The position numbers and the translations under genes are program-made. Shown here one piece after another: positions 1 through 64,000 of a DNA stretch of 64,000 nt; position 1 is the first letter of the stretch, and the number at the start of each line of letters is the position of its first letter. The notes beneath the pieces are model-generated. The model searched no databases. It had not been told where the DNA came from and saw only the letters and a program-made list of their open reading frames with translations. This stretch comes from Polyangiaceae bacterium (lineage in GTDB: Bacteria > Myxococcota_A > Polyangia > Polyangiales > Polyangiaceae), in contig JABTUA010000002.1 in NCBI GenBank assembly GCA_015075635.1, forward strand, positions 2,918,708 through 2,982,707. Reading direction: 5' to 3'.

Positions 1-1
1 G

Positions 2-310
2 GTCAAGAGCGCCAGGCACCTGCTCGAGGTTCGCTCCGAGCTCGCGCTGGACCCCGAGGCTCTCGCAGCCGCCAAGGCGCGCGGCGCCGACGCCCGCAGC
101 GGCGAAGACGACTGCGGCAAGGACGCGGTCGACTGGTCCAAGGGCGAGCCGGCGCTCAGCTGCGACGGCCGGACGGTGAGCGTCGCGCTGCGCCCATCCG
201 CTGCGTGCGGGCAGTTCGGCCACGTGGACACCTGGAAGCTCGAGAGCTCCGGAGATCGCTGGCGGCTCGTCGGCAAGGGAGTGAAGACGCCCGGCTCACC
301 GGCTCGGTGA
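2..310 (+). CDS. C-terminal end of an unrecognised protein (partial)
   Basis: An open frame runs in from the left edge and ends at a TGA at 308-310, giving the last 102 residues of a protein that starts outside the window. The visible part has a short acidic stretch, four cysteines, and a C-terminal half rich in beta-type residues (for example the segment around CGQFGHVDTWKL). I do not recognise the family. Its stop codon lies inside the 3' end of the convergent radical-SAM gene (15 nt overlap), so no terminator separates them. Coding is supported by an unbroken frame with strong GC at third positions. Confidence 0.6.
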   Translation, partial: VKSARHLLEVRSELALDPEALAAAKARGADARSGEDDCGKDAVDWSKGEPALSCDGRTVSVALRPSAACGQFGHVDTWKLESSGDRWRLVGKGVKTPGSPAR

Positions 311-1225
311 GCCCGCGCCGCTTCGCGGCGCGTCGAACGGCAGCATCTCGCTCCAGCCGTAGCGCTCCGGGTACTCGCGCCAGGGGCCTTCGCAGCGTTC
401 GCGCGCGGAGCAAGCCTGGCACGGCGGCCCCTGCACCTTGCCCTCGCGCACCCGCCACTCCGAGTAGTCGAGCCGGCCGTCGAGGTCGCTCACCGTGGTG
501 AGCGGGATGGTCGCCTCGACCGCCAGCTCCTGCATGCCACGCAAGAAGCACAGCGGGACCGCCTCGGTGCAGAGGCGGAGGCCACGCTCCCTCGCGACCC
601 GTTCGGCGCGGCGGAGGGGCTCCACGAGCTCCGACAAACGCGGCACGATCTCGTCGAAGCGCTCGAGCGCCGTGCCCACCGGGTGCACGAAGGCGAGCTG
701 CGCGTTCCTCACGCCAAGGCCCGCGAGGTAGGCGACGAGCTCGTCGAGCAGCTCGACGTTGCGCCTGGTGATCACGCTGTTGGTGACCACCGGCAGACCG
801 GCCTCGAGCGCATTGGCGATCCCACGCGTGGTCTCCGCGAAGCTCCCAGGCGCGCGGGTGAGCTCGTCGTGAACCGCGGCGCTCGCCCCGTGCAAGGACG
901 GAGAGATCTCGGTCACCCCCGCCTCGACCAGCGCCGCGAGCACGTCTCGGTAGGCGAGCAGGCGCCCGTTGGTCTGGAGCTGCACGCTGGAGAAGCCCAG
1001 CGCCCGAGCGGCCCGCACCAGCGGCAAGAGCTTCTTGTAGAGCGTGGGCTCGCCACCGGTCAGGACGACCCCTGTGGCGTCCGGCCGCGCCGCCCGGAGC
1101 TCCGAGAGCAAGAGCGCCGGCGGCCGGGCAGCGCACTCCGTTCGCTTCTCGCCCTGGGCACAGAATAGACAGCGGTTGTTGCAGGCGAAGCCGAGCTTGA
1201 GGTCCAGGCGTCGCGCGACTTCCAC
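296..1225 (-). CDS. Radical SAM enzyme with C-terminal Cys cluster
   Basis: The 309-residue protein has the radical-SAM signature CxxxCxxC (C15, C19, C22) and the GGEP motif at 57-60, followed by a TIM-barrel-like body. A C-terminal segment, CQACSARERC followed by EGPWREYPERYGW, is typical of an extra Fe-S cluster in a widespread, uncharacterised radical-SAM group found in archaea and bacteria. Reductive SAM cleavage is known for the superfamily; the substrate is not. The GTG start at 1223-1225 is chosen because a TAACCT box lies 6 nt upstream and there is no Shine-Dalgarno, which fits a leaderless transcript. The gene is divergent from the HxsB-like maturase with only 32 bp between starts, so the two may be co-expressed. 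It could be an HxsC analogue, but I do not see clear HxsC features. Confidence 0.85.
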   Translation of the reverse strand: MEVARRLDLKLGFACNNRCLFCAQGEKRTECAARPPALLLSELRAARPDATGVVLTGGEPTLYKKLLPLVRAARALGFSSVQLQTNGRLLAYRDVLAALVEAGVTEISPSLHGASAAVHDELTRAPGSFAETTRGIANALEAGLPVVTNSVITRRNVELLDELVAYLAGLGVRNAQLAFVHPVGTALERFDEIVPRLSELVEPLRRAERVARERGLRLCTEAVPLCFLRGMQELAVEATIPLTTVSDLDGRLDYSEWRVREGKVQGPPCQACSARERCEGPWREYPERYGWSEMLPFDAPRSGAGSPSR

Positions 1226-1231
1226 GCGACG

Positions 1232-1249
1232 AGGTTAGCACGCTACGCT
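1232..1249. promoter_or_regulatory. Back-to-back -10 boxes for two leaderless radical-SAM genes
   Basis: The minus strand carries TAACCT (1237-1232), 6 nt before the GTG at 1225. The plus strand carries TACGCT (1244-1249), 8 nt before the ATG at 1258. Neither gene has a Shine-Dalgarno. The two boxes are 6 bp apart, so the two promoters probably overlap and may compete or be jointly controlled. Confidence 0.6.
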
Positions 1250-1257
1250 TGGCTCAC

Positions 1258-2757
1258 ATGCGCCTACTCGAGCTGGGTGTGAGACCGAGGCGACCCGGCA
1301 AGCTGGTGCCCGTGCGCCACCGCAAGGTCGGCGGCGCGGTGCTGCTGGCCTCGCACTTCGGCGACTGGGTGTTCGTCAGCGAGGCCGAGCACGCGGAGCT
1401 CATGGCCGGCAAGCTCGAGGAGGGTTCCGAGCTCGAGGCGCGCCTGCGCTCGCGGAACCTGCTCGCGGACTCGCTCGACACCGTCGCGCTCGCCGAGCGC
1501 ATGCGCAGGAAGAAGTCGTTCCTGCGCTACGGCCCGAACCTGCACGTGCTGGTGGTCACGCTGCGCTGCAACGAGACCTGCGTGTACTGCCACGCCAGCC
1601 GCGCCGCCATGGACCGCGTGGACACCGACATGTCGCGGGAGACCGCCGAGAAGTGCGTGGACCTGGCGCTCCGCTCCACCGCCCCGCGCATCACCCTGGA
1701 GTTCCAGGGCGGCGAGCCCCTCGCCAACTTCCCCGTAGTGCAGCACGCCATCGAGTACGCTCTGGCCAAGAACCGCGCCTACGGCAAGGAGCTCGAGTTC
1801 ACCATGGTGAGCAACCTGTCGCTCTTGAACGACGAGCGGCTCGACTACCTGGTGAAGAACAAGGTGCAGATCTGCACCAGCATCGACGGGCCGCCGACGC
1901 TGCACGACAAACAGCGCGTGCTGGCCGGCGGCAGCGCTTTTCAGCAAGCATCGGGCTGGATCCGCGCCATCAACCAGCGCTACGCGGACATCGGGCTCGA
2001 CCCGACGCTGTACCATGTGGAGGCGCTGATCACCGTCACTCGGGCGGCCCTGGACTACCCTCGCGAGGTCGTCGACACCTACCTCGAGCTCGGCTGCCGC
2101 GCGCTGTTCCTGCGCCCGCTCGATCCCTTCGGCTTCGCCAGCGAGACGGGCCACAAGATCGAGTACGCGCGGCGGAGCTACCTCGACTTCTATCGAGAGG
2201 CCGTGGACTACATGTTGGAGAAGAACGCGGCAGGCGCGGAGATCTTGGAGCGGTACGCGGCCATCTTCCTGACGAAGATCCTGACCGGCGACGACCCCAA
2301 CTTCCTGGACATCCGCTCGCCGTGCGGGGCGGGCATCGGACAGCTCGCCTACAACTACGACGGCAGCCTCTTCACTTGCGACGAGGGCCGCATGCTGCAC
2401 GAGATGGGGGACGATCTGTTCCTGCTCGGCAAGGCCGGCGAGACCAAGTACCGCGAGATCATGACCCACGACACCGTGCGGGCGATGATCGCCGCTTCGA
2501 ACCTGGACGCTCAGCCGGACTGCGTGAGCTGCACCTACGCGGCCTACTGCGGCATCTGTCCGGTCCACAACTACGAGACGCAGGGCTCGCTCCACGGCCG
2601 CATGCGCGAGAGCGACTGGTGCGCCGTGCACAAGGGCATCCAAGACTACTTGTTCGACAAGCTCCGGCAGAACGACCCGGCGGTGGTGAAGACCCTGGAG
2701 CGCTGGACCACCGCCCGAGAGCGCTCGCACTTCCTCCAGCAGTGCGCGTCGAGCTGA
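1258..2757 (+). CDS. hxsB: HxsB-type radical SAM/SPASM peptide maturase
   Basis: The 499-residue protein has an N-terminal domain of about 95 residues (with the GDWVFVS segment), then the radical-SAM site C104, C108, C111 in TLRCNETCVYC, the FQGGEP motif at 149-154, and a SPASM-type C-terminus (SPCGAGIG, NYDG, FTCDEGRM, CVSC, YCGICP, final WC). The order and many segments match His-Xaa-Ser system maturase HxsB, which with HxsC is predicted to modify the repeat protein HxsA. No HxsA, HxsC or HxsD is visible here, and I recall fewer SPASM cysteines in typical HxsB, so this may be a sister family. The ATG at 1258 is preferred over the in-frame TTG at 1249 because TTG overlaps the -10 box. Confidence 0.75.
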   Translation: MRLLELGVRPRRPGKLVPVRHRKVGGAVLLASHFGDWVFVSEAEHAELMAGKLEEGSELEARLRSRNLLADSLDTVALAERMRRKKSFLRYGPNLHVLVVTLRCNETCVYCHASRAAMDRVDTDMSRETAEKCVDLALRSTAPRITLEFQGGEPLANFPVVQHAIEYALAKNRAYGKELEFTMVSNLSLLNDERLDYLVKNKVQICTSIDGPPTLHDKQRVLAGGSAFQQASGWIRAINQRYADIGLDPTLYHVEALITVTRAALDYPREVVDTYLELGCRALFLRPLDPFGFASETGHKIEYARRSYLDFYREAVDYMLEKNAAGAEILERYAAIFLTKILTGDDPNFLDIRSPCGAGIGQLAYNYDGSLFTCDEGRMLHEMGDDLFLLGKAGETKYREIMTHDTVRAMIAASNLDAQPDCVSCTYAAYCGICPVHNYETQGSLHGRMRESDWCAVHKGIQDYLFDKLRQNDPAVVKTLERWTTARERSHFLQQCASS

Positions 2758-2836
2758 AATCCCTGGAAGATCCGCACTGTCCGGGTGGTCAGGGCGCAGA
2801 TCTCTGTTGATCGGCAGCGCCCCATGCCGTAAGAGC

Positions 2837-2854
2837 CCCGCCCAAGCGGGCGGG
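2837..2854 (+). other. GC hairpin in the ndk leader
   Basis: CCCGCCC and GGGCGGG form a perfect 7-bp stem with a four-base loop (AAGC), between the maturase stop and the ndk Shine-Dalgarno. No T-run follows, so it is either a weak or Rho-assisted terminator for the upstream gene or a structured element in the ndk leader. Confidence 0.4.
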
Positions 2855-2882
2855 ATAACTCACAGAAATTCTCGGAGAAGCC

Positions 2883-3302
2883 ATGGCGAGTCAGCGAACG
2901 CTCTGCATCATCAAGCCCGACGCGGTCGAGAAGCGCGTCCAAGGGCACATCCTCCAGCGCCTGCTCGACGAAGGCTTCAAGGTCGTCGCCATGCGGCAGG
3001 CCCACCTGACCCGTGCCCAGGCGGAGGGCTTCTACGCCGTCCACCGCGAGCGTCCCTTCTTCGACGAGCTCTGCACCTTCATGACCCGTGGCCCCGTGGT
3101 GCTGGTCGCCCTCGAGCGCGAGAACGCCGTCCAGCACTACCGCGACGTGATCGGCGCGACGGACCCGGCCAAGGCCGCGCCGGGTACCATCCGCAAGCTG
3201 TACGGCTCCAACGTCGGCGAGAACGCTTGCCACGGCTCCGACTCGGAAGAGAACGGGCTCAAGGAGTGCGCGTACTTCTTCCCTGGCCACTCCCTGCTCT
3301 GA
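2883..3302 (+). CDS. ndk: Nucleoside diphosphate kinase
   Basis: This 139-residue protein is a full-length Ndk. It transfers the gamma phosphate of ATP to nucleoside diphosphates through a phosphohistidine. The start TLCIIKPDAV and the active-site region GSDSEENG, with the catalytic His in NACHGSDS, are characteristic. The Shine-Dalgarno GGAG lies 6 nt before the ATG. It is followed 16 bp later by a degenerate histidine-kinase-like gene. It is a cytoplasmic housekeeping enzyme with nothing unusual in it. Confidence 0.97.
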   Translation: MASQRTLCIIKPDAVEKRVQGHILQRLLDEGFKVVAMRQAHLTRAQAEGFYAVHRERPFFDELCTFMTRGPVVLVALERENAVQHYRDVIGATDPAKAAPGTIRKLYGSNVGENACHGSDSEENGLKECAYFFPGHSLL

Positions 3303-3318
3303 GCCCCACGTTCCCGCC

Positions 3319-4125
3319 ATGGAGCGCGGTAGACCCGAGGGAACGCCCGGCGAGCCGGCGCGGCTCGAGGCGGAGCGCGGCCATTTGCGCGACGCCCTCG
3401 GGAGCGTGCGGAACCTGGCCCAGATCCTGCACAGCGTGCGCGTCGGGCCGCGCTCCATCGAGAGCGTGCTGCCCGACGTGCGCGACTCGTGCGCCGCCAT
3501 CGATTCCCACGCCAAGACGCTGCTCGACTCCGTCGCCGCTCGCCTGCCGGATGACGCAGCCCCCGACGAGCTCCTGGCCTGGATGCTCCCGCGCACGCGC
3601 GAGTTGGAGTGCGAGCTCGGCGCGGCGCTCGGCAAGCCCGTCAACGCGAAGGCACGGCTCCGACTCGAGCAAGTGGTGACGCGCGTCTCGCGGGAGCTCG
3701 AAGCCGGACGCGCCTTGGTGGACCTGCTGGACGAGGCGGTGCGCGGCGCTCGCGTGCAGCTCGATCTGGCCGAGCTGCTCCGACATGCCCATGTTTCCCG
3801 CGACGACGGCGATCGAATCGAGGTGCGCGTCGCCCCGGATCTGGTCGGCGAAGTCTCGCTGAACGCGCGAGTGTGCAGCCTGGTGCTCGGGGTCGGCGCG
3901 AGCTTGCTCCGCGAACGTGGAACCAGCGCGCCGCTGGTCCGGCTCGGCACGGGCCGGTCGCTGACCTTGGCAGCGGATGACGCCGCGGGTGAGGTGGTCT
4001 CGCTGCCGACGTTACCCCTCGTCGCTCCGACCCTCACGTGCGCCGAGACCGCTGCCCGCGCGTGTGGCGCGAGGCTCGACTGGGACTCGAGCGTGCCGCG
4101 CTTCACCTTGCACCTGCCCGCTTGA
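3319..4125 (+). CDS. Degenerate histidine-kinase-like protein
   Basis: The 268-residue soluble protein has an alpha-helical N-terminal two thirds. Its last 110 residues resemble a GHKL ATPase domain: a DLAELLR helix start, an N-box-like NARVCSLVLGVGASLL, and the typical kinase end strand FTLHLPA. The G boxes (DxGxG, GxG) needed to bind ATP are absent, and I cannot point to a phosphoacceptor His-Glu pair. I infer a histidine-kinase-derived protein used as a phosphotransfer partner, dimeriser or inhibitor. It follows ndk after 16 bp and is probably co-transcribed. No Shine-Dalgarno is seen, so the start at 3319 is the weakest part of the call. Confidence 0.6.
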   Translation: MERGRPEGTPGEPARLEAERGHLRDALGSVRNLAQILHSVRVGPRSIESVLPDVRDSCAAIDSHAKTLLDSVAARLPDDAAPDELLAWMLPRTRELECELGAALGKPVNAKARLRLEQVVTRVSRELEAGRALVDLLDEAVRGARVQLDLAELLRHAHVSRDDGDRIEVRVAPDLVGEVSLNARVCSLVLGVGASLLRERGTSAPLVRLGTGRSLTLAADDAAGEVVSLPTLPLVAPTLTCAETAARACGARLDWDSSVPRFTLHLPA

Positions 4126-4172
4126 AGGATTTGGTTCTGCTCGCGGGCAAACCTTGCTAAACGTCGGGACCC

Positions 4173-4996
4173 GTGGAAGCGTCCGACGTCCGCCCGCTGA
4201 TCGAAGCCGCCTTCGCCGACCGTGCGCTGCTCGCGGAGCCCCGGCACCGCGCCGCCGTCCACGCGGCCATCGAGCTGCTCGACGCCGGCAAGATCCGCGT
4301 GGCGACGCAGCTGGCACCGGGGAAGTGGGAGACGCACGCCTGGGTGAAGCAGGCGGTGCTGCTCTACTTCGGTGTCGCGGAGATGCGGCGCTCGACGGCG
4401 GGACCCATCGAGTTCTTCGACAGGATCCCGCTCAAGCACGGGCTCGAAGCGGCGGGGGTGCGCGTGGTGCCTCCCGGCACGGTGCGCTACGGCGCCTTCG
4501 TCGAGTCCGGCGCCATCGTGATGCCCGGCTACGTGAACATCGGCGCCTGGGTCGGCAGCGGCACCATGGTGGACACCTGGGCCACCGTCGGCTCCTGCGC
4601 GCAGATCGGCAAGAACTGCCACCTGTCCGGCGGAGTGGGCATCGGCGGCGTGCTCGAGCCGCCCGGGGCGCAGCCTGTCATCGTCGAAGACGGCTGCTTC
4701 ATCGGCTCGCGGGCCATCATCGTCGAGGGTGTCCTGGTCGAGAGCGAAGCCGTGATCGGCGCAGCGGTCACGCTCACCGCCTCGACCCCCATCGTGGACG
4801 TGACCGGCAGCGAACCGGTGGAGGTCCGCGGGCGGGTCCCGGCCCGCAGCGTGGTCATTCCGGGAATGCGGCCCAAGAGCTTCCCCGCCGGGGAGTACAT
4901 GGTGCCCTGCGCCTTGATCATCGGTCAGCGAAAACAGAGCACCGACCAGAAGACCAGCTTGAACGCCGCGCTCAGAGAGTTCAACGTTCCGGTCTG

Positions 4997-4997
<1 letters not shown>
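4173..4997 (+). CDS. dapD: Tetrahydrodipicolinate N-succinyltransferase
   Basis: DapD adds a succinyl group to tetrahydrodipicolinate in the succinylase route to meso-diaminopimelate and lysine. The 274-residue protein has a helical N-terminal domain (WVKQAVLLYF) and then a left-handed beta helix of hexapeptide repeats (GAFVESGAIVMPGYVNIGA, GSGTMVDTWATVGSCAQIG), and ends with the lid region GMRPKSFPAGEY. The GTG start at 4173 gives the usual DapD N-terminus; a CTAAAC box lies about 10 nt upstream. The stop overlaps the start of the desuccinylase gene, so the two pathway steps are coupled. Confidence 0.95.
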
Positions 4998-6054
<1,057 letters not shown>

Positions 6055-6058
<4 letters not shown>

Positions 6059-6882
6059 GCGACAAGTCCGTGGCGCAAGGCTCCGCCGTCCGGCACCACG
6101 CCGACGGGGGCTCGGAGACGCTCGAGGAGTCCATCGTCGTCGAAGAGCCGCTGGAGCTCCGCATCTCGGGCGACACCTTCGCCATCACCATGCGGACGCC
6201 GGGCCACGACCGCGAGCTCGCAGCCGGGCTCCTGCTGTCGGAGGGACTGATCGCCTCCGCGGCGGATCTGGGCGGCATCGCGCACTGCGGCCGCCCCGGT
6301 GACGAGGGCTACGGCAACACCCTGGACGTCACGGCAGCGCCGGGGACGGTGCTCGACGGCGAGCGAGTGGCGCTCGCGCGCCGCGGCACGCTCATGAGCG
6401 CGAGCTGCGGCGTGTGCGGCCGCCGCAGCATCGACGACCTGATGGCGCGGGTCGGTCCCATCGAAGACGCCTCACGCTTCGAACGCGCGGTGCTCGCCGA
6501 GCTCACGGCGCGGCTCCGGGCGGAGCAGCCGGTTTTCGCAAAGACCGGCGGCCTGCACGCCGCCGGCGTCGCCGACGCGCGCGGCAACTGGCTCGTGGTG
6601 CGCGAGGACGTGGGGCGGCACAACGCGGTGGACAAGGTCGTCGGTCGCCTCTTGCTCGACGGCGCGCTGCCGGCCCGCGGGCAGCTCCTGGTCGTCTCGG
6701 GTCGCACCAGCTTCGAGATCGTGCAAAAAGCAGTGGTCGCTGGCTTCCCGGCGGTCGTCGCGGTCTCGGCGCCGACCAGCATGGCCGTGGCCACGGCAGA
6801 GCGGGCCGGGCTCACGCTCCTGGGGTTCTCGCGCCAGGGCGCGTTCAACGTGTACTCGGGGTCCGAACGGATCGCGGGCTAG
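6055..6882 (+). CDS. fdhD: Formate dehydrogenase sulfurtransferase FdhD
   Basis: FdhD carries sulfur from IscS to the molybdenum/bis-MGD cofactor of formate dehydrogenases. The 275-residue protein has the conserved loop SASCGVCG with C118 and C121, the FAKTGGLHAAG segment, and EDVGRHNAVDK, all hallmark FdhD motifs. It starts with an ATG overlapping the dapE stop (ATGA). No formate dehydrogenase lies in the window, so the client enzyme is elsewhere. Linkage to lysine genes looks positional rather than functional. The decayed stretch just downstream may once have held another molybdoenzyme accessory gene. Confidence 0.95.
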
Positions 6883-7241
6883 CTCAGCGACAGCACACCA
6901 CGCGCAGACCGGACGCCACCACCTTGCCGCTCTTCAGGCTGGTGGCGCCGTCCGGCCCGCAGCCCGCGTTGCCTGCGCTGGGGGGCACGCCCCACCGCTG
7001 CCGGCCGGCTCTTCGGCTTCTTCCAGTCTCAGGCAAGCGACCGCGATGCTCGACGGCAAGGCGACCAGCGTGCCTGCCGCCGACGACTTCTTCGCCCAGC
7101 GTCAGACGGCGACGGCCGCGGCGCGCCTGCTCGGCCTGGTCAGGACCGTCACCGCCACCCGAGGTTCGAGCGTGTACCCTCGCCCCATGAGCGATCCGGC
7201 GCCATCTGGGCGTCAGCCGGGAGGAGGAACGAGTCGCGTGG
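6883..7241. other. Non-coding gap with gene remnants
   Basis: This 359-bp interval holds no convincing intact gene and is the only gap above 300 bp in the window. On the minus strand, the segment 6884 to about 7010 reads as a plausible protein C-terminus ending KSGKVVASGLRVVCCR. On the plus strand, about 7079-7190 resembles the start of an XdhC-type protein. The two pieces point in opposite directions and both are truncated, which suggests decay after rearrangement. Confidence 0.4.
7046..7190 (+). pseudogene. Possible XdhC/CoxI N-terminal remnant
   Basis: Read from 7046, the frame gives DDFFAQRQTATAAARLLGLV followed by RTVTATRGSSVYPRP. The order (a short helix with FF, a hydrophobic strand, then a GSS...P motif) resembles the N-terminus of XdhC, which helps insert sulfurated molybdenum cofactor. 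The next expected element (PGARM, then a GxxSGGC loop) is missing, though a GAIWASAG stretch appears in another frame a few bases on, so a frameshift or deletion is possible. Position just after fdhD supports a lost molybdoenzyme accessory gene. Short length makes this tentative. Confidence 0.25.
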
Positions 7242-10127
7242 CTACGGGGCCAGCACGAAGACGCCCGACCCGACCCAGCCGCCGGAGTTCGAGCGAATGG
7301 TGTAGACGGCGCCACCGCTCGCATTGAGCGTTACCGCGTCAACGGCGTAGCCGCCCGAGCTGGAGCCAAGGTGGCTCTTGGTGAACACGTGGCTGGCCGC
7401 GGCGTCGAGCTTCACGGCAAAGACGGACGCCCCGTTGTTCGAGAGCGTGGGACCCCCGAAGCTCGGTCCGTTGAAACTGAACTCGCCCACCAACGTGATG
7501 GCGCCCGTCGTGGGATCGACGGCGAGATCCTCGACCCTCGAGTTGCCGTCATCGCCGAACACCTTGTGCCACTCGAGGGCACCGCTCGCGTCGTTGAAGC
7601 GCAGGAGCACGATGTCCTCCTGCCCCTTCGAGATGTCGGCGATGCCCGTGTCGAAGTCCACCTGATCGCGGAAGCCGGCCGCGACCAGTGGTTTTCCGCC
7701 CGGCGTGAAGCCCGCCGCGCGCCCGCGGTCGTCGAGCAGGCCACCGATCTGACGTACCCAGATCGGCGAGAACGCGGCGTCCATGCGCGCCACGCAGATG
7801 TCCTCGGCGCCGAGGCCGGTGGTGATCTTGCCACTGCCGAAGTCCACGCTCCCGGCGCAGCCCCCTACCAGCAGCCAGCCCCCCGTCGTCCGCGCGAGGT
7901 CCATCCCGACGTCGTCGCCGGCCCCGCCGAAGCGCTTCGAGGAGACGACGGCGCCGCTGGCGACGGAGAACACCGCCAGGTACATGTCCGATCCCTGCAC
8001 GGTCATGGGCCCCGCGCCGAAGTCCGTCGTGCCGGCCGAGAGTGAGCCGGCGATCACGAAGTTCCCGGCGCCGTCGAGCGCCATCGCGCGGACGCTGCTC
8101 ACGTTGACGCCCGCGCACTTCGACCAGACGTGCTGGCCGCTCCCCGCCGCATAGCGCGCGAGCAGCAGGGCGTTCGCGCCGCAGGTCGTGAGGCCGCCCC
8201 CGAGGTCCACGTTGTTCGCGGCCGCGCTGACGCCCGCGACGATCACGTCGCCGCCCGGCTCCGTGACGGCCTGGTGCACGGCCTGCGCTCCGTTCCCGGT
8301 CAGCTTGCGGGCCCAGACGTAGCCCAGCGCCGCGGTGTACTTCGCGACGTAGCCGTCGGTCCCCACGGGCTGCAGCGGGCCGCCTCCGAAGTCGGTGGAG
8401 TACATGAACGCGCCGGCCGTGACGACGTTGCCGCTGGCATCGACGGTCGCAACGGCGGGGCTGGCCGGATTCGCCGACGGCGAGAGCAGCGTCTTCGAGG
8501 ACACGGTCCCGCCCGGCGCCGTCCCGCCGAAGGTCGCCGTCACAGTCACCGCTGCGCTCACCGTCACCGAGCAGGTGCCCGTGCCCGAGCAGCCGCCGCC
8601 GGACCAGCCGGAGAAGGTCGAGCCACTGGCGGCGGTCCCGGTCAGAACCACGGTGGTCCCGTCCGCGACGTCCGCGCTGCACGTCGCGCCGCAGTCGATG
8701 CCGCCGACGTCGCTCTTCACGCTACCGGCTCCGCTCCCCGCTGGCGTCACCGTCAGCTTGAAGGTGGTCTTGCACACGTTGCCGGAGCAGGCGCCGGCCG
8801 AGCAGTCGCTGGCCTGCGCGCAACTCTTGCCCGCCGCGCACTTGGGGCAATCGGGTCCGCCGCAGTCCACGTCAGTCTCGGCGCCGTTCTTCGCGGTGTC
8901 GGTGCAGGTCGCCGCGGCGCAGGTGTTGCTCGCGCACACGCCGCTCGCGCAGTCGGTCGCCTGCGTGCAAGCCGCGCCGGAGCCGCAGGGCTTGCAGGTG
9001 CCGCCGCAGTCCACGCCGGTCTCGTTGCCGTTCTTCAGGCTGTCCGTGCAGCTCGGCTGGGTACACGAGAACGACACGCAGGCGCCGCTCGTGCAATCGC
9101 CGCCGACGACGCAGCTCTTGGTGGCGTCGCAGGGCGGGCAGCCGCCTCCGCCGCAGTCCACGTCGGACTCCTTGCCGTTCTTCTGGCCGTCCGCGCAGCC
9201 GGCCTCCACGCAGAGCCCCGCCTTGCACACGCCCGTGCCGCAGTCCGACGGGTTGACGCACGTCTGTTGCGGGGGACAGGCCGGGCAGGCTGCGCCGCCG
9301 CAGTCCACGCCGCTCTCGCTGCCGTTGCGCACCCCGTCGCTGCAGGTCGGCTCCTGGCACGTGGTGGCGGTGCAGACCTGGCTCGCGCAGTCGCCGGCCT
9401 TCCCGCAGTCGGAGCCCGAAGGACAGGGGTAGCAGCTGCCCCCGCAATCCACGGCGCTCTCGTCGCCGTCCTTCACGCCCGTCTTGCAGTGCTCGGGGAG
9501 CTGGGTCGGTCCGCCGCCGCATTTGCCGAAGGCGTCGTCGGCCTTGGCCTTGACGCAGCCACCGGCGGCGCAGTCCTTGTCAGCCTTGCACTCGTAGCCG
9601 CAGCTGCCGTTCGGGCGGCACACCTGCTCGCCGGGACAATCCGAGTGGTAGCTGCACGGCAGGCCCGTGCCGCCGTCGAGCGCGAGCTTGCGCGGGAGCT
9701 GACCCTTCACGAGCTCGTCGGGATCGGCGCAGGTGCCGGTGATGCAGAGCTGGCCTTCGACGCAGTCCACATCGCCCTTGCAGGCGTCGCGACACTCGCC
9801 GTCGATGCCGCAGATCTGCGTCCCCGGGCAGTCGCTGTTGTAGGTGCAGTTCACCTCCTCGGGCAGCTGGCAGACGTGCTCGGGCTTGTCACCGAGCACG
9901 CAGCGCAGTCCCGGATCGCAGTCCTCGCTGGTCTGACACTGGATGTGGCAGAGCCGGAACGCGCAGATGAGCGGGTCCGGTTTCTGCGAGCAATCGCTGT
10001 TGATGACGCAGCCCTCGGCGAGCTTCGCCCGGCGCAGGGCCTCCGCCTCGTCGTCCGACCCGCAGGCGCCGGCCAGGAGCGCGCCGAGCGCACCGGCCCC
10101 CACCAATCCACTGAACGCTCGCCCCAT
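7242..10127 (-). CDS. Large Cys-rich lipoprotein with beta-propeller-like C-terminus
   Basis: The 961-residue secreted protein has a signal peptide ending LLAGAC, probably lipidated on that Cys, although the lipobox is not perfect. Residues about 20-200 hold CxxDxxCxxGxxC-type short repeats. About 200-450 hold at least five copies of the myxobacterial disulfide repeat with the core NGxExxVDCGGxCxxC. A single bacterial repeat with SGWSGGGCSGTGTC follows, and the last 400 residues have SBBP-like blade repeats (FGGxL, GAAVVSSKRFGG, DVGMDLA). These features suggest an outer-surface protein, perhaps in adhesion. The ATG at 10127 has a GGGAGGAG Shine-Dalgarno; the longer upstream frame lacks one. 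Confidence 0.85.
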   Translation of the reverse strand: MGRAFSGLVGAGALGALLAGACGSDDEAEALRRAKLAEGCVINSDCSQKPDPLICAFRLCHIQCQTSEDCDPGLRCVLGDKPEHVCQLPEEVNCTYNSDCPGTQICGIDGECRDACKGDVDCVEGQLCITGTCADPDELVKGQLPRKLALDGGTGLPCSYHSDCPGEQVCRPNGSCGYECKADKDCAAGGCVKAKADDAFGKCGGGPTQLPEHCKTGVKDGDESAVDCGGSCYPCPSGSDCGKAGDCASQVCTATTCQEPTCSDGVRNGSESGVDCGGAACPACPPQQTCVNPSDCGTGVCKAGLCVEAGCADGQKNGKESDVDCGGGGCPPCDATKSCVVGGDCTSGACVSFSCTQPSCTDSLKNGNETGVDCGGTCKPCGSGAACTQATDCASGVCASNTCAAATCTDTAKNGAETDVDCGGPDCPKCAAGKSCAQASDCSAGACSGNVCKTTFKLTVTPAGSGAGSVKSDVGGIDCGATCSADVADGTTVVLTGTAASGSTFSGWSGGGCSGTGTCSVTVSAAVTVTATFGGTAPGGTVSSKTLLSPSANPASPAVATVDASGNVVTAGAFMYSTDFGGGPLQPVGTDGYVAKYTAALGYVWARKLTGNGAQAVHQAVTEPGGDVIVAGVSAAANNVDLGGGLTTCGANALLLARYAAGSGQHVWSKCAGVNVSSVRAMALDGAGNFVIAGSLSAGTTDFGAGPMTVQGSDMYLAVFSVASGAVVSSKRFGGAGDDVGMDLARTTGGWLLVGGCAGSVDFGSGKITTGLGAEDICVARMDAAFSPIWVRQIGGLLDDRGRAAGFTPGGKPLVAAGFRDQVDFDTGIADISKGQEDIVLLRFNDASGALEWHKVFGDDGNSRVEDLAVDPTTGAITLVGEFSFNGPSFGGPTLSNNGASVFAVKLDAAASHVFTKSHLGSSSGGYAVDAVTLNASGGAVYTIRSNSGGWVGSGVFVLAP

Positions 10128-10268
10128 CCGCTCCTCCCGATCGGTAGTTCTACTAGTCGGCCCAGCCCGCTCCAATGCTTTGTGTCAAGATGCGGCGCTT
10201 GGGCGGGTGTAAGCGAGCCTCGGGGCGCCGCGTTCTTCCGGCGTCGGTAGCGAAAGCGGGAGAAAGTC

Positions 10269-11141
10269 ATGCGAAAAGCAAGCATTCTGGGCGTTCTGGC
10301 GGCGGGTCTGGTAGCGGCGGGTTGCGCGGGTGGGGGCTCGAAGGCGGCCTACGACGCCCGGTCCCCCGAGGCCGCATCAGCCCCGGGCGGCGGCTACGGC
10401 GCCCCAGCGGCCGAGTCCGCACCGGCGAGCCCCAGCATGGGCGGCGAGGCGGAGGCCAAGTCGGCCGACGTCGCCAAGTCGGAGCGCCCGGGCCTGGGCA
10501 CCGAGTGGGGTGAGAACCGCGAGAGCCGCGTCTCGACCTCGGCCTTCTTCCGCGAGCGCCCGGAGCAGCCCTTCGACGTGGTCAAGATGTTCTACAACGA
10601 CTCGGACGGCGTCCGCGCCATGGCGCGCCGCGCCGGCGTGAGCGACTTCCGCGACAGCTCCGGTCGCTCGACCCGCGGCGCGCTGACGGTGCGGCTGCTC
10701 GACGGCAGCGGCCGCCCCCTCGAGGGCTTCACCTCCGCCGGCAACACCTACGTCGTCGGCGACCACGGCCAGCGCTACATCATCCAGATCAAGAACAACA
10801 CCGGCGTGCGCTTCGAGGCGGTGACCACGGTGGACGGCCTCGACGTGATCAACGGCCGCGCCGGCTCGTTCTCGAACCGCGGCTACATCATCAACGGCTT
10901 CTCCACCGTCGAGATCGACGGCTGGCGCCGGAGCACGGACACCGTCGCTGCGTTCCGCTTCGGCCGCGTGAGCGAGTCGTACGCCGGCAAGAAGGGCGAA
11001 GACCGCAACGTCGGCGTGATCGGCGTGGCCTTCTTCGAGGAGCGCGGGGCGAGCTTCCCCTGGGACAACCAGGAGGTGGACAAGCGCCACGGCGCCGACC
11101 CCTTCCCGGGCCAGTTCGCCAAGCCGCCCCCCGGCAACTGA
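10269..11141 (+). CDS. Lipoprotein with a beta-rich domain, unknown function
   Basis: The 290-residue protein starts with a signal peptide and lipobox VAAGC. A low-complexity Ala/Pro/Ser/Gly linker covers about residues 20-80, and then comes a globular domain of about 190 residues (RGALTVRLLDGSG, GQRYIIQIKNNTG, EAVTTVDGLDVINGR) that looks like a beta sandwich. I recognise the same style in other myxobacterial lipoproteins but know no function. The ATG is preceded by GGGAGA. It is divergent from the Cys-rich lipoprotein and is followed by a strong intrinsic terminator, so it is a single-gene unit. Confidence 0.85.
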   Translation: MRKASILGVLAAGLVAAGCAGGGSKAAYDARSPEAASAPGGGYGAPAAESAPASPSMGGEAEAKSADVAKSERPGLGTEWGENRESRVSTSAFFRERPEQPFDVVKMFYNDSDGVRAMARRAGVSDFRDSSGRSTRGALTVRLLDGSGRPLEGFTSAGNTYVVGDHGQRYIIQIKNNTGVRFEAVTTVDGLDVINGRAGSFSNRGYIINGFSTVEIDGWRRSTDTVAAFRFGRVSESYAGKKGEDRNVGVIGVAFFEERGASFPWDNQEVDKRHGADPFPGQFAKPPPGN

Positions 11142-11174
11142 TTTCCGAAACCCCGACCTCCCCAACCCCGGCAC

Positions 11175-11205
11175 GGCGGGTCCCGAAAGGGACCCGCCCT
11201 TTTTT
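11175..11205 (+). terminator. Rho-independent terminator
   Basis: GGCGGGTCCC and GGGACCCGCC form a perfect 10-bp stem closed by a GAAA tetraloop, followed by C and six Ts. It lies 33 bp after the lipoprotein stop and is the clearest intrinsic terminator in the window. Confidence 0.95.
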
Positions 11206-11236
11206 CGTGCGCCCTTTCTTGGTGTAATGCGGAGCC

Positions 11237-11815
11237 ATGACGGACCAGCGTCTGGAGCGCGCCCTGGCTCGCTTCGATGAGCTGAACGCGGCCGATCCGA
11301 CGCTCTTGGAAGGTAGACCCCGCGAGCTCCTGAGCGCGGAGCGCTTGTCCGCCTGGGTCTACCGCGTCGAGCCAGACCCGAGCGAAGCCCTCCGGCTGGC
11401 GTCGCGCTGCCAGCACCTGATGCGCTGGAAGGTGAAGCGCGGCGAGTTCCCCGAGGGTCGCGCCGGCTACCACGCTTGGCGCCGGCACATGGCGGAGTTC
11501 CACGCCGACCTGGCCGCAGAGGTCTTGCGCGAGGTGGGCTACGACGAGACCAGCATCGGCGACGTCCGGCGCATCGTGCTGAAGCAGGGCATGCAGAGCC
11601 GCGCCGACGTGCAGCACATGGAAGACGCGCTCTGCCTGAGCTTCCTGGAGCACGAGCTGGCCGACTTCGCTGGCGGGCAACCCGAAGACAAGCTGCTCGA
11701 GATCCTGCGCCAGACCTGGCGCAAGATGAGCCCGCGCGGGCAGGCGCTGGCGCGGGAGCTGTTGCCCGGCCTGCCCGACGACGTCCGGGCCCTGGTCGCC
11801 CGCGCGCTGGGTTGA
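11237..11815 (+). CDS. DUF4202 family protein
   Basis: The 192-residue soluble, helical protein matches the DUF4202 family, which occurs in bacteria, fungi and plants with no known activity. Conserved-looking pieces are the N-terminal RFDELNAADP, the central RCQHLMRWKVKR with FPEGRAGYHAWRR, and the HD-like pair around HMEDALCLSFLEHELADF. The His-Asp and Glu-His clusters suggest a metal site. It is convergent with the sulfite/nitrite reductase cluster (22 bp between stops). I suspect a link with sulfur metabolism from position only. A TAATGC box lies 6 nt before the ATG. Confidence 0.8.
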   Translation: MTDQRLERALARFDELNAADPTLLEGRPRELLSAERLSAWVYRVEPDPSEALRLASRCQHLMRWKVKRGEFPEGRAGYHAWRRHMAEFHADLAAEVLREVGYDETSIGDVRRIVLKQGMQSRADVQHMEDALCLSFLEHELADFAGGQPEDKLLEILRQTWRKMSPRGQALARELLPGLPDDVRALVARALG

Positions 11816-11837
11816 TCAAGACGTGGGGCGACGGGAT

Positions 11838-12400
11838 TCACGCGCGGGCAGGCAAGCGCGCGCTGAGCGCCGCCACGGGCTCGTTGTCGGCCCGGCGGAG
11901 CCGGATCTCCAGGGGCCCGCCCGGCTCGCCGGCGTGCTCGAGCTCGACCGGCCCGAGCCACTCGCGGGCGAACCGCCCGACCTCCTCCGACAAGAGCGCG
12001 AAGGTCTCGGAGGTGTTGGGCGCGTTCAGCCGATCCAGGACCCGCAGCGTGAGCTCGTCGGTGCGAAAGCGGAGCTCGGGCAGCGCCGCCGAGAGCAGAG
12101 CTGCCGCGACGAGCAGACGCTCCGCCACGTCCGGGAGTCGCTCGGCGTCGCTTGCCGCGTCGCGCTTGCGCACGGCGGCGAGGCGGGTGCCCTCGTGGGT
12201 CACGTCGATCACGTAATCGCTGGACTGGCCGACCAACATCACGACCGGGCCCTCTTTCACGTGGCCGTAGCGCGCCACGTCCACCAGCACTTCGTCGATC
12301 GCGCGATCGCGGATCCAGGCATGGAAGACCGGAACCACGCGCTCCGGATCCGGCAAGGTGCCGGCCTCGATGGGCAGCGACAGCTCGACTCGGCGCGCCT

Positions 12401-12404
<4 letters not shown>
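11838..12404 (-). CDS. Unknown protein coupled to sulfite/nitrite reductase
   Basis: The 188-residue soluble protein has an N-terminal half with DEVLVDVARYGHVKEGPVV and an aliphatic strand (VMLVGQSSDYVIDV), then a helical second half. I recall similar proteins annotated only as hypothetical next to assimilatory reductases. Its ATG overlaps the reductase stop as ATGA, so it is almost certainly translated with it. A role in reductase maturation, electron supply or siroheme handling is inference from this coupling. No cysteines, membrane segments or cofactor motifs are visible. Confidence 0.75.
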
Positions 12405-14632
<2,228 letters not shown>

Positions 14633-14799
14633 GGCTGCCGACCCGACATCCATTATCCCCAATTCCCGGTGCGGCAAGTCGGGAATCATACACGATGCGC
14701 AGATCAGCTCGGAACATGCTGCAAATGTGATCGTTTAACCCGACTTTTTTGGTCAAGAACGGGGGATCTCGCGGGGTTCGTGGTAGGAGCCGGAGCGCC

Positions 14800-16521
14800 A
14801 TGCGGTACCGCCGACTCTTGCTTCCGACCCTCAAAGAGGCCCCCTCCGACGCCACCAGCGCGAGCCACATCCTGCTCCTGCGCGCGGGCTACATCCGCCG
14901 CGTCGGCGCCGGGGTGTACAGCTACCTGCCGCTCGGCGTGAAGGTGCTGAAGAAGGTCGAGAGCATCGTCCGCGAGGAGATGAACCGCGCCGGCGCCCAG
15001 GAGGTGCTCCTGCCCGCGCTCCTGCCGTCCGAGTACTTCCGCGAGACGGGTCGCTGGGAGCTCTACGGCGAGGTCCTGTTCCGTATCAAGGACCGGAAGG
15101 GTACCGATTACCACCTGGGCCCCACCCACGAGGAGATCATCACCGACCTCGCGCGGCACGAGATCAAGAGCTACCGGGACATGCCGAAGAATCTCTACCA
15201 GATTCAGACCAAGTACCGGGACGAGCCGCGGCCGCGCGGCGGGCTCTTGCGCTGCCGCGAGTTCAGCATGAAGGACGCCTACTCGTTCGACGTGGACGAG
15301 ACGCGCGCGAGGGAAAGCTACGAGTCGATGCGGGTGGCCTACACGCGCATCTTCGACCGCATGGGCCTCACCTACCGCATGGTCAACGCGGACTCCGGCG
15401 CCATCGGCGGCTCCGGCAGCGCGGAGTTCCAGGTGCTGGTGCAGAGCGGAGAGGACTTCCTCGGGGCGTGCACCAAGTGCCAATACGCGGCGAACCTGGA
15501 GGTCGCGAGCTCACCAGCGCCGGCGCGGGCCGGCGACCCGGAGAAGATCCCGGCGCCGGAGAAGGTCCACACGCCCAGCCAGCGCAGCATCGAAGAGGTG
15601 AGCGCCTTCCTCGGCGCTTCGCCCGACAGGTTCCTGAAGAGCCTGCTCTACGTCGCCGACAAGGCCGTGATCATGGCCGTGGTGCGCGGCGACCACGAGG
15701 TCAACGAGATCAAGCTGGCCCGCGCTCTGGGCGTGGGCGAGGTGTTCCTGGCCAGCGCCGAGGACGTGCAGAAGGCCACCGGCGCCGCGGTGGGCTTCGC
15801 GGGCCCGGTGGGGTTCGCGGGCACCCTGGTGGTGGACGAGAGCGCGGCGAGCGTCGTGGACGGCATCACGGGCGCCAACCTGACGGACCACCACCTGAAG
15901 CACGTGCAACCCGGACGTGACTTCACCGGGCAGGTCGCCGACATCCGCAGCGTGAAGGAGGGCGATCCGTGTCCCGAGTGCGGGTCACCGCTCGGCGTCT
16001 ACCGAGGCATCGAGGCGGGGCACATCTTCCTGCTCGGCACGCACTACTCCGGCAAGATGGGCGCCACCTACCTGGACGACAAGGGCGAGCAGAAGACCAT
16101 CGTGATGGGCTGCTACGGCATCGGCGTGTCCCGCCTGGTCGCCACCAGCGTGGAGCAGCACCACGACGACAACGGCATCCGCTGGCCGATGGCGCTCGCG
16201 CCGTTCCAGGTCCACGTCGTGCAGGTCGGCGTGGAGCCGGAGGTCGAGGCGGCCGTGGGCGAGCTCGAGCGCGCGCTCGAGCAGCGGGGCATCGACGTGC
16301 TGGTGGACGACCGCGACGAGCGACCCGGCGTGAAATTCAAGGACGCCGATCTGGTAGGAGTCCCGCTCCGCGTGACGGTGGGCGCCAAGGCGCTGAAGAG
16401 CGGCGGCGTCGAACTGAAGCCGCGCAGCGAGCCCGACCCGAAGAAGGTCGAAATCCTGCCCCTCGGCACGGCGGCGGACACCATCGCCGAGCGCGTGCGC
16501 CAGCTGCTCTCGAGCTCTTGA
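14800..16521 (+). CDS. proS: Prolyl-tRNA synthetase (bacterial type)
   Basis: ProS charges tRNA-Pro. The 573-residue protein is the long bacterial type. It has class II motif 1 in the N-terminal third, motif 2 (RDEPRPRGGLLRCREFSMKD), a YbaK-like editing insertion at roughly 240-390 (SVVDGITGANLTD), motif 3 (MGCYGIGVSRLVAT) and the anticodon-binding domain. The insertion indicates cis editing of Ala-tRNA-Pro. The ATG at 14800 starts at the usual MRYRRLLLPTLKEAP and has GGAG upstream. The gene is followed after 2 bp by the PLP enzyme, so the two are co-transcribed. Confidence 0.97.
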   Translation: MRYRRLLLPTLKEAPSDATSASHILLLRAGYIRRVGAGVYSYLPLGVKVLKKVESIVREEMNRAGAQEVLLPALLPSEYFRETGRWELYGEVLFRIKDRKGTDYHLGPTHEEIITDLARHEIKSYRDMPKNLYQIQTKYRDEPRPRGGLLRCREFSMKDAYSFDVDETRARESYESMRVAYTRIFDRMGLTYRMVNADSGAIGGSGSAEFQVLVQSGEDFLGACTKCQYAANLEVASSPAPARAGDPEKIPAPEKVHTPSQRSIEEVSAFLGASPDRFLKSLLYVADKAVIMAVVRGDHEVNEIKLARALGVGEVFLASAEDVQKATGAAVGFAGPVGFAGTLVVDESAASVVDGITGANLTDHHLKHVQPGRDFTGQVADIRSVKEGDPCPECGSPLGVYRGIEAGHIFLLGTHYSGKMGATYLDDKGEQKTIVMGCYGIGVSRLVATSVEQHHDDNGIRWPMALAPFQVHVVQVGVEPEVEAAVGELERALEQRGIDVLVDDRDERPGVKFKDADLVGVPLRVTVGAKALKSGGVELKPRSEPDPKKVEILPLGTAADTIAERVRQLLSSS

Positions 16522-16523
16522 CC

Positions 16524-17723
16524 ATGGCGGACGAGGCCCGGCGCGGAGCGAACAGCACGGAGGCGGTGCACGCGGGCACCGATCCGCACCGCCCGCACCA
16601 CACCCTGACGCCGAGCGTCGCGCAGACCGCGACCTACACCTTCGACGACACCGCCGACCTCGAGCGCTACATGCGCGGTGAAGATCGAGACGCGGAGCGC
16701 GAGGAGTACGGCCGCTACGGCAACCCCACGGTGCGCGAGGTCGAACGGCGGGTGGCCGCGCTCGAAGGGACGGACGACGCCGTCGCCTTCGCCACGGGAA
16801 TGGCGGCGGTCACGACCGCGATCCTGGCGTTGACCCGCGCCGGAGACCACGTAGTGTTGTTCCGCGACTGCTACCGGCGCACCCGGCAGTTCGTGACGCA
16901 GACCCTGGCGCGCTTCGGCGTGCAGCACACGCTGGTGGGCCCGGGCTCGCTGGACGAAATGGAAGCGGCGATCGTCCCGGAGACTCGCCTCTGCGTGGGC
17001 GAGTCGCCCACGAACCCGTACCTCTACTGCACGGACCTCACGGCGCTGTCCCGCATCGCCAAGAGCAAGGGCCGCGTCCGCACGCTCGTGGACTCCACCT
17101 TCGCCACGCCGGTGAACATGAGGCCGCGGGAGCACGGCGTGGATCTGATCGCCCACAGCGCGACCAAGTACCTGTCGGGGCACAACGACGTGCTCGGCGG
17201 CTTCGTGGCCGGCCCCACGCACCTGATCTCGCTCTTGCGCGAGCTGCGCAGCGTGCTCGGAGCCAACCTGGATCCGCACGCGGCGTTCTTGATCGGCCGC
17301 GGCCTGAAGACGCTGGCGGTGCGCGTTCAAAAGCAGAATGCGACGGCGCTCCGCGTGGCCGAGATGCTCGAAGCCCACCCGGCGGTCGAGCGCGTCTACT
17401 ACCCCATGCTGCCGAGCCACCCGTCCTTCGCCGTGGCGGGCGCCCAGATGCGGGGCGGCGGCGGGGTCGTCAGCTTCGTGGTTCGGGGCGGTCGCGGGGC
17501 GGCCGGCCGCATGATCGACGCCTGCCAGCTCGCCACCATCGCGCCGTCGCTGGGCGGCGTGGAGACGCTGATCGAGCAACCCGCGCTGATGAGCTACTTC
17601 GAGCTCTCGGACGCCGAGCTCGAGACCGTGGGCATCGATCCCGCGCTGATCCGCCTCTCCGTCGGCATCGAGGAAGAGGGCGACGTGCTCGCCGACATCG
17701 AGAGCGCCCTCCGCGCCGTCTGA
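16524..17723 (+). CDS. Cys/Met-metabolism PLP enzyme (cystathionine gamma-synthase/lyase family)
   Basis: The 399-residue protein belongs to the trans-sulfuration PLP family. The Schiff-base lysine is K215 in HSATKYLSGHND, with the cofactor segments YGRYGNPT, FATGMAAV, the Asp of VDSTFATP and a C-terminal RLSVGIE. Family members include cystathionine gamma-synthase, the cystathionine lyases, O-acetylhomoserine sulfhydrylase and methionine gamma-lyase. Sequence alone does not settle which this is, though 399 residues fits synthase or gamma-lyase better than the 430-residue sulfhydrylases. Two bases separate it from proS and 12 from the MFS gene. Confidence 0.9.
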   Translation: MADEARRGANSTEAVHAGTDPHRPHHTLTPSVAQTATYTFDDTADLERYMRGEDRDAEREEYGRYGNPTVREVERRVAALEGTDDAVAFATGMAAVTTAILALTRAGDHVVLFRDCYRRTRQFVTQTLARFGVQHTLVGPGSLDEMEAAIVPETRLCVGESPTNPYLYCTDLTALSRIAKSKGRVRTLVDSTFATPVNMRPREHGVDLIAHSATKYLSGHNDVLGGFVAGPTHLISLLRELRSVLGANLDPHAAFLIGRGLKTLAVRVQKQNATALRVAEMLEAHPAVERVYYPMLPSHPSFAVAGAQMRGGGGVVSFVVRGGRGAAGRMIDACQLATIAPSLGGVETLIEQPALMSYFELSDAELETVGIDPALIRLSVGIEEEGDVLADIESALRAV

Positions 17724-17735
17724 GGGGCTTCGGTC

Positions 17736-19202
17736 GTGACGTTCCAGAAGGTCACGAACCGCCCGCTCACGGTCGTCGCCGTGATGCTCGCGGTGTTCAT
17801 GTCGGCTCTCGAGGTGACGGTCGTCTCCACCGCGATGCCGACGGTGGTCGGTGACCTCGGAGGCGTCTCGCTCTACGCTTGGGTCTTCACCGCCTACGTG
17901 GTGGTCTCGACGGTGAGCATGCCCATCGGCGGCAAGCTGGCGGACATCTACGGGCGAAAACCGGTGATGTTGGGGGCGATGGCGCTGTTCCTCGCGGGTT
18001 CCATGGCCGCCGGACAGGCCCAGAGCATGGCGTTCTTGATCGGGGCCCGCGCGCTCCAAGGCTTCGGCGGCGGCGCGATGCAGTCCATGGGCCTCACCAT
18101 CATGGGCGACATCTTCAGCGTCCACGAGCGCGCGCGCATGCAGGGGGTGATCGGCACCGTGTGGGGGCTGGCGGGCATCGTCGGACCGCTCGTCGGCGGC
18201 GCGGTCGTGCACCACCTCGGCTGGTCGTGGATCTTCTACCTGAACCTGCCCTTCGGCGTGGCGTCGGCCGTCCTTTTGACCACGGCCCTCCACGAGCGGG
18301 TCGAGCGGCACGCCGCCAAGCTCGATGTGACGGGAGCCGCGCTGCTCGGCGCGACCATCGTGCTCGCGCTCATCGGCGCGCGCGGCGGGACCAGGCTCTG
18401 GATCATGGCTCTCGCGGCGCTCCTCGCCGCGCTGTTCGTCTGGGTCGAGCGACGCGCGGCGGAGCCCGTGCTCTCCCTCGCGCTGCTCTCGCGCCCGCTG
18501 CTCCGGATCGCAACGGCGCTCGGTGCGCTGATCGGCGCGTCGCTCATGTCGATGCTGACCTTCGTGCCGCTGTACGTGCAGGGCGTGACCGGCGGCACCC
18601 CGGCCCAAGCCGGGGCCGCCATCGCGCCGATGGCGATTGGCTGGCCGCTCGCGAGCGCCGTGGCGGGGCGGCTGATCGGCCGCCTGGGGTACCGCCCGCT
18701 GGTGCGGGTCGGGCTCGCGGTGACGGCGCTGGCTGCGCTCAGCCTCGCGTTGTTCCTGCACCCCGGCGCGAGCCCGTACGTGCCTCGGATCGCGAGCGGC
18801 TTCTTCGGCGTCGGCCTCGGGTTCGCCAACACGGTCACCTTGGTCGCGGTACAGGGCAGCGTGGGGTTCAAGGAGCGCGGCGTGGCGACCGCGAGCACGA
18901 TGCTCTTTCGGACCATCGGCGGAGCGCTGTCGGTGGGCCTGTTGGGTGAGCTCCTGGCCCGAGCGCTGTCGCGAGATCCGGCCTTGGCAGAGGACACGGC
19001 GAAGCTGCTCGCCGGAGCGGGGCTCGACGGGGCGCTCGAGCCTGGCCACCGGGAACGGCTGTCCAGCGCGCTCGCCGGCGGGCTCACGCCGGTGTTCTGG
19101 GTGATCGCCGCGCTGGCGGCGGCAGCGTTCGCCGTAGGTCTTTTTTTCCCGAAGCTCCAGCTGGGTGGCGAACGGGGCGAGGCGAGCACCTCCCAGGTGT
19201 GA
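17736..19202 (+). CDS. MFS exporter, DHA2 (14-TM) family
   Basis: The 488-residue membrane protein has about 14 hydrophobic helices. The first helix contains a charged MSALEVTVVSTAMPTV motif typical of EmrB/QacA drug:H+ antiporters, and the loop-2 motif is GGKLADIYGRKPVML. The motif-C-like WGLAGIVGPLVGGAV confirms an exporter. Substrate is unknown. The GTG start at 17736 lies 12 bp after the PLP enzyme, so they are co-transcribed; export of an amino-acid-derived or sulfur compound is possible but is inference. Confidence 0.92.
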   Translation: MTFQKVTNRPLTVVAVMLAVFMSALEVTVVSTAMPTVVGDLGGVSLYAWVFTAYVVVSTVSMPIGGKLADIYGRKPVMLGAMALFLAGSMAAGQAQSMAFLIGARALQGFGGGAMQSMGLTIMGDIFSVHERARMQGVIGTVWGLAGIVGPLVGGAVVHHLGWSWIFYLNLPFGVASAVLLTTALHERVERHAAKLDVTGAALLGATIVLALIGARGGTRLWIMALAALLAALFVWVERRAAEPVLSLALLSRPLLRIATALGALIGASLMSMLTFVPLYVQGVTGGTPAQAGAAIAPMAIGWPLASAVAGRLIGRLGYRPLVRVGLAVTALAALSLALFLHPGASPYVPRIASGFFGVGLGFANTVTLVAVQGSVGFKERGVATASTMLFRTIGGALSVGLLGELLARALSRDPALAEDTAKLLAGAGLDGALEPGHRERLSSALAGGLTPVFWVIAALAAAAFAVGLFFPKLQLGGERGEASTSQV

Positions 19203-19242
19203 GGTGCCCCGGGGCCGAGTTCTCTTCCGGGACAGACGAACC

Positions 19243-19248
19243 TATACT
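19243..19248 (+). promoter_or_regulatory. TATACT -10 box of a leaderless gene
   Basis: TATACT ends 6 nt before the ATG at 19255, with GGGGCG between and no Shine-Dalgarno at useful distance. Transcription would begin at or next to the start codon. Confidence 0.65.
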
Positions 19249-19254
19249 GGGGCG

Positions 19255-20148
19255 ATGCCGGGGCTTCGAACGCGCTTCGTCCGCGATCTCGTCGAGGGCT
19301 TCGAGCGCGATGGGCGCGCCGAAGCTGTCGGCGAGGCGCTGCGACGGCTCGAGCCCCGGCTGTCCACGCCCGGCGTCCGCTCGGCGCTGCGCGCGGCGAC
19401 GCATGCGGACACCCTCGACGTGGCCGACGCCGAGGAGCTCGTCTTCGGCCTCGACGCCGCGGTCAGCGACGGCACCGGACAGCTGCTCGAGCGGCTCGCG
19501 ACGGAGCTCTTCGCGCGCATCCTGGCCCAAGGCACGATGAGCATCTCGGGGGATCTGATGGGCACCGTGGCGCGGCTGCAGGCGCCGCTGGAGCACCTGT
19601 TCGTCGGCCTCCCCATCGGCTTCGACCTCTCCAAGAAGCGCGACGGCTTCGTGCTCTTCCTGGGTGTTGGTGGACGCCCGCGTACCGCACGCCTGCTCCG
19701 GCACCTGACCGTCGGCGCAGTGCGCGCTGCCCAGCGCTTCGCCCGTCAGGGAATGACGGACGAGGTCGTGCTCGCGTCCGAGGCGCTGGGCGATCGCGTC
19801 CGACTCGAGGCTCGCCTCGGCGGCGCGGCGGCGCTGCCGCAGGCTCCCACGCCGCCGCCGAAGCCCCCTCGGCGCACCGCGGCGACGAACCCTTCTCGCC
19901 CGCACTTGCCGACGACCAAGCCCACCCTGGAGGCGGTCGATCGCATCATCCGCCGGGCGAGCGTCACTCCGCCCGCGCTGCCCAGGACCGCGCCGGAGGA
20001 GATCTTCGTGCCGCGCAGCCGTCGTCCCGCGATCGAGCCTCCCCAGGAAAGCCCGGCGCCGCGCTCCGACACCATGCCCAGCCTGTCGCAATCGGGCTTC
20101 CTCTCGAGGCGCGACGACGATGACGAGCCGTCGTCGTCATCGGGGTGA
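19255..20148 (+). CDS. Unknown protein with helical domain and disordered Pro-rich tail
   Basis: The 297-residue protein has a folded N-terminal part of about 185 residues (LERLATELFARILAQG, PLEHLFVGLPIGFDLSKKRD) and then a Pro/Arg/Thr/Ser-rich tail ending in an acidic-serine stretch (DDDDEPSSSS). The folded part is vaguely like the myxobacterial paralogous family TIGR02265/DUF2378 (HNOB-like), but I cannot confirm it. The tail may be a target for the Ser/Thr kinases common in this group. A perfect TATACT box 6 nt before the ATG supports this start and a leaderless mRNA. Confidence 0.7.
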   Translation: MPGLRTRFVRDLVEGFERDGRAEAVGEALRRLEPRLSTPGVRSALRAATHADTLDVADAEELVFGLDAAVSDGTGQLLERLATELFARILAQGTMSISGDLMGTVARLQAPLEHLFVGLPIGFDLSKKRDGFVLFLGVGGRPRTARLLRHLTVGAVRAAQRFARQGMTDEVVLASEALGDRVRLEARLGGAAALPQAPTPPPKPPRRTAATNPSRPHLPTTKPTLEAVDRIIRRASVTPPALPRTAPEEIFVPRSRRPAIEPPQESPAPRSDTMPSLSQSGFLSRRDDDDEPSSSSG

Positions 20149-20173
20149 CGCACGCAAGTGCTAGCCTGGCGGC

Positions 20174-20539
20174 ATGCCCGGCAAAGACTTCCAGGCCCGA
20201 GAGGCCGAGCTCGACCGGCAGGCTGCCGAGCTGGTGGACTACCGGCGACACGCCGTGGCGTTCGCGGCCGGCGGCGCCTTCGTCCTCGCCGGTGCCGCGC
20301 TGACCGGGGTGTCTCGCTGGCTCGGGGCGGCGGGCTTCATCGCGGCGGGAGCCGCCTGGATCTACTCGGGCCTCGTCGCGTGGCGCACGGGCACCCACAT
20401 GTTCGGCGGGTTTCGCACCGCCGGTTTCGGCCAGTTCCTGGTTACGCGCAAGGCTCGCGGCGGCGCGCGGGTGGCGGCGGTCGTGTTGATCGCGCTCGGC
20501 GCCCTCGCCGCCGGTGCCGCAGTCGGCGCGCTCAGCTGA
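20174..20539 (+). CDS. Small membrane protein, unknown
   Basis: The 121-residue protein has a charged N-terminus (residues 1-25) and three hydrophobic segments at about 26-45, 48-67 and 98-119. The loop between the last two contains HMFGGFRTAGFGQFL. I do not recognise it. A TAGCCT box ends 6 nt before the ATG and no Shine-Dalgarno is present, so it has its own leaderless promoter even though it lies only 25 bp after the previous gene. Confidence 0.7.
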   Translation: MPGKDFQAREAELDRQAAELVDYRRHAVAFAAGGAFVLAGAALTGVSRWLGAAGFIAAGAAWIYSGLVAWRTGTHMFGGFRTAGFGQFLVTRKARGGARVAAVVLIALGALAAGAAVGALS

Positions 20540-20737
20540 GGGGCTGGGGCGACCGCCTCGGGTCTGGCTCTCTCACGCCCGCGTTCAGCGCCGCGGTCGC
20601 TCGGAGACGCCGTCAGGAAGCGCGGGGCGACACTTCCCACCTGACGAAAGGGGTGCGCCGGCCTCGCCGGAATTCTCGTGGGTCTCGGCCTCTGTCGCGG
20701 ATCGCGATCTGCCCATGCCACGACAGCTGGAGTCGAG

Positions 20738-22465
<1,728 letters not shown>

Positions 22466-22541
22466 GGAATGGAAATAGCCAAGCGCGAGCGGGTTGGCCA
22501 GTGCGGGGTCGAGAGCCCCACCTCCGGCGAGCTGCGGCTGA

Positions 22542-23213
22542 CTACTTTGCGCGGGCGTTCGGCGGGCCGAAGACCACGGTCACCATCGGACCGGCCTGAA
22601 GGATCATTCGCACGGGCGGAGGCTCGAGCGGCTCCTCGGACGGGGCGACCGCGCCGCCGCCGGAGCTCGACTCCATCGGACCCCCGCCGGAGTCGAACTG
22701 CACCCGCACGCCGAGCTTCAGGTGGTCCCACACGAAGGCATCGACCCCGATGGCCGCGCCGTAGCCGCCGATCATGCCGGAGCGAGATGCGCGCAGGTCG
22801 TGCGACGGTCCCCAGACCGAACGAAAGAGCGACGGCTCCAACCAGAAGTCCAGGCGCGGGGTCTGCGCGAGGTACACGCGCACCCCGATCCGCTCGGTGG
22901 TGACGTGAGCCATGCGGGACTCGCGCCCTTCGGGTCGCCAGCGGAACCACGCCCGGTGCAAGCCGAGGACCACCGCGAAGTCGGGGTTCGGTCGGAGCAC
23001 GGCCGATAGCCCGGCCGCGTAACCCCAGGCGCTGGTGTCGTCGCACGGCGACGAACACTCCGCCGCGGCGCCGGCGCCGTGCGCCGACAGCTCGAGCCAG
23101 CGCCGCGGGAACACCCTGGGCTCGCGCTCGGGGTGCGCGACGACGGGCTCGAGCTCGGCGCGGGCGGGGAGCGCGAGGAGCATGACCGAGACCAGCGCGC
23201 GGGCGGGGAGCAT
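22542..23213 (-). CDS. Predicted outer-membrane beta-barrel protein
   Basis: The 223-residue protein has a short signal peptide ([12 protein letters not shown]) and alternating hydrophobic strands with aromatic residues ([35 protein letters not shown]), as in small porin-like barrels. A Ser/Gly-rich loop lies near residues 175-190. It is the last gene of a leftward trio with the lipoprotein and protease (9-bp gap), so it may be part of the same surface system. No specific family is recognised. Confidence 0.7.
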
Positions 23214-23222
23214 GGCGCGGCC

Positions 23223-24716
23223 TCAGTTCTGGGGCTTCGCCCACTGCTCGAGCTTGGAGAGCTCCAGACGGAACATGCGGCGGACGATCTGCGGTCCGTC
23301 CGCAGCTTCCTGGTCTCCGTAGTAGAAGTAGCTGGGTGTGATCGTCCAGGCGGCATCGCGGATCCGATGGCCGGGCTCCGCGTCGAGCCTCCAGGTTTTT
23401 CCGCTCGACATGTTCGTGATGAGAAAATACGCGTCCGAGTCCAGCGCACCCGCTTCGTTGACGGTACCTAGAACAACCGCGACGTAGGCTCCCCACGCGC
23501 GGAGTGGCAAGACGCTCAGCGGCACAAAAGCGTCCCCTGGGAGATCCTGTCCGAGAGTGGCGCCAGCGCCCGACGCCTCGTACTTCCTCGGCGCCCACCA
23601 GAAGCGCGACTTCGGAGCCCAGGGCGGCTTCTGGCAGCCGCCCCCACCCTCCAGCGTGATCCCCACGATGGCCGACGGCGTCACGTTGACCAGGCAGGTC
23701 CCGGGCGGCGCCGGGTCGAGCAGCGTGCGAACGCCCTTCCCGTCGGTTGCCCAGCCGCGGATCCGGACCGGGCCCGACGGGGGCTCGTCGGTCCACACCG
23801 CCAGATCCCCTTGTCCCGCGCCGCGGGAGGAGGTCGAGGGGGTCTCGAGCGCAGTCCAGTTGTTCACTTTCGGATCCAGCAGCGCGAACACCCCGCCCTT
23901 GCCGGTCATGAACATCGCCCCGCCGCTGGCGTCGATGTCGAACTCGACGAGGCCGATGGGCAGCGTCGCCTGGAGCTTGGCCGGCTGCGACCAGATCCAC
24001 TGTCCGCCGGCGAGGGGGGCGACCATTCGCATCTCGCTTCCCGGCTCGCCTCCGAGTAGCGCGTTGGCCCGGGCGCTCTCGCGGCCGTTGCCAAACACGC
24101 ACGTGTCGATTGCGGCGTTGGGCTTCCTCCGGCCGTCCAGCACGCCCACGGTGGCGCCGTCGTCGAGGCGCACGACTCGCCGGAGATAGTGCCAGACAGA
24201 CGGCGTCTTCACCGACAAATCGTAGGTCAGGAACGCCGAGGCGCCGCCAGCGAGCTCGTAGGTCGTCGCGGTCGGCAGTGCGCCCTTCTCACCGTAGCCC
24301 TCGCCGAGGAGGGTGCTCTCACACCCCGCGCCGCAAGGTTGCCACCCGAGCTTCGCGAACCCGATGTCGCCTTCCTTCGCTTCGAAGACGGGGCAGAGCG
24401 GCTGCGTGAACTCCGTTCCGGGGACGGGCAGCCACGCCTCCGGATCCGCGAGCCAGGCCTGCTCGGGCGTGAGGCCCGCGTCGCTGAGCATGCCGCCGCT
24501 GCCGCCGGCCCCTCCGGACGCGTCCGGTGCGGAGCCACCGCCGCCCGGTGCGTCCACCATCGCGCCGCCTGAGCCCCCCGCCGCGTCCGAGGAAGCGGCG
24601 TCACCGCCATCGGCGGGTTGGCGGTCGCGCTCGCTGGTGCAGGACCCGCAGCGGAGCAGGCCGAGCGCCGCGAGCGCGAGGACGACTCGCGACTTCGAAG
24701 TCAGAGCGCCGAGCAC
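23223..24716 (-). CDS. Secreted lipoprotein with Gly/Ser/Ala-rich tether
   Basis: The 497-residue protein has a signal sequence (VVLALAALGLL) followed by RCGSC, an imperfect lipobox. An Asp/Gly/Ala/Ser-rich tether spans about residues 35-78 (DGGDAASSDAAGGSGG), and then comes a globular domain of about 410 residues with regular hydrophobic strands and WxxP motifs that may form a propeller. No function is recognised. The GTG start at 24716 overlaps the stop of the upstream protease gene by 16 nt, indicating translational coupling. Confidence 0.8.
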   Translation of the reverse strand: MLGALTSKSRVVLALAALGLLRCGSCTSERDRQPADGGDAASSDAAGGSGGAMVDAPGGGGSAPDASGGAGGSGGMLSDAGLTPEQAWLADPEAWLPVPGTEFTQPLCPVFEAKEGDIGFAKLGWQPCGAGCESTLLGEGYGEKGALPTATTYELAGGASAFLTYDLSVKTPSVWHYLRRVVRLDDGATVGVLDGRRKPNAAIDTCVFGNGRESARANALLGGEPGSEMRMVAPLAGGQWIWSQPAKLQATLPIGLVEFDIDASGGAMFMTGKGGVFALLDPKVNNWTALETPSTSSRGAGQGDLAVWTDEPPSGPVRIRGWATDGKGVRTLLDPAPPGTCLVNVTPSAIVGITLEGGGGCQKPPWAPKSRFWWAPRKYEASGAGATLGQDLPGDAFVPLSVLPLRAWGAYVAVVLGTVNEAGALDSDAYFLITNMSSGKTWRLDAEPGHRIRDAAWTITPSYFYYGDQEAADGPQIVRRMFRLELSKLEQWAKPQN

Positions 24717-27700
24717 GGCTGAGGACCAGAGAAGTCGCCGGGGGAGAGGGTGCGGTAGGCGAGGATCCCCGCGCCAGTCTTGACCGCGATCACCGGATCG
24801 CGCTCGCCCATGGTGGGTTGGCCGAGCAGGCTGCCCACTCCGGTGTGATTGCCCGTGTACTTGACGCCGGCTGGCTTCGCTTGGAGCCGCCAGATTTTGT
24901 AGGTCTGCTGCTTCGCGCCGAAGAGCAGCACGCTGCCGTCCTCGGTGGCGGCGAGCCAGAGCTGCTCGTAGACGCCGGCGAACGGCCAGGTCGCGAGCTG
25001 CTCCGCGGTGCCCGCCCGGACGTCGTAGCTCGCGAGGCGCGCCCTCGACTTGTTGCCCGGGAGAGGCTCGTCATCGATATCGAGGACGTAGAGCTTCCCG
25101 CGGGGCTCGTCGTAGGTCACGGCGAGCACCCGGGACGAGGGCGCGACGGAGGCGTGCTCCGCGACGATCTTCCAGGCGCGGTCGGCGATGGTGTACCGCC
25201 AGATGGCCTGGCTCGGCAGGCCGTCGTCCTCCCGGCCCCCCACCATGTAGACGGCCTCTTCGACACCGGAGAGAACGGCGCGCACGTCGCTGCGCGCCCG
25301 GAGGCCCGGCTCGGCGGCGGCCGCTGCGGCGGAGATCCCGCCGTCGTCGATGCGCCGGTCCGCGATCAGTCCGGTTCGAGTGGCAACGACGACGTCGATG
25401 CGCGCGGTCGAGGTGAAGTCCCGTGGGAACGAGACGGCCTGGACGCCGCCTCGCTGCGGCAAGCTCCGCACCCGACGGGCCGGCTCGACGGGAGTCAGCC
25501 ACATTCGGGTCGGATCCCCGACCAGCGCCGCGACCGCCGGCGCGATGGCGCCCCCAAGGTCGTGGCTCGCCGGCTGCGCGAGCGCGGCGATCGTGCTCCC
25601 CACCTTGGTGAGCAGCACCGGACCGTCGAACGCCTGCGAGAAGTCGTCGAGCGCGGGGTCGAAGAGGTAGAGCTTGGGATTATACCACTCGAGACACGGA
25701 ACGAACGAGCACGCCGTAGGCAGGAACGCGTTGGGGATCGGCAGGAAGGTCTTGATCGCCGGCCCGTCGACGATCTGGAACACGTCGCGGAGCTTCGCGC
25801 TCGCGTCGCGAGGGCTCGCGTCCGGTCCCTGCGTCGTCGTGAAGAGCGCCACGTGCGCCTTGCAGGACTGCACGGTTGCGCCGCAGGTGCCGTCCCCCGG
25901 AACCTTCCCGCTCTTCACGTCGTCGCGCCACCGCCAGCTCAGCGTCATCGCCTGGGCCGAGCCGCGCGAGAACGATCCCGGGAGCAGCGTCATGCCGTTC
26001 GAGTCCAGGAACGGTGTGCCATTGGTCAGCGTGATTGTTGGGATTGTCCAGGCCGGATCGCCGACGGGGGCACCATAGGGGCACTGAGTGGACAGTCCGA
26101 CACACTCCTTCAGCGGCCTCGGGGTGCCGTCCAGCGCGAAGCAGTCGCACGCCCGGTAGCCCCATGTCTCCGAGAGCGGGCTGCCCACGGGCTCGCTCGG
26201 CGTTTGCTTGCCGAGCCACCTCTCCTGCGGGATGTCCACGGCCTCGTCCGGGCCGGTGCCGTTGCTGGTGTCGAGGTTGTCGTAGCTGATCAAGTCCATG
26301 ACGATCGGCTTCTGCACCGGGACGCGCACGATGGGGACCGGATCGCAGTCGTCGGCCAGGATGGCGACGGACGGATTCCAGATGCGCTCGCGCTCTTCAG
26401 CCAGGTCGTTGGTGTTGAGGGTGGAGGCGTTCGGGAAGCCCGGGCAGGTGTCGCACGCATCGGGGATCTGGTCCGCGTCGCTGTCGTCCGGGCGACTGCA
26501 GCGTCCCAGCACGAATGGACCCAGGGGCTGATCGAAGACGCAGAACCCCGCGTTCTTCGCAGCGCACTGGCCGTTCTGCGAGCAGCCCGAATACCCGCTC
26601 GAGGTGGCGCACGTGTCGCAGTCGTTCCCGACGCCGTCCCCGTCGTCGTCGCCCTGCGGGAAGCCCCCGCTCTTCGGCGTCTCGGGGCAGAGGTCACAGG
26701 TGTCGCCGAGCCCGTCCCCGTCCCAGTCCGCCTGCGCGGGGTTCTTGCAGGTGGCGAAGAGCGGAGGAAACCCCGTGCAGGCCGAGGGGGGGCAGTTGTC
26801 GCAGACGTCGCCCACGTTGTCGCCGTCTTCGTCGAGCTGGTCTATGTTCTTCACGAGAGGGCAGTTGTCGACGGCGTCGGGAAGGCCGTCCTTGTCCGAG
26901 TCCCCGCCTAGCGCAGCGATCAGGAACGTGTGGTTCCCGATGGAGCCGACGTCTCCCGTCGGCGCCCAGACGTTTTGGACCGGCGGGGGATTGGCTTCGC
27001 ACGGGCAGCCCTTGCAGCACTTCAAGGCAGGGTCGTAATAGCCCGAGGACACGCCGGCCACGACAAGGGCGTCGGTGGCCGTGTCGGTGACGTAGAGCGG
27101 TCCTCCCGAGTCGCCTTGGGCGGTGACAGCCCAGGAGGCGGGATTCACAAACGACTCCCACTCAAATAGGTTGTTGCAGTGCCCTTCCAGCACGGGCTTG
27201 TCGCAGGGGTCTTTCGCCGGATGGGGGGACACGGATCCAAAACGGCGCGTACCACCGCCAGCGGCCGAGTCGTACTTCACGGTTCCGCCCCAACCGACGA
27301 CGAACGCGCCGTACGCAGTGCTGGTGAAGGGACTGAGCTTGCCCGAGTCCCAATCTGCCTTCATCGGACCAAGGTGCACGCGCGGGTAGTCCTGAACGAC
27401 GTTGACCGGGATCGGCGTGGTGAGCCTCAGCACCGCCAGATCCACAACGCCCAGCAGGGGGACTTTCGAGAGCGGAGAACACTGCACTGCCGGATGGACC
27501 GAGTAGCTCGCGACCAAAGAATTGAACCCGCCCGCCTGCGGCAAGTTGAAAGTCACGCCCGTCGTCCCGACCCACTGCCCGGTGCTCCAGTTGCACATGC
27601 AGTGCGCAGCGGTGACGACTGCGTCGTCAGCGACCGCGGTGCCGGAGCAACCCAGCGACCCGGTCGAGATCTGCCCGACCGGCGCTACGAAGCCAGAGGT

Positions 27701-27889
27701 CGAGATCATGTCGGGCGCCACACCGGCGCCGTACACCTCCTGCGCGTTCGTCGCGCTGGGCCCCTCCATCGCCGGCTCACGCGTCGAGCAGCCGGCCCCC
27801 ACCGCCGCTGCGCAAAACCCGAGCGCAACTATTCGCCGCCGCCAAGCCCCCCCCTGCGAAGACCGTGCCGTCACGCACACTCGCTCCAT
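24701..27889 (-). CDS. Secreted trypsin-like serine protease with thrombospondin type-3 repeats
   Basis: The 1062-residue protein has a lipoprotein signal (lipobox VGAGC, C34), then a chymotrypsin-fold protease with the triad H96 (VVTAAHC), D150 (VVDLAVL) and S261 (QGDSGGPL). Ca-binding type-3 repeats follow (DKDGLPDAVDNCP, DEDGDNVGDVCDNCP and further DxDxDxxxD copies), and the C-terminal half may contain Kelch/propeller blades (VYMVGGREDDGLP). It should act on the cell surface or outside. The ATG at 27889 has a GGGAGG Shine-Dalgarno 7 nt away and a clear -35/-10 promoter. It heads a three-gene leftward operon. A longer upstream frame exists but overlaps another lipoprotein gene. Confidence 0.9.
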   Translation of the reverse strand: MERVCVTARSSQGGAWRRRIVALGFCAAAVGAGCSTREPAMEGPSATNAQEVYGAGVAPDMISTSGFVAPVGQISTGSLGCSGTAVADDAVVTAAHCMCNWSTGQWVGTTGVTFNLPQAGGFNSLVASYSVHPAVQCSPLSKVPLLGVVDLAVLRLTTPIPVNVVQDYPRVHLGPMKADWDSGKLSPFTSTAYGAFVVGWGGTVKYDSAAGGGTRRFGSVSPHPAKDPCDKPVLEGHCNNLFEWESFVNPASWAVTAQGDSGGPLYVTDTATDALVVAGVSSGYYDPALKCCKGCPCEANPPPVQNVWAPTGDVGSIGNHTFLIAALGGDSDKDGLPDAVDNCPLVKNIDQLDEDGDNVGDVCDNCPPSACTGFPPLFATCKNPAQADWDGDGLGDTCDLCPETPKSGGFPQGDDDGDGVGNDCDTCATSSGYSGCSQNGQCAAKNAGFCVFDQPLGPFVLGRCSRPDDSDADQIPDACDTCPGFPNASTLNTNDLAEERERIWNPSVAILADDCDPVPIVRVPVQKPIVMDLISYDNLDTSNGTGPDEAVDIPQERWLGKQTPSEPVGSPLSETWGYRACDCFALDGTPRPLKECVGLSTQCPYGAPVGDPAWTIPTITLTNGTPFLDSNGMTLLPGSFSRGSAQAMTLSWRWRDDVKSGKVPGDGTCGATVQSCKAHVALFTTTQGPDASPRDASAKLRDVFQIVDGPAIKTFLPIPNAFLPTACSFVPCLEWYNPKLYLFDPALDDFSQAFDGPVLLTKVGSTIAALAQPASHDLGGAIAPAVAALVGDPTRMWLTPVEPARRVRSLPQRGGVQAVSFPRDFTSTARIDVVVATRTGLIADRRIDDGGISAAAAAAEPGLRARSDVRAVLSGVEEAVYMVGGREDDGLPSQAIWRYTIADRAWKIVAEHASVAPSSRVLAVTYDEPRGKLYVLDIDDEPLPGNKSRARLASYDVRAGTAEQLATWPFAGVYEQLWLAATEDGSVLLFGAKQQTYKIWRLQAKPAGVKYTGNHTGVGSLLGQPTMGERDPVIAVKTGAGILAYRTLSPGDFSGPQPCSAL

Positions 27890-27916
27890 CTCGTACCTCC
27901 CTGCGGTGTGGCTTCC

Positions 27917-27946
27917 ACTAGACCGCGACCATCGGCGGTCCGTCAA
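27917..27946 (-). promoter_or_regulatory. Sigma70-type promoter of the protease operon
   Basis: On the minus strand, TTGACG (27946-27941) and TCTAGT (27922-27917) are separated by 18 bp. Transcription would start about 20 nt before the ATG, leaving room for the GGGAGG Shine-Dalgarno. Confidence 0.6.
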
Positions 27947-28014
27947 CGGTGTGAAAGTGCGCACGGTGACCCACACCCGCCATGCGCTAAAGTAGGCGCG
28001 CGTCGTCACGCGCA

Positions 28015-28482
28015 TCAGCAGCCCGATGGAACGCCGGGCTTGCTGGTCAGCGGCTGGGTCTCGCCGCCGTTCAGGTTGTGGGTCACGGCGCCCACCACGT
28101 GAACCGGGCCCGCGCACAAGGCCGCCTTGTCGCTCGCGGGAAGGAGCGCCGAATCGTCCAGCGTGAAGGCCACCGTCTTCTTCTGGCCCTTCCCGACCGT
28201 CACCGGGAACGTCACGCCGACCGGCACCACCTGAAGCGCGCCGACGAGCGTGGCCTGGTCGCCCGCCAGGGAGAAGCTGCCCAGCTCGACCGTGGCGGCG
28301 CCGTCCGCCTCGGCGCCGACCTCCAGGTTCAGATCGAAGCTGCCGCTGAGCTGCGTCCCGAGGGTCTGCTCGGTGACGCTGAGCTGGACGTTGCTCACCG
28401 ACGCGCTGAGCGAGATGTTGTCCTTGCTGCCGCAGCCGAGCAGCAGCGGTCCTAAGAGCACGGGAGCCCACCAGCGTTTCAT
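28015..28482 (-). CDS. Small lipoprotein, unknown function
   Basis: The 155-residue protein has a signal peptide with a good lipobox (LLLGC) and a beta-rich mature domain (VQLSVTEQTLG, GSFDLNLEVGAEADG, QVVPVGVTFPVTVGKG) resembling an immunoglobulin-like or LEA-type sandwich. The C-terminus has two cysteines (AALCAG and the last residue) that may form a disulfide. A TAAGCT box ends 9 nt before the ATG. It is divergent from the next propeller lipoprotein gene. Confidence 0.75.
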   Translation of the reverse strand: MKRWWAPVLLGPLLLGCGSKDNISLSASVSNVQLSVTEQTLGTQLSGSFDLNLEVGAEADGAATVELGSFSLAGDQATLVGALQVVPVGVTFPVTVGKGQKKTVAFTLDDSALLPASDKAALCAGPVHVVGAVTHNLNGGETQPLTSKPGVPSGC

Positions 28483-28551
28483 CGCGGTTGGAGCTTAGCA
28501 TCGAGTCCCGGGCTTGCGCTCGGGACCATTCGTGACGGAGATTCCGACGCG

Positions 28552-30117
28552 ATGTCCGCGCTCCGGTGGCCCGCAGCTTGGCTCGCGCTCCTCGCCGCTG
28601 GCGCGTGCGCCGGCGCCGCGCGCCAGTCGGAGCCACCGAGGCCCGCGCCGCCGCCAAACCCGAGCGCGACGCCGAGCGCGACGCCGAGCGCGACGGCGCC
28701 GCTACCGGTCGCGCCGAAGCCACTCTCGCGCGCGCCGGAGGGCGACCTCGGCAGCGCGCACCCGGTGCTAGTGGAGGCGGTGGCCCAGGACGCCGGCTGG
28801 GTGGTCTTCTGCCAGGCGAGGACGGACACCAATCAGGACGGGAAGGTGTCGGTCGAGGTCGCGCAGAACGGCGCGCTCGGCGGCGATCGCTTGGAGCGTT
28901 TCCTCGCGAAGGGCGCCGTGGCGGGCGAGCGCATCGACGCGCTGCTCGGCCGGGACGGCAGCGGCCGCTGGCTGGTGGTCTCCCGCGAGGGCACGGCTGT
29001 CTTGCTCGACACCCGCGCCGGCACCGAGACCGATCTCAGCGCCCTCGGCCTCGACGCGCGGGACGATGCGCTCTCGTTTCGGCCACACCGCGCGCTGGCC
29101 TTCGACCCGTCCGGCACGCGCCTGGTCTATCTGCGGGGCACTGGACCGGACGCGCGGGTCGTCGTGCGCACTCTGACCACCGGAGCGGAGCTCGCCCTCG
29201 ACCCGGGCGGCGGCGACATTTGGCGTATCGAGCTCGAGCCGACCGGGCGCTTCGTGATCGTCCGCGCCGTGGTCGACGACACGAATCGGGACAAGAAGCT
29301 CACCTGGCCCGCGCCGGTTCGCAGCGGCGCACCGCCCTGCCGTGGGCCCGTGACCACGTACGATGCCTGGGTGGGTCGAGGCGACGAGCCGGTGGTGCGA
29401 CTGCTCCCGCTAGCAGGCGGAAGCGCGGAAACGGTGGCGGGGTTCGTGACCACGCTCGGCGAAGGCTGGGTCGTCCGGGAGCCGTCGGGGAAGCTGTCGT
29501 TCAGGCAGAGCGGCAAGAGCGAGGAGCTCGCGGGAGAGAAGTGCGGCGCCCGCGTGGTCCTGGTGGACCACGCGAACGAGCAGCTCTTGATCGCGTGTAC
29601 CAAGCCGAAGGGTCGTCCCAAGCTCGAGCTGGTTCGGCGCGGGGCGAGCTTGCCCCTCGACGCAGACGTCGCCCATCAGAGCCAGGATCAGGTGGAAGGC
29701 ACGCGGGAGCGGCTGTTCGCGCTCTACCCGGGCAACGACACCAAGCTCCTCGATCTCGTCCAGCAGAAGCTCCTGCCGCTCGGCGCCGGTGACGTCGTGC
29801 TGGCGAGTCACGGCGCGACGAGCCTGGTACGGCGCAAGACGGGGCTCTTGTTCCACGACGCAGAGCGCGGCAGCGAGACCGCCATCGCTGGCAAGCTCGC
29901 GCCGACGCTCGACCTGATCGTCGAACCGCCGCTGGTCGCGGCCGCCCCCTTGGTGCTGAGCCTGGAGGGCGCCCGCGTGCTGGGCGCGTTCGCCGGGCGC
30001 CCGCTCGGGCTAGCGCCGGATGGCAAGGTGCTGGTCGCCCGCGGCGCGGACGCGGACGGCGATCAACTGGCGTTGGGACCGCTCACCTGGCGCGCGCCCA
30101 CGCTCACTGATAAGTGA
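28552..30117 (+). CDS. Lipoprotein with a predicted beta-propeller
   Basis: The 521-residue protein begins with a lipoprotein signal (LLAAGAC) and a short Pro/Ser/Ala/Thr tether containing PSATPSATPSAT, encoded by a 12-bp tandem repeat. The rest has repeated blade-like strands with WD40-type patterns (ALAFDPSGTRLVYLRG, RFVIVRAVVDDTNRDKK, GRPLGLAPDGKVLVA). Two calcium-loop-like motifs are visible (DTNQDGK, DTNRDKK). Function is unknown; it is probably an outer or periplasmic interaction protein. Its end overlaps the convergent gene by 14 nt. Confidence 0.8.
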   Translation: MSALRWPAAWLALLAAGACAGAARQSEPPRPAPPPNPSATPSATPSATAPLPVAPKPLSRAPEGDLGSAHPVLVEAVAQDAGWVVFCQARTDTNQDGKVSVEVAQNGALGGDRLERFLAKGAVAGERIDALLGRDGSGRWLVVSREGTAVLLDTRAGTETDLSALGLDARDDALSFRPHRALAFDPSGTRLVYLRGTGPDARVVVRTLTTGAELALDPGGGDIWRIELEPTGRFVIVRAVVDDTNRDKKLTWPAPVRSGAPPCRGPVTTYDAWVGRGDEPVVRLLPLAGGSAETVAGFVTTLGEGWVVREPSGKLSFRQSGKSEELAGEKCGARVVLVDHANEQLLIACTKPKGRPKLELVRRGASLPLDADVAHQSQDQVEGTRERLFALYPGNDTKLLDLVQQKLLPLGAGDVVLASHGATSLVRRKTGLLFHDAERGSETAIAGKLAPTLDLIVEPPLVAAAPLVLSLEGARVLGAFAGRPLGLAPDGKVLVARGADADGDQLALGPLTWRAPTLTDK

Positions 30118-31003
30118 CGAGCAACCGGGGCGGAGTGTTGCCCTTGGTGTTCTGATAGTCGACGCCGTTGGTGCTGTTCGTGAAGATGCCGAAGCACGCG
30201 GGAGCCCCAGCGGAGATCGTGCTCGACGGGATCGTCCAGGTGATGGTCGCGCCGGACGCGACCGCGCCCAAATCGTTGGCGACCTTCGCGACCTTCGCAG
30301 GCACGGAGCTGAACAAGTCGGGCCGGGTGAACGGGCTCACGGTCCAGACCTCGCCGGTGTGATCGCTGGCGGCCCCAGTGCTCGTGCCAGCGCGGACCAC
30401 GAGCTCCACGTTGATGATGGACTTGCCGGCAAAGGCGCTGTCCAGATTGAACCGCAAGAATCCGGCGGAAGCCGGCGCCGGGCCGGCGTCCGAGGTGGCG
30501 AGCGCGTCGTTCGCGTTGTCCACCGACAAGAAGCCAGGGTTGCCGGCCTCACAGGCGTCGGGATCCGGGTTGGTGAGACTGACGCAGTCGGCGACGTTCG
30601 CGACGTAGGTGAGCGTGGTCGGGCCGGAGCCGCCGGTACCGCCACCGCCGGTCGCGCCGGTGCCGCCGGTACCCCCGGTGTTGCCAGAGCCGCCACCTCC
30701 GCTCGGTGCTCCTCCGCCGCCGCTCGGTGTGCCGCCGCCACCGCTGGCTCCGCCGCTCGGTGTGCCGCCGCCGCCGCTGGCTCCGCCGCTCGGTGTGCCG
30801 CCGCCACCGCTGGCTCCGCCGCTCGGCGCTCCGCCGCCGCCGCTCGCCCCGGCACCACCGCTGGCTCCGCTCCCGGCGACGCCTCCGGAGCCCGTGCTCG
30901 CGCCGCTGCCGAGCCGAGGATCGTACTCGTCCCAGTCGTGCGAGCAGGCCGGGCCGAGCGCGAGCGCAAGCACCAGCAGAGACCCCGAGCGTACCTTCGG
31001 CAT
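30104..31003 (-). CDS. Lipoprotein with Gly-rich tether and DNRLRE/CBM96-like domain
   Basis: The 299-residue protein has a signal peptide ending GPACS, a tether of about 110 residues made of GGASGGGGTPS-type repeats, and a C-terminal domain (FLRFNLDSAFAGKSIINVEL and a final PPRLLVTY) resembling the DNRLRE/CBM96 beta sandwich of secreted adhesion or carbohydrate-binding proteins. The ATG at 31003 lies 11 nt from a TAGACT box and is divergent from the kinase gene. The long flexible tether would project the domain from the cell surface. Confidence 0.8.
   Translation of the reverse strand: MPKVRSGSLLVLALALGPACSHDWDEYDPRLGSGASTGSGGVAGSGASGGAGASGGGGAPSGGASGGGGTPSGGASGGGGTPSGGASGGGGTPSGGGGAPSGGGGSGNTGGTGGTGATGGGGTGGSGPTTLTYVANVADCVSLTNPDPDACEAGNPGFLSVDNANDALATSDAGPAPASAGFLRFNLDSAFAGKSIINVELVVRAGTSTGAASDHTGEVWTVSPFTRPDLFSSVPAKVAKVANDLGAVASGATITWTIPSSTISAGAPACFGIFTNSTNGVDYQNTKGNTPPRLLVTYQ
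30722..30853. repeat. 33-bp in-frame tandem repeat (lipoprotein tether)
   Basis: Three near-identical 33-bp copies start at 30722, 30755 and 30788, followed by a diverged fourth from 30821. Each encodes 11 residues (GGASGGGGTPS) on the minus strand. The unit is a multiple of three, so copy-number change would alter tether length without breaking the frame. Confidence 0.9.
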
Positions 31004-31084
31004 GAGCAGGCCGGAGTCTAGCATTTCCGTCGAGCTGCCAGCGCAAGTGGGCAAGCCCAGGGACATTCGGCTACGATCCGCGCG

Positions 31085-32464
31085 ATGGCGCACATCGGTC
31101 GCTACGAGCTCGTTCGCCCGATCGCCCAGGGCGGAATGGCGACCGTGTATCTGGCGAAGGTGCGGGGCGAGGGCGGGTTCGAGCGCTTGGTCGCGCTCAA
31201 GGTGATGCACCCGCACATCTCCAACGAGCCCGACTTCGTGTCCATGTTCCTGGACGAGGCGCGGCTCGCGGCGCGCATCCGACACCCCAACGTCGTGCCC
31301 ACCCTGGCGGTGGAGCGCAACGAGGACGGCCTGTGCCTGGTGATGGAGTACATCGAGGGGCACGCGCTGCACTCCATCTTGCGCACGGCGCTCGGCGCCA
31401 AGAAGCACCTCTCGATCCCGGTCGCGCTGCGCATCGTGGTGGACCTGCTCGAGGGGCTGCACGCCGCCCACGAGCTCCGGGACGAGGAGGGGCATCATCT
31501 GGACCTGGTCCACCGCGACGTTTCTCCGCAGAACGTGCTGGTGGGCGCGGACGGTGTCTCCCGCATCACCGACTTCGGCGTGGCCCACGCGCGCGCGCGC
31601 CTCGCAACCACCCAGGGCTCGGGGCTCAAAGGCAAGGTCGCCTACCTGGCGCCGGAGCAGGTGATGACCACCGGCAAGGTGGATCGGCGCGCGGACGTGT
31701 TCGCCGCCGGCATCGTGCTCTGGGAGGCGCTGACCGGACGCCGGCTGTTCCGCGGCGAGACCGAAGGCCAGACCATCGCGCAGATCATGGCCGGCGCTCA
31801 GCGAGCGCCACGGGAGGTGCGCAGCGACGTCCCGCTCCAGATCTCCGACGTCTGCATGAAGGCACTGACCGCGGCGCGAGACGATCGCTTCCAGACCGCG
31901 GTGGATTTCGCGGACGCGCTGGAAGCGGCCGCCACCGCCGCCGGCGTACCGCTCGCGAAGCCGCGCGAGGTGGCGGCCGAGATCCTGTCGCTCGACGTGA
32001 AGGCGCCGCCCATCGACGCCGCCAAGCTCCACACCGGCCCGGCAAAGAGCGGATCTTCGTCGGGCATTTCCCGGGGTAGCGCGACGGGCGACGCGAGCGC
32101 GCTGGTGGCTTCGACCCCAGCGGCGGCTCGCACGAGCAAGGCTCGCTGGCTCGGCCTCGGCGCCGCCGGTGTGGTCGCGGTCGTCGCGCTGGGGCTCGTG
32201 CTCGGCGTGCGCTCGGGAGATGGGAAGTCCGCGGCCGTCCAGCCCACCCTGGCAGCGAGCACGGCGCCCAGCGTCGAGGCCGCGCCAGAGCCGACCCCGC
32301 CGGCGCCGGCCAAGCCGGAGCCGGAGCCCGAAGTCTCGGCCGCTCCCAGCCCGAGCGCCGCGCCGCCGGCCTCCGCCAGCGCGAAACCCGCGCAAAAGAC
32401 CCAGACCCCGAGCTCGCGCCCGACGCGTCCCTCCGCTCCGGGTTATCGTCCCGAAGGGTTGTGA
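31085..32464 (+). CDS. Membrane Ser/Thr protein kinase (Pkn type)
   Basis: The 459-residue protein has a full kinase domain: a glycine loop (AQGGMATVYLA), K39 in VALKV, catalytic D145 in HRDVSPQN, DFG at 163-165 and APEQV in the P+1 region. A Ser/Ala linker, one TM helix near residues 350-375 (GLGAAGVVAVVALGLVLGV) and a Pro/Ala/Glu-rich extracytoplasmic tail follow. It is probably a sensor kinase for envelope signals. A TACGAT box ends 7 nt before the ATG, with no Shine-Dalgarno. It heads a five-gene operon: the next start overlaps its stop (TGATG). Confidence 0.95.
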   Translation: MAHIGRYELVRPIAQGGMATVYLAKVRGEGGFERLVALKVMHPHISNEPDFVSMFLDEARLAARIRHPNVVPTLAVERNEDGLCLVMEYIEGHALHSILRTALGAKKHLSIPVALRIVVDLLEGLHAAHELRDEEGHHLDLVHRDVSPQNVLVGADGVSRITDFGVAHARARLATTQGSGLKGKVAYLAPEQVMTTGKVDRRADVFAAGIVLWEALTGRRLFRGETEGQTIAQIMAGAQRAPREVRSDVPLQISDVCMKALTAARDDRFQTAVDFADALEAAATAAGVPLAKPREVAAEILSLDVKAPPIDAAKLHTGPAKSGSSSGISRGSATGDASALVASTPAAARTSKARWLGLGAAGVVAVVALGLVLGVRSGDGKSAAVQPTLAASTAPSVEAAPEPTPPAPAKPEPEPEVSAAPSPSAAPPASASAKPAQKTQTPSSRPTRPSAPGYRPEGL

Positions 32465-33435
32465 TGCGCTTCGTCTCGTTCCTGTCCTTACTGCTTTGTC
32501 TGATCTTCGCGGCGCCGCCGTGCCTGGGTGACGCCAAGCTGGCGCTCGAAAAGTTCAAGCAAGCTCAGAAGGCCTACGACGCCAAGGACTACGCGCAGGC
32601 GCTGGAGCTCGCCCGCGCCGCGCTGGAGGGCACCGGCAGCCCGAACGCTCGGCTCTACGTGGCGCGCGCGCTGCGCGAGCTGGGGCAGCTGCCGGAGGCT
32701 CACGGCGAGCTCGAGCGGACGCTCCGAGACGCCCGCGACGCCGCCAAGACGGACGCGAAGTACGAGCCGACCCGCGACGCGGCAGCGGCCGAGCTCGCCC
32801 TCTTGGATCAGCGCGTGGGCAAGGTCATCGTCGCGCTCGTGGACCCGCCGCCCGGCGCGAAGGTCGAGCTCAACGGCAAGGCGCTCGACGCGACGCAGAT
32901 CGGACAACCCGTAGCCGTCGCTCCCGGCGACGTGCTGGCCCGCGCCCACGGCGACGGCGCGGTGGCGGTCGAGAAGCAGATCCAGATCGCCGCCGGCGCG
33001 ACCCAGACCATCACGCTCGTGTTCAAGGAGGCGGCGCCCGCCGCGGTCGCTCCCGTGGCGCCGGAGCCCTCGCGCGACCGCGGCCCTCCCGCCAAGCAGG
33101 GCGGCAGCCTGCGAACCGTGGGCTACGTCCTCGCCGGCGTGGGCGTCGCCGGCATCGCCGTCTTCGCGGTCACGGGCTCGATGGCGAGCTCGAAATACGG
33201 CGAGCTGGAGGACGCCTGCGGCAGCACGCGCTGCACGGATCCGAAATACGCCGACACGGTGGACAGCGGAAAGCGCCTGGAGACCATCGCGAACGTCGGG
33301 CTGATCGCCGGCGGCGTCGGGCTCCTCGGTGGGGGCGCATTGATCTTGTTCGGGGGCCCGAAGGAGCAGAAGTCGAGCGCCGGGCTCCGCGGCACGCCGG
33401 GCGGGATGTCATTCGAGTACGTGCGGCGTTTCTAA
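32464..33435 (+). CDS. Periplasmic TPR/PEGA-like membrane protein
   Basis: The 323-residue protein has a signal peptide (LLLCLIFAAPPCLG), TPR-like helices at about 25-115 (KFKQAQKAYDAKDYAQALELA, ARLYVARALRELGQ), a PEGA-like strand region (GKVIVALVDPPPGAKVELNG), and one or two TM segments near 220-240 and 275-300 flanking a Cys-containing loop. This arrangement is common downstream of Pkn-type kinases in myxobacteria and suggests a partner of the upstream kinase. The ATG overlaps the kinase stop by one base. Confidence 0.85.
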   Translation: MRFVSFLSLLLCLIFAAPPCLGDAKLALEKFKQAQKAYDAKDYAQALELARAALEGTGSPNARLYVARALRELGQLPEAHGELERTLRDARDAAKTDAKYEPTRDAAAAELALLDQRVGKVIVALVDPPPGAKVELNGKALDATQIGQPVAVAPGDVLARAHGDGAVAVEKQIQIAAGATQTITLVFKEAAPAAVAPVAPEPSRDRGPPAKQGGSLRTVGYVLAGVGVAGIAVFAVTGSMASSKYGELEDACGSTRCTDPKYADTVDSGKRLETIANVGLIAGGVGLLGGGALILFGGPKEQKSSAGLRGTPGGMSFEYVRRF

Positions 33436-33450
33436 TGTAGGGCTCGCGAC

Positions 33451-34452
33451 ATGACGGGGAGCTGGGGGCGCCGGGCGGTCACGATTCCGGCGGTGACCCT
33501 CGCCTTCCTCCTGGCGACCACCCTCCTGCCCCTGCTTTTCCTGGGCGCGTCGCTGATCGATCTGACGCGCTGGCTCCGCCGACGGGTGCCCTGGGTCAGC
33601 CTCCGCATCCTCGCGTTTCTCTGGTTCTACCTGGCCGCGCAGCTGCTCGGGCTGACGGCGCTAGCCTGGGTCTGGCTGCGCACGCGCTCCGCCGGCAGAG
33701 AGCGCTTGATCGCCGCGACCTTCGCGGTACAGGAGGCCTGGGCGAGCGCGCTCTTCCGCGCGGTGTCAGCGCTCTTCGGTCTCGACTTCGAGCTCGAGGG
33801 CGACGAAGAGCTCGAGCCCGGCCCGTACCTGGTCTTCATCCGACACGCCAGCGTCATCGACACGCTGCTGCCCACGGTGTTCGTGACCGCCAAGCACGGC
33901 ATCCGCTTGCGTTTCGTGCTCAAGCGCGAGCTCCTGATCGACCCTTGCCTCGACGTGGCGGGGCAACGTTTGCCCAACTACTTCGTGCAACGCACCGGCG
34001 ATGACGCGAGCGACGTCCGCGGAGTGGCGGCGCTGGCTTCGGGCCTGGGACCGAACGAAGGCGTGTTGATCTACCCCGAAGGCACGCGCTTCGGCCCGAA
34101 CAAGCACCGTCGCGCGCTCGCCAAGCTGGAGACCGAAGCGCCGGAGGTGTTCGCGCTGGCCAAGTCGCTGACCCACGTCCTCCCACCCCGGCTCGGGGGC
34201 GCGCTCGCGCTCTTGGACGCCGCCCCAGAGGTCGACGCAGTGTTCTTCGCACACACCGGCTTGGACGGTTTCGCGAGTGTCCGCGACATCTTCCGTCACG
34301 CGCTCGGGCGGCGGCGCGTCTCGATCAAGCTCTGGCGCGTCCCGCGCAGCCAGATCCCGCTGGCGCGAGCCGATCGGGTACGCTGGCTGTACGGCGAGTG
34401 GCAGAAGCTGAACGACTGGATCGCGGCGCGCGTGAGGAGTGCAGGTGCATGA
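33451..34452 (+). CDS. 1-acyl-glycerol-3-phosphate acyltransferase-like (PlsC family)
   Basis: The 333-residue membrane protein has two N-terminal hydrophobic segments (about 12-35 and 52-78), the catalytic HX4D motif (H132 to D137, RHASVIDTLL) and the substrate motif YPEGTRF near residue 210. PlsC-family enzymes acylate lysophosphatidic acid or related lipids. The motif set is intact, so it is likely active, though the acceptor is uncertain. It lies 15 bp after the TPR gene and its stop overlaps the next gene as ATGA. Confidence 0.9.
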   Translation: MTGSWGRRAVTIPAVTLAFLLATTLLPLLFLGASLIDLTRWLRRRVPWVSLRILAFLWFYLAAQLLGLTALAWVWLRTRSAGRERLIAATFAVQEAWASALFRAVSALFGLDFELEGDEELEPGPYLVFIRHASVIDTLLPTVFVTAKHGIRLRFVLKRELLIDPCLDVAGQRLPNYFVQRTGDDASDVRGVAALASGLGPNEGVLIYPEGTRFGPNKHRRALAKLETEAPEVFALAKSLTHVLPPRLGGALALLDAAPEVDAVFFAHTGLDGFASVRDIFRHALGRRRVSIKLWRVPRSQIPLARADRVRWLYGEWQKLNDWIAARVRSAGA

Positions 34453-35585
34453 GCACCCTGCGTGCCCTGCTCAGCGCCCTCCTGGTCTGCTCGTGCGCCG
34501 ACGACGCGTGGAGAGTCGAAGTCCGCGGGAGCGGCGGCAGCGCGGGCACCTCCGGCGGCGGCAGCGCGGGCACCTCCGGCGGCGGCAGCGCGGGCACCTC
34601 CGGCGGCGGCAGCGCGGGCACCTCCGGCGGCGGCAGCGCGGGGGCCAGCGGCGCTCCGCTGACCTGTCCGGACCGCAAGGTGTCCACCTTGGCCGGGAGC
34701 AGCGCCGGCTTCAAGGAAGGCTCCGCTGGGCCGAACGGCATCGCCCTCCTCGACGGCGTCCACGGTCTGGCGGCGTTCTCGACCGTCTCGGCCTTCGTCG
34801 CCGACACGAACAACCAGCGCATCCGCAACCTGCTGTTCGACGGCGGGGACTGCGAGGTCTGGGCAGGCAGCGGCGTCTCGGGCTTCTCGGACGGCGCAGC
34901 GGAGACAGCCCAGCTCGCCGCGCCCGAAGGCGTCGCGGTGAGCGCTGCCGGCGTGGTTCATTTCGCCGACACGCAGAACCATGCCATTCGGCGCGTCGTG
35001 AACGGCTCGGTCGAGACCCTGGCCGGCGACGGCAGCTCCGGCTTCATGGATGAACCCGATCCCCGCTTCAATCAACCGACCGGGCTGGCGGTGGACGGGA
35101 GCGGTGTGGTGTTCGTGGCGGACCGTGGCAACCACGCTATCCGCAAGCTGACCCCGAACGGGCTCGTGATTACGCTCGCCGGCGACGGGAGCCCGAGCAT
35201 GGCGGACGGAGCCGGCGCGAGCGCTCGCTTCGACGCACCCTGGGCCATTGCGGTCGATCCGAGCGGCGTGCTCTGGATCAGCGACACCGGCAACGACCGC
35301 GTCCGTCGCCTCGACACGAGCGGGAACGTCAGCACGTTCGCCGGTGGTGACGGCACCCTGAAGGCACCCATGGGCATCGCAGTGGACGACTTCGGCAATG
35401 TCTACGTCGCCGACTCGGGTCACCAGCGCGTGTTGCGTTTCGCGCCGAGCGGGTCCCCTGAGACGCTCGCCGGCGCGGATGCCGCGTTCTCCGCGCTCAC
35501 TGGCCTCGCGCTGGCGAAGGCCTACGCGGGCGGGGGGCTCCTGGTCGGGGATGGGCACCGCGTGCGATTGGTGCACTGCCCATGA
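34449..35585 (+). CDS. NHL-repeat lipoprotein with repeat-encoded tether
   Basis: The 378-residue protein has a lipoprotein signal (LLVCSC), a tether of four perfect SAGTSGGG units, and about five or six NHL blades (NGIALLDGVHGL, GVAVSAAGVVHFADTQNHAIR, GLAVDGSGVVFVADRGNHAIR, AIAVDPSGVLWISDTGNDRVR, GIAVDDFGNVYVADSGHQRV). NHL propellers bind proteins, RNA or ligands; here it is extracytoplasmic. The ATG overlaps the acyltransferase stop (ATGA) and its stop overlaps the cyclophilin start (ATGA), so it is firmly within the kinase operon. Confidence 0.92.
   Translation: MSTLRALLSALLVCSCADDAWRVEVRGSGGSAGTSGGGSAGTSGGGSAGTSGGGSAGTSGGGSAGASGAPLTCPDRKVSTLAGSSAGFKEGSAGPNGIALLDGVHGLAAFSTVSAFVADTNNQRIRNLLFDGGDCEVWAGSGVSGFSDGAAETAQLAAPEGVAVSAAGVVHFADTQNHAIRRVVNGSVETLAGDGSSGFMDEPDPRFNQPTGLAVDGSGVVFVADRGNHAIRKLTPNGLVITLAGDGSPSMADGAGASARFDAPWAIAVDPSGVLWISDTGNDRVRRLDTSGNVSTFAGGDGTLKAPMGIAVDDFGNVYVADSGHQRVLRFAPSGSPETLAGADAAFSALTGLALAKAYAGGGLLVGDGHRVRLVHCP
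34536..34655. repeat. 24-bp in-frame tandem repeat (lipoprotein tether)
   Basis: Four perfect 24-bp copies start at 34536, 34560, 34584 and 34608, with a diverged fifth from 34632. Each encodes eight residues of the Ser/Gly tether. Perfect identity between copies suggests recent expansion by slippage. Confidence 0.95.
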
Positions 35586-36358
35586 AGCGCGCGTTCGCCG
35601 TCGTGCTCGCGAGCGCGTGCGCCACGCCAGCCCCCGCACCTCCCCCGCGCACGGTGCTCGTCGCGACTCCCGCGGAGCCGGCCGAGACCGCCCCCGAGCC
35701 TCGCGCTGCGAGCTGCACGCCGGCCGTCCGCGAGCCAAGGCCGATCCGTCCCCCGAGGGAGGTGGCCCCCAGCCCGGACGACCCGCTCGGCGGGCGCTTC
35801 GAGCTGGCCGACGCGATCCGCGAGCTCAGCGGCGGCTGGCCGCTCGTGGCGACGCTCGAGACCTCCGAGGGCGACCTCGAGTGCACGCTGTGGGACCAGG
35901 TGGCGCCGCGCACGGTCGCGAGCTTCGTCGGTCTGGCGCGCGGCCTGCGCCCGTGGCGCGAGCCGAAGAGCGGTGCTTGGCGCGCGCGCCCGGCCTACGA
36001 CGGCTCGAGCTTCCACCGCGTGATCCCCGGCTTCATGATCCAGGGCGGCGATCCGCTCGGGACCGGCAGCGGCGAGCCGGGCTTCCTCTTGCCGGACGAG
36101 ATCGACGAGTCCGTCCACAGCGATCGCCGCGGTCTGCTCTTCATGGCGAACCGCGGCCCCGACACCAACGGGATGCAGTTCTTCGTCCTCGACGCCCCGG
36201 CGCCACACATCGACGGCCGCTACACGGCCTTCGGCGAGTGCGAGCCGGGCGACGTGATCTCCGGCATCGCCCGCGTGCCCACCGGCGCAGGAGACCGGCC
36301 GGTCACGCCGGTGAGCATCGAGCGCGTGCGGATCGCGTTCAAAGAGCCGTGCCGCTGA
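35582..36358 (+). CDS. Secreted cyclophilin-type peptidyl-prolyl isomerase
   Basis: The 258-residue protein has a short signal with LASAC, a Pro/Ala-rich linker, and a cyclophilin domain from about residue 90: FHRVIPGFMIQGGDP, LLFMANRGPDTNGMQFFVLDAPAPHIDGRYTAFG (split here by conserved residues), with catalytic Arg in FHRV and substrate-pocket Phe, Gln and Met. It would help fold envelope proteins, perhaps those of the same operon. The ATG overlaps the NHL lipoprotein stop (ATGA). One base separates its stop from that of the convergent small gene. Confidence 0.92.
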   Translation: MKRAFAVVLASACATPAPAPPPRTVLVATPAEPAETAPEPRAASCTPAVREPRPIRPPREVAPSPDDPLGGRFELADAIRELSGGWPLVATLETSEGDLECTLWDQVAPRTVASFVGLARGLRPWREPKSGAWRARPAYDGSSFHRVIPGFMIQGGDPLGTGSGEPGFLLPDEIDESVHSDRRGLLFMANRGPDTNGMQFFVLDAPAPHIDGRYTAFGECEPGDVISGIARVPTGAGDRPVTPVSIERVRIAFKEPCR

Positions 36359-36359
36359 C

Positions 36360-36674
36360 TCAGGATCGAGGCAGGTCTTCGAGCTTCGTCGCCGGGTTCA
36401 GGTACTTCGAGAGCTTCGCGCTCAAGTAGTCCTTGGCCTTGCCGCGCCAGAGCATGCCCGGGTCCTTGCCCTCGAAGCGCACGCGCTTGTCTTCCACGGT
36501 GACGCTACCCTCGATGGAGACCACCAGGTACTTGCCGGCGATCTTGGCCTGGTCGTCGCTGCTCCAGGTCACGGCGATGCCGTGTTTGTTCGAGAGGTAC
36601 TCGCCCAGCGCGCGGATGCGCGCCCGCGCGTCGTCGATGGGCAGAGAGTGGGCGTGATCGATGCCGAAGCTCAT
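36360..36674 (-). CDS. Polyhydroxyalkanoic acid system family protein
   Basis: The 104-residue protein matches the PHA_gran_rgn family, short proteins found near polyhydroxyalkanoate granule genes, with the typical DHAHSLPIDDARARI start and a beta region with GKYLVVSIEGSVTVED. Activity is unknown. No PHA synthase lies in the window. A TAGTCT box ends 8 nt before the ATG and no Shine-Dalgarno is present, so the mRNA is probably leaderless. Confidence 0.8.
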   Translation of the reverse strand: MSFGIDHAHSLPIDDARARIRALGEYLSNKHGIAVTWSSDDQAKIAGKYLVVSIEGSVTVEDKRVRFEGKDPGMLWRGKAKDYLSAKLSKYLNPATKLEDLPRS

Positions 36675-36783
36675 GGCGGCGAAGACTAGAACATTTCCCG
36701 GCTGAAGGCCCCACCCCTGACCTGGGCCTTGCGCGCTGGAGATCGGGCCTTACTTTGCGCCAATCTGCCCTTCGGAGCGCGCC

Positions 36784-37089
36784 ATGCCACAGAGAGCCAC
36801 CGACCTCGCTACCACGATGCGGTTCTTCCTCAATCCCAAGGCCGGGTTCATCGCGAAGTCGTTCATGCTGCTGGCGGTGCTCTACGTGATCATGCCGCTC
36901 GACTTCGTGCCGGACGTGGCCGTCGTCGTCGGCTGGATCGACGACCTGATCGCCCTGCTCGGCGCCGGAACGGGTCTGCTCCTGGCGCTCAGGCGCTACC
37001 AGCGGAAGCAGGGCGCGGAGCTCGAGGCGCGCCAGCCGGCTTACGTCGCGCCGAACGTCGTCGAGACGCAGGGCACCGAGGTCCGCTGA
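36784..37089 (+). CDS. DUF1232 (YkvA) membrane protein
   Basis: The 101-residue protein has the DUF1232 core VLYVIMPLDFVPDVAVVVGWIDD (conserved P-D-P-D-D pattern) and two hydrophobic segments at about 26-48 and 54-70. The family is of unknown function. A GGAG element lies about 6-10 nt before the ATG. A Gln/Arg-rich cytoplasmic tail follows the second helix. Confidence 0.9.
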   Translation: MPQRATDLATTMRFFLNPKAGFIAKSFMLLAVLYVIMPLDFVPDVAVVVGWIDDLIALLGAGTGLLLALRRYQRKQGAELEARQPAYVAPNVVETQGTEVR

Positions 37090-37095
37090 CCCGAG

Positions 37096-37860
37096 CTAGA
37101 AGTATTGGTCGAACGCCGCGTCGAAGGCCGCCTGGTCGTCCCCCGGCTGCGTGTGAGCGTACAGGAACCACAGGAGCCGCCGATCGAGCGCGCTGAGCTC
37201 GGTGGCGTCTCCGCCATCGGCGCCGTTCGCGTAGAAGATGCTGTCGGGGAAGATGTCGGAGTCCGTGGCCAGGCCCAGGGACTGGGTCAGCTCTTCGAAG
37301 GTGAAGTGCCGCAGCTGGTCGCCCGACAGCTTGTCGGTAGCGAGGAGCACGAAGGTCTTGGTCAGCGCCTGGTCTGCGTCCCAGAACATGTAGAAGTAGC
37401 CCCAGTTTCCCGGGACGACGGGGAAGCCGTGCTGCTGGCCGATGGCAGTGAAGTCGGCGAGGGGCGTGAAGTAGACGCGGATGTCGGCGCTGTCGTCGCC
37501 GTCGGCGACCACCTGGATGGGCGTCGGTCCGAGGTCCTGATTCAGGATCGGGACGAGCTCGTTCAGGTGGACTCGGTCCGCCGCCGATCCTGTCACCACC
37601 GACAGCGAGGGCGAGTCGGCCCAACGCGCGACCTGCTTCGAGCCGCCGCCGTACTCCGTCCCGAGCGCGACCTCGCGCGCCCACTGCTTGACCAACGCGG
37701 CGTTCGGCGCGCCCGCCAGGCCGCCGGTTCCTGCCAGGCCGCCGGAGCCTGCGCCGCCCAGGGCACCCGACCCGCCGCTGCCGCCCGCGCCCGAGTCGAG
37801 CTCGCCGCAGCCGAGCTGCGGGACGAGGAGCGCTAGGGCCAGGACGAAGATCGAACGCAC
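37096..37860 (-). CDS. DUF2927-like lipoprotein
   Basis: The 254-residue protein has a signal peptide ending QLGCG, a Gly/Ser/Ala tether (GAGGSGGSGALGGAGSGG), then a domain resembling DUF2927, a secreted, possibly metzincin-derived family: VARWADSPSLSVVTG, an ADIRVYF strand, and EELTQSLGLATDSDIFPDS. The usual metalloprotease HExxH is not present, as in DUF2927. The GTG start at 37860 lies 4 bp after the preceding small gene, making this the last gene of a leftward trio. Confidence 0.7.
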   Translation of the reverse strand: MRSIFVLALALLVPQLGCGELDSGAGGSGGSGALGGAGSGGLAGTGGLAGAPNAALVKQWAREVALGTEYGGGSKQVARWADSPSLSVVTGSAADRVHLNELVPILNQDLGPTPIQVVADGDDSADIRVYFTPLADFTAIGQQHGFPVVPGNWGYFYMFWDADQALTKTFVLLATDKLSGDQLRHFTFEELTQSLGLATDSDIFPDSIFYANGADGGDATELSALDRRLLWFLYAHTQPGDDQAAFDAAFDQYF

Positions 37861-37864
37861 GGCC

Positions 37865-38071
37865 TCATTCTGGAGCTTTTCGCGGACGCTCGTCCAGGAC
37901 CACGGCGCGTTTGGCCTTCCACTTCTTGTACAGGCCGGCCCCCAGGAGCGCGGGCGTGGCCACGACGCAGATCGGGCAAGTCGCTCCGAGCAAGACGGCG
38001 CCCGCGACGCCGATGGCACCGACACCGAGCCCCGTCGCGATCAGCTCGTTCCCGTCGTCTTTCGGCTTCAA
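37865..38071 (-). CDS. Small two-helix membrane protein with CPxC
   Basis: The 68-residue protein starts with TTG overlapping the stop of the upstream TPR lipoprotein gene (TTGA). It has a charged start (LKPKDDGNE), a hydrophobic hairpin of two segments (ATGLGVGAIGVAGAVLLG and VVATPALLGAGLY) with TCPIC at the turn, and a basic tail. The two cysteines at the bend could bind metal or form a disulfide. It is too short and plain for a family call. Coupled translation supports it being real. Confidence 0.6.
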   Translation of the reverse strand: MKPKDDGNELIATGLGVGAIGVAGAVLLGATCPICVVATPALLGAGLYKKWKAKRAVVLDERPRKAPE

Positions 38072-38544
38072 GGCGCGTCTCCTCGGGGGTTGGAGCCGGC
38101 CCTGCGCGGATGGATTCCGCAGCCCGGCGGCGGGCGCCGTGACTCGGCGCAGGCCCGAGCCAGGCGCTCGGAGGTCGCGCCGACCCAGCCGCCGTGGCTC
38201 GCTCGGTGCGGGGAAAGCACCTCGAGCGCTCGCGCGTAGCTCTGGGCGGCGTGCTCGGGCTGGCCGTTCTGGAAGCGGAGATCGCCGAGCTGCACGAACG
38301 AGTAGGCGACCTCGGGGCAGTCGTAGCCGCAGTCCGCCAGCCGCACCACCAGAGCGCGGGTCGCGAAGTGCAGCGCCGCCTGCCGTTCGCCCAGGCGATC
38401 CAGCTCCACGGCTCGGTGCTCGTAGCCCTCGGCGCGCGTGCGCGCGGGCTCGGCCACTCGCGGTGGCGCGGCCGAGCAGGCCGAGAGCCCTGCAGCGATC
38501 GAAAGAACCGGAGCGAGTCTCACCAGCGTCGTCGAGAGTGCCAC
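38068..38544 (-). CDS. TPR-type lipoprotein
   Basis: The 158-residue protein has a signal peptide with lipobox LSACS and about two TPR motifs (EHRAVELDRLGERQAALHFA, SFVQLGDLRFQNGQPEHAAQ). Four further cysteines (CGYDC, ACAE, GCG) may form disulfides. It is the first gene of a three-gene leftward set with the small CPxC membrane protein and the DUF2927-like lipoprotein. It is probably a periplasmic scaffold; no specific function is recognised. Confidence 0.75.
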   Translation of the reverse strand: MALSTTLVRLAPVLSIAAGLSACSAAPPRVAEPARTRAEGYEHRAVELDRLGERQAALHFATRALVVRLADCGYDCPEVAYSFVQLGDLRFQNGQPEHAAQSYARALEVLSPHRASHGGWVGATSERLARACAESRRPPPGCGIHPRRAGSNPRGDAP

Positions 38545-38609
38545 CCACGAGATCGGGCGGCGAGGAATTCGTTCGCGGACTCCGAGTCGCAGCGCTAGAG
38601 ATCCTTCGC

Positions 38610-39959
38610 GTGAAGCGCTTTCCGGCAGCTATCGTGGCGGTGGGCCTGGCAGCGTTTGCCTGCAATCGCCCCCAGCCCCAGACGCGAGAGCCCGCGAGCG
38701 CTCCGTCCCGCGCGGTGGACGACGACGCGGAGCTCGGCCGGCTCGCCGACGAGCGGGTGATGTCGGAGCTCTCGGTGCTCGCCGACGCCCCGCTCGCGGC
38801 CTACGTGAACGGCGTGCTCTCGGCCGTCGCTCGCCAGGCCAATCCCACGGCCACCCGCTGGACGCTGCGCCTGCTCGACAGCTCGCACGTGAGCGTTCGC
38901 TCCGGACCGGGAGGCTACGTCTACGTCACCCGGGGCTTCCTGGCCTGTCTCGGCTCCGAGGCGGAGCTCGCCGCGGCCCTGGCCCACGAGGTGGCGCACG
39001 TCTCGGAGCGGCACTGGCGACGGCAGGCGGAGTACCTGGTGAAGCGCGGCGTCGAAGACGGCGACCTCGACAAGCTCCCGCCCGACGACCGCCTGGCGCT
39101 GCTCGCGCGGCTGCGCGACGAAGAGCGGACGGCTGACCGGCTCGCGCTCGGCTATCTCGAGCGCGCCGGCTACGCGCGCGGGGGGTTGGCCAAGGTGCTC
39201 CGCTTGTTCGCCGAGCTCGAACGCTTGGCCGGGGGCAGCCGCGTGCCGCCTCTGTTGCGCACGCACCCCGTCACGGGCGAGCGGCTCAGGGCGCTCGAGC
39301 AGCAGAAGGACCCGGGCGGCGAGTGGAAGGCGCGGGAGTACCTGAGCAAGATCGACGGGCTTCCCTTCGGCGAAGACCCGCGCGACGGCTACCTGTACGG
39401 CGATCGCTACGTCGTGCCGAACGCCGACTTCGAGCTCGTGCTGCCGTCGCTCTGGCGCGCGCAGCTGATCGGCAAGGATCTGATGGCGGCCCTGCCCGGC
39501 AAGGCGACCATCCTCCTGGTGGCGCGCTCCGAGCACGGGAGCCTCGAGCGCACCCTCGATGCGCTCGGGAAACGCGAGAGCTTCACGGAGTCCAACCTGG
39601 GCGGCCAGCGCGTCTTCGTCGCGAAATCCGTGCCCGAGGGCGCTCTGAGCTCGCTCTCCTGGGTGTTCGACACGCCGGTCGCCCCGCTCGTTCTGGCGCT
39701 GGTGGTGCCGCGGGGCGACGAAGAGACCGACGCGGTGAAGGCCCTGCTGGGCGGCGTGGGGAAGATCTCGAATCCTGCCTTGAAGAACCTCGGCGTGCTG
39801 CGCATCCGCCTCACCACGCTGGAGAGAGAGACCTCGCTGCGCGCTCTCTTCGCCGAGAACCCGCCGCGCACGAACCTGGCCACGCTCGCCCTGATCAACG
39901 GCGTCGGCCCGGACCAGCCGCTTCCGGCGGGCAGCGTCGTCAAGCGCGTGGATCCCTGA
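38610..39959 (+). CDS. M48 family metallopeptidase lipoprotein
   Basis: The 449-residue protein has a signal ending LAAFAC and an M48 (Oma1/BepA/LoiP-like) zinc protease domain: H126, E127 and H130 in AHEVAH, with the third-ligand region DEERTADRLALGYLERAG. The extra 200 residues after the protease include RTHPVTGERL and a second domain (LPGKATILLVARSEHG) typical of larger M48 proteins. Such enzymes degrade or help fold outer-membrane proteins. The GTG at 38610 is chosen because the signal peptide follows at once and a TAGAGA box ends 8 nt upstream. Confidence 0.9.
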   Translation: MKRFPAAIVAVGLAAFACNRPQPQTREPASAPSRAVDDDAELGRLADERVMSELSVLADAPLAAYVNGVLSAVARQANPTATRWTLRLLDSSHVSVRSGPGGYVYVTRGFLACLGSEAELAAALAHEVAHVSERHWRRQAEYLVKRGVEDGDLDKLPPDDRLALLARLRDEERTADRLALGYLERAGYARGGLAKVLRLFAELERLAGGSRVPPLLRTHPVTGERLRALEQQKDPGGEWKAREYLSKIDGLPFGEDPRDGYLYGDRYVVPNADFELVLPSLWRAQLIGKDLMAALPGKATILLVARSEHGSLERTLDALGKRESFTESNLGGQRVFVAKSVPEGALSSLSWVFDTPVAPLVLALVVPRGDEETDAVKALLGGVGKISNPALKNLGVLRIRLTTLERETSLRALFAENPPRTNLATLALINGVGPDQPLPAGSVVKRVDP

Positions 39960-39964
39960 GCGCC

Positions 39965-40246
39965 TCAGCGCACCAGGTAGCCGAGGGCCAGCACCGCCAA
40001 GAGCAGCGCGCCGAGGATCCCGAGGATCCAGAGCACCAGGCTCCGCCACGCCCCGCCGAGCGCCTTGCCCCCGCGGTCCTCGCAGGCCAGGCAGATGGCC
40101 CAGGTGCGGGTGCCGCCTTCGGTGAGCACGCAGCAATCCCCACAGATCGGTGAGCGGCAGCGCGCGCAGGGTCCCACCGCCAGCGCACCGCAGCGCACGC
40201 AGCGCTCGACGCCACCGCCGTCATCGTGGGAAACCAGCTCGGGCAA
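39965..40246 (-). CDS. Membrane-anchored B-box-like zinc-ribbon protein
   Basis: The 93-residue protein has paired cysteines (CVRCG, CARC, CGDCC, CLAC) forming one or two zinc sites and one C-terminal TM helix (LVLWILGILGALLLAVLALGY). The TTG start at 40246 has a TACACT box ending 8 nt upstream, which supports a leaderless start despite the rare codon. It lies 19 bp after the rhodanese gene and may be partly co-transcribed. Function is unknown. Confidence 0.7.
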   Translation of the reverse strand: MPELVSHDDGGGVERCVRCGALAVGPCARCRSPICGDCCVLTEGGTRTWAICLACEDRGGKALGGAWRSLVLWILGILGALLLAVLALGYLVR

Positions 40247-40265
40247 GCGGGAGCAGTGTAGCGCC

Positions 40266-40613
40266 TCACCAGCGCGACATCGCGCCCAGGTTCTTCACGC
40301 TGGAGAAGCCCGCGTCGCGCAGCACGCCGGCGGCGACGGCGCTCCGCACGCCGGAGGCGCAGTAGACGACCACGGCCCTGTCTTTCGGCGCGAGGCTCTC
40401 GAGCCTCCCGCCGAGCTCGCCGACCGGCACGTTCACGGCGCTGGGCAGGTGACCGCCTGCGAACTCGCCGGGCGTGCGCACGTCCAGGAGCAGCGCGCCA
40501 CCTTCGACGAGCTGCTTGGCCTCTGCGGGCGACACGTCGCCGAAGCGGCGGCGCAGCATGAACAGGAACAGCGCCGCGATCAGCGCCAGGAGGAGCCACT
40601 GGAGGGGGGTCAT
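40266..40613 (-). CDS. Membrane-anchored rhodanese
   Basis: The 115-residue protein has an N-terminal TM helix (WLLLALIAALFLFML) and a single rhodanese domain with active-site loop CASGVRS (C85), so it should bind persulfide. Rhodanese partners often carry sulfur or sense redox state. The ATG follows GGAGGGG 3-9 nt upstream. It is separated from the OmpA gene by a strong hairpin, so it is likely its own unit with the zinc-ribbon gene. Confidence 0.92.
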   Translation of the reverse strand: MTPLQWLLLALIAALFLFMLRRRFGDVSPAEAKQLVEGGALLLDVRTPGEFAGGHLPSAVNVPVGELGGRLESLAPKDRAVVVYCASGVRSAVAAGVLRDAGFSSVKNLGAMSRW

Positions 40614-40636
40614 GAGGATCGACCCCGGTGAGAGCC

Positions 40637-40667
40637 GGGCGCGACCGAAACCGGTTCGGCCGCGCCC
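40637..40667 (-). terminator. Strong hairpin after the OmpA gene
   Basis: A 13-bp stem (GGGCGCGGCCGAA with TTCGGTCGCGCCC on the minus strand, one G-U pair) closes a five-base loop just after the OmpA stop. No T-run follows, so it may end transcription with Rho or protect the 3' end of the abundant OmpA mRNA. Confidence 0.6.
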
Positions 40668-40673
40668 ACCCGC

Positions 40674-42671
40674 TCAGTCGACCGGGGGCGGCAGGACGCC
40701 CTTGGCCTTGGCCCGCTCACAGCCGCGCTCGGCGCCGGTTGAACCGTCGTCGGTCTTGACGACCTTGAACTCCACGCGCCGGTTCTTCTCCCAGGCCGCG
40801 GCGTTGTGCGCGTCGTCGAGCGGGCAGTACTCGCCGTAGCCCTGCGACACCAGGCGACTCTTGGCGACGCCACGGCTGACCAGCGCGTCGACCACGCTGG
40901 CGGCGCGGTCGCGGGTCAGCTTCAGGTTGTACTCGTCGCTCGAGCGCTCGTCGGCGTGACCCGCGATCTCGACCACCTGGAACTCCGGATGACCCTTCAA
41001 GGTCGCGGCCACGGCGTCGAGGATCCCGTCCGACTCGGGCAGGATCTTCGCGCTGTTGGTCTCGAACATCACCTTCTCGAGGATGATGATGTCCGAGCCC
41101 TCGATCACGACCTTGCCCTTGTCCGGGCACCCGTCTTCGTCCTCGAAGCCGTTGTAGGTCTCTGGATCGTTCGGGCACTTGTCCTTCACGTCCGGGATCT
41201 GATCCTTGTCATTGTCCGGATCCGGGCAACCGTCGGTGTCCTCGAAGCCGTCCTTGTCCTCCGGATCGAGCGGGCAGCTGTCCTCCTTGTCGAGGATGCC
41301 GTCCTTGTCGTTGTCCGGCTCGGGGCAGCCGTCCTTGTCCTCGAACCCGTCGCGATCTTCCGGATCGTCGGGGCACTTGTCGCGCGAATCGAGGATGCCG
41401 TCGCCGTCGCGGTCGCCGTCCTGACCTTCGGGGCAGCCGTCTTCGTCCTCGTCGCCGTCGCGGTCCTCAGGCGTGTTCGGACAGCGGTCGTCCACGTCCA
41501 GGATGCCGTCGTTGTCGTTGTCCGGCTCGGGGCAGCCGTCCTCGTCCCGGAAGCCGTCGAAGTCCTCCGGGTCGTCCGGGCACTGATCCTGGTCGTCCTT
41601 GTAGCCGTCGCCGTCGCGGTCGCCGATGCTGGGCTCGAACACGAAGCCGAGCACCATGCGGACGTCGGCCGCCTCGAAGCCGGTGCTGAAGATGCGGCTA
41701 CCGCCGCCCATCATCAGGTAGCTGTTTCGCTCGACGAACAGCTTGATGCCGCCCAAGAACTCCTGGCTGAGCTTCTGCTTGGAGTCGCTCTTGCCGCCGA
41801 CCAGGTAGCTGCCGTAGGTTTCGGCCACGAGGTCCAGCGGGTCGAGGACCCGGAACGCGATGCCGGCGCCGAAGGTCGCCAGGTTGCCGTTCTCGAACTC
41901 GCCTTCCTTCAGCTGGGGCTTGCCGGTGCTGTCCAGCCCGAACTTCGGGTTCTTCCCGGTGTGGCCGCGGTAGCCGGCGTCCAGGCCGAGCTTCAATCGG
42001 CCGGTGGAGCCGAAGCGGTTCTCGAACACCACGTGCGGCCAGTACCAGGCGCCGGGATCCGCGCCGAGGTCGCGCGGCGCGTCGCCGACGGGAACGCCGC
42101 CTTGCACGACGATCCCCAGTCCCGGTCCCTTGTCCACGCGGGTCAGGCGCAATTTGCCCTGGAGCGCGACCGTGCTGATCTTCTGCGCGTCGAGCTTTCC
42201 GGAGTTGTACGTGTCGCCGGTCGCGCCGATGTCGTTGGCCTCGTTGCCTGCCATCAAGATCACGGGCACCGTGATGCCGATGCTGCCGATGTTCGCGATG
42301 CCGTAGTTGAAGCCGAACGTGCCCTGGAACGAGTTCGCGACCAGCGCGTCCACACCCCGGCAGTCCGGCTGCCCCGCGTCACCGCAACCGTCCTTGTGGT
42401 TGTTCGTCCGCATCAAGTTGCGGCCGTAGTCGAGGACGAGACCGAAGCTGATGTCGTTGGATCCGAGGATGTCGGAGCCATTCACGTACATGAACCCCTT
42501 CGAGTCGACGGCCGGACGGAACAGGTGGGTGTCCATGCCGTCGCCGTTCTTCTCGTTGACGCGCGGCTCCTCCTGGCCAAACACCACCCCTGAAACCAAG
42601 AGCAGGGTACCGACGCTCGCCGCGGCGCGCACCCAGCGCTGCGACCGCTTGCTGCCGCTGTCCCAATGCAT
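40674..42671 (-). CDS. OmpA-family porin with thrombospondin type-3 repeats
   Basis: The 665-residue outer-membrane protein has a signal peptide (VGTLLLVSGVVFGQ), a beta-barrel region (about 25-340), roughly nine Asp-rich type-3 repeats (DRDGDGYKDDQDQCPDDPED, DNDNDGILDVDDRCPNTPED and others) that bind calcium, and a C-terminal OmpA peptidoglycan-binding domain (VEIAGHADERSSDEYNLKL with the conserved Asp and Arg). It links the outer membrane to peptidoglycan through a Ca-stiffened spacer. It has a TTGACA/TACGGT promoter and a GGAGAGGAGAG Shine-Dalgarno, suggesting high expression. Confidence 0.95.
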   Translation of the reverse strand: MHWDSGSKRSQRWVRAAASVGTLLLVSGVVFGQEEPRVNEKNGDGMDTHLFRPAVDSKGFMYVNGSDILGSNDISFGLVLDYGRNLMRTNNHKDGCGDAGQPDCRGVDALVANSFQGTFGFNYGIANIGSIGITVPVILMAGNEANDIGATGDTYNSGKLDAQKISTVALQGKLRLTRVDKGPGLGIVVQGGVPVGDAPRDLGADPGAWYWPHVVFENRFGSTGRLKLGLDAGYRGHTGKNPKFGLDSTGKPQLKEGEFENGNLATFGAGIAFRVLDPLDLVAETYGSYLVGGKSDSKQKLSQEFLGGIKLFVERNSYLMMGGGSRIFSTGFEAADVRMVLGFVFEPSIGDRDGDGYKDDQDQCPDDPEDFDGFRDEDGCPEPDNDNDGILDVDDRCPNTPEDRDGDEDEDGCPEGQDGDRDGDGILDSRDKCPDDPEDRDGFEDKDGCPEPDNDKDGILDKEDSCPLDPEDKDGFEDTDGCPDPDNDKDQIPDVKDKCPNDPETYNGFEDEDGCPDKGKVVIEGSDIIILEKVMFETNSAKILPESDGILDAVAATLKGHPEFQVVEIAGHADERSSDEYNLKLTRDRAASVVDALVSRGVAKSRLVSQGYGEYCPLDDAHNAAAWEKNRRVEFKVVKTDDGSTGAERGCERAKAKGVLPPPVD

Positions 42672-42756
42672 CGTCAGAGCTCTCCTCTCCAGTCGGCGGC
42701 CTCCCATCCCAGCCTTGCGGCGGAAGCCTTCGAAAATCCTAGAGTTAGTCCGCGGG

Positions 42757-42786
42757 ACCGTAGCAGAGGCCGAATTTCCCTGTCAA
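42757..42786 (-). promoter_or_regulatory. Sigma70-type promoter of the OmpA gene
   Basis: A perfect TTGACA (42786-42781) is followed after 18 bp by TACGGT (42762-42757), preceded by GC. Predicted start is about 80 nt before the ATG, giving a leader of that length. Confidence 0.75.
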
Positions 42787-42845
42787 CGCGGCGCGGCGAC
42801 GAGGGCAAGTCGCGCCCGCGTCTGCTATCCTTTCGTCGAGCTCCC

Positions 42846-43511
42846 GTGAGGCAGACGGTCGCGGTCGCCCTTCTCGCAGCCGCAGCAGCGTTCGCGCCGT
42901 GCTCCATCCTCTGCGCGGCATCCCAGGACCCGCCCGCACCCCGGGGCCCTGTCGCTCAGAGCGCAGAGGGGCACGCCACGGCGGCGGATCGGCGACGGAC
43001 CTTCGTCGGAGTGGTGGGTTTCGCCGCGCTGGTGCTCGGCCTCGCCGGCCTGTGGTTGGTGCGCCGCTCCCGGCGGGCCCTGCCCGCGCCAGCGGCAGCG
43101 GAAACGCCTCCCCCGAGCCCGATCGTGACCCAGATCCACGCGGGCAGCGCCCCGCGGGAGCCCGCGGTTCCTGCCGCGGAGGCGATGTTGCTCTGCCCCA
43201 CTTGCCGGGCGGAGTACGGCGCCGAGTCGCGCTTCTGTAAGTTCGACGGAAACCGCCTGGTAGTGGTGAGCCGGGGTACTGACACTCGAGGACCGGCCGG
43301 CGGCGTCTGCCCGGTCTGCGAACAAGGCTACGATCCGGGGGTGGTGAGCTGCCCGGTTCATGACGAGGAGCTCGTCCCAGCGGGGGCCCACCGGGCGCAG
43401 GAACGCCCGAGCGGCCAGTATCCAAAGATCTGTCCCACTTGCGGCGTCCAGTACCCAAACGGGTCGGGATTCTGTGGAGCCGACGGGTCCGCGCTGGTGA
43501 CGGTGAATTGA
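42846..43511 (+). CDS. Membrane protein with three cytoplasmic zinc ribbons
   Basis: The 221-residue protein begins with a hydrophobic signal or anchor (VAVALLAAAAAFAP), has a short outside loop, a TM helix near 55-76 (VGVVGFAALVLGLAGLWLV), a Pro/Ala linker, and three CxxC zinc-ribbon units (CPTCRAEYGAESRFC, CPVCEQGYDPGVVSC, CPTCGVQYPNGSGFC). The GTG start at 42846 is the first giving the hydrophobic N-terminus; a TATCCT box lies 14 nt upstream. It is a neighbour of the GltJ-like gene and shares a zinc-ribbon theme; function is unknown. Confidence 0.8.
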   Translation: MRQTVAVALLAAAAAFAPCSILCAASQDPPAPRGPVAQSAEGHATAADRRRTFVGVVGFAALVLGLAGLWLVRRSRRALPAPAAAETPPPSPIVTQIHAGSAPREPAVPAAEAMLLCPTCRAEYGAESRFCKFDGNRLVVVSRGTDTRGPAGGVCPVCEQGYDPGVVSCPVHDEELVPAGAHRAQERPSGQYPKICPTCGVQYPNGSGFCGADGSALVTVN

Positions 43512-43593
43512 GCGAGAATCTTGGTGCTTCGCCCGAACGGCGAACTTGGTTTAGATTTTGGGCTCTAGCCCCTGAGTTGGGAGCCGAAGCACG

Positions 43594-45150
43594 ATGAAGA
43601 TCACCTGCCAGTCATGTGGCGCGAAATATGCGATCGCGGACGACAAGGTCCGAGGACGCCGCGTCAAGGTTCGCTGCAAAGGCTGCAACGAGCCCATCAT
43701 CGTCGACGGTTATGCCGAAGAGCGGGAGGAAGCTCCAGCGGCCGACCCGGGCTACGCAGCGGGAGCGGCGGCCGACACCTGGAGCGTCAACCTGAGCGAC
43801 ACCGACCAGCGCTCGATGTCGACCAACGAGATCGTCGATGCGTGGAACGCCGGCATGCTGCCGGCGGACGCGTTCGTGTGGAAGGAGGGCATGGGCGACT
43901 GGGTGCCGCTGGCGTCGGCGCCGGAGCTCACGCCGTACCTGTCCGCTCCGCAGCACTCGGCGCCGGCGCAGCTCGAGCCGGCGCCCACGCCGGCTCCGGC
44001 TTTTGGATTTTCGCCTGGCCCGAGCGCGGGCGCGGCCCGCGTCGAGGGCGGCCGCGGCCGCGGCGCCGCGGACATCTTCGGCGCCCAGGCGTCCGCGGGG
44101 TCCGAGGAAGAAGTCGTGTCCTCCGCGGCGCAGCCCGGGGCGACGGAGTACGACGACCAGAAGCCGACGGGCGCGCGTAACGAGAACTCGGTGCTGTTCT
44201 CCCTCGACGCCCTCAAGGCAGGGGTGGGACCCGCAGCCAAGCCATCTGCGCCCGCCAAGCGCGGCACCGTGCCGCCGCCCAAGGAAGAGAAGGCCGACCT
44301 CGACGACATCATGAACATCGGCGGCGGCGCGATGGGCGGTCCGCTGTTCGGTATGAGCGCCAACCAGGCGCTGCTCGCGGCGCCCCCGCCGCCCCCCGAT
44401 CCGCCCCCGCGCCCCAGCATCCCGAGCGAGATGCCGGCGGCGTTCGGCAGCATGCCGCCTCCGGGCTTTGCTCCGCAGAAGAAGAACAACACGGTGGTGT
44501 TCGCGGTCGGCGGCGGCGTCGCGCTCCTGGCGGTGATCGCCATCGTGATCGGCGTGCTGGCGCTGCGCGGCGGCAAGAGCGAAGAGGCCAAGGCCGAGAC
44601 GGGCAAGAAGACCGAAGAAACCTCCGGCAAGAGCGGCAGCGCGAGCGAAGAGAAGAAGGAAGAAAGGCCCGTCGAGGAAGCGAAGAAGGAAGAGGCCCCC
44701 CCCACCGGCGACCCCGCCGCCGCCCCCACGGCGTCCGGCGACAAGAAGGAGGTCTCCGAAGAGGACAAGAAGCGCTTCGCCGAGGCGATGAAGAAGAAGG
44801 AAGAAGAGGACAAGACCAAGAAGCCGGAGGAGAAGAAGGAAGAGGTCACCAAGAAGGAAGAGCCGTCGAGCGGCGTCGCTTCCTTCAACAAGGGCGCGGC
44901 AATCGCCGCGCTGGGCGGCGCCGCCGCTCAGGCCTCCGGCTGCAAGCGCCCGGGCGGCCCCACCGGCAGCGGCAAGGCCGTGGTCACCTTCGCGCCCTCG
45001 GGCCGTGTCACCACCGCCAACATCAGCGGCGGTGAGTTCCCTGGTACACCGGTCGGCAGCTGCATCGCAGGCGTGTTCCGCCGCGCTCAGGTGCCGGCGT
45101 TCAGCGGCGACCCCGTGACGGTGAGCAAGGGTTTCAGCATCTCGCCTTGA
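43594..45150 (+). CDS. GltJ/AgmX-like zinc-ribbon plus GYF membrane protein
   Basis: The 518-residue protein has an N-terminal zinc ribbon (C5, C8, C28, C31; MJ0042 type), a GYF_2-like domain at about 60-112 (STNEIVDAWNAGMLPADAFVW), a Pro/Ala-rich linker, one TM helix near 304-326, a Lys/Glu-rich periplasmic stretch (335-430), and a C-terminal TonB/AgmX-type domain (GKAVVTFAPSGRVTTANISG). This order is that of Myxococcus GltJ (AgmX), in which the ribbon and GYF domains bind MglA in the gliding machine. Whether this one works in motility or another envelope-spanning complex is not known from the sequence. Confidence 0.85.
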   Translation: MKITCQSCGAKYAIADDKVRGRRVKVRCKGCNEPIIVDGYAEEREEAPAADPGYAAGAAADTWSVNLSDTDQRSMSTNEIVDAWNAGMLPADAFVWKEGMGDWVPLASAPELTPYLSAPQHSAPAQLEPAPTPAPAFGFSPGPSAGAARVEGGRGRGAADIFGAQASAGSEEEVVSSAAQPGATEYDDQKPTGARNENSVLFSLDALKAGVGPAAKPSAPAKRGTVPPPKEEKADLDDIMNIGGGAMGGPLFGMSANQALLAAPPPPPDPPPRPSIPSEMPAAFGSMPPPGFAPQKKNNTVVFAVGGGVALLAVIAIVIGVLALRGGKSEEAKAETGKKTEETSGKSGSASEEKKEERPVEEAKKEEAPPTGDPAAAPTASGDKKEVSEEDKKRFAEAMKKKEEEDKTKKPEEKKEEVTKKEEPSSGVASFNKGAAIAALGGAAAQASGCKRPGGPTGSGKAVVTFAPSGRVTTANISGGEFPGTPVGSCIAGVFRRAQVPAFSGDPVTVSKGFSISP

Positions 45151-45324
45151 GAATTTCTCGCGTCCGCGGACGACCCAAGCGCCCCGCGACTCTACCTACC
45201 GGTGAGACAGCCGGCGCCGGGCCCGGCCGGTTTTCACACTCGGGTCACTTTGGCCGATCGTGACACCCTCCGGTGCTTCCTCCGGTCGTCTGATCATGGC
45301 AAGACCGAGGATGTGATTCCGGGC

Positions 45325-45341
45325 TCGGCCTGCGGCCGAGC
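45325..45341 (+). terminator. Likely terminator between convergent genes
   Basis: CTCGGCC and GGCCGAG form a perfect 7-bp stem with loop TGC, followed on the plus strand by a T-rich stretch (CTGTCTTTCTT). It lies in the 208-bp gap after the GltJ-like gene. A second GC hairpin ending in TTTT sits near 45210-45236. No gene is seen in this gap. Confidence 0.6.
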
Positions 45342-45358
45342 TGTCTTTCTTCGGGCGC

Positions 45359-46690
45359 TCAGCCCTGGCAGCCGCAGCCGCACTCGTTCGAGAACGGCAC
45401 CGTGGGCGCCGTGCAGAAGTACTTGATGAGCGCGCACTTCTCGGCGCTCTGCGCCATCCAGGTCTTCTTCGGATCCGTGTAGTCGCAAGCCGGCTTGCAC
45501 GCGCCGTCCGTGTAGTAGCCCTTGCTCTCGCCGCTGCTGCCCGCATCGGCCATCACCGCGCCCTGGAACCCGCAGGAGTTCGAGTAGGTCTTCTGGGGCT
45601 CGCTCTTGATCACGCCGCAGACCGGCTTGTAGAGCGTGATGCAGGCGACGGGATCGTCGCAGTGCCCGTTCCGGATCTCGGAGCTCGACAGGTTGGAGAA
45701 GCTCGAGCCGAGCCACGACTCCGCGTCGCCCTTGCTGGTGAAGTTCTTCACGTAGACGGTGGGCGAATTCACGTCCGGCGGCGAGAGCCAGCCGACGGCG
45801 CAGTAGCCGTCGGGGCAGGCGCCCGCCCAGTACTTCCCCTTGCTCTCGCCCGTCGCTCCGGCCGCCGCGCGCACGACCTTCTGGAACTCGCACAGGTTCG
45901 CGTACGTGGCCTCTTTGTCGGTGGCGATGGGGACGCCGCAGACCGCGGGATCCGTGCTGGGGCAGACCTTCGAGTTGAGGGACTCGCACGTGCCGGGATT
46001 GACGCCGCTCGAGCTGACCTCCGGATCGAGGGTCACCCACTGCTTCGCTGCAGCCGCATCGCTGCCCGCGAAGTTCTTGGCGTAGTAGCGGCCGTCGCTG
46101 GTGGTGTACTCGGCGCACAGCGGCGCGTCCACGCAGACGCCCGCCTTGCACGGCGCCTTGAAGCACTGCGGAACCACGCAGGTCTTGCCGGCGCCGCAGT
46201 CGGCGTCCACGCTGCACTCCTTCGAGCAGGAGGCCGACAGCGTGTACGCGTATGCGGTCTTCACCTTTTCGTACCAGACCGGTGAAGCGAACAGCCAGTA
46301 GTCGCCGGCCGCCGCGAGCTTCACGCTCAGGCTCGCCCCGCTGTTCGTGCTGTAGGTCCAGTCGACGAGCTCGCCCTTCGCATTCATCACCATCAAGAAC
46401 GCACCGAGCTGCTTGGGCCAGCTCGCCGTCAGCGTGAAGGTCGTCTCGGTTTCCGCCGAGGCGGAGAACGAGTACACGTGCCGCCGGCTCTTCGGCACGA
46501 CGAAGTTCTTCAGCGACCCGGTCTGGCAGCCGAAGTCCCAGTCGTAGTAGCGCCAGCCGCCGGCCCAGTGGGTCTCGTCGCCGAGCGCGCTGGTGGGCTC
46601 CGCTTCGTCGGGCGCCTCCGTGGTGGCGGCGCAGCCGGCGAGCAGCGAGAGGGACAACCCGAATCCGAGAACCAGAGCTTGCTTCAGCAT
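45359..46690 (-). CDS. Lipoprotein with Kazal-like domains
   Basis: The 443-residue protein has a lipoprotein signal (LSLLAGCA), a beta-sandwich region with a GDYWLFASP segment typical of pre-peptidase C-terminal domains, a Cys-rich joint (CSVDADCGAGKTC), and two Kazal-like modules (VCGVPIATDKEATYANLCEF and VCGVIKSEPQKTYSNSCGFQ), ending CGCGCQG. Kazal domains block serine proteases, so this may protect the cell from its own or prey proteases. The ATG at 46690 has GGAGG 10 nt upstream and a TTGACC/TACATG promoter. Confidence 0.85.
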   Translation of the reverse strand: MLKQALVLGFGLSLSLLAGCAATTEAPDEAEPTSALGDETHWAGGWRYYDWDFGCQTGSLKNFVVPKSRRHVYSFSASAETETTFTLTASWPKQLGAFLMVMNAKGELVDWTYSTNSGASLSVKLAAAGDYWLFASPVWYEKVKTAYAYTLSASCSKECSVDADCGAGKTCVVPQCFKAPCKAGVCVDAPLCAEYTTSDGRYYAKNFAGSDAAAAKQWVTLDPEVSSSGVNPGTCESLNSKVCPSTDPAVCGVPIATDKEATYANLCEFQKVVRAAAGATGESKGKYWAGACPDGYCAVGWLSPPDVNSPTVYVKNFTSKGDAESWLGSSFSNLSSSEIRNGHCDDPVACITLYKPVCGVIKSEPQKTYSNSCGFQGAVMADAGSSGESKGYYTDGACKPACDYTDPKKTWMAQSAEKCALIKYFCTAPTVPFSNECGCGCQG

Positions 46691-46744
46691 TGGCGCTTTG
46701 CCTCCGGAGCCAGTCACCCGACAGGCCCCTACATGTGGGTGCGC

Positions 46745-46773
46745 CATGTACGCCCCGTAGAAACCCGGGTCAA
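46745..46773 (-). promoter_or_regulatory. Sigma70-type promoter of the Kazal lipoprotein
   Basis: On the minus strand TTGACC (46773-46768) and TACATG (46750-46745) are 17 bp apart. The predicted leader is about 45-50 nt and holds the GGAGG Shine-Dalgarno. Confidence 0.6.
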
Positions 46774-46810
46774 GCGCGAATAACGCGTCGCATAAATGCT
46801 GAAGATTCAG

Positions 46811-48961
46811 CTACTTGTCGCGCAGGCGGCGGGTGAGGCCAGTACTCCGCTCCTCGCGCCGGACCTCCGACAGGGCGAGCCGCAGCGCGCGCGGATCGGT
46901 GACCAGCACGCACAGCCGCTTGGCGCGGGTCACGGCCGTGTAGAGCAGATTGCGGTTCAGCATCACGAAGTGCGTCGACAAGAGCGGCAGCACCACCGCC
47001 GGGTACTCGCTGCCCTGGCTCTTGTGGATGCTCGTGGCGTACGCGAGCGTCAGGCTCTCGAGATCCGCGTCTTCGAGATCGACCTCGCGCTCGTCGAAGC
47101 GCACGCGGACGTGACGCTCGGCGGGCTCGACGGCGACGATCACGCCGAGGTCGCCGTTGAAGACGTCACGCTCGTAGTCGTTCCGAGTCTGCATGACCTT
47201 GTCGCCGACGCGGAGCTTCTGGCCCCGTGACTCGAGGGCGGGGCCGTCCGGGTTGAGCACTGCCTGCAGTCGCTCGTTCAGCGCCTGTGTCCCCGCGGGG
47301 CCTCGGTGCATGGGAGTGAGCACCTGGACGTCGCGCACCGGGTCCAGCCCGAAGCGCTTGGGGATGCGCTGCGTGGCGATCTCGACGACCACGGCCGCCG
47401 CTTCCTCCGGGTCGCGGCGCTGAACGACGAAGAAGTCGGCGTTCGGCTCCTCGGCGTTGGCGCCGAGCGGCGGCTCTCCGATCAGGATGCGATGCGCGTT
47501 CTCCACGATACGGCTCGCGCCGTGCTGGCGGAAGATCTCGTTCAGCCGCACCACCGGCACCGCACCGCTGTCGATCAGATCTCGGAGCAGCGCGCCCGGC
47601 CCCACGCTCGGCAGCTGGTCGGAGTCCCCGACCACGACGCAGCGGGCTCCGTCGGGCGTGGCCGAGAGCAACGCCGCGCCGAGCGGCAGGTCGATCATCG
47701 AGGCCTCGTCCACGATGATCGCGTCCGCGTCGAGCGGCGCGTCGGCGTTCCGTTGGAACTGACCCGAGCGCGGCTCGAACTCCAGGAGGCGGTGAATGGT
47801 GCTGGCGTCCCGGCCAGTGGCCTCGGCGAGTCGCTTGGCGGCGCGCCCCGTCGGGGCCGCCAGCCTCGTCGAGAGCCGCGCGGCCTCGAAGACGCTCAGC
47901 ACGGCCCTCACGATGGTGGTCTTCCCGACGCCCGGCCCGCCGGTGATGACCAGGACCTTCTCCCGAGCCGCCGCCTCGACCGCCGCACGCTGGGCGGGAG
48001 CCAGCGTGAGGCCACGGCGCTTCTCGTACGCCGCGATGGCCGCCGGCAGGCCCGGAAGGCTCGGCGCCGGGGCGTCGAGCAAGCGCCGGACGCCCTTTGC
48101 GAAGCTCACCTCCGCCGCGTGCAGGCGCCACAGGAAAGCGAAGTCGTCCTCGACGACTACGCGCTCACTGGCCCGGAGCGCGTCGATCGCGGCCTCGACG
48201 TGCGCGTCGTCGATCTCGAGCATCTGGGCGGAGCGCTCGACCAATACGGCGCGCGGCACCGCCACGTGCCCCTGATCGGCGAGCGCCCCGAGCTCGTGGA
48301 GCACGCCTGCCTGGGCGCGCTCGGGGTGATCGCCCGCGATGCCGAGCGAGCGCGCGATGCGGTCCGCGGTCTTGAACCCGACGCCCTGAACTTCGAGGGC
48401 GAGCCGGTAGGGCGAGCGCTGCACCACGGAAGCGCTGCGGTCACCGTAGCGTTTGAAGATGCGGGCCGCGAGCGCGGGCGAGGCGCCGTGGGTCTGAAGG
48501 AGCACCATCACGTTGGCGATGGCGCGGTGCTCCGACCACGCCTTCTTGATCTCGGCGACGCGTCGCGCGCCAATGCCCGAGACCTCGCCCAGGCGCTGCG
48601 GCTCCGCGTCCAGGACCTTCAGCGATTCCAGACCGAAGGTCTCGACGATGCGCTTGGCGAAGCCGGGACCGATACCGGGGATGAGGCCGGAGCCCAGGTA
48701 CTTCTCCAGCCCGACCAGCGTCGCCGGCTCGATGGCGACCAAGGATTCGGCGCGGAACTGCTCACCGCGCCGGGGATCGCGCACGAAGTCGCCGGTGACG
48801 CGCACCCGCGTGCCGGGGCCCACCGGCTGGAAGGTGCCGATGACGACGATGGGGCCGGAACCTGCGCCTCCCTCCACGGAGCCGACGCGCAGCACCCGGA
48901 ACCCCGTCTCCTCGTTCTCGAAGGTGACGCGCTCGACTTGGCCGGTGAGGGTGGTCGGCAC
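46811..48961 (-). CDS. recD2: RecD2-type DNA helicase
   Basis: The 716-residue SF1 helicase has the RecD2 layout: an N-terminal OB-like domain (LTGQVERVTFENEETGFRV), tandem helix-hairpin-helix motifs (YLGSGLIPGIGPGFAKRIV, RLGEVSGIGARRVAEIKKAW), then Walker A GGPGVGKTT, Walker B DEASMIDLPL, the motif GDSDQLPSVGPG, and a C-terminal UvrD-like domain (YATSIHKSQGSEYPAVVLPL). RecD2 acts without RecBC as a 5'-3' helicase in repair. The GTG start is supported by a TAGCTT box 6 nt upstream and the usual MPTTLTG-like N-terminus. Confidence 0.95.
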   Translation of the reverse strand: MPTTLTGQVERVTFENEETGFRVLRVGSVEGGAGSGPIVVIGTFQPVGPGTRVRVTGDFVRDPRRGEQFRAESLVAIEPATLVGLEKYLGSGLIPGIGPGFAKRIVETFGLESLKVLDAEPQRLGEVSGIGARRVAEIKKAWSEHRAIANVMVLLQTHGASPALAARIFKRYGDRSASVVQRSPYRLALEVQGVGFKTADRIARSLGIAGDHPERAQAGVLHELGALADQGHVAVPRAVLVERSAQMLEIDDAHVEAAIDALRASERVVVEDDFAFLWRLHAAEVSFAKGVRRLLDAPAPSLPGLPAAIAAYEKRRGLTLAPAQRAAVEAAAREKVLVITGGPGVGKTTIVRAVLSVFEAARLSTRLAAPTGRAAKRLAEATGRDASTIHRLLEFEPRSGQFQRNADAPLDADAIIVDEASMIDLPLGAALLSATPDGARCVVVGDSDQLPSVGPGALLRDLIDSGAVPVVRLNEIFRQHGASRIVENAHRILIGEPPLGANAEEPNADFFVVQRRDPEEAAAVVVEIATQRIPKRFGLDPVRDVQVLTPMHRGPAGTQALNERLQAVLNPDGPALESRGQKLRVGDKVMQTRNDYERDVFNGDLGVIVAVEPAERHVRVRFDEREVDLEDADLESLTLAYATSIHKSQGSEYPAVVLPLLSTHFVMLNRNLLYTAVTRAKRLCVLVTDPRALRLALSEVRREERSTGLTRRLRDK

Positions 48962-48967
48962 GGCCGA

Positions 48968-48973
48968 AAGCTA
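48968..48973 (-). promoter_or_regulatory. TAGCTT -10 box of leaderless recD2
   Basis: TAGCTT (minus strand, 48973-48968) ends 6 nt before the GTG at 48961, with no Shine-Dalgarno between. Confidence 0.6.
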
Positions 48974-49069
48974 CACCGGGGCCGCGGCTGCGCGCGTCGC
49001 TTTCGCCCGCGCTAGGACGATCAAGGACCGCGGGTTGTCCCCGTCCTTGGCCGGCGCTAGAGGCCGAGC

Positions 49070-49543
49070 ATGAGGCGCGCTGCGCTCTTCGGCGCTCTGG
49101 GCCTGGGGCTCGTGGTCGCGACGGGCTTCCTCGGCAACGCCTGGCGCGAGCGCTCCGCGAAGCTCGAGATCGCAAGGCAGCTCGGGCGTCAGCTCGCCTG
49201 GCACCGAGATCGGGTGTTCTGGAGCGCGGGTGACAGCATGGGCCCCGGCGAGCCGGCCGCGCCGATTCGCTTCTGCTCGGTGGCCCGCAGGCTGTTCGCG
49301 CGCGCCAGCTACGAGAGCTACGCGCACTGTGCGCCCACGGCGCCCGGGTGCGTCGTACCCGAGGCGGACCGCATCGTCCCCTGTCGCCCCGCGGAGGTGA
49401 TCGAGCTCCAAGCAGGTGACCCGACACCGAGCGGGGGTCGGGAGCATCCTGCGTGCGCGGGCGGCTTCACCGGTCCGGTGCGCTGCGTGGTCACCCTCGA
49501 GTCGCGCGGCGAATCGCGCAAGGTCGCCGTGGTGGTGCGGTAG
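49070..49543 (+). CDS. Membrane-anchored protein with Cys-rich outer domain
   Basis: The 157-residue protein has one N-terminal TM segment (ALFGALGLGLVVATGFLG) and an outside domain with six cysteines (FCSVA, HCAPTAPGCVVP, PCRP, ACAGG, RCVV), which could form three disulfides. I do not recognise it. A TAGAGG box ends 6 nt before the ATG, suggesting its own leaderless promoter. It is divergent from recD2, with about 108 bp between starts. Confidence 0.65.
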   Translation: MRRAALFGALGLGLVVATGFLGNAWRERSAKLEIARQLGRQLAWHRDRVFWSAGDSMGPGEPAAPIRFCSVARRLFARASYESYAHCAPTAPGCVVPEADRIVPCRPAEVIELQAGDPTPSGGREHPACAGGFTGPVRCVVTLESRGESRKVAVVVR

Positions 49544-49618
49544 CTGGGCTCAGTCGACCGAGCCGGCAAGGGTGATGCATTTCCCCGGCGCCGTGCCCTC
49601 GCACACGCCGCCGTCCGC

Positions 49619-51091
49619 TCACTGACAGAGCTTGAAGCGGCGCAGGCGCAGGGTGGCCTGGAACCCTCCCGCCGCTCCCGAGTCCCGCCAGGCGACCAGC
49701 AGCTTGTCGCCGGCGTGGGCCACGACGGGTTGATCGACGCCCTTGGAGCTCGGAAGCTTCGTCGAAGGGCTTCCAGTCATCTCGAATTTCGCGATACCCG
49801 CGAGCTCGGCCTTCCCCGGCTGGAGCTCGACGTAGCTCGCGGTCAAGGCGAGCGAAGATTCTGCCGCATTGATGCCCGCGACCGCGAAGTGCACGCGCTC
49901 GTCCGGCGAGGACGCCGGTCGTTTGAACGCGGTCATACCGGGCAGATTGACGCCCTGGATCAACGACTCCGGGTTGGACTTGCAGCTCGAGAGCTCCTGC
50001 ACTTGGTTCCCGGTGATCAGGAACGAGTTGAACTCCGTGGACGGCCCAGCGGCGACGATGTTGGTCGTGAACGCGCCGGTCCAGAGTCGGCCGCGCCCCG
50101 CGGCGACGAGTCCGCCGAAGAAGCCCTTCGTGGTGTCGCACGAGGCCGGCGTCATGCTGGTCTCGGACGTGCCGGTAATGGTCACGTTCAGCGTGGTGTC
50201 GTCTCGCCAGAACGCGCCGATTGCCGACTCGGAAATGACTGGTGCGAGCCCAGTGACCTTTGACGCAGTGATGGTCTTCTGCGTGGGCTTCGTCGACGCG
50301 TTGCCGATCCAGATGCCGTTCGGCCCGATCCACATGGCGCCAGGTTCACCGCTCGGTCCCAGGAATCCTTCGGGGCGCAGCGTCCCGTCTATCGTCAGGT
50401 CGTAGCAGGCGCCGGAGCAGACATCGGCGGCCGTGGGGGCCGCGCCCAGGTCGGCTGGAAACGCGAGCTGCTTCACGCGCCAGTCGAAGCCAGAGACTTG
50501 CACGGCGAGGAAGCCGATGAGGTCGCTCCCGTCATGGACCAACGACACCGGACCGCGAGGGCCACCGCCGAACGACGGCCCGAGCGGGTACTCGGCGGTC
50601 TTCTGCAGCGAACCGTCCACCGGTACGGCGAACACGGAGCTGTCGAACTGCCACGTGCCGGCATCGCCGAGCTTCGTGCCGAAGTACTTCGAGACGTAAA
50701 AGCGGTCGGAACCGCCGACGGCGCTGAGCCCGCCCAGGTACTCTTCCGCTGGCAAATCGAGCTGCCCGTCGTCGTACAATTTGCCGACGTGCCCGCAGGT
50801 GGGCGTTCCGCCTTCGGGAGTGAGGCAGACGTCGGTGGTGCACGGGTCGCCGTCGTCGCACGACTTCCCGCAAGGTCCCGCGTCCCCCGCGCTGCCGCCT
50901 GAGCCCGCGACCCCAGCGCTGCCGCCGACGGCACCGCCGCTTCCCCCGCCGCCGGCTACTCCCCCCGAGGAGGTATCCGAGCCCGCGTCGCCGGGCTCTC
51001 CTTTCAGCTCGTCGAAGTCGAGGAGGAACGCGCACGAGACCGAGCCGAGCAGCGCGAGCGCAGGCAGCCAGCGAACGAGCTTCCGCACCAT
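49619..51091 (-). CDS. Tethered lipoprotein with propeller-like domain
   Basis: The 490-residue protein has a signal peptide (ALALLGSVSC), a Gly/Ser/Ala tether at about residues 35-72 (GGVAGGGGSGGAVGG), a Cys-rich joint (CGKSCDDGDPCTTDVC, an EGF-like or myxobacterial repeat), and a C-terminal domain of about 370 residues with repeated strands that may be a propeller. A TAAGCT box ends 7 nt before the ATG at 51091, indicating a leaderless mRNA. It is divergent from the aminopeptidase gene. Confidence 0.8.
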   Translation of the reverse strand: MVRKLVRWLPALALLGSVSCAFLLDFDELKGEPGDAGSDTSSGGVAGGGGSGGAVGGSAGVAGSGGSAGDAGPCGKSCDDGDPCTTDVCLTPEGGTPTCGHVGKLYDDGQLDLPAEEYLGGLSAVGGSDRFYVSKYFGTKLGDAGTWQFDSSVFAVPVDGSLQKTAEYPLGPSFGGGPRGPVSLVHDGSDLIGFLAVQVSGFDWRVKQLAFPADLGAAPTAADVCSGACYDLTIDGTLRPEGFLGPSGEPGAMWIGPNGIWIGNASTKPTQKTITASKVTGLAPVISESAIGAFWRDDTTLNVTITGTSETSMTPASCDTTKGFFGGLVAAGRGRLWTGAFTTNIVAAGPSTEFNSFLITGNQVQELSSCKSNPESLIQGVNLPGMTAFKRPASSPDERVHFAVAGINAAESSLALTASYVELQPGKAELAGIAKFEMTGSPSTKLPSSKGVDQPVVAHAGDKLLVAWRDSGAAGGFQATLRLRRFKLCQ

Positions 51092-51203
51092 CTCGGACAG
51101 CTTAGCGGGCCCCGCCAGCGCCGCCAACCTCACCCTGGGGCGCCGGCTCGACACCTCGGTCCTTGCGGACCCGATCCGCGCCGGGGTATTCGGGACTTCT
51201 GCC

Positions 51204-53860
<2,657 letters not shown>

Positions 53861-53864
<4 letters not shown>

Positions 53865-54649
53865 GCGACGAGACCCCGGTCGAAGTCGAGCGGCGCGGAC
53901 GCGTCGCGATCCTGACCATCAACCGCCCCGATCGGCTGAACGCGCTCTCGCGTGCAACGCTGAAGGCCTTCGGTCGCATCGGCAGAGAGCTCCAAGGAGA
54001 CGCTTCGGTACGGGCCATCGTGCTCACCGCGAGCGGCGAGAAGGCGTTCTGCGCCGGCGCGGATCTCAAGGAGCGGCAGGGCATGGACGAGAACGCCGTG
54101 CGCGACCAGGTGAAGCTCTACCGCACCGAGCTCGGCTGGCTGGACGCCTCTCGCGTCCCGGTGATCGCGGCGCTCAACGGCGTGGCCCTCGGCGGCGGGC
54201 TCGAGCTCGCGCTGCTCTGCGATCTCAGGGTCGCCGCCGCCCACGCCGTGCTCGGCCTGCCGGAGACCGGCATCGGCATCATTCCCGGCGCGGGCGGCAC
54301 ACAGCGCCTGCCGCGAGTGGTGGGCGAGGCTCGAGCCAAGGAGCTGATCCTGCTTGGTCGCCGCCTGAGCGCGGAAGAAGCGCTGGCCATCGGCCTGGTC
54401 AACCGGGTGACGCCCACGGGCACCAGCGTGCTCGAGGACACGCTCGGCTGGATCGCGCCCATCGCCGAAGGCGCCCCCATCGCGCAGAGCGCTGCACTCC
54501 GGGCCATCGACCTGTCGTTCGAGACCAGCCTGGAGCACGGCCTCGAGCTCGAGCGCCTGCTCTACGACGAGTGCCTGCGCAGCGAAGATCGGCGCGAGGC
54601 GCTCAGCGCCTTCGCCGCCAAGCGAAAGCCCGAGTTCCAGGGGCGCTGA
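53861..54649 (+). CDS. Enoyl-CoA hydratase
   Basis: The 262-residue crotonase-family protein has oxyanion-hole segments CAGADLKE and ALNGVALGGG, and both catalytic glutamates typical of hydratases (GGLELALLCD and PETGIGIIPGAGGTQRL). It should hydrate trans-2-enoyl-CoA in fatty-acid or branched-chain acid breakdown. The GTG start overlaps the aminopeptidase stop as GTGA, so they are coupled; I see no metabolic reason for the pairing. The next convergent gene ends at the very next base. Confidence 0.93.
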
Positions 54650-55687
54650 TCACGGGGTCGTGCAGCTCGCGCTGTTCGAGACCACCACGTCGTCGACGTT
54701 CCAGCCGCCTCCAGCGACTGCGCCGGAGCCGACCTTGTAGCAGAATCGCACCCGGAAGGTGGAGCTCTTGTACGCCGAGACGTCGAACTGCTGCTGCGTC
54801 CAGCTGGTGTCGTTGACGAAGCCGCTCGAGCTGACGGAGTAGACCGACGTCCAGAACGAGCCATCGCTCGAGACCTCGACCTTCGTGGTCACGTAGCTCG
54901 GGTAGTCGGTGTGCAGGTGGCGCCAGTAGGACAGGTGGAGCGATGTGGCGCTGCCTGCGTTGATGCTCGGGCTGGTGAGGCAGTAGTCCGAGGTAGAGGC
55001 CGAGGTCGAGTAGCAGCCACCGATGACGACGCCGGCGATCTTGCCGTCGCCGGAGTGATCCGTGGAGGGGTCGTTTCCCGCCGACGAGCCGCAGCTCGAA
55101 GCCATCGCCGCTCCGATGGACCAGGTCGGGCCGAGCGACCAACCCGCGGTCGAGGTCGCGAAAGTGTCGCTGAAGTACTTGGTGCAGCTCCCGCCCGTGC
55201 CACCGCTGCCGCCCGTGCCGCCAATGCCGCCGATGCCACCGGTGCCACCGATACCGCCCGTGCCGCCGACACCACCGGTGCCGCCGACACCACCGGTGCC
55301 GCCGAAGCCACTCGTGCCGCCGACACCACCCGTGCCGCCGAAGCCGCTCGTGCCGCCGACACCACCGGTGCCGCCGACACCACCGGTGCCGCCGAAGCCG
55401 CTCGTGCCGCCGACACCACCGGTGCCGCCGAAGCCCCCGGTGCCGCCGCCGGCGATTCCGCCCGTGCCGGCCATGCCGCCGCTGCCGCCCTGTGCGCCGG
55501 AGCCGCCGAAACCCCCGAAGCCACCTGAACCGCCGCCGAACCCGCCGGCGCCGGAGGTGTTGCCGCTGCCGCCGGTGCCCGAGCCGCCGTCGGGGTTGAA
55601 CCCGCCGCTGCTGCTGCCGGCGCCACCGCACGCGGCGAGCCCCGCCAAGAAGAACAAGAAGGCGGCCGAAACCGCGCGCGAGGTCAT
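54650..55687 (-). CDS. Lipoprotein with long Gly-rich repeat tether
   Basis: The 345-residue protein has a signal peptide (FLFFLAGLAACGG), a tether of about 145 residues built from GGTGGVGGTSGF-type units, and a C-terminal domain of about 170 residues (SWTQQQFDVSAYKSSTFRVR, GGWNVDDVVVSNSASC) resembling MAM or concanavalin-like jelly rolls of adhesins. A perfect TATAAT box ends 7 nt before the ATG, and no Shine-Dalgarno is present. The tether would hold the domain far from the membrane. Confidence 0.85.
   Translation of the reverse strand: MTSRAVSAAFLFFLAGLAACGGAGSSSGGFNPDGGSGTGGSGNTSGAGGFGGGSGGFGGFGGSGAQGGSGGMAGTGGIAGGGTGGFGGTGGVGGTSGFGGTGGVGGTGGVGGTSGFGGTGGVGGTSGFGGTGGVGGTGGVGGTGGIGGTGGIGGIGGTGGSGGTGGSCTKYFSDTFATSTAGWSLGPTWSIGAAMASSCGSSAGNDPSTDHSGDGKIAGVVIGGCYSTSASTSDYCLTSPSINAGSATSLHLSYWRHLHTDYPSYVTTKVEVSSDGSFWTSVYSVSSSGFVNDTSWTQQQFDVSAYKSSTFRVRFCYKVGSGAVAGGGWNVDDVVVSNSASCTTP
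55195..55500. repeat. 9/18-bp in-frame tandem repeats (lipoprotein tether)
   Basis: About 300 bp of imperfect 9-bp units, many grouped as 18-bp units coding GGTGGV or GGTSGF on the minus strand. Unit boundaries vary, so the exact copy number is not given. All units keep the frame. Confidence 0.85.
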
Positions 55688-55694
55688 GGCGTCG

Positions 55695-55700
55695 ATTATA
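55695..55700 (-). promoter_or_regulatory. Perfect TATAAT box, leaderless lipoprotein gene
   Basis: TATAAT (minus strand, 55700-55695) ends 7 nt before the ATG at 55687. This is the cleanest leaderless-type promoter of the window. Confidence 0.75.
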
Positions 55701-55756
55701 CGGCAGCGTGGCCCGCTGTCTTCCCTGTTCGATTCTGGCTACGACTCCGGACACCT

Positions 55757-56884
55757 ATGAACCGAACTGGTCGCCGAGCCGCGGTGGTCTCGCTGTTCGC
55801 CCTGGGCGTCGCCCTCGCGGTCTGGCGACTTCGGCGATCGCCACCCGCGGCTCCGCCGCCCGAAGGGGCGCACGGGCAGAGCGCGCGCGATCTCGCGCCG
55901 AGCGACGCCGAGGCCGAGGCCGCGCCGGCGCCGCTGCCGAAGCCGGCGCGACCCGATGACGCCGAGCCGAAGTCTCTGGCGGAGCAGCGCCAGCGCATCT
56001 ACCGCCGCATGCGCGAGGAGCTCGGGCTCGGTGACGAAGTCTTGGCCAAGGTCGGCTCCATCGTCGAGGGCAACAAGGTCGTGAGCGAGGGCAACCCCGA
56101 AGTGACCGAGCACCCGATGAAGCGCAGCGAGTGCTGGGAGATCCGGGAGCGCGCGGGGCTCCACGAGCAGCCGAAGTTGCTCGAGCTTCGAACGAACGAA
56201 GCACTCTGCGGCGCGCGCTACATGGTACCGCTCGGCGGCAAGAGCTCCGCCAAGCCGCCGGACACCTGCATCGATCAGTACGAATTCCCGAACATCCCCT
56301 GCGAGTACCCGCTGGTGTACGCCTCCGCGCAGGAGGCCGCGCAACTCTGCCGAGCGGTGGGCAAGCGGCTGTGCGACGCCCACGAGTGGGAAGGCGCCTG
56401 CGCGGGCGAGCTCCGACCGGCCGAGGAGGAGTACCTGTGGGAGCGGAAGCGCCGCATGGAGATGGAGTTCTTCAAGAACGAGAAGCGCGAGAAGGTCTGG
56501 GCCTACGGGCTGGAGAAGAACCACCAGAAGTGCGCCACCGGCTCCAAGAAGAGCGGCAAGTGCGGCGGTGGGGGCTGGGAGAGCTGTGGCTCGAACACCT
56601 ACCCGGCCGGCGCGTTCCCCGAGTGCGTCAGTCGCTTCGGCGTGTACGACCAACACGGCAACGCCGCCGAGCACATGAACCTGCCGATGAAACCGGAAGA
56701 GCTCGGGAAGCGAGGCGGGCTCGGCGAGACGGAGATGAAGGGCAGCTGGTTCATCTTCGGGCTCGGCGAGGCGCACGAGGACGACTGTCGTTGGCGCGCA
56801 CCGGCGTGGCACTCGACCAAGGTGGATTACTGGAACAGCCACCGGAACTACCACCTGGGGTTCCGCTGCTGCCGCGACCTGTGA
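55757..56884 (+). CDS. Secreted FGE-fold (SUMF1-like) protein, probably not a formylglycine generator
   Basis: The 375-residue protein has an N-terminal anchor (VVSLFALGVALAVW), a Pro/Ala linker, and a formylglycine-generating-enzyme-like domain: TCIDQYEFPNIPCEYPL, RLCDAHEWEGAC, FGVYDQHGNAAEHM, KGSWFIFG and the terminal GFRCC. In true FGE two cysteines stand near the GSW motif; here only one remains (DDCRW), so the oxidase reaction is unlikely. Extra cysteines suggest disulfides. It may be a structural or binding relative. The start follows a TACGAC box by 11 nt. Confidence 0.8.
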   Translation: MNRTGRRAAVVSLFALGVALAVWRLRRSPPAAPPPEGAHGQSARDLAPSDAEAEAAPAPLPKPARPDDAEPKSLAEQRQRIYRRMREELGLGDEVLAKVGSIVEGNKVVSEGNPEVTEHPMKRSECWEIRERAGLHEQPKLLELRTNEALCGARYMVPLGGKSSAKPPDTCIDQYEFPNIPCEYPLVYASAQEAAQLCRAVGKRLCDAHEWEGACAGELRPAEEEYLWERKRRMEMEFFKNEKREKVWAYGLEKNHQKCATGSKKSGKCGGGGWESCGSNTYPAGAFPECVSRFGVYDQHGNAAEHMNLPMKPEELGKRGGLGETEMKGSWFIFGLGEAHEDDCRWRAPAWHSTKVDYWNSHRNYHLGFRCCRDL

Positions 56885-56896
56885 CGACGGCTCCGA

Positions 56897-58207
56897 TCAG
56901 CGGGGACGAAACGCCTTGGGGTCGAGGCGCAGCCGGCGGAGCGTCTCGTACAGCACGGTACGGCTCATGCCCAGCCGCTGCGCCGCGTCCGGCACGCTGC
57001 CGTAGGTCTCCGTGAGCACCTGACTGATGCGCGCGGCGAGCTCCGCCTCCTCCGTCGGTTGGCCGAGACGGGCCGTCGTGGCGCCGATCACCACGGCCAC
57101 GTCGGCAGGCTCGACCTCCGCGCGGCCCGCGCGCCGGGCGACCTCGCTGGCCGCCCGCACCACGTTGCGGAGCTCGCGCACGTTGCCAGGCCAGGCGTGC
57201 AACATCAGCCGCTCCAGCGCGGTGGCCGTTAGGGTCACGCCGCTCTCGTGGAGGAAGTGCAGCGCCAGGGCCGGCAGATCCTCGATGCGCTCGCGCAGCG
57301 CGGGAAGCACCACCCGGAGGCCGGAGAGTCGGTGCAGGAGGTCGCCGCGGAAGTCGCTGGCGTCCACCATGGAGTCGACGTCCCGATTGGTGGCCGCGAC
57401 GATGCGCACATCCACCTGCACGACCTTGTCTTCGCCGACCGCGCGCACCTCTTCGGTCTCCAGGACGCGCAGCAGCTTGGCCTGCACGGGAGCCGGCAGC
57501 TCACCGATCTCGTCCAAGAACAGAGTGCCCCCGTCGGCGCTGCGGAACAGCCCCGCGCGGGAGCCCACCGCACCCGAGAACGCGCCGCGGCTGTGCCCGA
57601 ACAGCTCGGCGTCGACCAGCTCGTTGGGGACCGCCGCGCAGTTGAGCGCCACGAACTGCCCGGGGCGCCCGCTGCGATCGTGCAGCACCCGGGCCACGAC
57701 CTCCTTCCCCGTGCCCGTGTCCCCCAGGACGAGGACGGGCGTCTTGGTGGCGGCCACGGTGTCGATGACGATCCGGGCGTCGTCGAGGGCGGCGCCGCCG
57801 ACCAGCTCGGGGATGAAGGGCGGCCGCCGATCGGCGTACGGGCCCACGTCGGCCAGGGTCACGAGCAGGGTCTTCGCGATGCGGATCACGCTGCCCAGCG
57901 GCGCGAGCACTCCGCCGTCCGGCACCCGCTCTCCGTTCACGAAGGTCCCGTTTCGACTGCCCGCGTCGGTGACGTGGACCGCGGAGCCTCGGTGCTCGAG
58001 ACGCGCGTGGATGCGGGACACGCCCGCGTCCTCCACGGTCAAGTCCGCGGTCTGGTCCCGGCCCACGGTGAGCGCCGGCGCGATGCGCGAGACGGACCAG
58101 GGCAGCGCGCCCCGGCAGTAGGCCACCACCACGCCCAGCTCCTGGCGGCGCTGTCCGGCCACGCTTGCGTAATCGAAGGCGGCCTCGGTGACCGTGCGAT
58201 CGGCCAT
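56897..58207 (-). CDS. FHA-domain sigma54-dependent activator
   Basis: The 436-residue regulator has an FHA domain (GRD at 49-51, SRIHARL, SRNGTFVN) that binds phosphothreonine, an AAA+ domain with Walker A GDTGTGKE (162-169), the sigma54-contact loop GAFSGA (208-213, Ser instead of the usual Thr) and FLDEIG, and a Fis-type HTH (about 395-432, LGMSRTVLYETLRRL). FHA input implies control by Ser/Thr kinases rather than a receiver domain. A TAAGAT box lies 9 nt before the ATG. Targets are not evident; no clear GG-N10-GC promoter was picked out nearby. Confidence 0.95.
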   Translation of the reverse strand: MADRTVTEAAFDYASVAGQRRQELGVVVAYCRGALPWSVSRIAPALTVGRDQTADLTVEDAGVSRIHARLEHRGSAVHVTDAGSRNGTFVNGERVPDGGVLAPLGSVIRIAKTLLVTLADVGPYADRRPPFIPELVGGAALDDARIVIDTVAATKTPVLVLGDTGTGKEVVARVLHDRSGRPGQFVALNCAAVPNELVDAELFGHSRGAFSGAVGSRAGLFRSADGGTLFLDEIGELPAPVQAKLLRVLETEEVRAVGEDKVVQVDVRIVAATNRDVDSMVDASDFRGDLLHRLSGLRVVLPALRERIEDLPALALHFLHESGVTLTATALERLMLHAWPGNVRELRNVVRAASEVARRAGRAEVEPADVAVVIGATTARLGQPTEEAELAARISQVLTETYGSVPDAAQRLGMSRTVLYETLRRLRLDPKAFRPR

Positions 58208-58338
58208 GAACGGCGCATCTTACATGCCCGATCCGGACCCGGTCCAAGCGCCGTCCGGACGGGCCGCGAGGGGCCCTGCCCAAACCTGCGGAGCTCTGCC
58301 GTGGCGGCACCTGGTCCACGGCTTGCAGCCGGCCGGGC

Positions 58339-59418
58339 ATGGCGCGCCTTCCGCCCGAAGTCTCCGAGGTCGAGATCGACCCATCGCTGCTGATCGAGCT
58401 CGAGACGACGGGGTCCTTCACGAGCCCGGTGTGGCGACCGAGCCATGGGGAGGTCGCGCTGCCCCCGCCGCCCCGCCTGCCGGCGCTGCCCCCGCTGCCG
58501 GCGCTGCCATCTCTGCCGCCTCCTCCCAGCTTGCCGCCCCTACCCGTGGCCCCGGGCCTGGCCCCTACCCGCGCGCTCCCGAGCGAGGCGACTCGACCCG
58601 ATGCCCGCCCGCTGCGTGCCCAAGCAGAGCCGGCACCCGGTCGCGCGCTCCTCGACGCGTCGCGTCCCTCGCTTTCGCCGGCGACCTGGAGCGTTCCACC
58701 TTCCCGCCGCGGGCTGGGCAAGCCAGCACGCGCAGCCGGCCTCGGCGTCGCGGCCGGGGTGACGCTCTTCGCCGTGGCTTGGCTGGTCGCGACCCCGAGC
58801 ACCGCCTCGGCGCCTGCCCGCGCTCTGGTCACCGTCACCGACTCCCGAGGCATCGCCGCGAGCCGCGTCCACGTGCTGGTGGATGGTCAGCTCGGCTGTG
58901 AGACGGCCCCGTGCAGCGTGGAGCTCGAGCCCGGCGCGCACCAGTTCGATGTGGTCAGCGTGCTCGGTGACGAGCGCGCGGGCCGGAGCTTGAGCGTAGC
59001 CAAGGGCGAGCGAACCACGCTGCACTTCGCGTTGGGCGGCGGGGGAGCGACGCCCGCGGTCGCGCCGGCACCGCCGGCGGACGAGCCCATCTCCGTGACC
59101 GCTCTGGCCGAGGAGACGCCCGCCGACCCGCCAGCGACGCCGGCGCCGACCCACCCGGCGCCGCCCTCCCCGTACAAGCCGGCTGCCGCCGGCGCGTACC
59201 TGAACCTGAACTCGATCCCGATCGCCAACGTCGTCCTGGACGGACGGCCCATCGGCTCCACGCCGCTAGTGGGAGTGGCGGTGAGCCCGGGGACCCACTC
59301 CGTCACCTTCGTCCACCCGGAGCACGGGCGTCGCGGCGCCAGCATCGAGGTCGGCTCGGGTGAGCGCAAAGCCGTGGTGGTGCGCTTCAAGAAGCAGAGT
59401 CGCCCCATGGAGGAATGA
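58339..59418 (+). CDS. PEGA-domain membrane protein with Leu-Pro repeat
   Basis: The 359-residue protein has an N-terminal cytoplasmic region with the low-complexity run LPALPPLPALPSLPPPP (about 46-70), one TM helix near 135-152 (GLGVAAGVTLFAVAWLV), and two PEGA-like beta domains outside (VHVLVDGQLGCETAPCSVEL and NVVLDGRPIGSTPLVGVAVS). PEGA domains are thought to hold surface or cell-wall contacts. Its end overlaps an ATGA that could start the PilZ gene. No Shine-Dalgarno is seen, so the start is somewhat uncertain. Confidence 0.85.
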   Translation: MARLPPEVSEVEIDPSLLIELETTGSFTSPVWRPSHGEVALPPPPRLPALPPLPALPSLPPPPSLPPLPVAPGLAPTRALPSEATRPDARPLRAQAEPAPGRALLDASRPSLSPATWSVPPSRRGLGKPARAAGLGVAAGVTLFAVAWLVATPSTASAPARALVTVTDSRGIAASRVHVLVDGQLGCETAPCSVELEPGAHQFDVVSVLGDERAGRSLSVAKGERTTLHFALGGGGATPAVAPAPPADEPISVTALAEETPADPPATPAPTHPAPPSPYKPAAAGAYLNLNSIPIANVVLDGRPIGSTPLVGVAVSPGTHSVTFVHPEHGRRGASIEVGSGERKAVVVRFKKQSRPMEE

Positions 59419-59534
59419 TCCGGACAGATTGGAACGCGCATCCGGACGCACCTGCCACCAGGACACGATTCCCCGAGAAATGGCGAACAAGACGCTCGGC
59501 ACGCGGCGTGCAGAGTGAGGAGTCGGAGGTCGAG

Positions 59535-59885
59535 ATGGAGAAGCGCACCAGCCCCCGCACCAAGACCAACGTCATCCTCAGCGCCCGCCAGGGAAAGGTG
59601 AGCTACACGCTCAAGTGCACCGAGCTGTCGCAGACGGGTCTCCTCCTCTGCGTGCCCAGAGCGCTGAAGCAGACTCCCTGGCCCTACCTCCGCGCGACCC
59701 TGCTCTTGAACGACGGACCCGTGCACCTGCTCGCGCGCCGGGTGGGCGAGCGTGGCAACCGGCTCGCGTACTCGTTCCTGGTGCTCGACGACGCTTCGGA
59801 GGCGCGCTTGACTGACTTCCTGTTCGACTGCCTGTACGAGCAGCAGGTGGGCTCGCGACGACAGCCGCGCCGCCGCGCCGCCTGA
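59535..59885 (+). CDS. PilZ-domain protein
   Basis: The 116-residue protein is a stand-alone PilZ domain. It has RxxxR (RTSPR, near residue 4) and, at the second c-di-GMP motif, ELSQTG in place of the usual D/NxSxxG, so binding may be weakened. I chose the ATG at 59535 because GGAGG stands 5 nt upstream and the domain begins at once; a longer frame from 59415 would add 40 residues and overlap the PEGA gene as ATGA. It may couple c-di-GMP to the surface protein encoded upstream. Confidence 0.8.
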   Translation: MEKRTSPRTKTNVILSARQGKVSYTLKCTELSQTGLLLCVPRALKQTPWPYLRATLLLNDGPVHLLARRVGERGNRLAYSFLVLDDASEARLTDFLFDCLYEQQVGSRRQPRRRAA

Positions 59886-59886
59886 C

Positions 59887-59909
59887 GTGCGGCGTCCCTG
59901 CTGCCGCAC
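59887..59909 (+). terminator. Hairpin after the PilZ gene
   Basis: GTGCGGC and GCCGCAC form a 7-bp stem with a nine-base loop directly after the stop. A smaller hairpin (GTACG/CGTAC) follows near 59919. No T-run is present. The 82-bp gap before the convergent prpE holds nothing else clear. Confidence 0.45.
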
Positions 59910-59967
59910 GATCTGGTCGTACGCTTCGTACAGCGTGTGCCCCGTGCGCGCCTCGGGCACCCGAGGG

Positions 59968-61872
59968 TCATGATTCGCGCTTCACCGCGCGTCGGATCTG
60001 CTCGATGCCCGCCGGGTCGTCCAGGGTGGTTAGGTCCCCCGGATCGCGCCCCTCCGCCAGCGCCTGGATCGAGCGGCGCAGCACCTTGCCCGAGCGAGTC
60101 TTGGGCAGCTGGCTCACGAAGTGCACCTCCCGCGGCCGCGCGATGGCGCCGAGCTGCGTGTCCACCGTCGCCAGCACCTCCCGCGCCAGCCGCACGCGGT
60201 CCTCGACGCTGGCGACCGTCTCCGGATCTCGCGCCACCGCGAAGCACACCGGCATCTGCCCCTTGAGAGGATCCTCGACGCCGACCACGGCGCACTCGGC
60301 GACACCGGGATGCGCCGACACGGCCTCCTCGATCTCCCGGGTGCCGAGCCGGTGTCCCGCGACGTTGATCACGTCGTCCGTGCGCCCCAGGATGAAGAAG
60401 TAGCCGTCGGCGTCGCGAATCCCCCAGTCGAACGTGGTGTAGACGAGCTGGCCGGGGAACATCGAGAAGTAGGTCTGCACGAAGCGCTGGTCCTGACCCC
60501 ACACCGTGGACAAGCAGCCGGGGGGCAGCGGCGGTCGCACGCAGACGACGCCCTTCTCGCCCGCGGCCACCTCTTCGCCGCTCGACTCGTGCAGGACGCG
60601 GACGTCGTACCCGTAGGCGGGAAAGCTCGGGCTGCCGAGCTTGGTCGGGTGCTTCTCGACGCCCGGCAGGGCCGTGAGCAGCGGCCAGCCGGTCTCCGTC
60701 TGCCAGTAGTGGTCGTACACCGGTTTGCCGAGCGCCTCGCCGATCCAGCGCGCGGTCGGCTCGTCGAGGGGCTCGCCCGCCAGGAACAGGTGGCGCAGGG
60801 ACGACAGATCGTGGCGCCGCATGTGCTCGGGGTCCTGCTTCTTCAGCACGCGGACCGCGGTGGGAGCCGAGAACATCACGCTCACGCGCTGCTCCTCCAC
60901 GATGCGCCACCAGATGCCTGGGTCGGGCCTGAGCGGCGTTCCCTCGTAGACCACGGTGGCCATGCCGTGGATCAGCGGCCCATACACGATGTACGAGTGA
61001 CCCACGACCCAGCCGATGTCGGAGGTAGCGAAGAACGTCTCGCCGGGGTTGGCGTCGTAGATCAGGCGCATCGAGCTCGCGAGCGCCACGGCGTAACCGC
61101 CCGTGTCTCGCTGCACGCCCTTGGGCAGCCCCGTCGTGCCCGACGTGTAGAGAATGTACGATGGGTGGCTCGATTCCACGAAGGCGCAAGGCACCGTCGC
61201 GTGAAGGTGCTCGGCTCGGAGCTTGGGGTAGTCGACGTCGCGCCCCGCCACGCGAGGCATGTCGGGATCGAGCCCGCGGTCCACCAAGAGCACCTTCTCG
61301 GGTGGGTGCTCGGCCAGGCCGAGGGCCTCGTCCACCAGGTGCTTGTACGGCACCGGCCTGCCCCCCCGCATGCCGGCGTCGGCGCTGATCAAGAGCTTGG
61401 GCCGGGCGTCGTCGATGCGCGTGGCCAGTGAATGCGCGGCGAAACCGCCGAACACCACCGAGTGGATGGCGCCGACGCGCACGGTGGCCAGCATGGCGAG
61501 CACCGCCTCCGGGATCATCGGCATGTAGATCAGCACGCGGTCGCCGCGGCCGACGCCGAGGCTCTGGAGCACTGCCGCCATGCGTTGCACCTCGGCGTGG
61601 AGCTCACGATAGGTGAAGGTCTTCCGCTCCTCGGTCTCAGTGGAGACGTAGATCAGGGCCGTCTGCTCGCCGCGCTCGGCCAGGTGCCGGTCCACGGCGT
61701 TGTGGCACAAGTTGAGCTCGCCACCGACGAACCAGCGGCTGAACGGCGGGCGCGAGTCGTCGAGCACGCGTTCGAACGGCACGTGCCAGTCGATGCGAGC
61801 GGCTTGCTCGGCCCAGAACGCCTCCGGCTCCTCGATGGAGCGACGGTGGAGCTCGCGATACGACGTCGGCAT
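59968..61872 (-). CDS. prpE: Propionyl-CoA synthetase
   Basis: The 634-residue AMP-forming acyl-CoA synthetase has the PrpE-type N-terminus (YRELHRRSIEEPEAFWAEQA, RWFVGGELNLCHNAVDRHL), the adenylation motif YTSGTTGLPKGVQRDTGGYA, the acyl-pocket segment DHYWQTETGWP, and the catalytic Lys in KTRSGKVLRR. It makes propionyl-CoA (some also accept acetate). The ATG at 61872 is used because the family begins there and GAGG lies 6 nt upstream; a frame from 61929 would add 19 residues. It is divergent from an AIG2-like gene. Confidence 0.92.
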   Translation of the reverse strand: MPTSYRELHRRSIEEPEAFWAEQAARIDWHVPFERVLDDSRPPFSRWFVGGELNLCHNAVDRHLAERGEQTALIYVSTETEERKTFTYRELHAEVQRMAAVLQSLGVGRGDRVLIYMPMIPEAVLAMLATVRVGAIHSVVFGGFAAHSLATRIDDARPKLLISADAGMRGGRPVPYKHLVDEALGLAEHPPEKVLLVDRGLDPDMPRVAGRDVDYPKLRAEHLHATVPCAFVESSHPSYILYTSGTTGLPKGVQRDTGGYAVALASSMRLIYDANPGETFFATSDIGWVVGHSYIVYGPLIHGMATVVYEGTPLRPDPGIWWRIVEEQRVSVMFSAPTAVRVLKKQDPEHMRRHDLSSLRHLFLAGEPLDEPTARWIGEALGKPVYDHYWQTETGWPLLTALPGVEKHPTKLGSPSFPAYGYDVRVLHESSGEEVAAGEKGVVCVRPPLPPGCLSTVWGQDQRFVQTYFSMFPGQLVYTTFDWGIRDADGYFFILGRTDDVINVAGHRLGTREIEEAVSAHPGVAECAVVGVEDPLKGQMPVCFAVARDPETVASVEDRVRLAREVLATVDTQLGAIARPREVHFVSQLPKTRSGKVLRRSIQALAEGRDPGDLTTLDDPAGIEQIRRAVKRES

Positions 61873-61958
61873 GGGGTACCTCGCGACGCCGCCAGCGTAC
61901 GGCTGGCCCGGGCACGAGACCAGCGACAACGGGCGTCGCTCGCGTTAGCGTGGAGACA

Positions 61959-62387
61959 TTGACCACGCCGGGCCCCGTCACCTTTCGGCTCTTCGTCTAC
62001 GGCACGTTCCTGTCCGGGGAGCGTGAGCACGACGTCATCGCCAAGGCCAAGTGCCACGGCGTGGTGAAGACGGCGCGGGGCTACTCGCTGGTCGAGGCCC
62101 GCGCCATGGCAGGCCTCTTGGAGGGCGGGGACTCGGAGGTGACCGGCGAGCTCTGGGAGGTCGGCTACGACGTGCTGAACGCCTGCGACAAGCGCCGCGA
62201 TCATCCCGCGCTCTACATCCGGCGCGACGTGCGCCTGGCCGATGGCTCCGTCGCCCATGCCTATTTCCTGCGCCACGAACAGGCGCGAGGCTTACGGCGG
62301 ATCCGCAGCGGAGACTGGCGCCAGCGCTTCGCAGTCGCGAAGCCGGCGTCCGGCGCCTGGGGGCGCTGGGCGAAATCGGGCAGGTGA
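61959..62387 (+). CDS. AIG2/GGCT-like gamma-glutamylcyclotransferase family protein
   Basis: The 142-residue protein has the family start FRLFVYGTFLSGE and the strand GELWEVG. In the usual LDxxE position it reads LNACD, so the catalytic Glu is replaced by Asp; activity is uncertain. Known members act on gamma-glutamyl amines or glutathione. I prefer the TTG at 61959, because TAGCGT ends 7 nt upstream and overlaps the alternative GTG at 61950. No Shine-Dalgarno is present, as expected for a leaderless mRNA. Confidence 0.75.
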   Translation: MTTPGPVTFRLFVYGTFLSGEREHDVIAKAKCHGVVKTARGYSLVEARAMAGLLEGGDSEVTGELWEVGYDVLNACDKRRDHPALYIRRDVRLADGSVAHAYFLRHEQARGLRRIRSGDWRQRFAVAKPASGAWGRWAKSGR

Positions 62388-62404
62388 ACCCCGCGTGGGT
62401 CGGG

Positions 62405-64000
62405 TCACAACGTGCCGGGGCTGACCCAGCCGCCCTCCGCCCAGCGCAGCGTCACCGGCTTGCCCGTCGCCGGCAGCTCGAGCTCCGACGACGTGAGCTT
62501 CGGTGGCGTGCTCAGGGCATCCGAGGGCAGGAGCGTGTCCACCCGCAGCTTGTACGCGCGCGCCGGTGCGAGCTCCTCGGGGCGCGTGAGCAGGAGCTCG
62601 ACCTCGGCTCCCTGTGGGTCGAAAGCCAGGGAGTAGAGGCCCATCGCCGCGGCGGCGATGTCCACGGGGATCTCCTCCTTCTCCTTGCCGAAGCGGCGCA
62701 CGAGCTTCACCTCCAGCCCCGGCAGTGCCGCGGGCGTCCTCAAGAGCAAGACGTGGCGCTTCTCCGCTCGCGGCACCTCGAGGGACGCGAAGGTCAGCGC
62801 GTCCGTCTGCTCCTTCGCGACGCCCGCTCCCGAACGGGCCTCAGCCAGCAGCGCTGCAGCCACATGCCCCGCGAGCATGGACGCCGAAGCCTGACCGGAG
62901 CGACCTCCGGTCTCGACCACTCGGGTGAGCAAGCGCCGGGCCAGGTCCAGGCGCCCGGCGCCGGCGTGCGCCAATGCGCTCCGGAGCACGCTGGCAGGCT
63001 CGTCCGCGGCGAGCTCCGACAGCGCCGCGTAGGCACGGCTAGCGTCGTCGAAGAGCCCCTCGTTTCGCAGGCGATCACCCAGGAAGGCCCGCGCCCAAGG
63101 GTCGGCGGGCGCTCGCTCGCTGAGCTCGCCAAAGGTGCGACGCGCCTCGTCTTCGTCGCCCAGACGGCGCAGAGCGCTGGCGACGTCCGCGAGCACTTCG
63201 GCCGACGCGAACGGATCGACGCGGACGCGGCGTGCTTCCTCGGCGAGCTCGTCCTTTTTGCCCAGCGCCTCGAGGAGCACGATCAGGCGCTCCTTGAGGA
63301 AGCCGTCGTGGGGCGCGATGGTCAGGAACTGCCGGACGACGGCGAGGCGGCCTTCGTCGCCAGTCGCCGCGCGGTAGCGCTTCTGGAACGCGGACATCGG
63401 ATACGACTCGGTGCCGACGAGCGCCTGCTTGACCAACACCAGCTCGTTCGCGGAGCGTGCGCGCCGCACCGCTTCGCGGCGGATGAAGGCCGCGGACTCC
63501 ACCTCGCCCGCGGTCTCGAGCGCGCGCGCGAGCTGCACGCGGCGTACGCCGTCGCGCTCGACGAGCAGCACGATCTCGAGCAACGCGCGGCGATCGGCCC
63601 AACCGTTCAGCTCGCACTGACGCTTGGCGGAGGTGTACACGTCGAAAGGCGCTTCCGATCCCAGGCGCACCCGCCAGACTCCGCGGCGGAGCGGCATCGG
63701 CAGCTGCGACAGCGACGAGCACTTCGTGCCCCGGAGCGCCGCGCGCGGCGGTGGCAGCATGATCTCGCGCTCCACCCGCACCTTCGTGGCGAGTCCGCTC
63801 TGGGGGTAGGACAGGCCGGCGAGGGCGACCTCGACGCAGCGGTTCAGCGCGTCGTCGTTGGCCTCGGGGCTCCGCCCGCGCACCTTCACGTCGCTCGGGC
63901 GTCCGCTGCCGTCGATGGCCAGCGACACGAGCAACGTGCCGGCGAGCTCCGGGCGGAGCGCGGCGCGCGAGTCCCGGCAGGCTCGCACCGACGCCATCGC
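62405..64000 (-). CDS. TPR protein with AgmX-type domain (partial, runs off the right edge)
   Basis: The visible 531 residues are open to the window end, so the true start lies outside. The first 75 visible residues (VRACRDSRAALRPELAGTLL, SLAIDGSGRPSDVKVRG, VEREIML) match the C-terminal AgmX/TonB-like domain of myxobacterial proteins. Then come about 300 helical TPR-like residues (DVASALRRLGDEDEARRTFG, SRAYAALSELAADEPASVLR) and a C-terminal beta domain (VLLLRTPAALPGLEVKLVRR). It is probably periplasmic and part of a larger envelope protein. An ATG at 63997 is internal to the open frame. Confidence 0.8.
   Translation of the reverse strand, partial: AMASVRACRDSRAALRPELAGTLLVSLAIDGSGRPSDVKVRGRSPEANDDALNRCVEVALAGLSYPQSGLATKVRVEREIMLPPPRAALRGTKCSSLSQLPMPLRRGVWRVRLGSEAPFDVYTSAKRQCELNGWADRRALLEIVLLVERDGVRRVQLARALETAGEVESAAFIRREAVRRARSANELVLVKQALVGTESYPMSAFQKRYRAATGDEGRLAVVRQFLTIAPHDGFLKERLIVLLEALGKKDELAEEARRVRVDPFASAEVLADVASALRRLGDEDEARRTFGELSERAPADPWARAFLGDRLRNEGLFDDASRAYAALSELAADEPASVLRSALAHAGAGRLDLARRLLTRVVETGGRSGQASASMLAGHVAAALLAEARSGAGVAKEQTDALTFASLEVPRAEKRHVLLLRTPAALPGLEVKLVRRFGKEKEEIPVDIAAAAMGLYSLAFDPQGAEVELLLTRPEELAPARAYKLRVDTLLPSDALSTPPKLTSSELELPATGKPVTLRWAEGGWVSPGTL

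Follow-up and report, generated by a model that had tools for sequence, protein, structure and literature searches.

The window analyzed here is a 64,000-nucleotide stretch of a Polyangiaceae genome (G000 below, with contigs C2, C3, and C4), and it carries two divergently transcribed radical-SAM genes separated by 32 bp. An earlier note on this DNA had claimed such a pair, and it is real: both open reading frames lie where they were placed, one on the minus strand at 296-1225 and the other on the plus strand, ending at 2757. No gene for HxsA, HxsC, or HxsD was called in the roughly 14 kb upstream of the pair, and none adjoins it downstream. The features of the locus are as follows.

296..1225, minus strand: P1, radical-SAM enzyme of an unnamed HxsC-type family, 309 amino acids, GTG start
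392..421, minus strand: codons C269-C272-C278 of P1, auxiliary-cluster-like motif, invariant in 64 relatives
548-550, minus strand: codon C226 of P1, part of the auxiliary-cluster-like motif, invariant
1160..1183, minus strand: radical-SAM cluster codons C15-C19-C22 of P1, invariant in 64 relatives
1226..1257, no strand: divergent intergenic region, 32 bp, from sequence
1232..1237, minus strand: putative -10 box TAACCT of P1, 6 nt before the GTG, consensus only
1244..1249, plus strand: putative -10 box TACGCT of HxsB, 8 nt before the ATG, consensus only
1258..2757, plus strand: HxsB (TIGR03978), radical SAM/SPASM maturase, 499 amino acids, complete seven-Cys SPASM motif
1567..1590, plus strand: radical-SAM motif codons C104-C108-C111 of HxsB, in 46 of 47 HxsB
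2323..2325, plus strand: codon C356 of HxsB, first SPASM Cys, Aux I, equivalent to C261 of anSMEcpe
2377..2379, plus strand: codon C374 of HxsB, second SPASM Cys, Aux I, equivalent to C276 of anSMEcpe
2521..2622, plus strand: Aux II span of HxsB (C422, C425, C431, C455), in 47 of 47 HxsB
2557..2559, plus strand: codon C434 of HxsB, sixth SPASM Cys, Aux I, equivalent to C330 of anSMEcpe

HxsB could start at ATG 1258 or TTG 1249. The ATG agrees with two congeners, in which the gap is 31 bp; the core TAGCACGCTA of the gap is common to both. The pair had been credited with overlapping promoters. Scanning the 32 bp for consensus sigma-70 promoters and for terminators gave no match, but a TAnnnT box precedes each start, the two boxes being opposed. 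In this genome, a TAnnnT box lies 4 to 9 nt upstream of 20 of 98 starts, versus 1 to 3 of 98 at other distances. This excess makes it plausible that the gap holds two crowded, probably leaderless promoters. Across the window and other stretches of the genome, TAnnnT boxes stand before about one-fifth of starts, which suggests widespread leaderless transcripts.

The identity of HxsB was upheld by the TIGR03978 model, which scored 531 bits (cut-off, 370) over model positions 2 to 466 of 466, and the radical-SAM CX3CX2C motif is present at C104, C108, and C111. SPASM proteins carry the motif CX9-15GX4C-CX2CX5CX3C-C, whose seven cysteines bind the auxiliary clusters Aux I and Aux II (PMC5715301). 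In anSMEcpe, Aux II is ligated by C317, C320, C326, and C348 and Aux I by C255, C276, and C330, with C261 discussed as a fourth Aux I position (PMC5715301). HxsB has all seven cysteines, but the spacing ahead of the sixth is CX2C and not CX3C. Three of these, C356, C374, and C434, behave as an all-or-none set: 28 of 82 HxsB sequences have all three, and the rest have at most one. HXS1-type HxsB proteins from the same order read A/S/D at these positions, and five from Pseudomonadota read ASD, ASE, or MSD with Aux II kept. The variable set corresponds to Aux I and the constant one to Aux II, and HxsB of the window's genome has the ligands for both clusters. The cysteines that the earlier note found unusual for HxsB are these predicted Aux I ligands, which HXS1-type proteins lack. 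A single-sequence AlphaFold2 model of HxsB (pLDDT 42) was discarded.

P1 had been described as a different kind of radical-SAM enzyme. Its best models are those for HxsC4 (NF038332, 143 bits; cut-off, 500) and HxsC (TIGR03977, 104 bits; cut-off, 267.9), and it falls short of both curated cut-offs. All 64 relatives (41 to 79% identical) match the same two models, with a best E value of 3e-56; in NCBIfam, we found no model covering P1 and these relatives, and no cut-off was reached. A search for a better match to another characterized radical-SAM family also found none. A quick tree placed the 24 P1 rows in one clade (SH-aLRT, 100) and HxsC4 in a separate sister clade (SH-aLRT, 99). Judged by sequence, P1 is an HxsC-type radical-SAM enzyme that is sister to HxsC4, not an unrelated protein. 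Its radical-SAM motif reads CNNRCLFC. The C-terminal Cys cluster ascribed to it is also there, as C226...C269xxC272x5C278-EGPWxE, with all four cysteines invariant in the 64 relatives, and the P1 and HxsC4 families have in common a tail near the C terminus, CxxCx5C-x-G-x-[WF] followed by GWxEF. P1 carries one twitch-like auxiliary-cluster motif. An AlphaFold2 model of P1 (pLDDT 94.6) was closest in fold to SkfB and BlsE.

HxsB had been taken to stand alone, with a substrate encoded elsewhere. Of these two ideas, the second proved right. A search of the 9.47-Mb genome for the (HGS)n pattern returned a single array (C3:753629-753732), while a reversed-pattern control returned 0. The array belongs to HxsA4, present in one copy on contig C3, with a leader beginning KLPTFSRSARGML, then QHC, and then SHG repeats up to a terminal HGSW. 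The genes flanking it resemble those for pyruvate phosphate dikinase and glutamate-1-semialdehyde aminotransferase (putative names, from sequence). Three further parts lie elsewhere in the genome and are listed here with HxsA4.

C3:753461-753742: HxsA4, 93 amino acids, GTG start (NF038313, 103.6 bits; cut-off, 55)
C2:377842-378864: HxsC4 (NF038332, 585 bits; cut-off, 500), 2.5 Mb from the pair
C4:81113-81373: HxsD (54.5 bits; cut-off, 50)
C4, adjoining HxsD (both within C4:81077-81723): HxsD-like (NF038315, 70.4 bits; cut-off, 41)

All of these exceed their cut-offs, and the genome has only one HxsB that does so. The parts are not clustered but fall at C2:0.38 Mb, C2:2.92 Mb, C3:0.75 Mb, and C4:81 kb. 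On C4, HxsD has as neighbors HxsD-like, a methyltransferase, and F4, a 537-amino-acid radical-SAM protein. In relatives, HxsD, HxsD-like, and HxsB are grouped, and the gene that comes next often encodes a small protein with (HGS)n and a Trp at its C terminus; these small proteins are HxsA4 (NF038313, 95 to 108 bits; cut-off, 55). Because HxsA4, HxsC4, HxsD, and HxsD-like exist in the genome over curated cut-offs, HxsB is not an orphan; by gene-family assignment, it belongs to a complete but dispersed HXS set. The case shows that a maturase gene standing by itself can have its full pathway scattered through the genome.

Other genes on C4 deserve mention. The region C4:33052-84260 (loci L098-L101) holds further radical-SAM genes, including one for a 758-amino-acid protein with two radical-SAM domains, and in relatives such as G050, G048, and G038, these families occur within 20- to 45-kb clusters that combine HxsB/HxsD with several radical-SAM genes. 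A truncated radical-SAM gene (C4:80605-81066) adjoins HxsD. At C4:80112-80600 is a gene for a 162-amino-acid protein with a twin-arginine-like N terminus that is kept near HxsD in several relatives and matched nothing in Pfam or NCBIfam.

We surveyed 184 genomes of the order, counting P1-like radical-SAM matches at E values up to 1e-15. The count per genome was bimodal, at either 0 to 2 or at least 5. The (HGS)n pattern occurred in 63 of the 64 genomes with at least five such enzymes versus 4 of 120 others, and HxsB occurred in 61/64 versus 6/120. The corresponding Fisher values (3e-43 and 1e-37, respectively) ignore shared ancestry; the genomes cover many families of the order. All six HxsB-positive genomes without the radical-SAM suite have HXS1-type HxsB. 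P1 orthologues were found in 25 genomes of the order, all 25 with (HGS)n and 24 with HxsB, the exception being G044, which is 86% complete. As 39 of the 64 suite-bearing genomes lack P1, it is not essential to every such system. What the earlier note had framed as a two-enzyme system is part of a larger one with at least five radical-SAM enzymes; finding HxsA4, HxsC4, HxsD, and HxsD-like led us to abandon the reading of two enzymes and nothing further.

G141 has an (HGS)n array but gave no HxsB match and no P1-like radical-SAM match in the search of the order. In G066, G067, and G069, the (HGS)n arrays are very long or multiple (37 to 48 overlapping pattern matches versus about 5 to 12 in most genomes), and the Aux I positions of their HxsB proteins read SGD. 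Two genomes (G022:C21:94062-96087 and G038:C70:244418-246555) have a second, divergent HXS system. Its HxsB proteins form a clade of their own and have the full set of Aux I cysteines, and its precursors end in HGQW.

P1 adjoins HxsB in 9 of the 25 P1-bearing genomes of the order, in four arrangements: divergent (G000, G001, and G002), P1 then HxsB (G034, G042, G114, and G115), HxsB then P1 (G054), and convergent (G018). In the other 16, P1 is not beside HxsB, and around eight stand-alone P1 copies, we saw no constant neighbor other than HxsB. Beyond the order, P1 also neighbors HxsB in other Myxococcota and in Elusimicrobia. At a Bradymonadales locus (L259), HxsB, HxsD-like, and HxsD face HxsC4-P1-F4-F7, and two loci (L270 and L272) are compact HxsC4-P1-F4-F7 clusters; overall, P1 is grouped with HxsC4, F4, F7, HxsD, or HxsB in clusters from Bradymonadales, Oligoflexales, and Elusimicrobia. 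In several Elusimicrobia loci, (HGS)n genes lie near P1. The split layout of G000 recurs in two congeners, whose proteins are 77 to 88% identical to those studied here, and in other genera, such as G008 and G029. Conservation of the pair thus holds across several arrangements and other phyla but is missing from the majority of P1 genomes of the order.

We also compared P1 with the Aux I ligand set. Among type-4 genomes, P1 was present in 21 of 27 with an Aux I-complete HxsB versus 3 of 33 without (Fisher, 5e-8), a value that we do not take at face value because of shared ancestry. In genomes of the order that had not been used to form the idea, the counts were 3/6 versus 2/18 (p 0.08). On an HxsB tree built without the three Aux I Cys columns, the Aux I set changed three times independently; P1 moved the same way in an average of 2.2 of the three changes and never in the opposite way, and with so few changes, a sign test was not significant. 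Where a genome of the order has two HxsB genes and P1 lies beside one, that one is the Aux I-complete copy in 5/5 cases, two of which are near-identical. In a separate genome collection, 20/20 loci with P1 and HxsB contain an Aux I-complete HxsB, 12 of these loci being outside the discovery set. Taken together, these data are suggestive of a link between P1 and Aux I-complete HxsB. It is conceivable, at somewhat less than even chances, that the two are a co-evolving catalytic pair, in which HxsB with Aux I would perform a chemistry on the His-Gly-Ser repeat that is impossible with Aux II alone and P1 would act before or after it. If so, the all-or-none ligand set would be a natural experiment on the role of Aux I, within an unusually large radical-SAM array for one ribosomal peptide. 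In Elusimicrobia, three loci (L273, L291, and L296) have P1 between two HxsB genes, one Aux I-complete and one lacking the Aux I ligands.

We think it probable that HxsB and P1 supply two radical-SAM steps in a single dispersed HxsA4-type HXS system. This reading draws on gene identities, co-occurrence, repeated adjacency, and the Cys pattern, and the enzyme activities are predictions. The HxsA4 precursor would be made in the cytosol, where HxsD and HxsD-like probably bind or present its leader. HxsB, HxsC4, and P1 would then act in turn on the HxsA4 repeat by radical chemistry, and the co-occurring F4 and F7 probably join in modifying it. The likeliest chemistry, which we put forward by analogy and regard as rather doubtful, would be a cross-link within each His-Gly-Ser triplet. 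During C-C bond formation by SuiB, Aux I takes an electron from the substrate radical (PMC9012708), so an HxsB with Aux I may perform an oxidative cross-link. HaaB links C2 of His with the C-beta at position i+2, and MscB joins Phe to the C-beta of Ser (PMC11002830); the spacing of His-Gly-Ser matches these i/i+2 cross-links.

The pair could instead act on another peptide while other enzymes handle HxsA4. Two HxsB copies occur in G031, G034, and G054, and in G031 and G054, the single listed (HGS)n lies near the HxsD-linked HxsB and not near the Aux I-complete copy. Two copies sometimes accompanied by a single array imply that one might have another substrate. We nevertheless consider this unlikely, given that P1 orthologues are confined to (HGS)n genomes (25/25) and that no conserved short open reading frame was noticed adjoining the pair. 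With one HxsB over the cut-off and one (HGS)n gene in the window's genome, HxsB is the sole candidate there for HxsA4.

That P1 has an unrelated job and is beside HxsB through inheritance only would fit its separation from HxsB in 16/25 genomes. This is very unlikely in light of an adjacency that recurs in four arrangements and several phyla, the clusters uniting P1 with other system genes in Bradymonadales, Oligoflexales, and Elusimicrobia, and the choice of the Aux I-complete neighbor in all five two-copy cases. Finally, a defunct system in decay, its genes spread by rearrangement, might explain parts in four genome places and the truncated gene beside HxsD, but this is hardly credible when the cluster cysteines and repeat are intact, the proteins remain 77 to 88% identical to those of two congeners, and the split layout is found in those congeners, G008, and G029.

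The dispersed HxsA4-type system that we favor can be set against those already named. HXS systems were originally predicted from sequence. They comprise HxsA (TIGR03979), HxsB (TIGR03978), HxsC (TIGR03977), and HxsD (TIGR03976), and the set described here has in common with them the HxsB and HxsD families, a His-Xaa-Ser repeat substrate, and a second, HxsC-type radical-SAM enzyme. It departs from them in that its genes are split among four places, no protein of the genome passes the TIGR03977 (HxsC) cut-off, HxsB bears the Aux I cysteines, and P1 is present along with other radical-SAM families. In the open literature searched, we found no solved HXS modification, and mentions of HxsA/B/C/D were not experimental on HXS. 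Of the trio HxsA4, HxsC4, and HxsD-like (NF038313, NF038332, and NF038315), all three exceed their cut-offs in the window's genome; unlike these NCBIfam-named families, P1, F4, F7, and F11 reach no model's cut-off, and the open literature searched yielded no description of the set.

The SPASM maturases CteB (PDB 5wgg, E value of 2e-25) and anSMEcpe align with HxsB through the corresponding seven-Cys motif, but the sixth Cys of HxsB follows CX2C and not CX3C; CteB, anSME, and SuiB are remote HxsB relatives with other substrates. The structures closest to the P1 model, SkfB (Z 23.6; rmsd 2.4 across 240 residues) and BlsE (Z 22.4; rmsd 3.3 across 251 residues), are 22 to 24% identical to P1, and a common fold does not imply the same reaction. 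The three-residue cyclophane enzymes HaaB and MscB offer an analogy only, in that their i/i+2 linkage fits the His-Gly-Ser spacing; unlike that class, HxsB scores far under the cyclophane-enzyme model cut-offs. In our reading, an unnamed radical-SAM component, P1, and an Aux I-complete HxsB belong together in a dispersed HxsA4-type HXS system. Since its candidate substrate, both HxsD-type proteins, and a number of radical-SAM enzymes can be assembled from one genome, reconstitution is possible, and with five genomes carrying both HxsB forms and P1 beside the complete one, the role of Aux I becomes testable within a single family.
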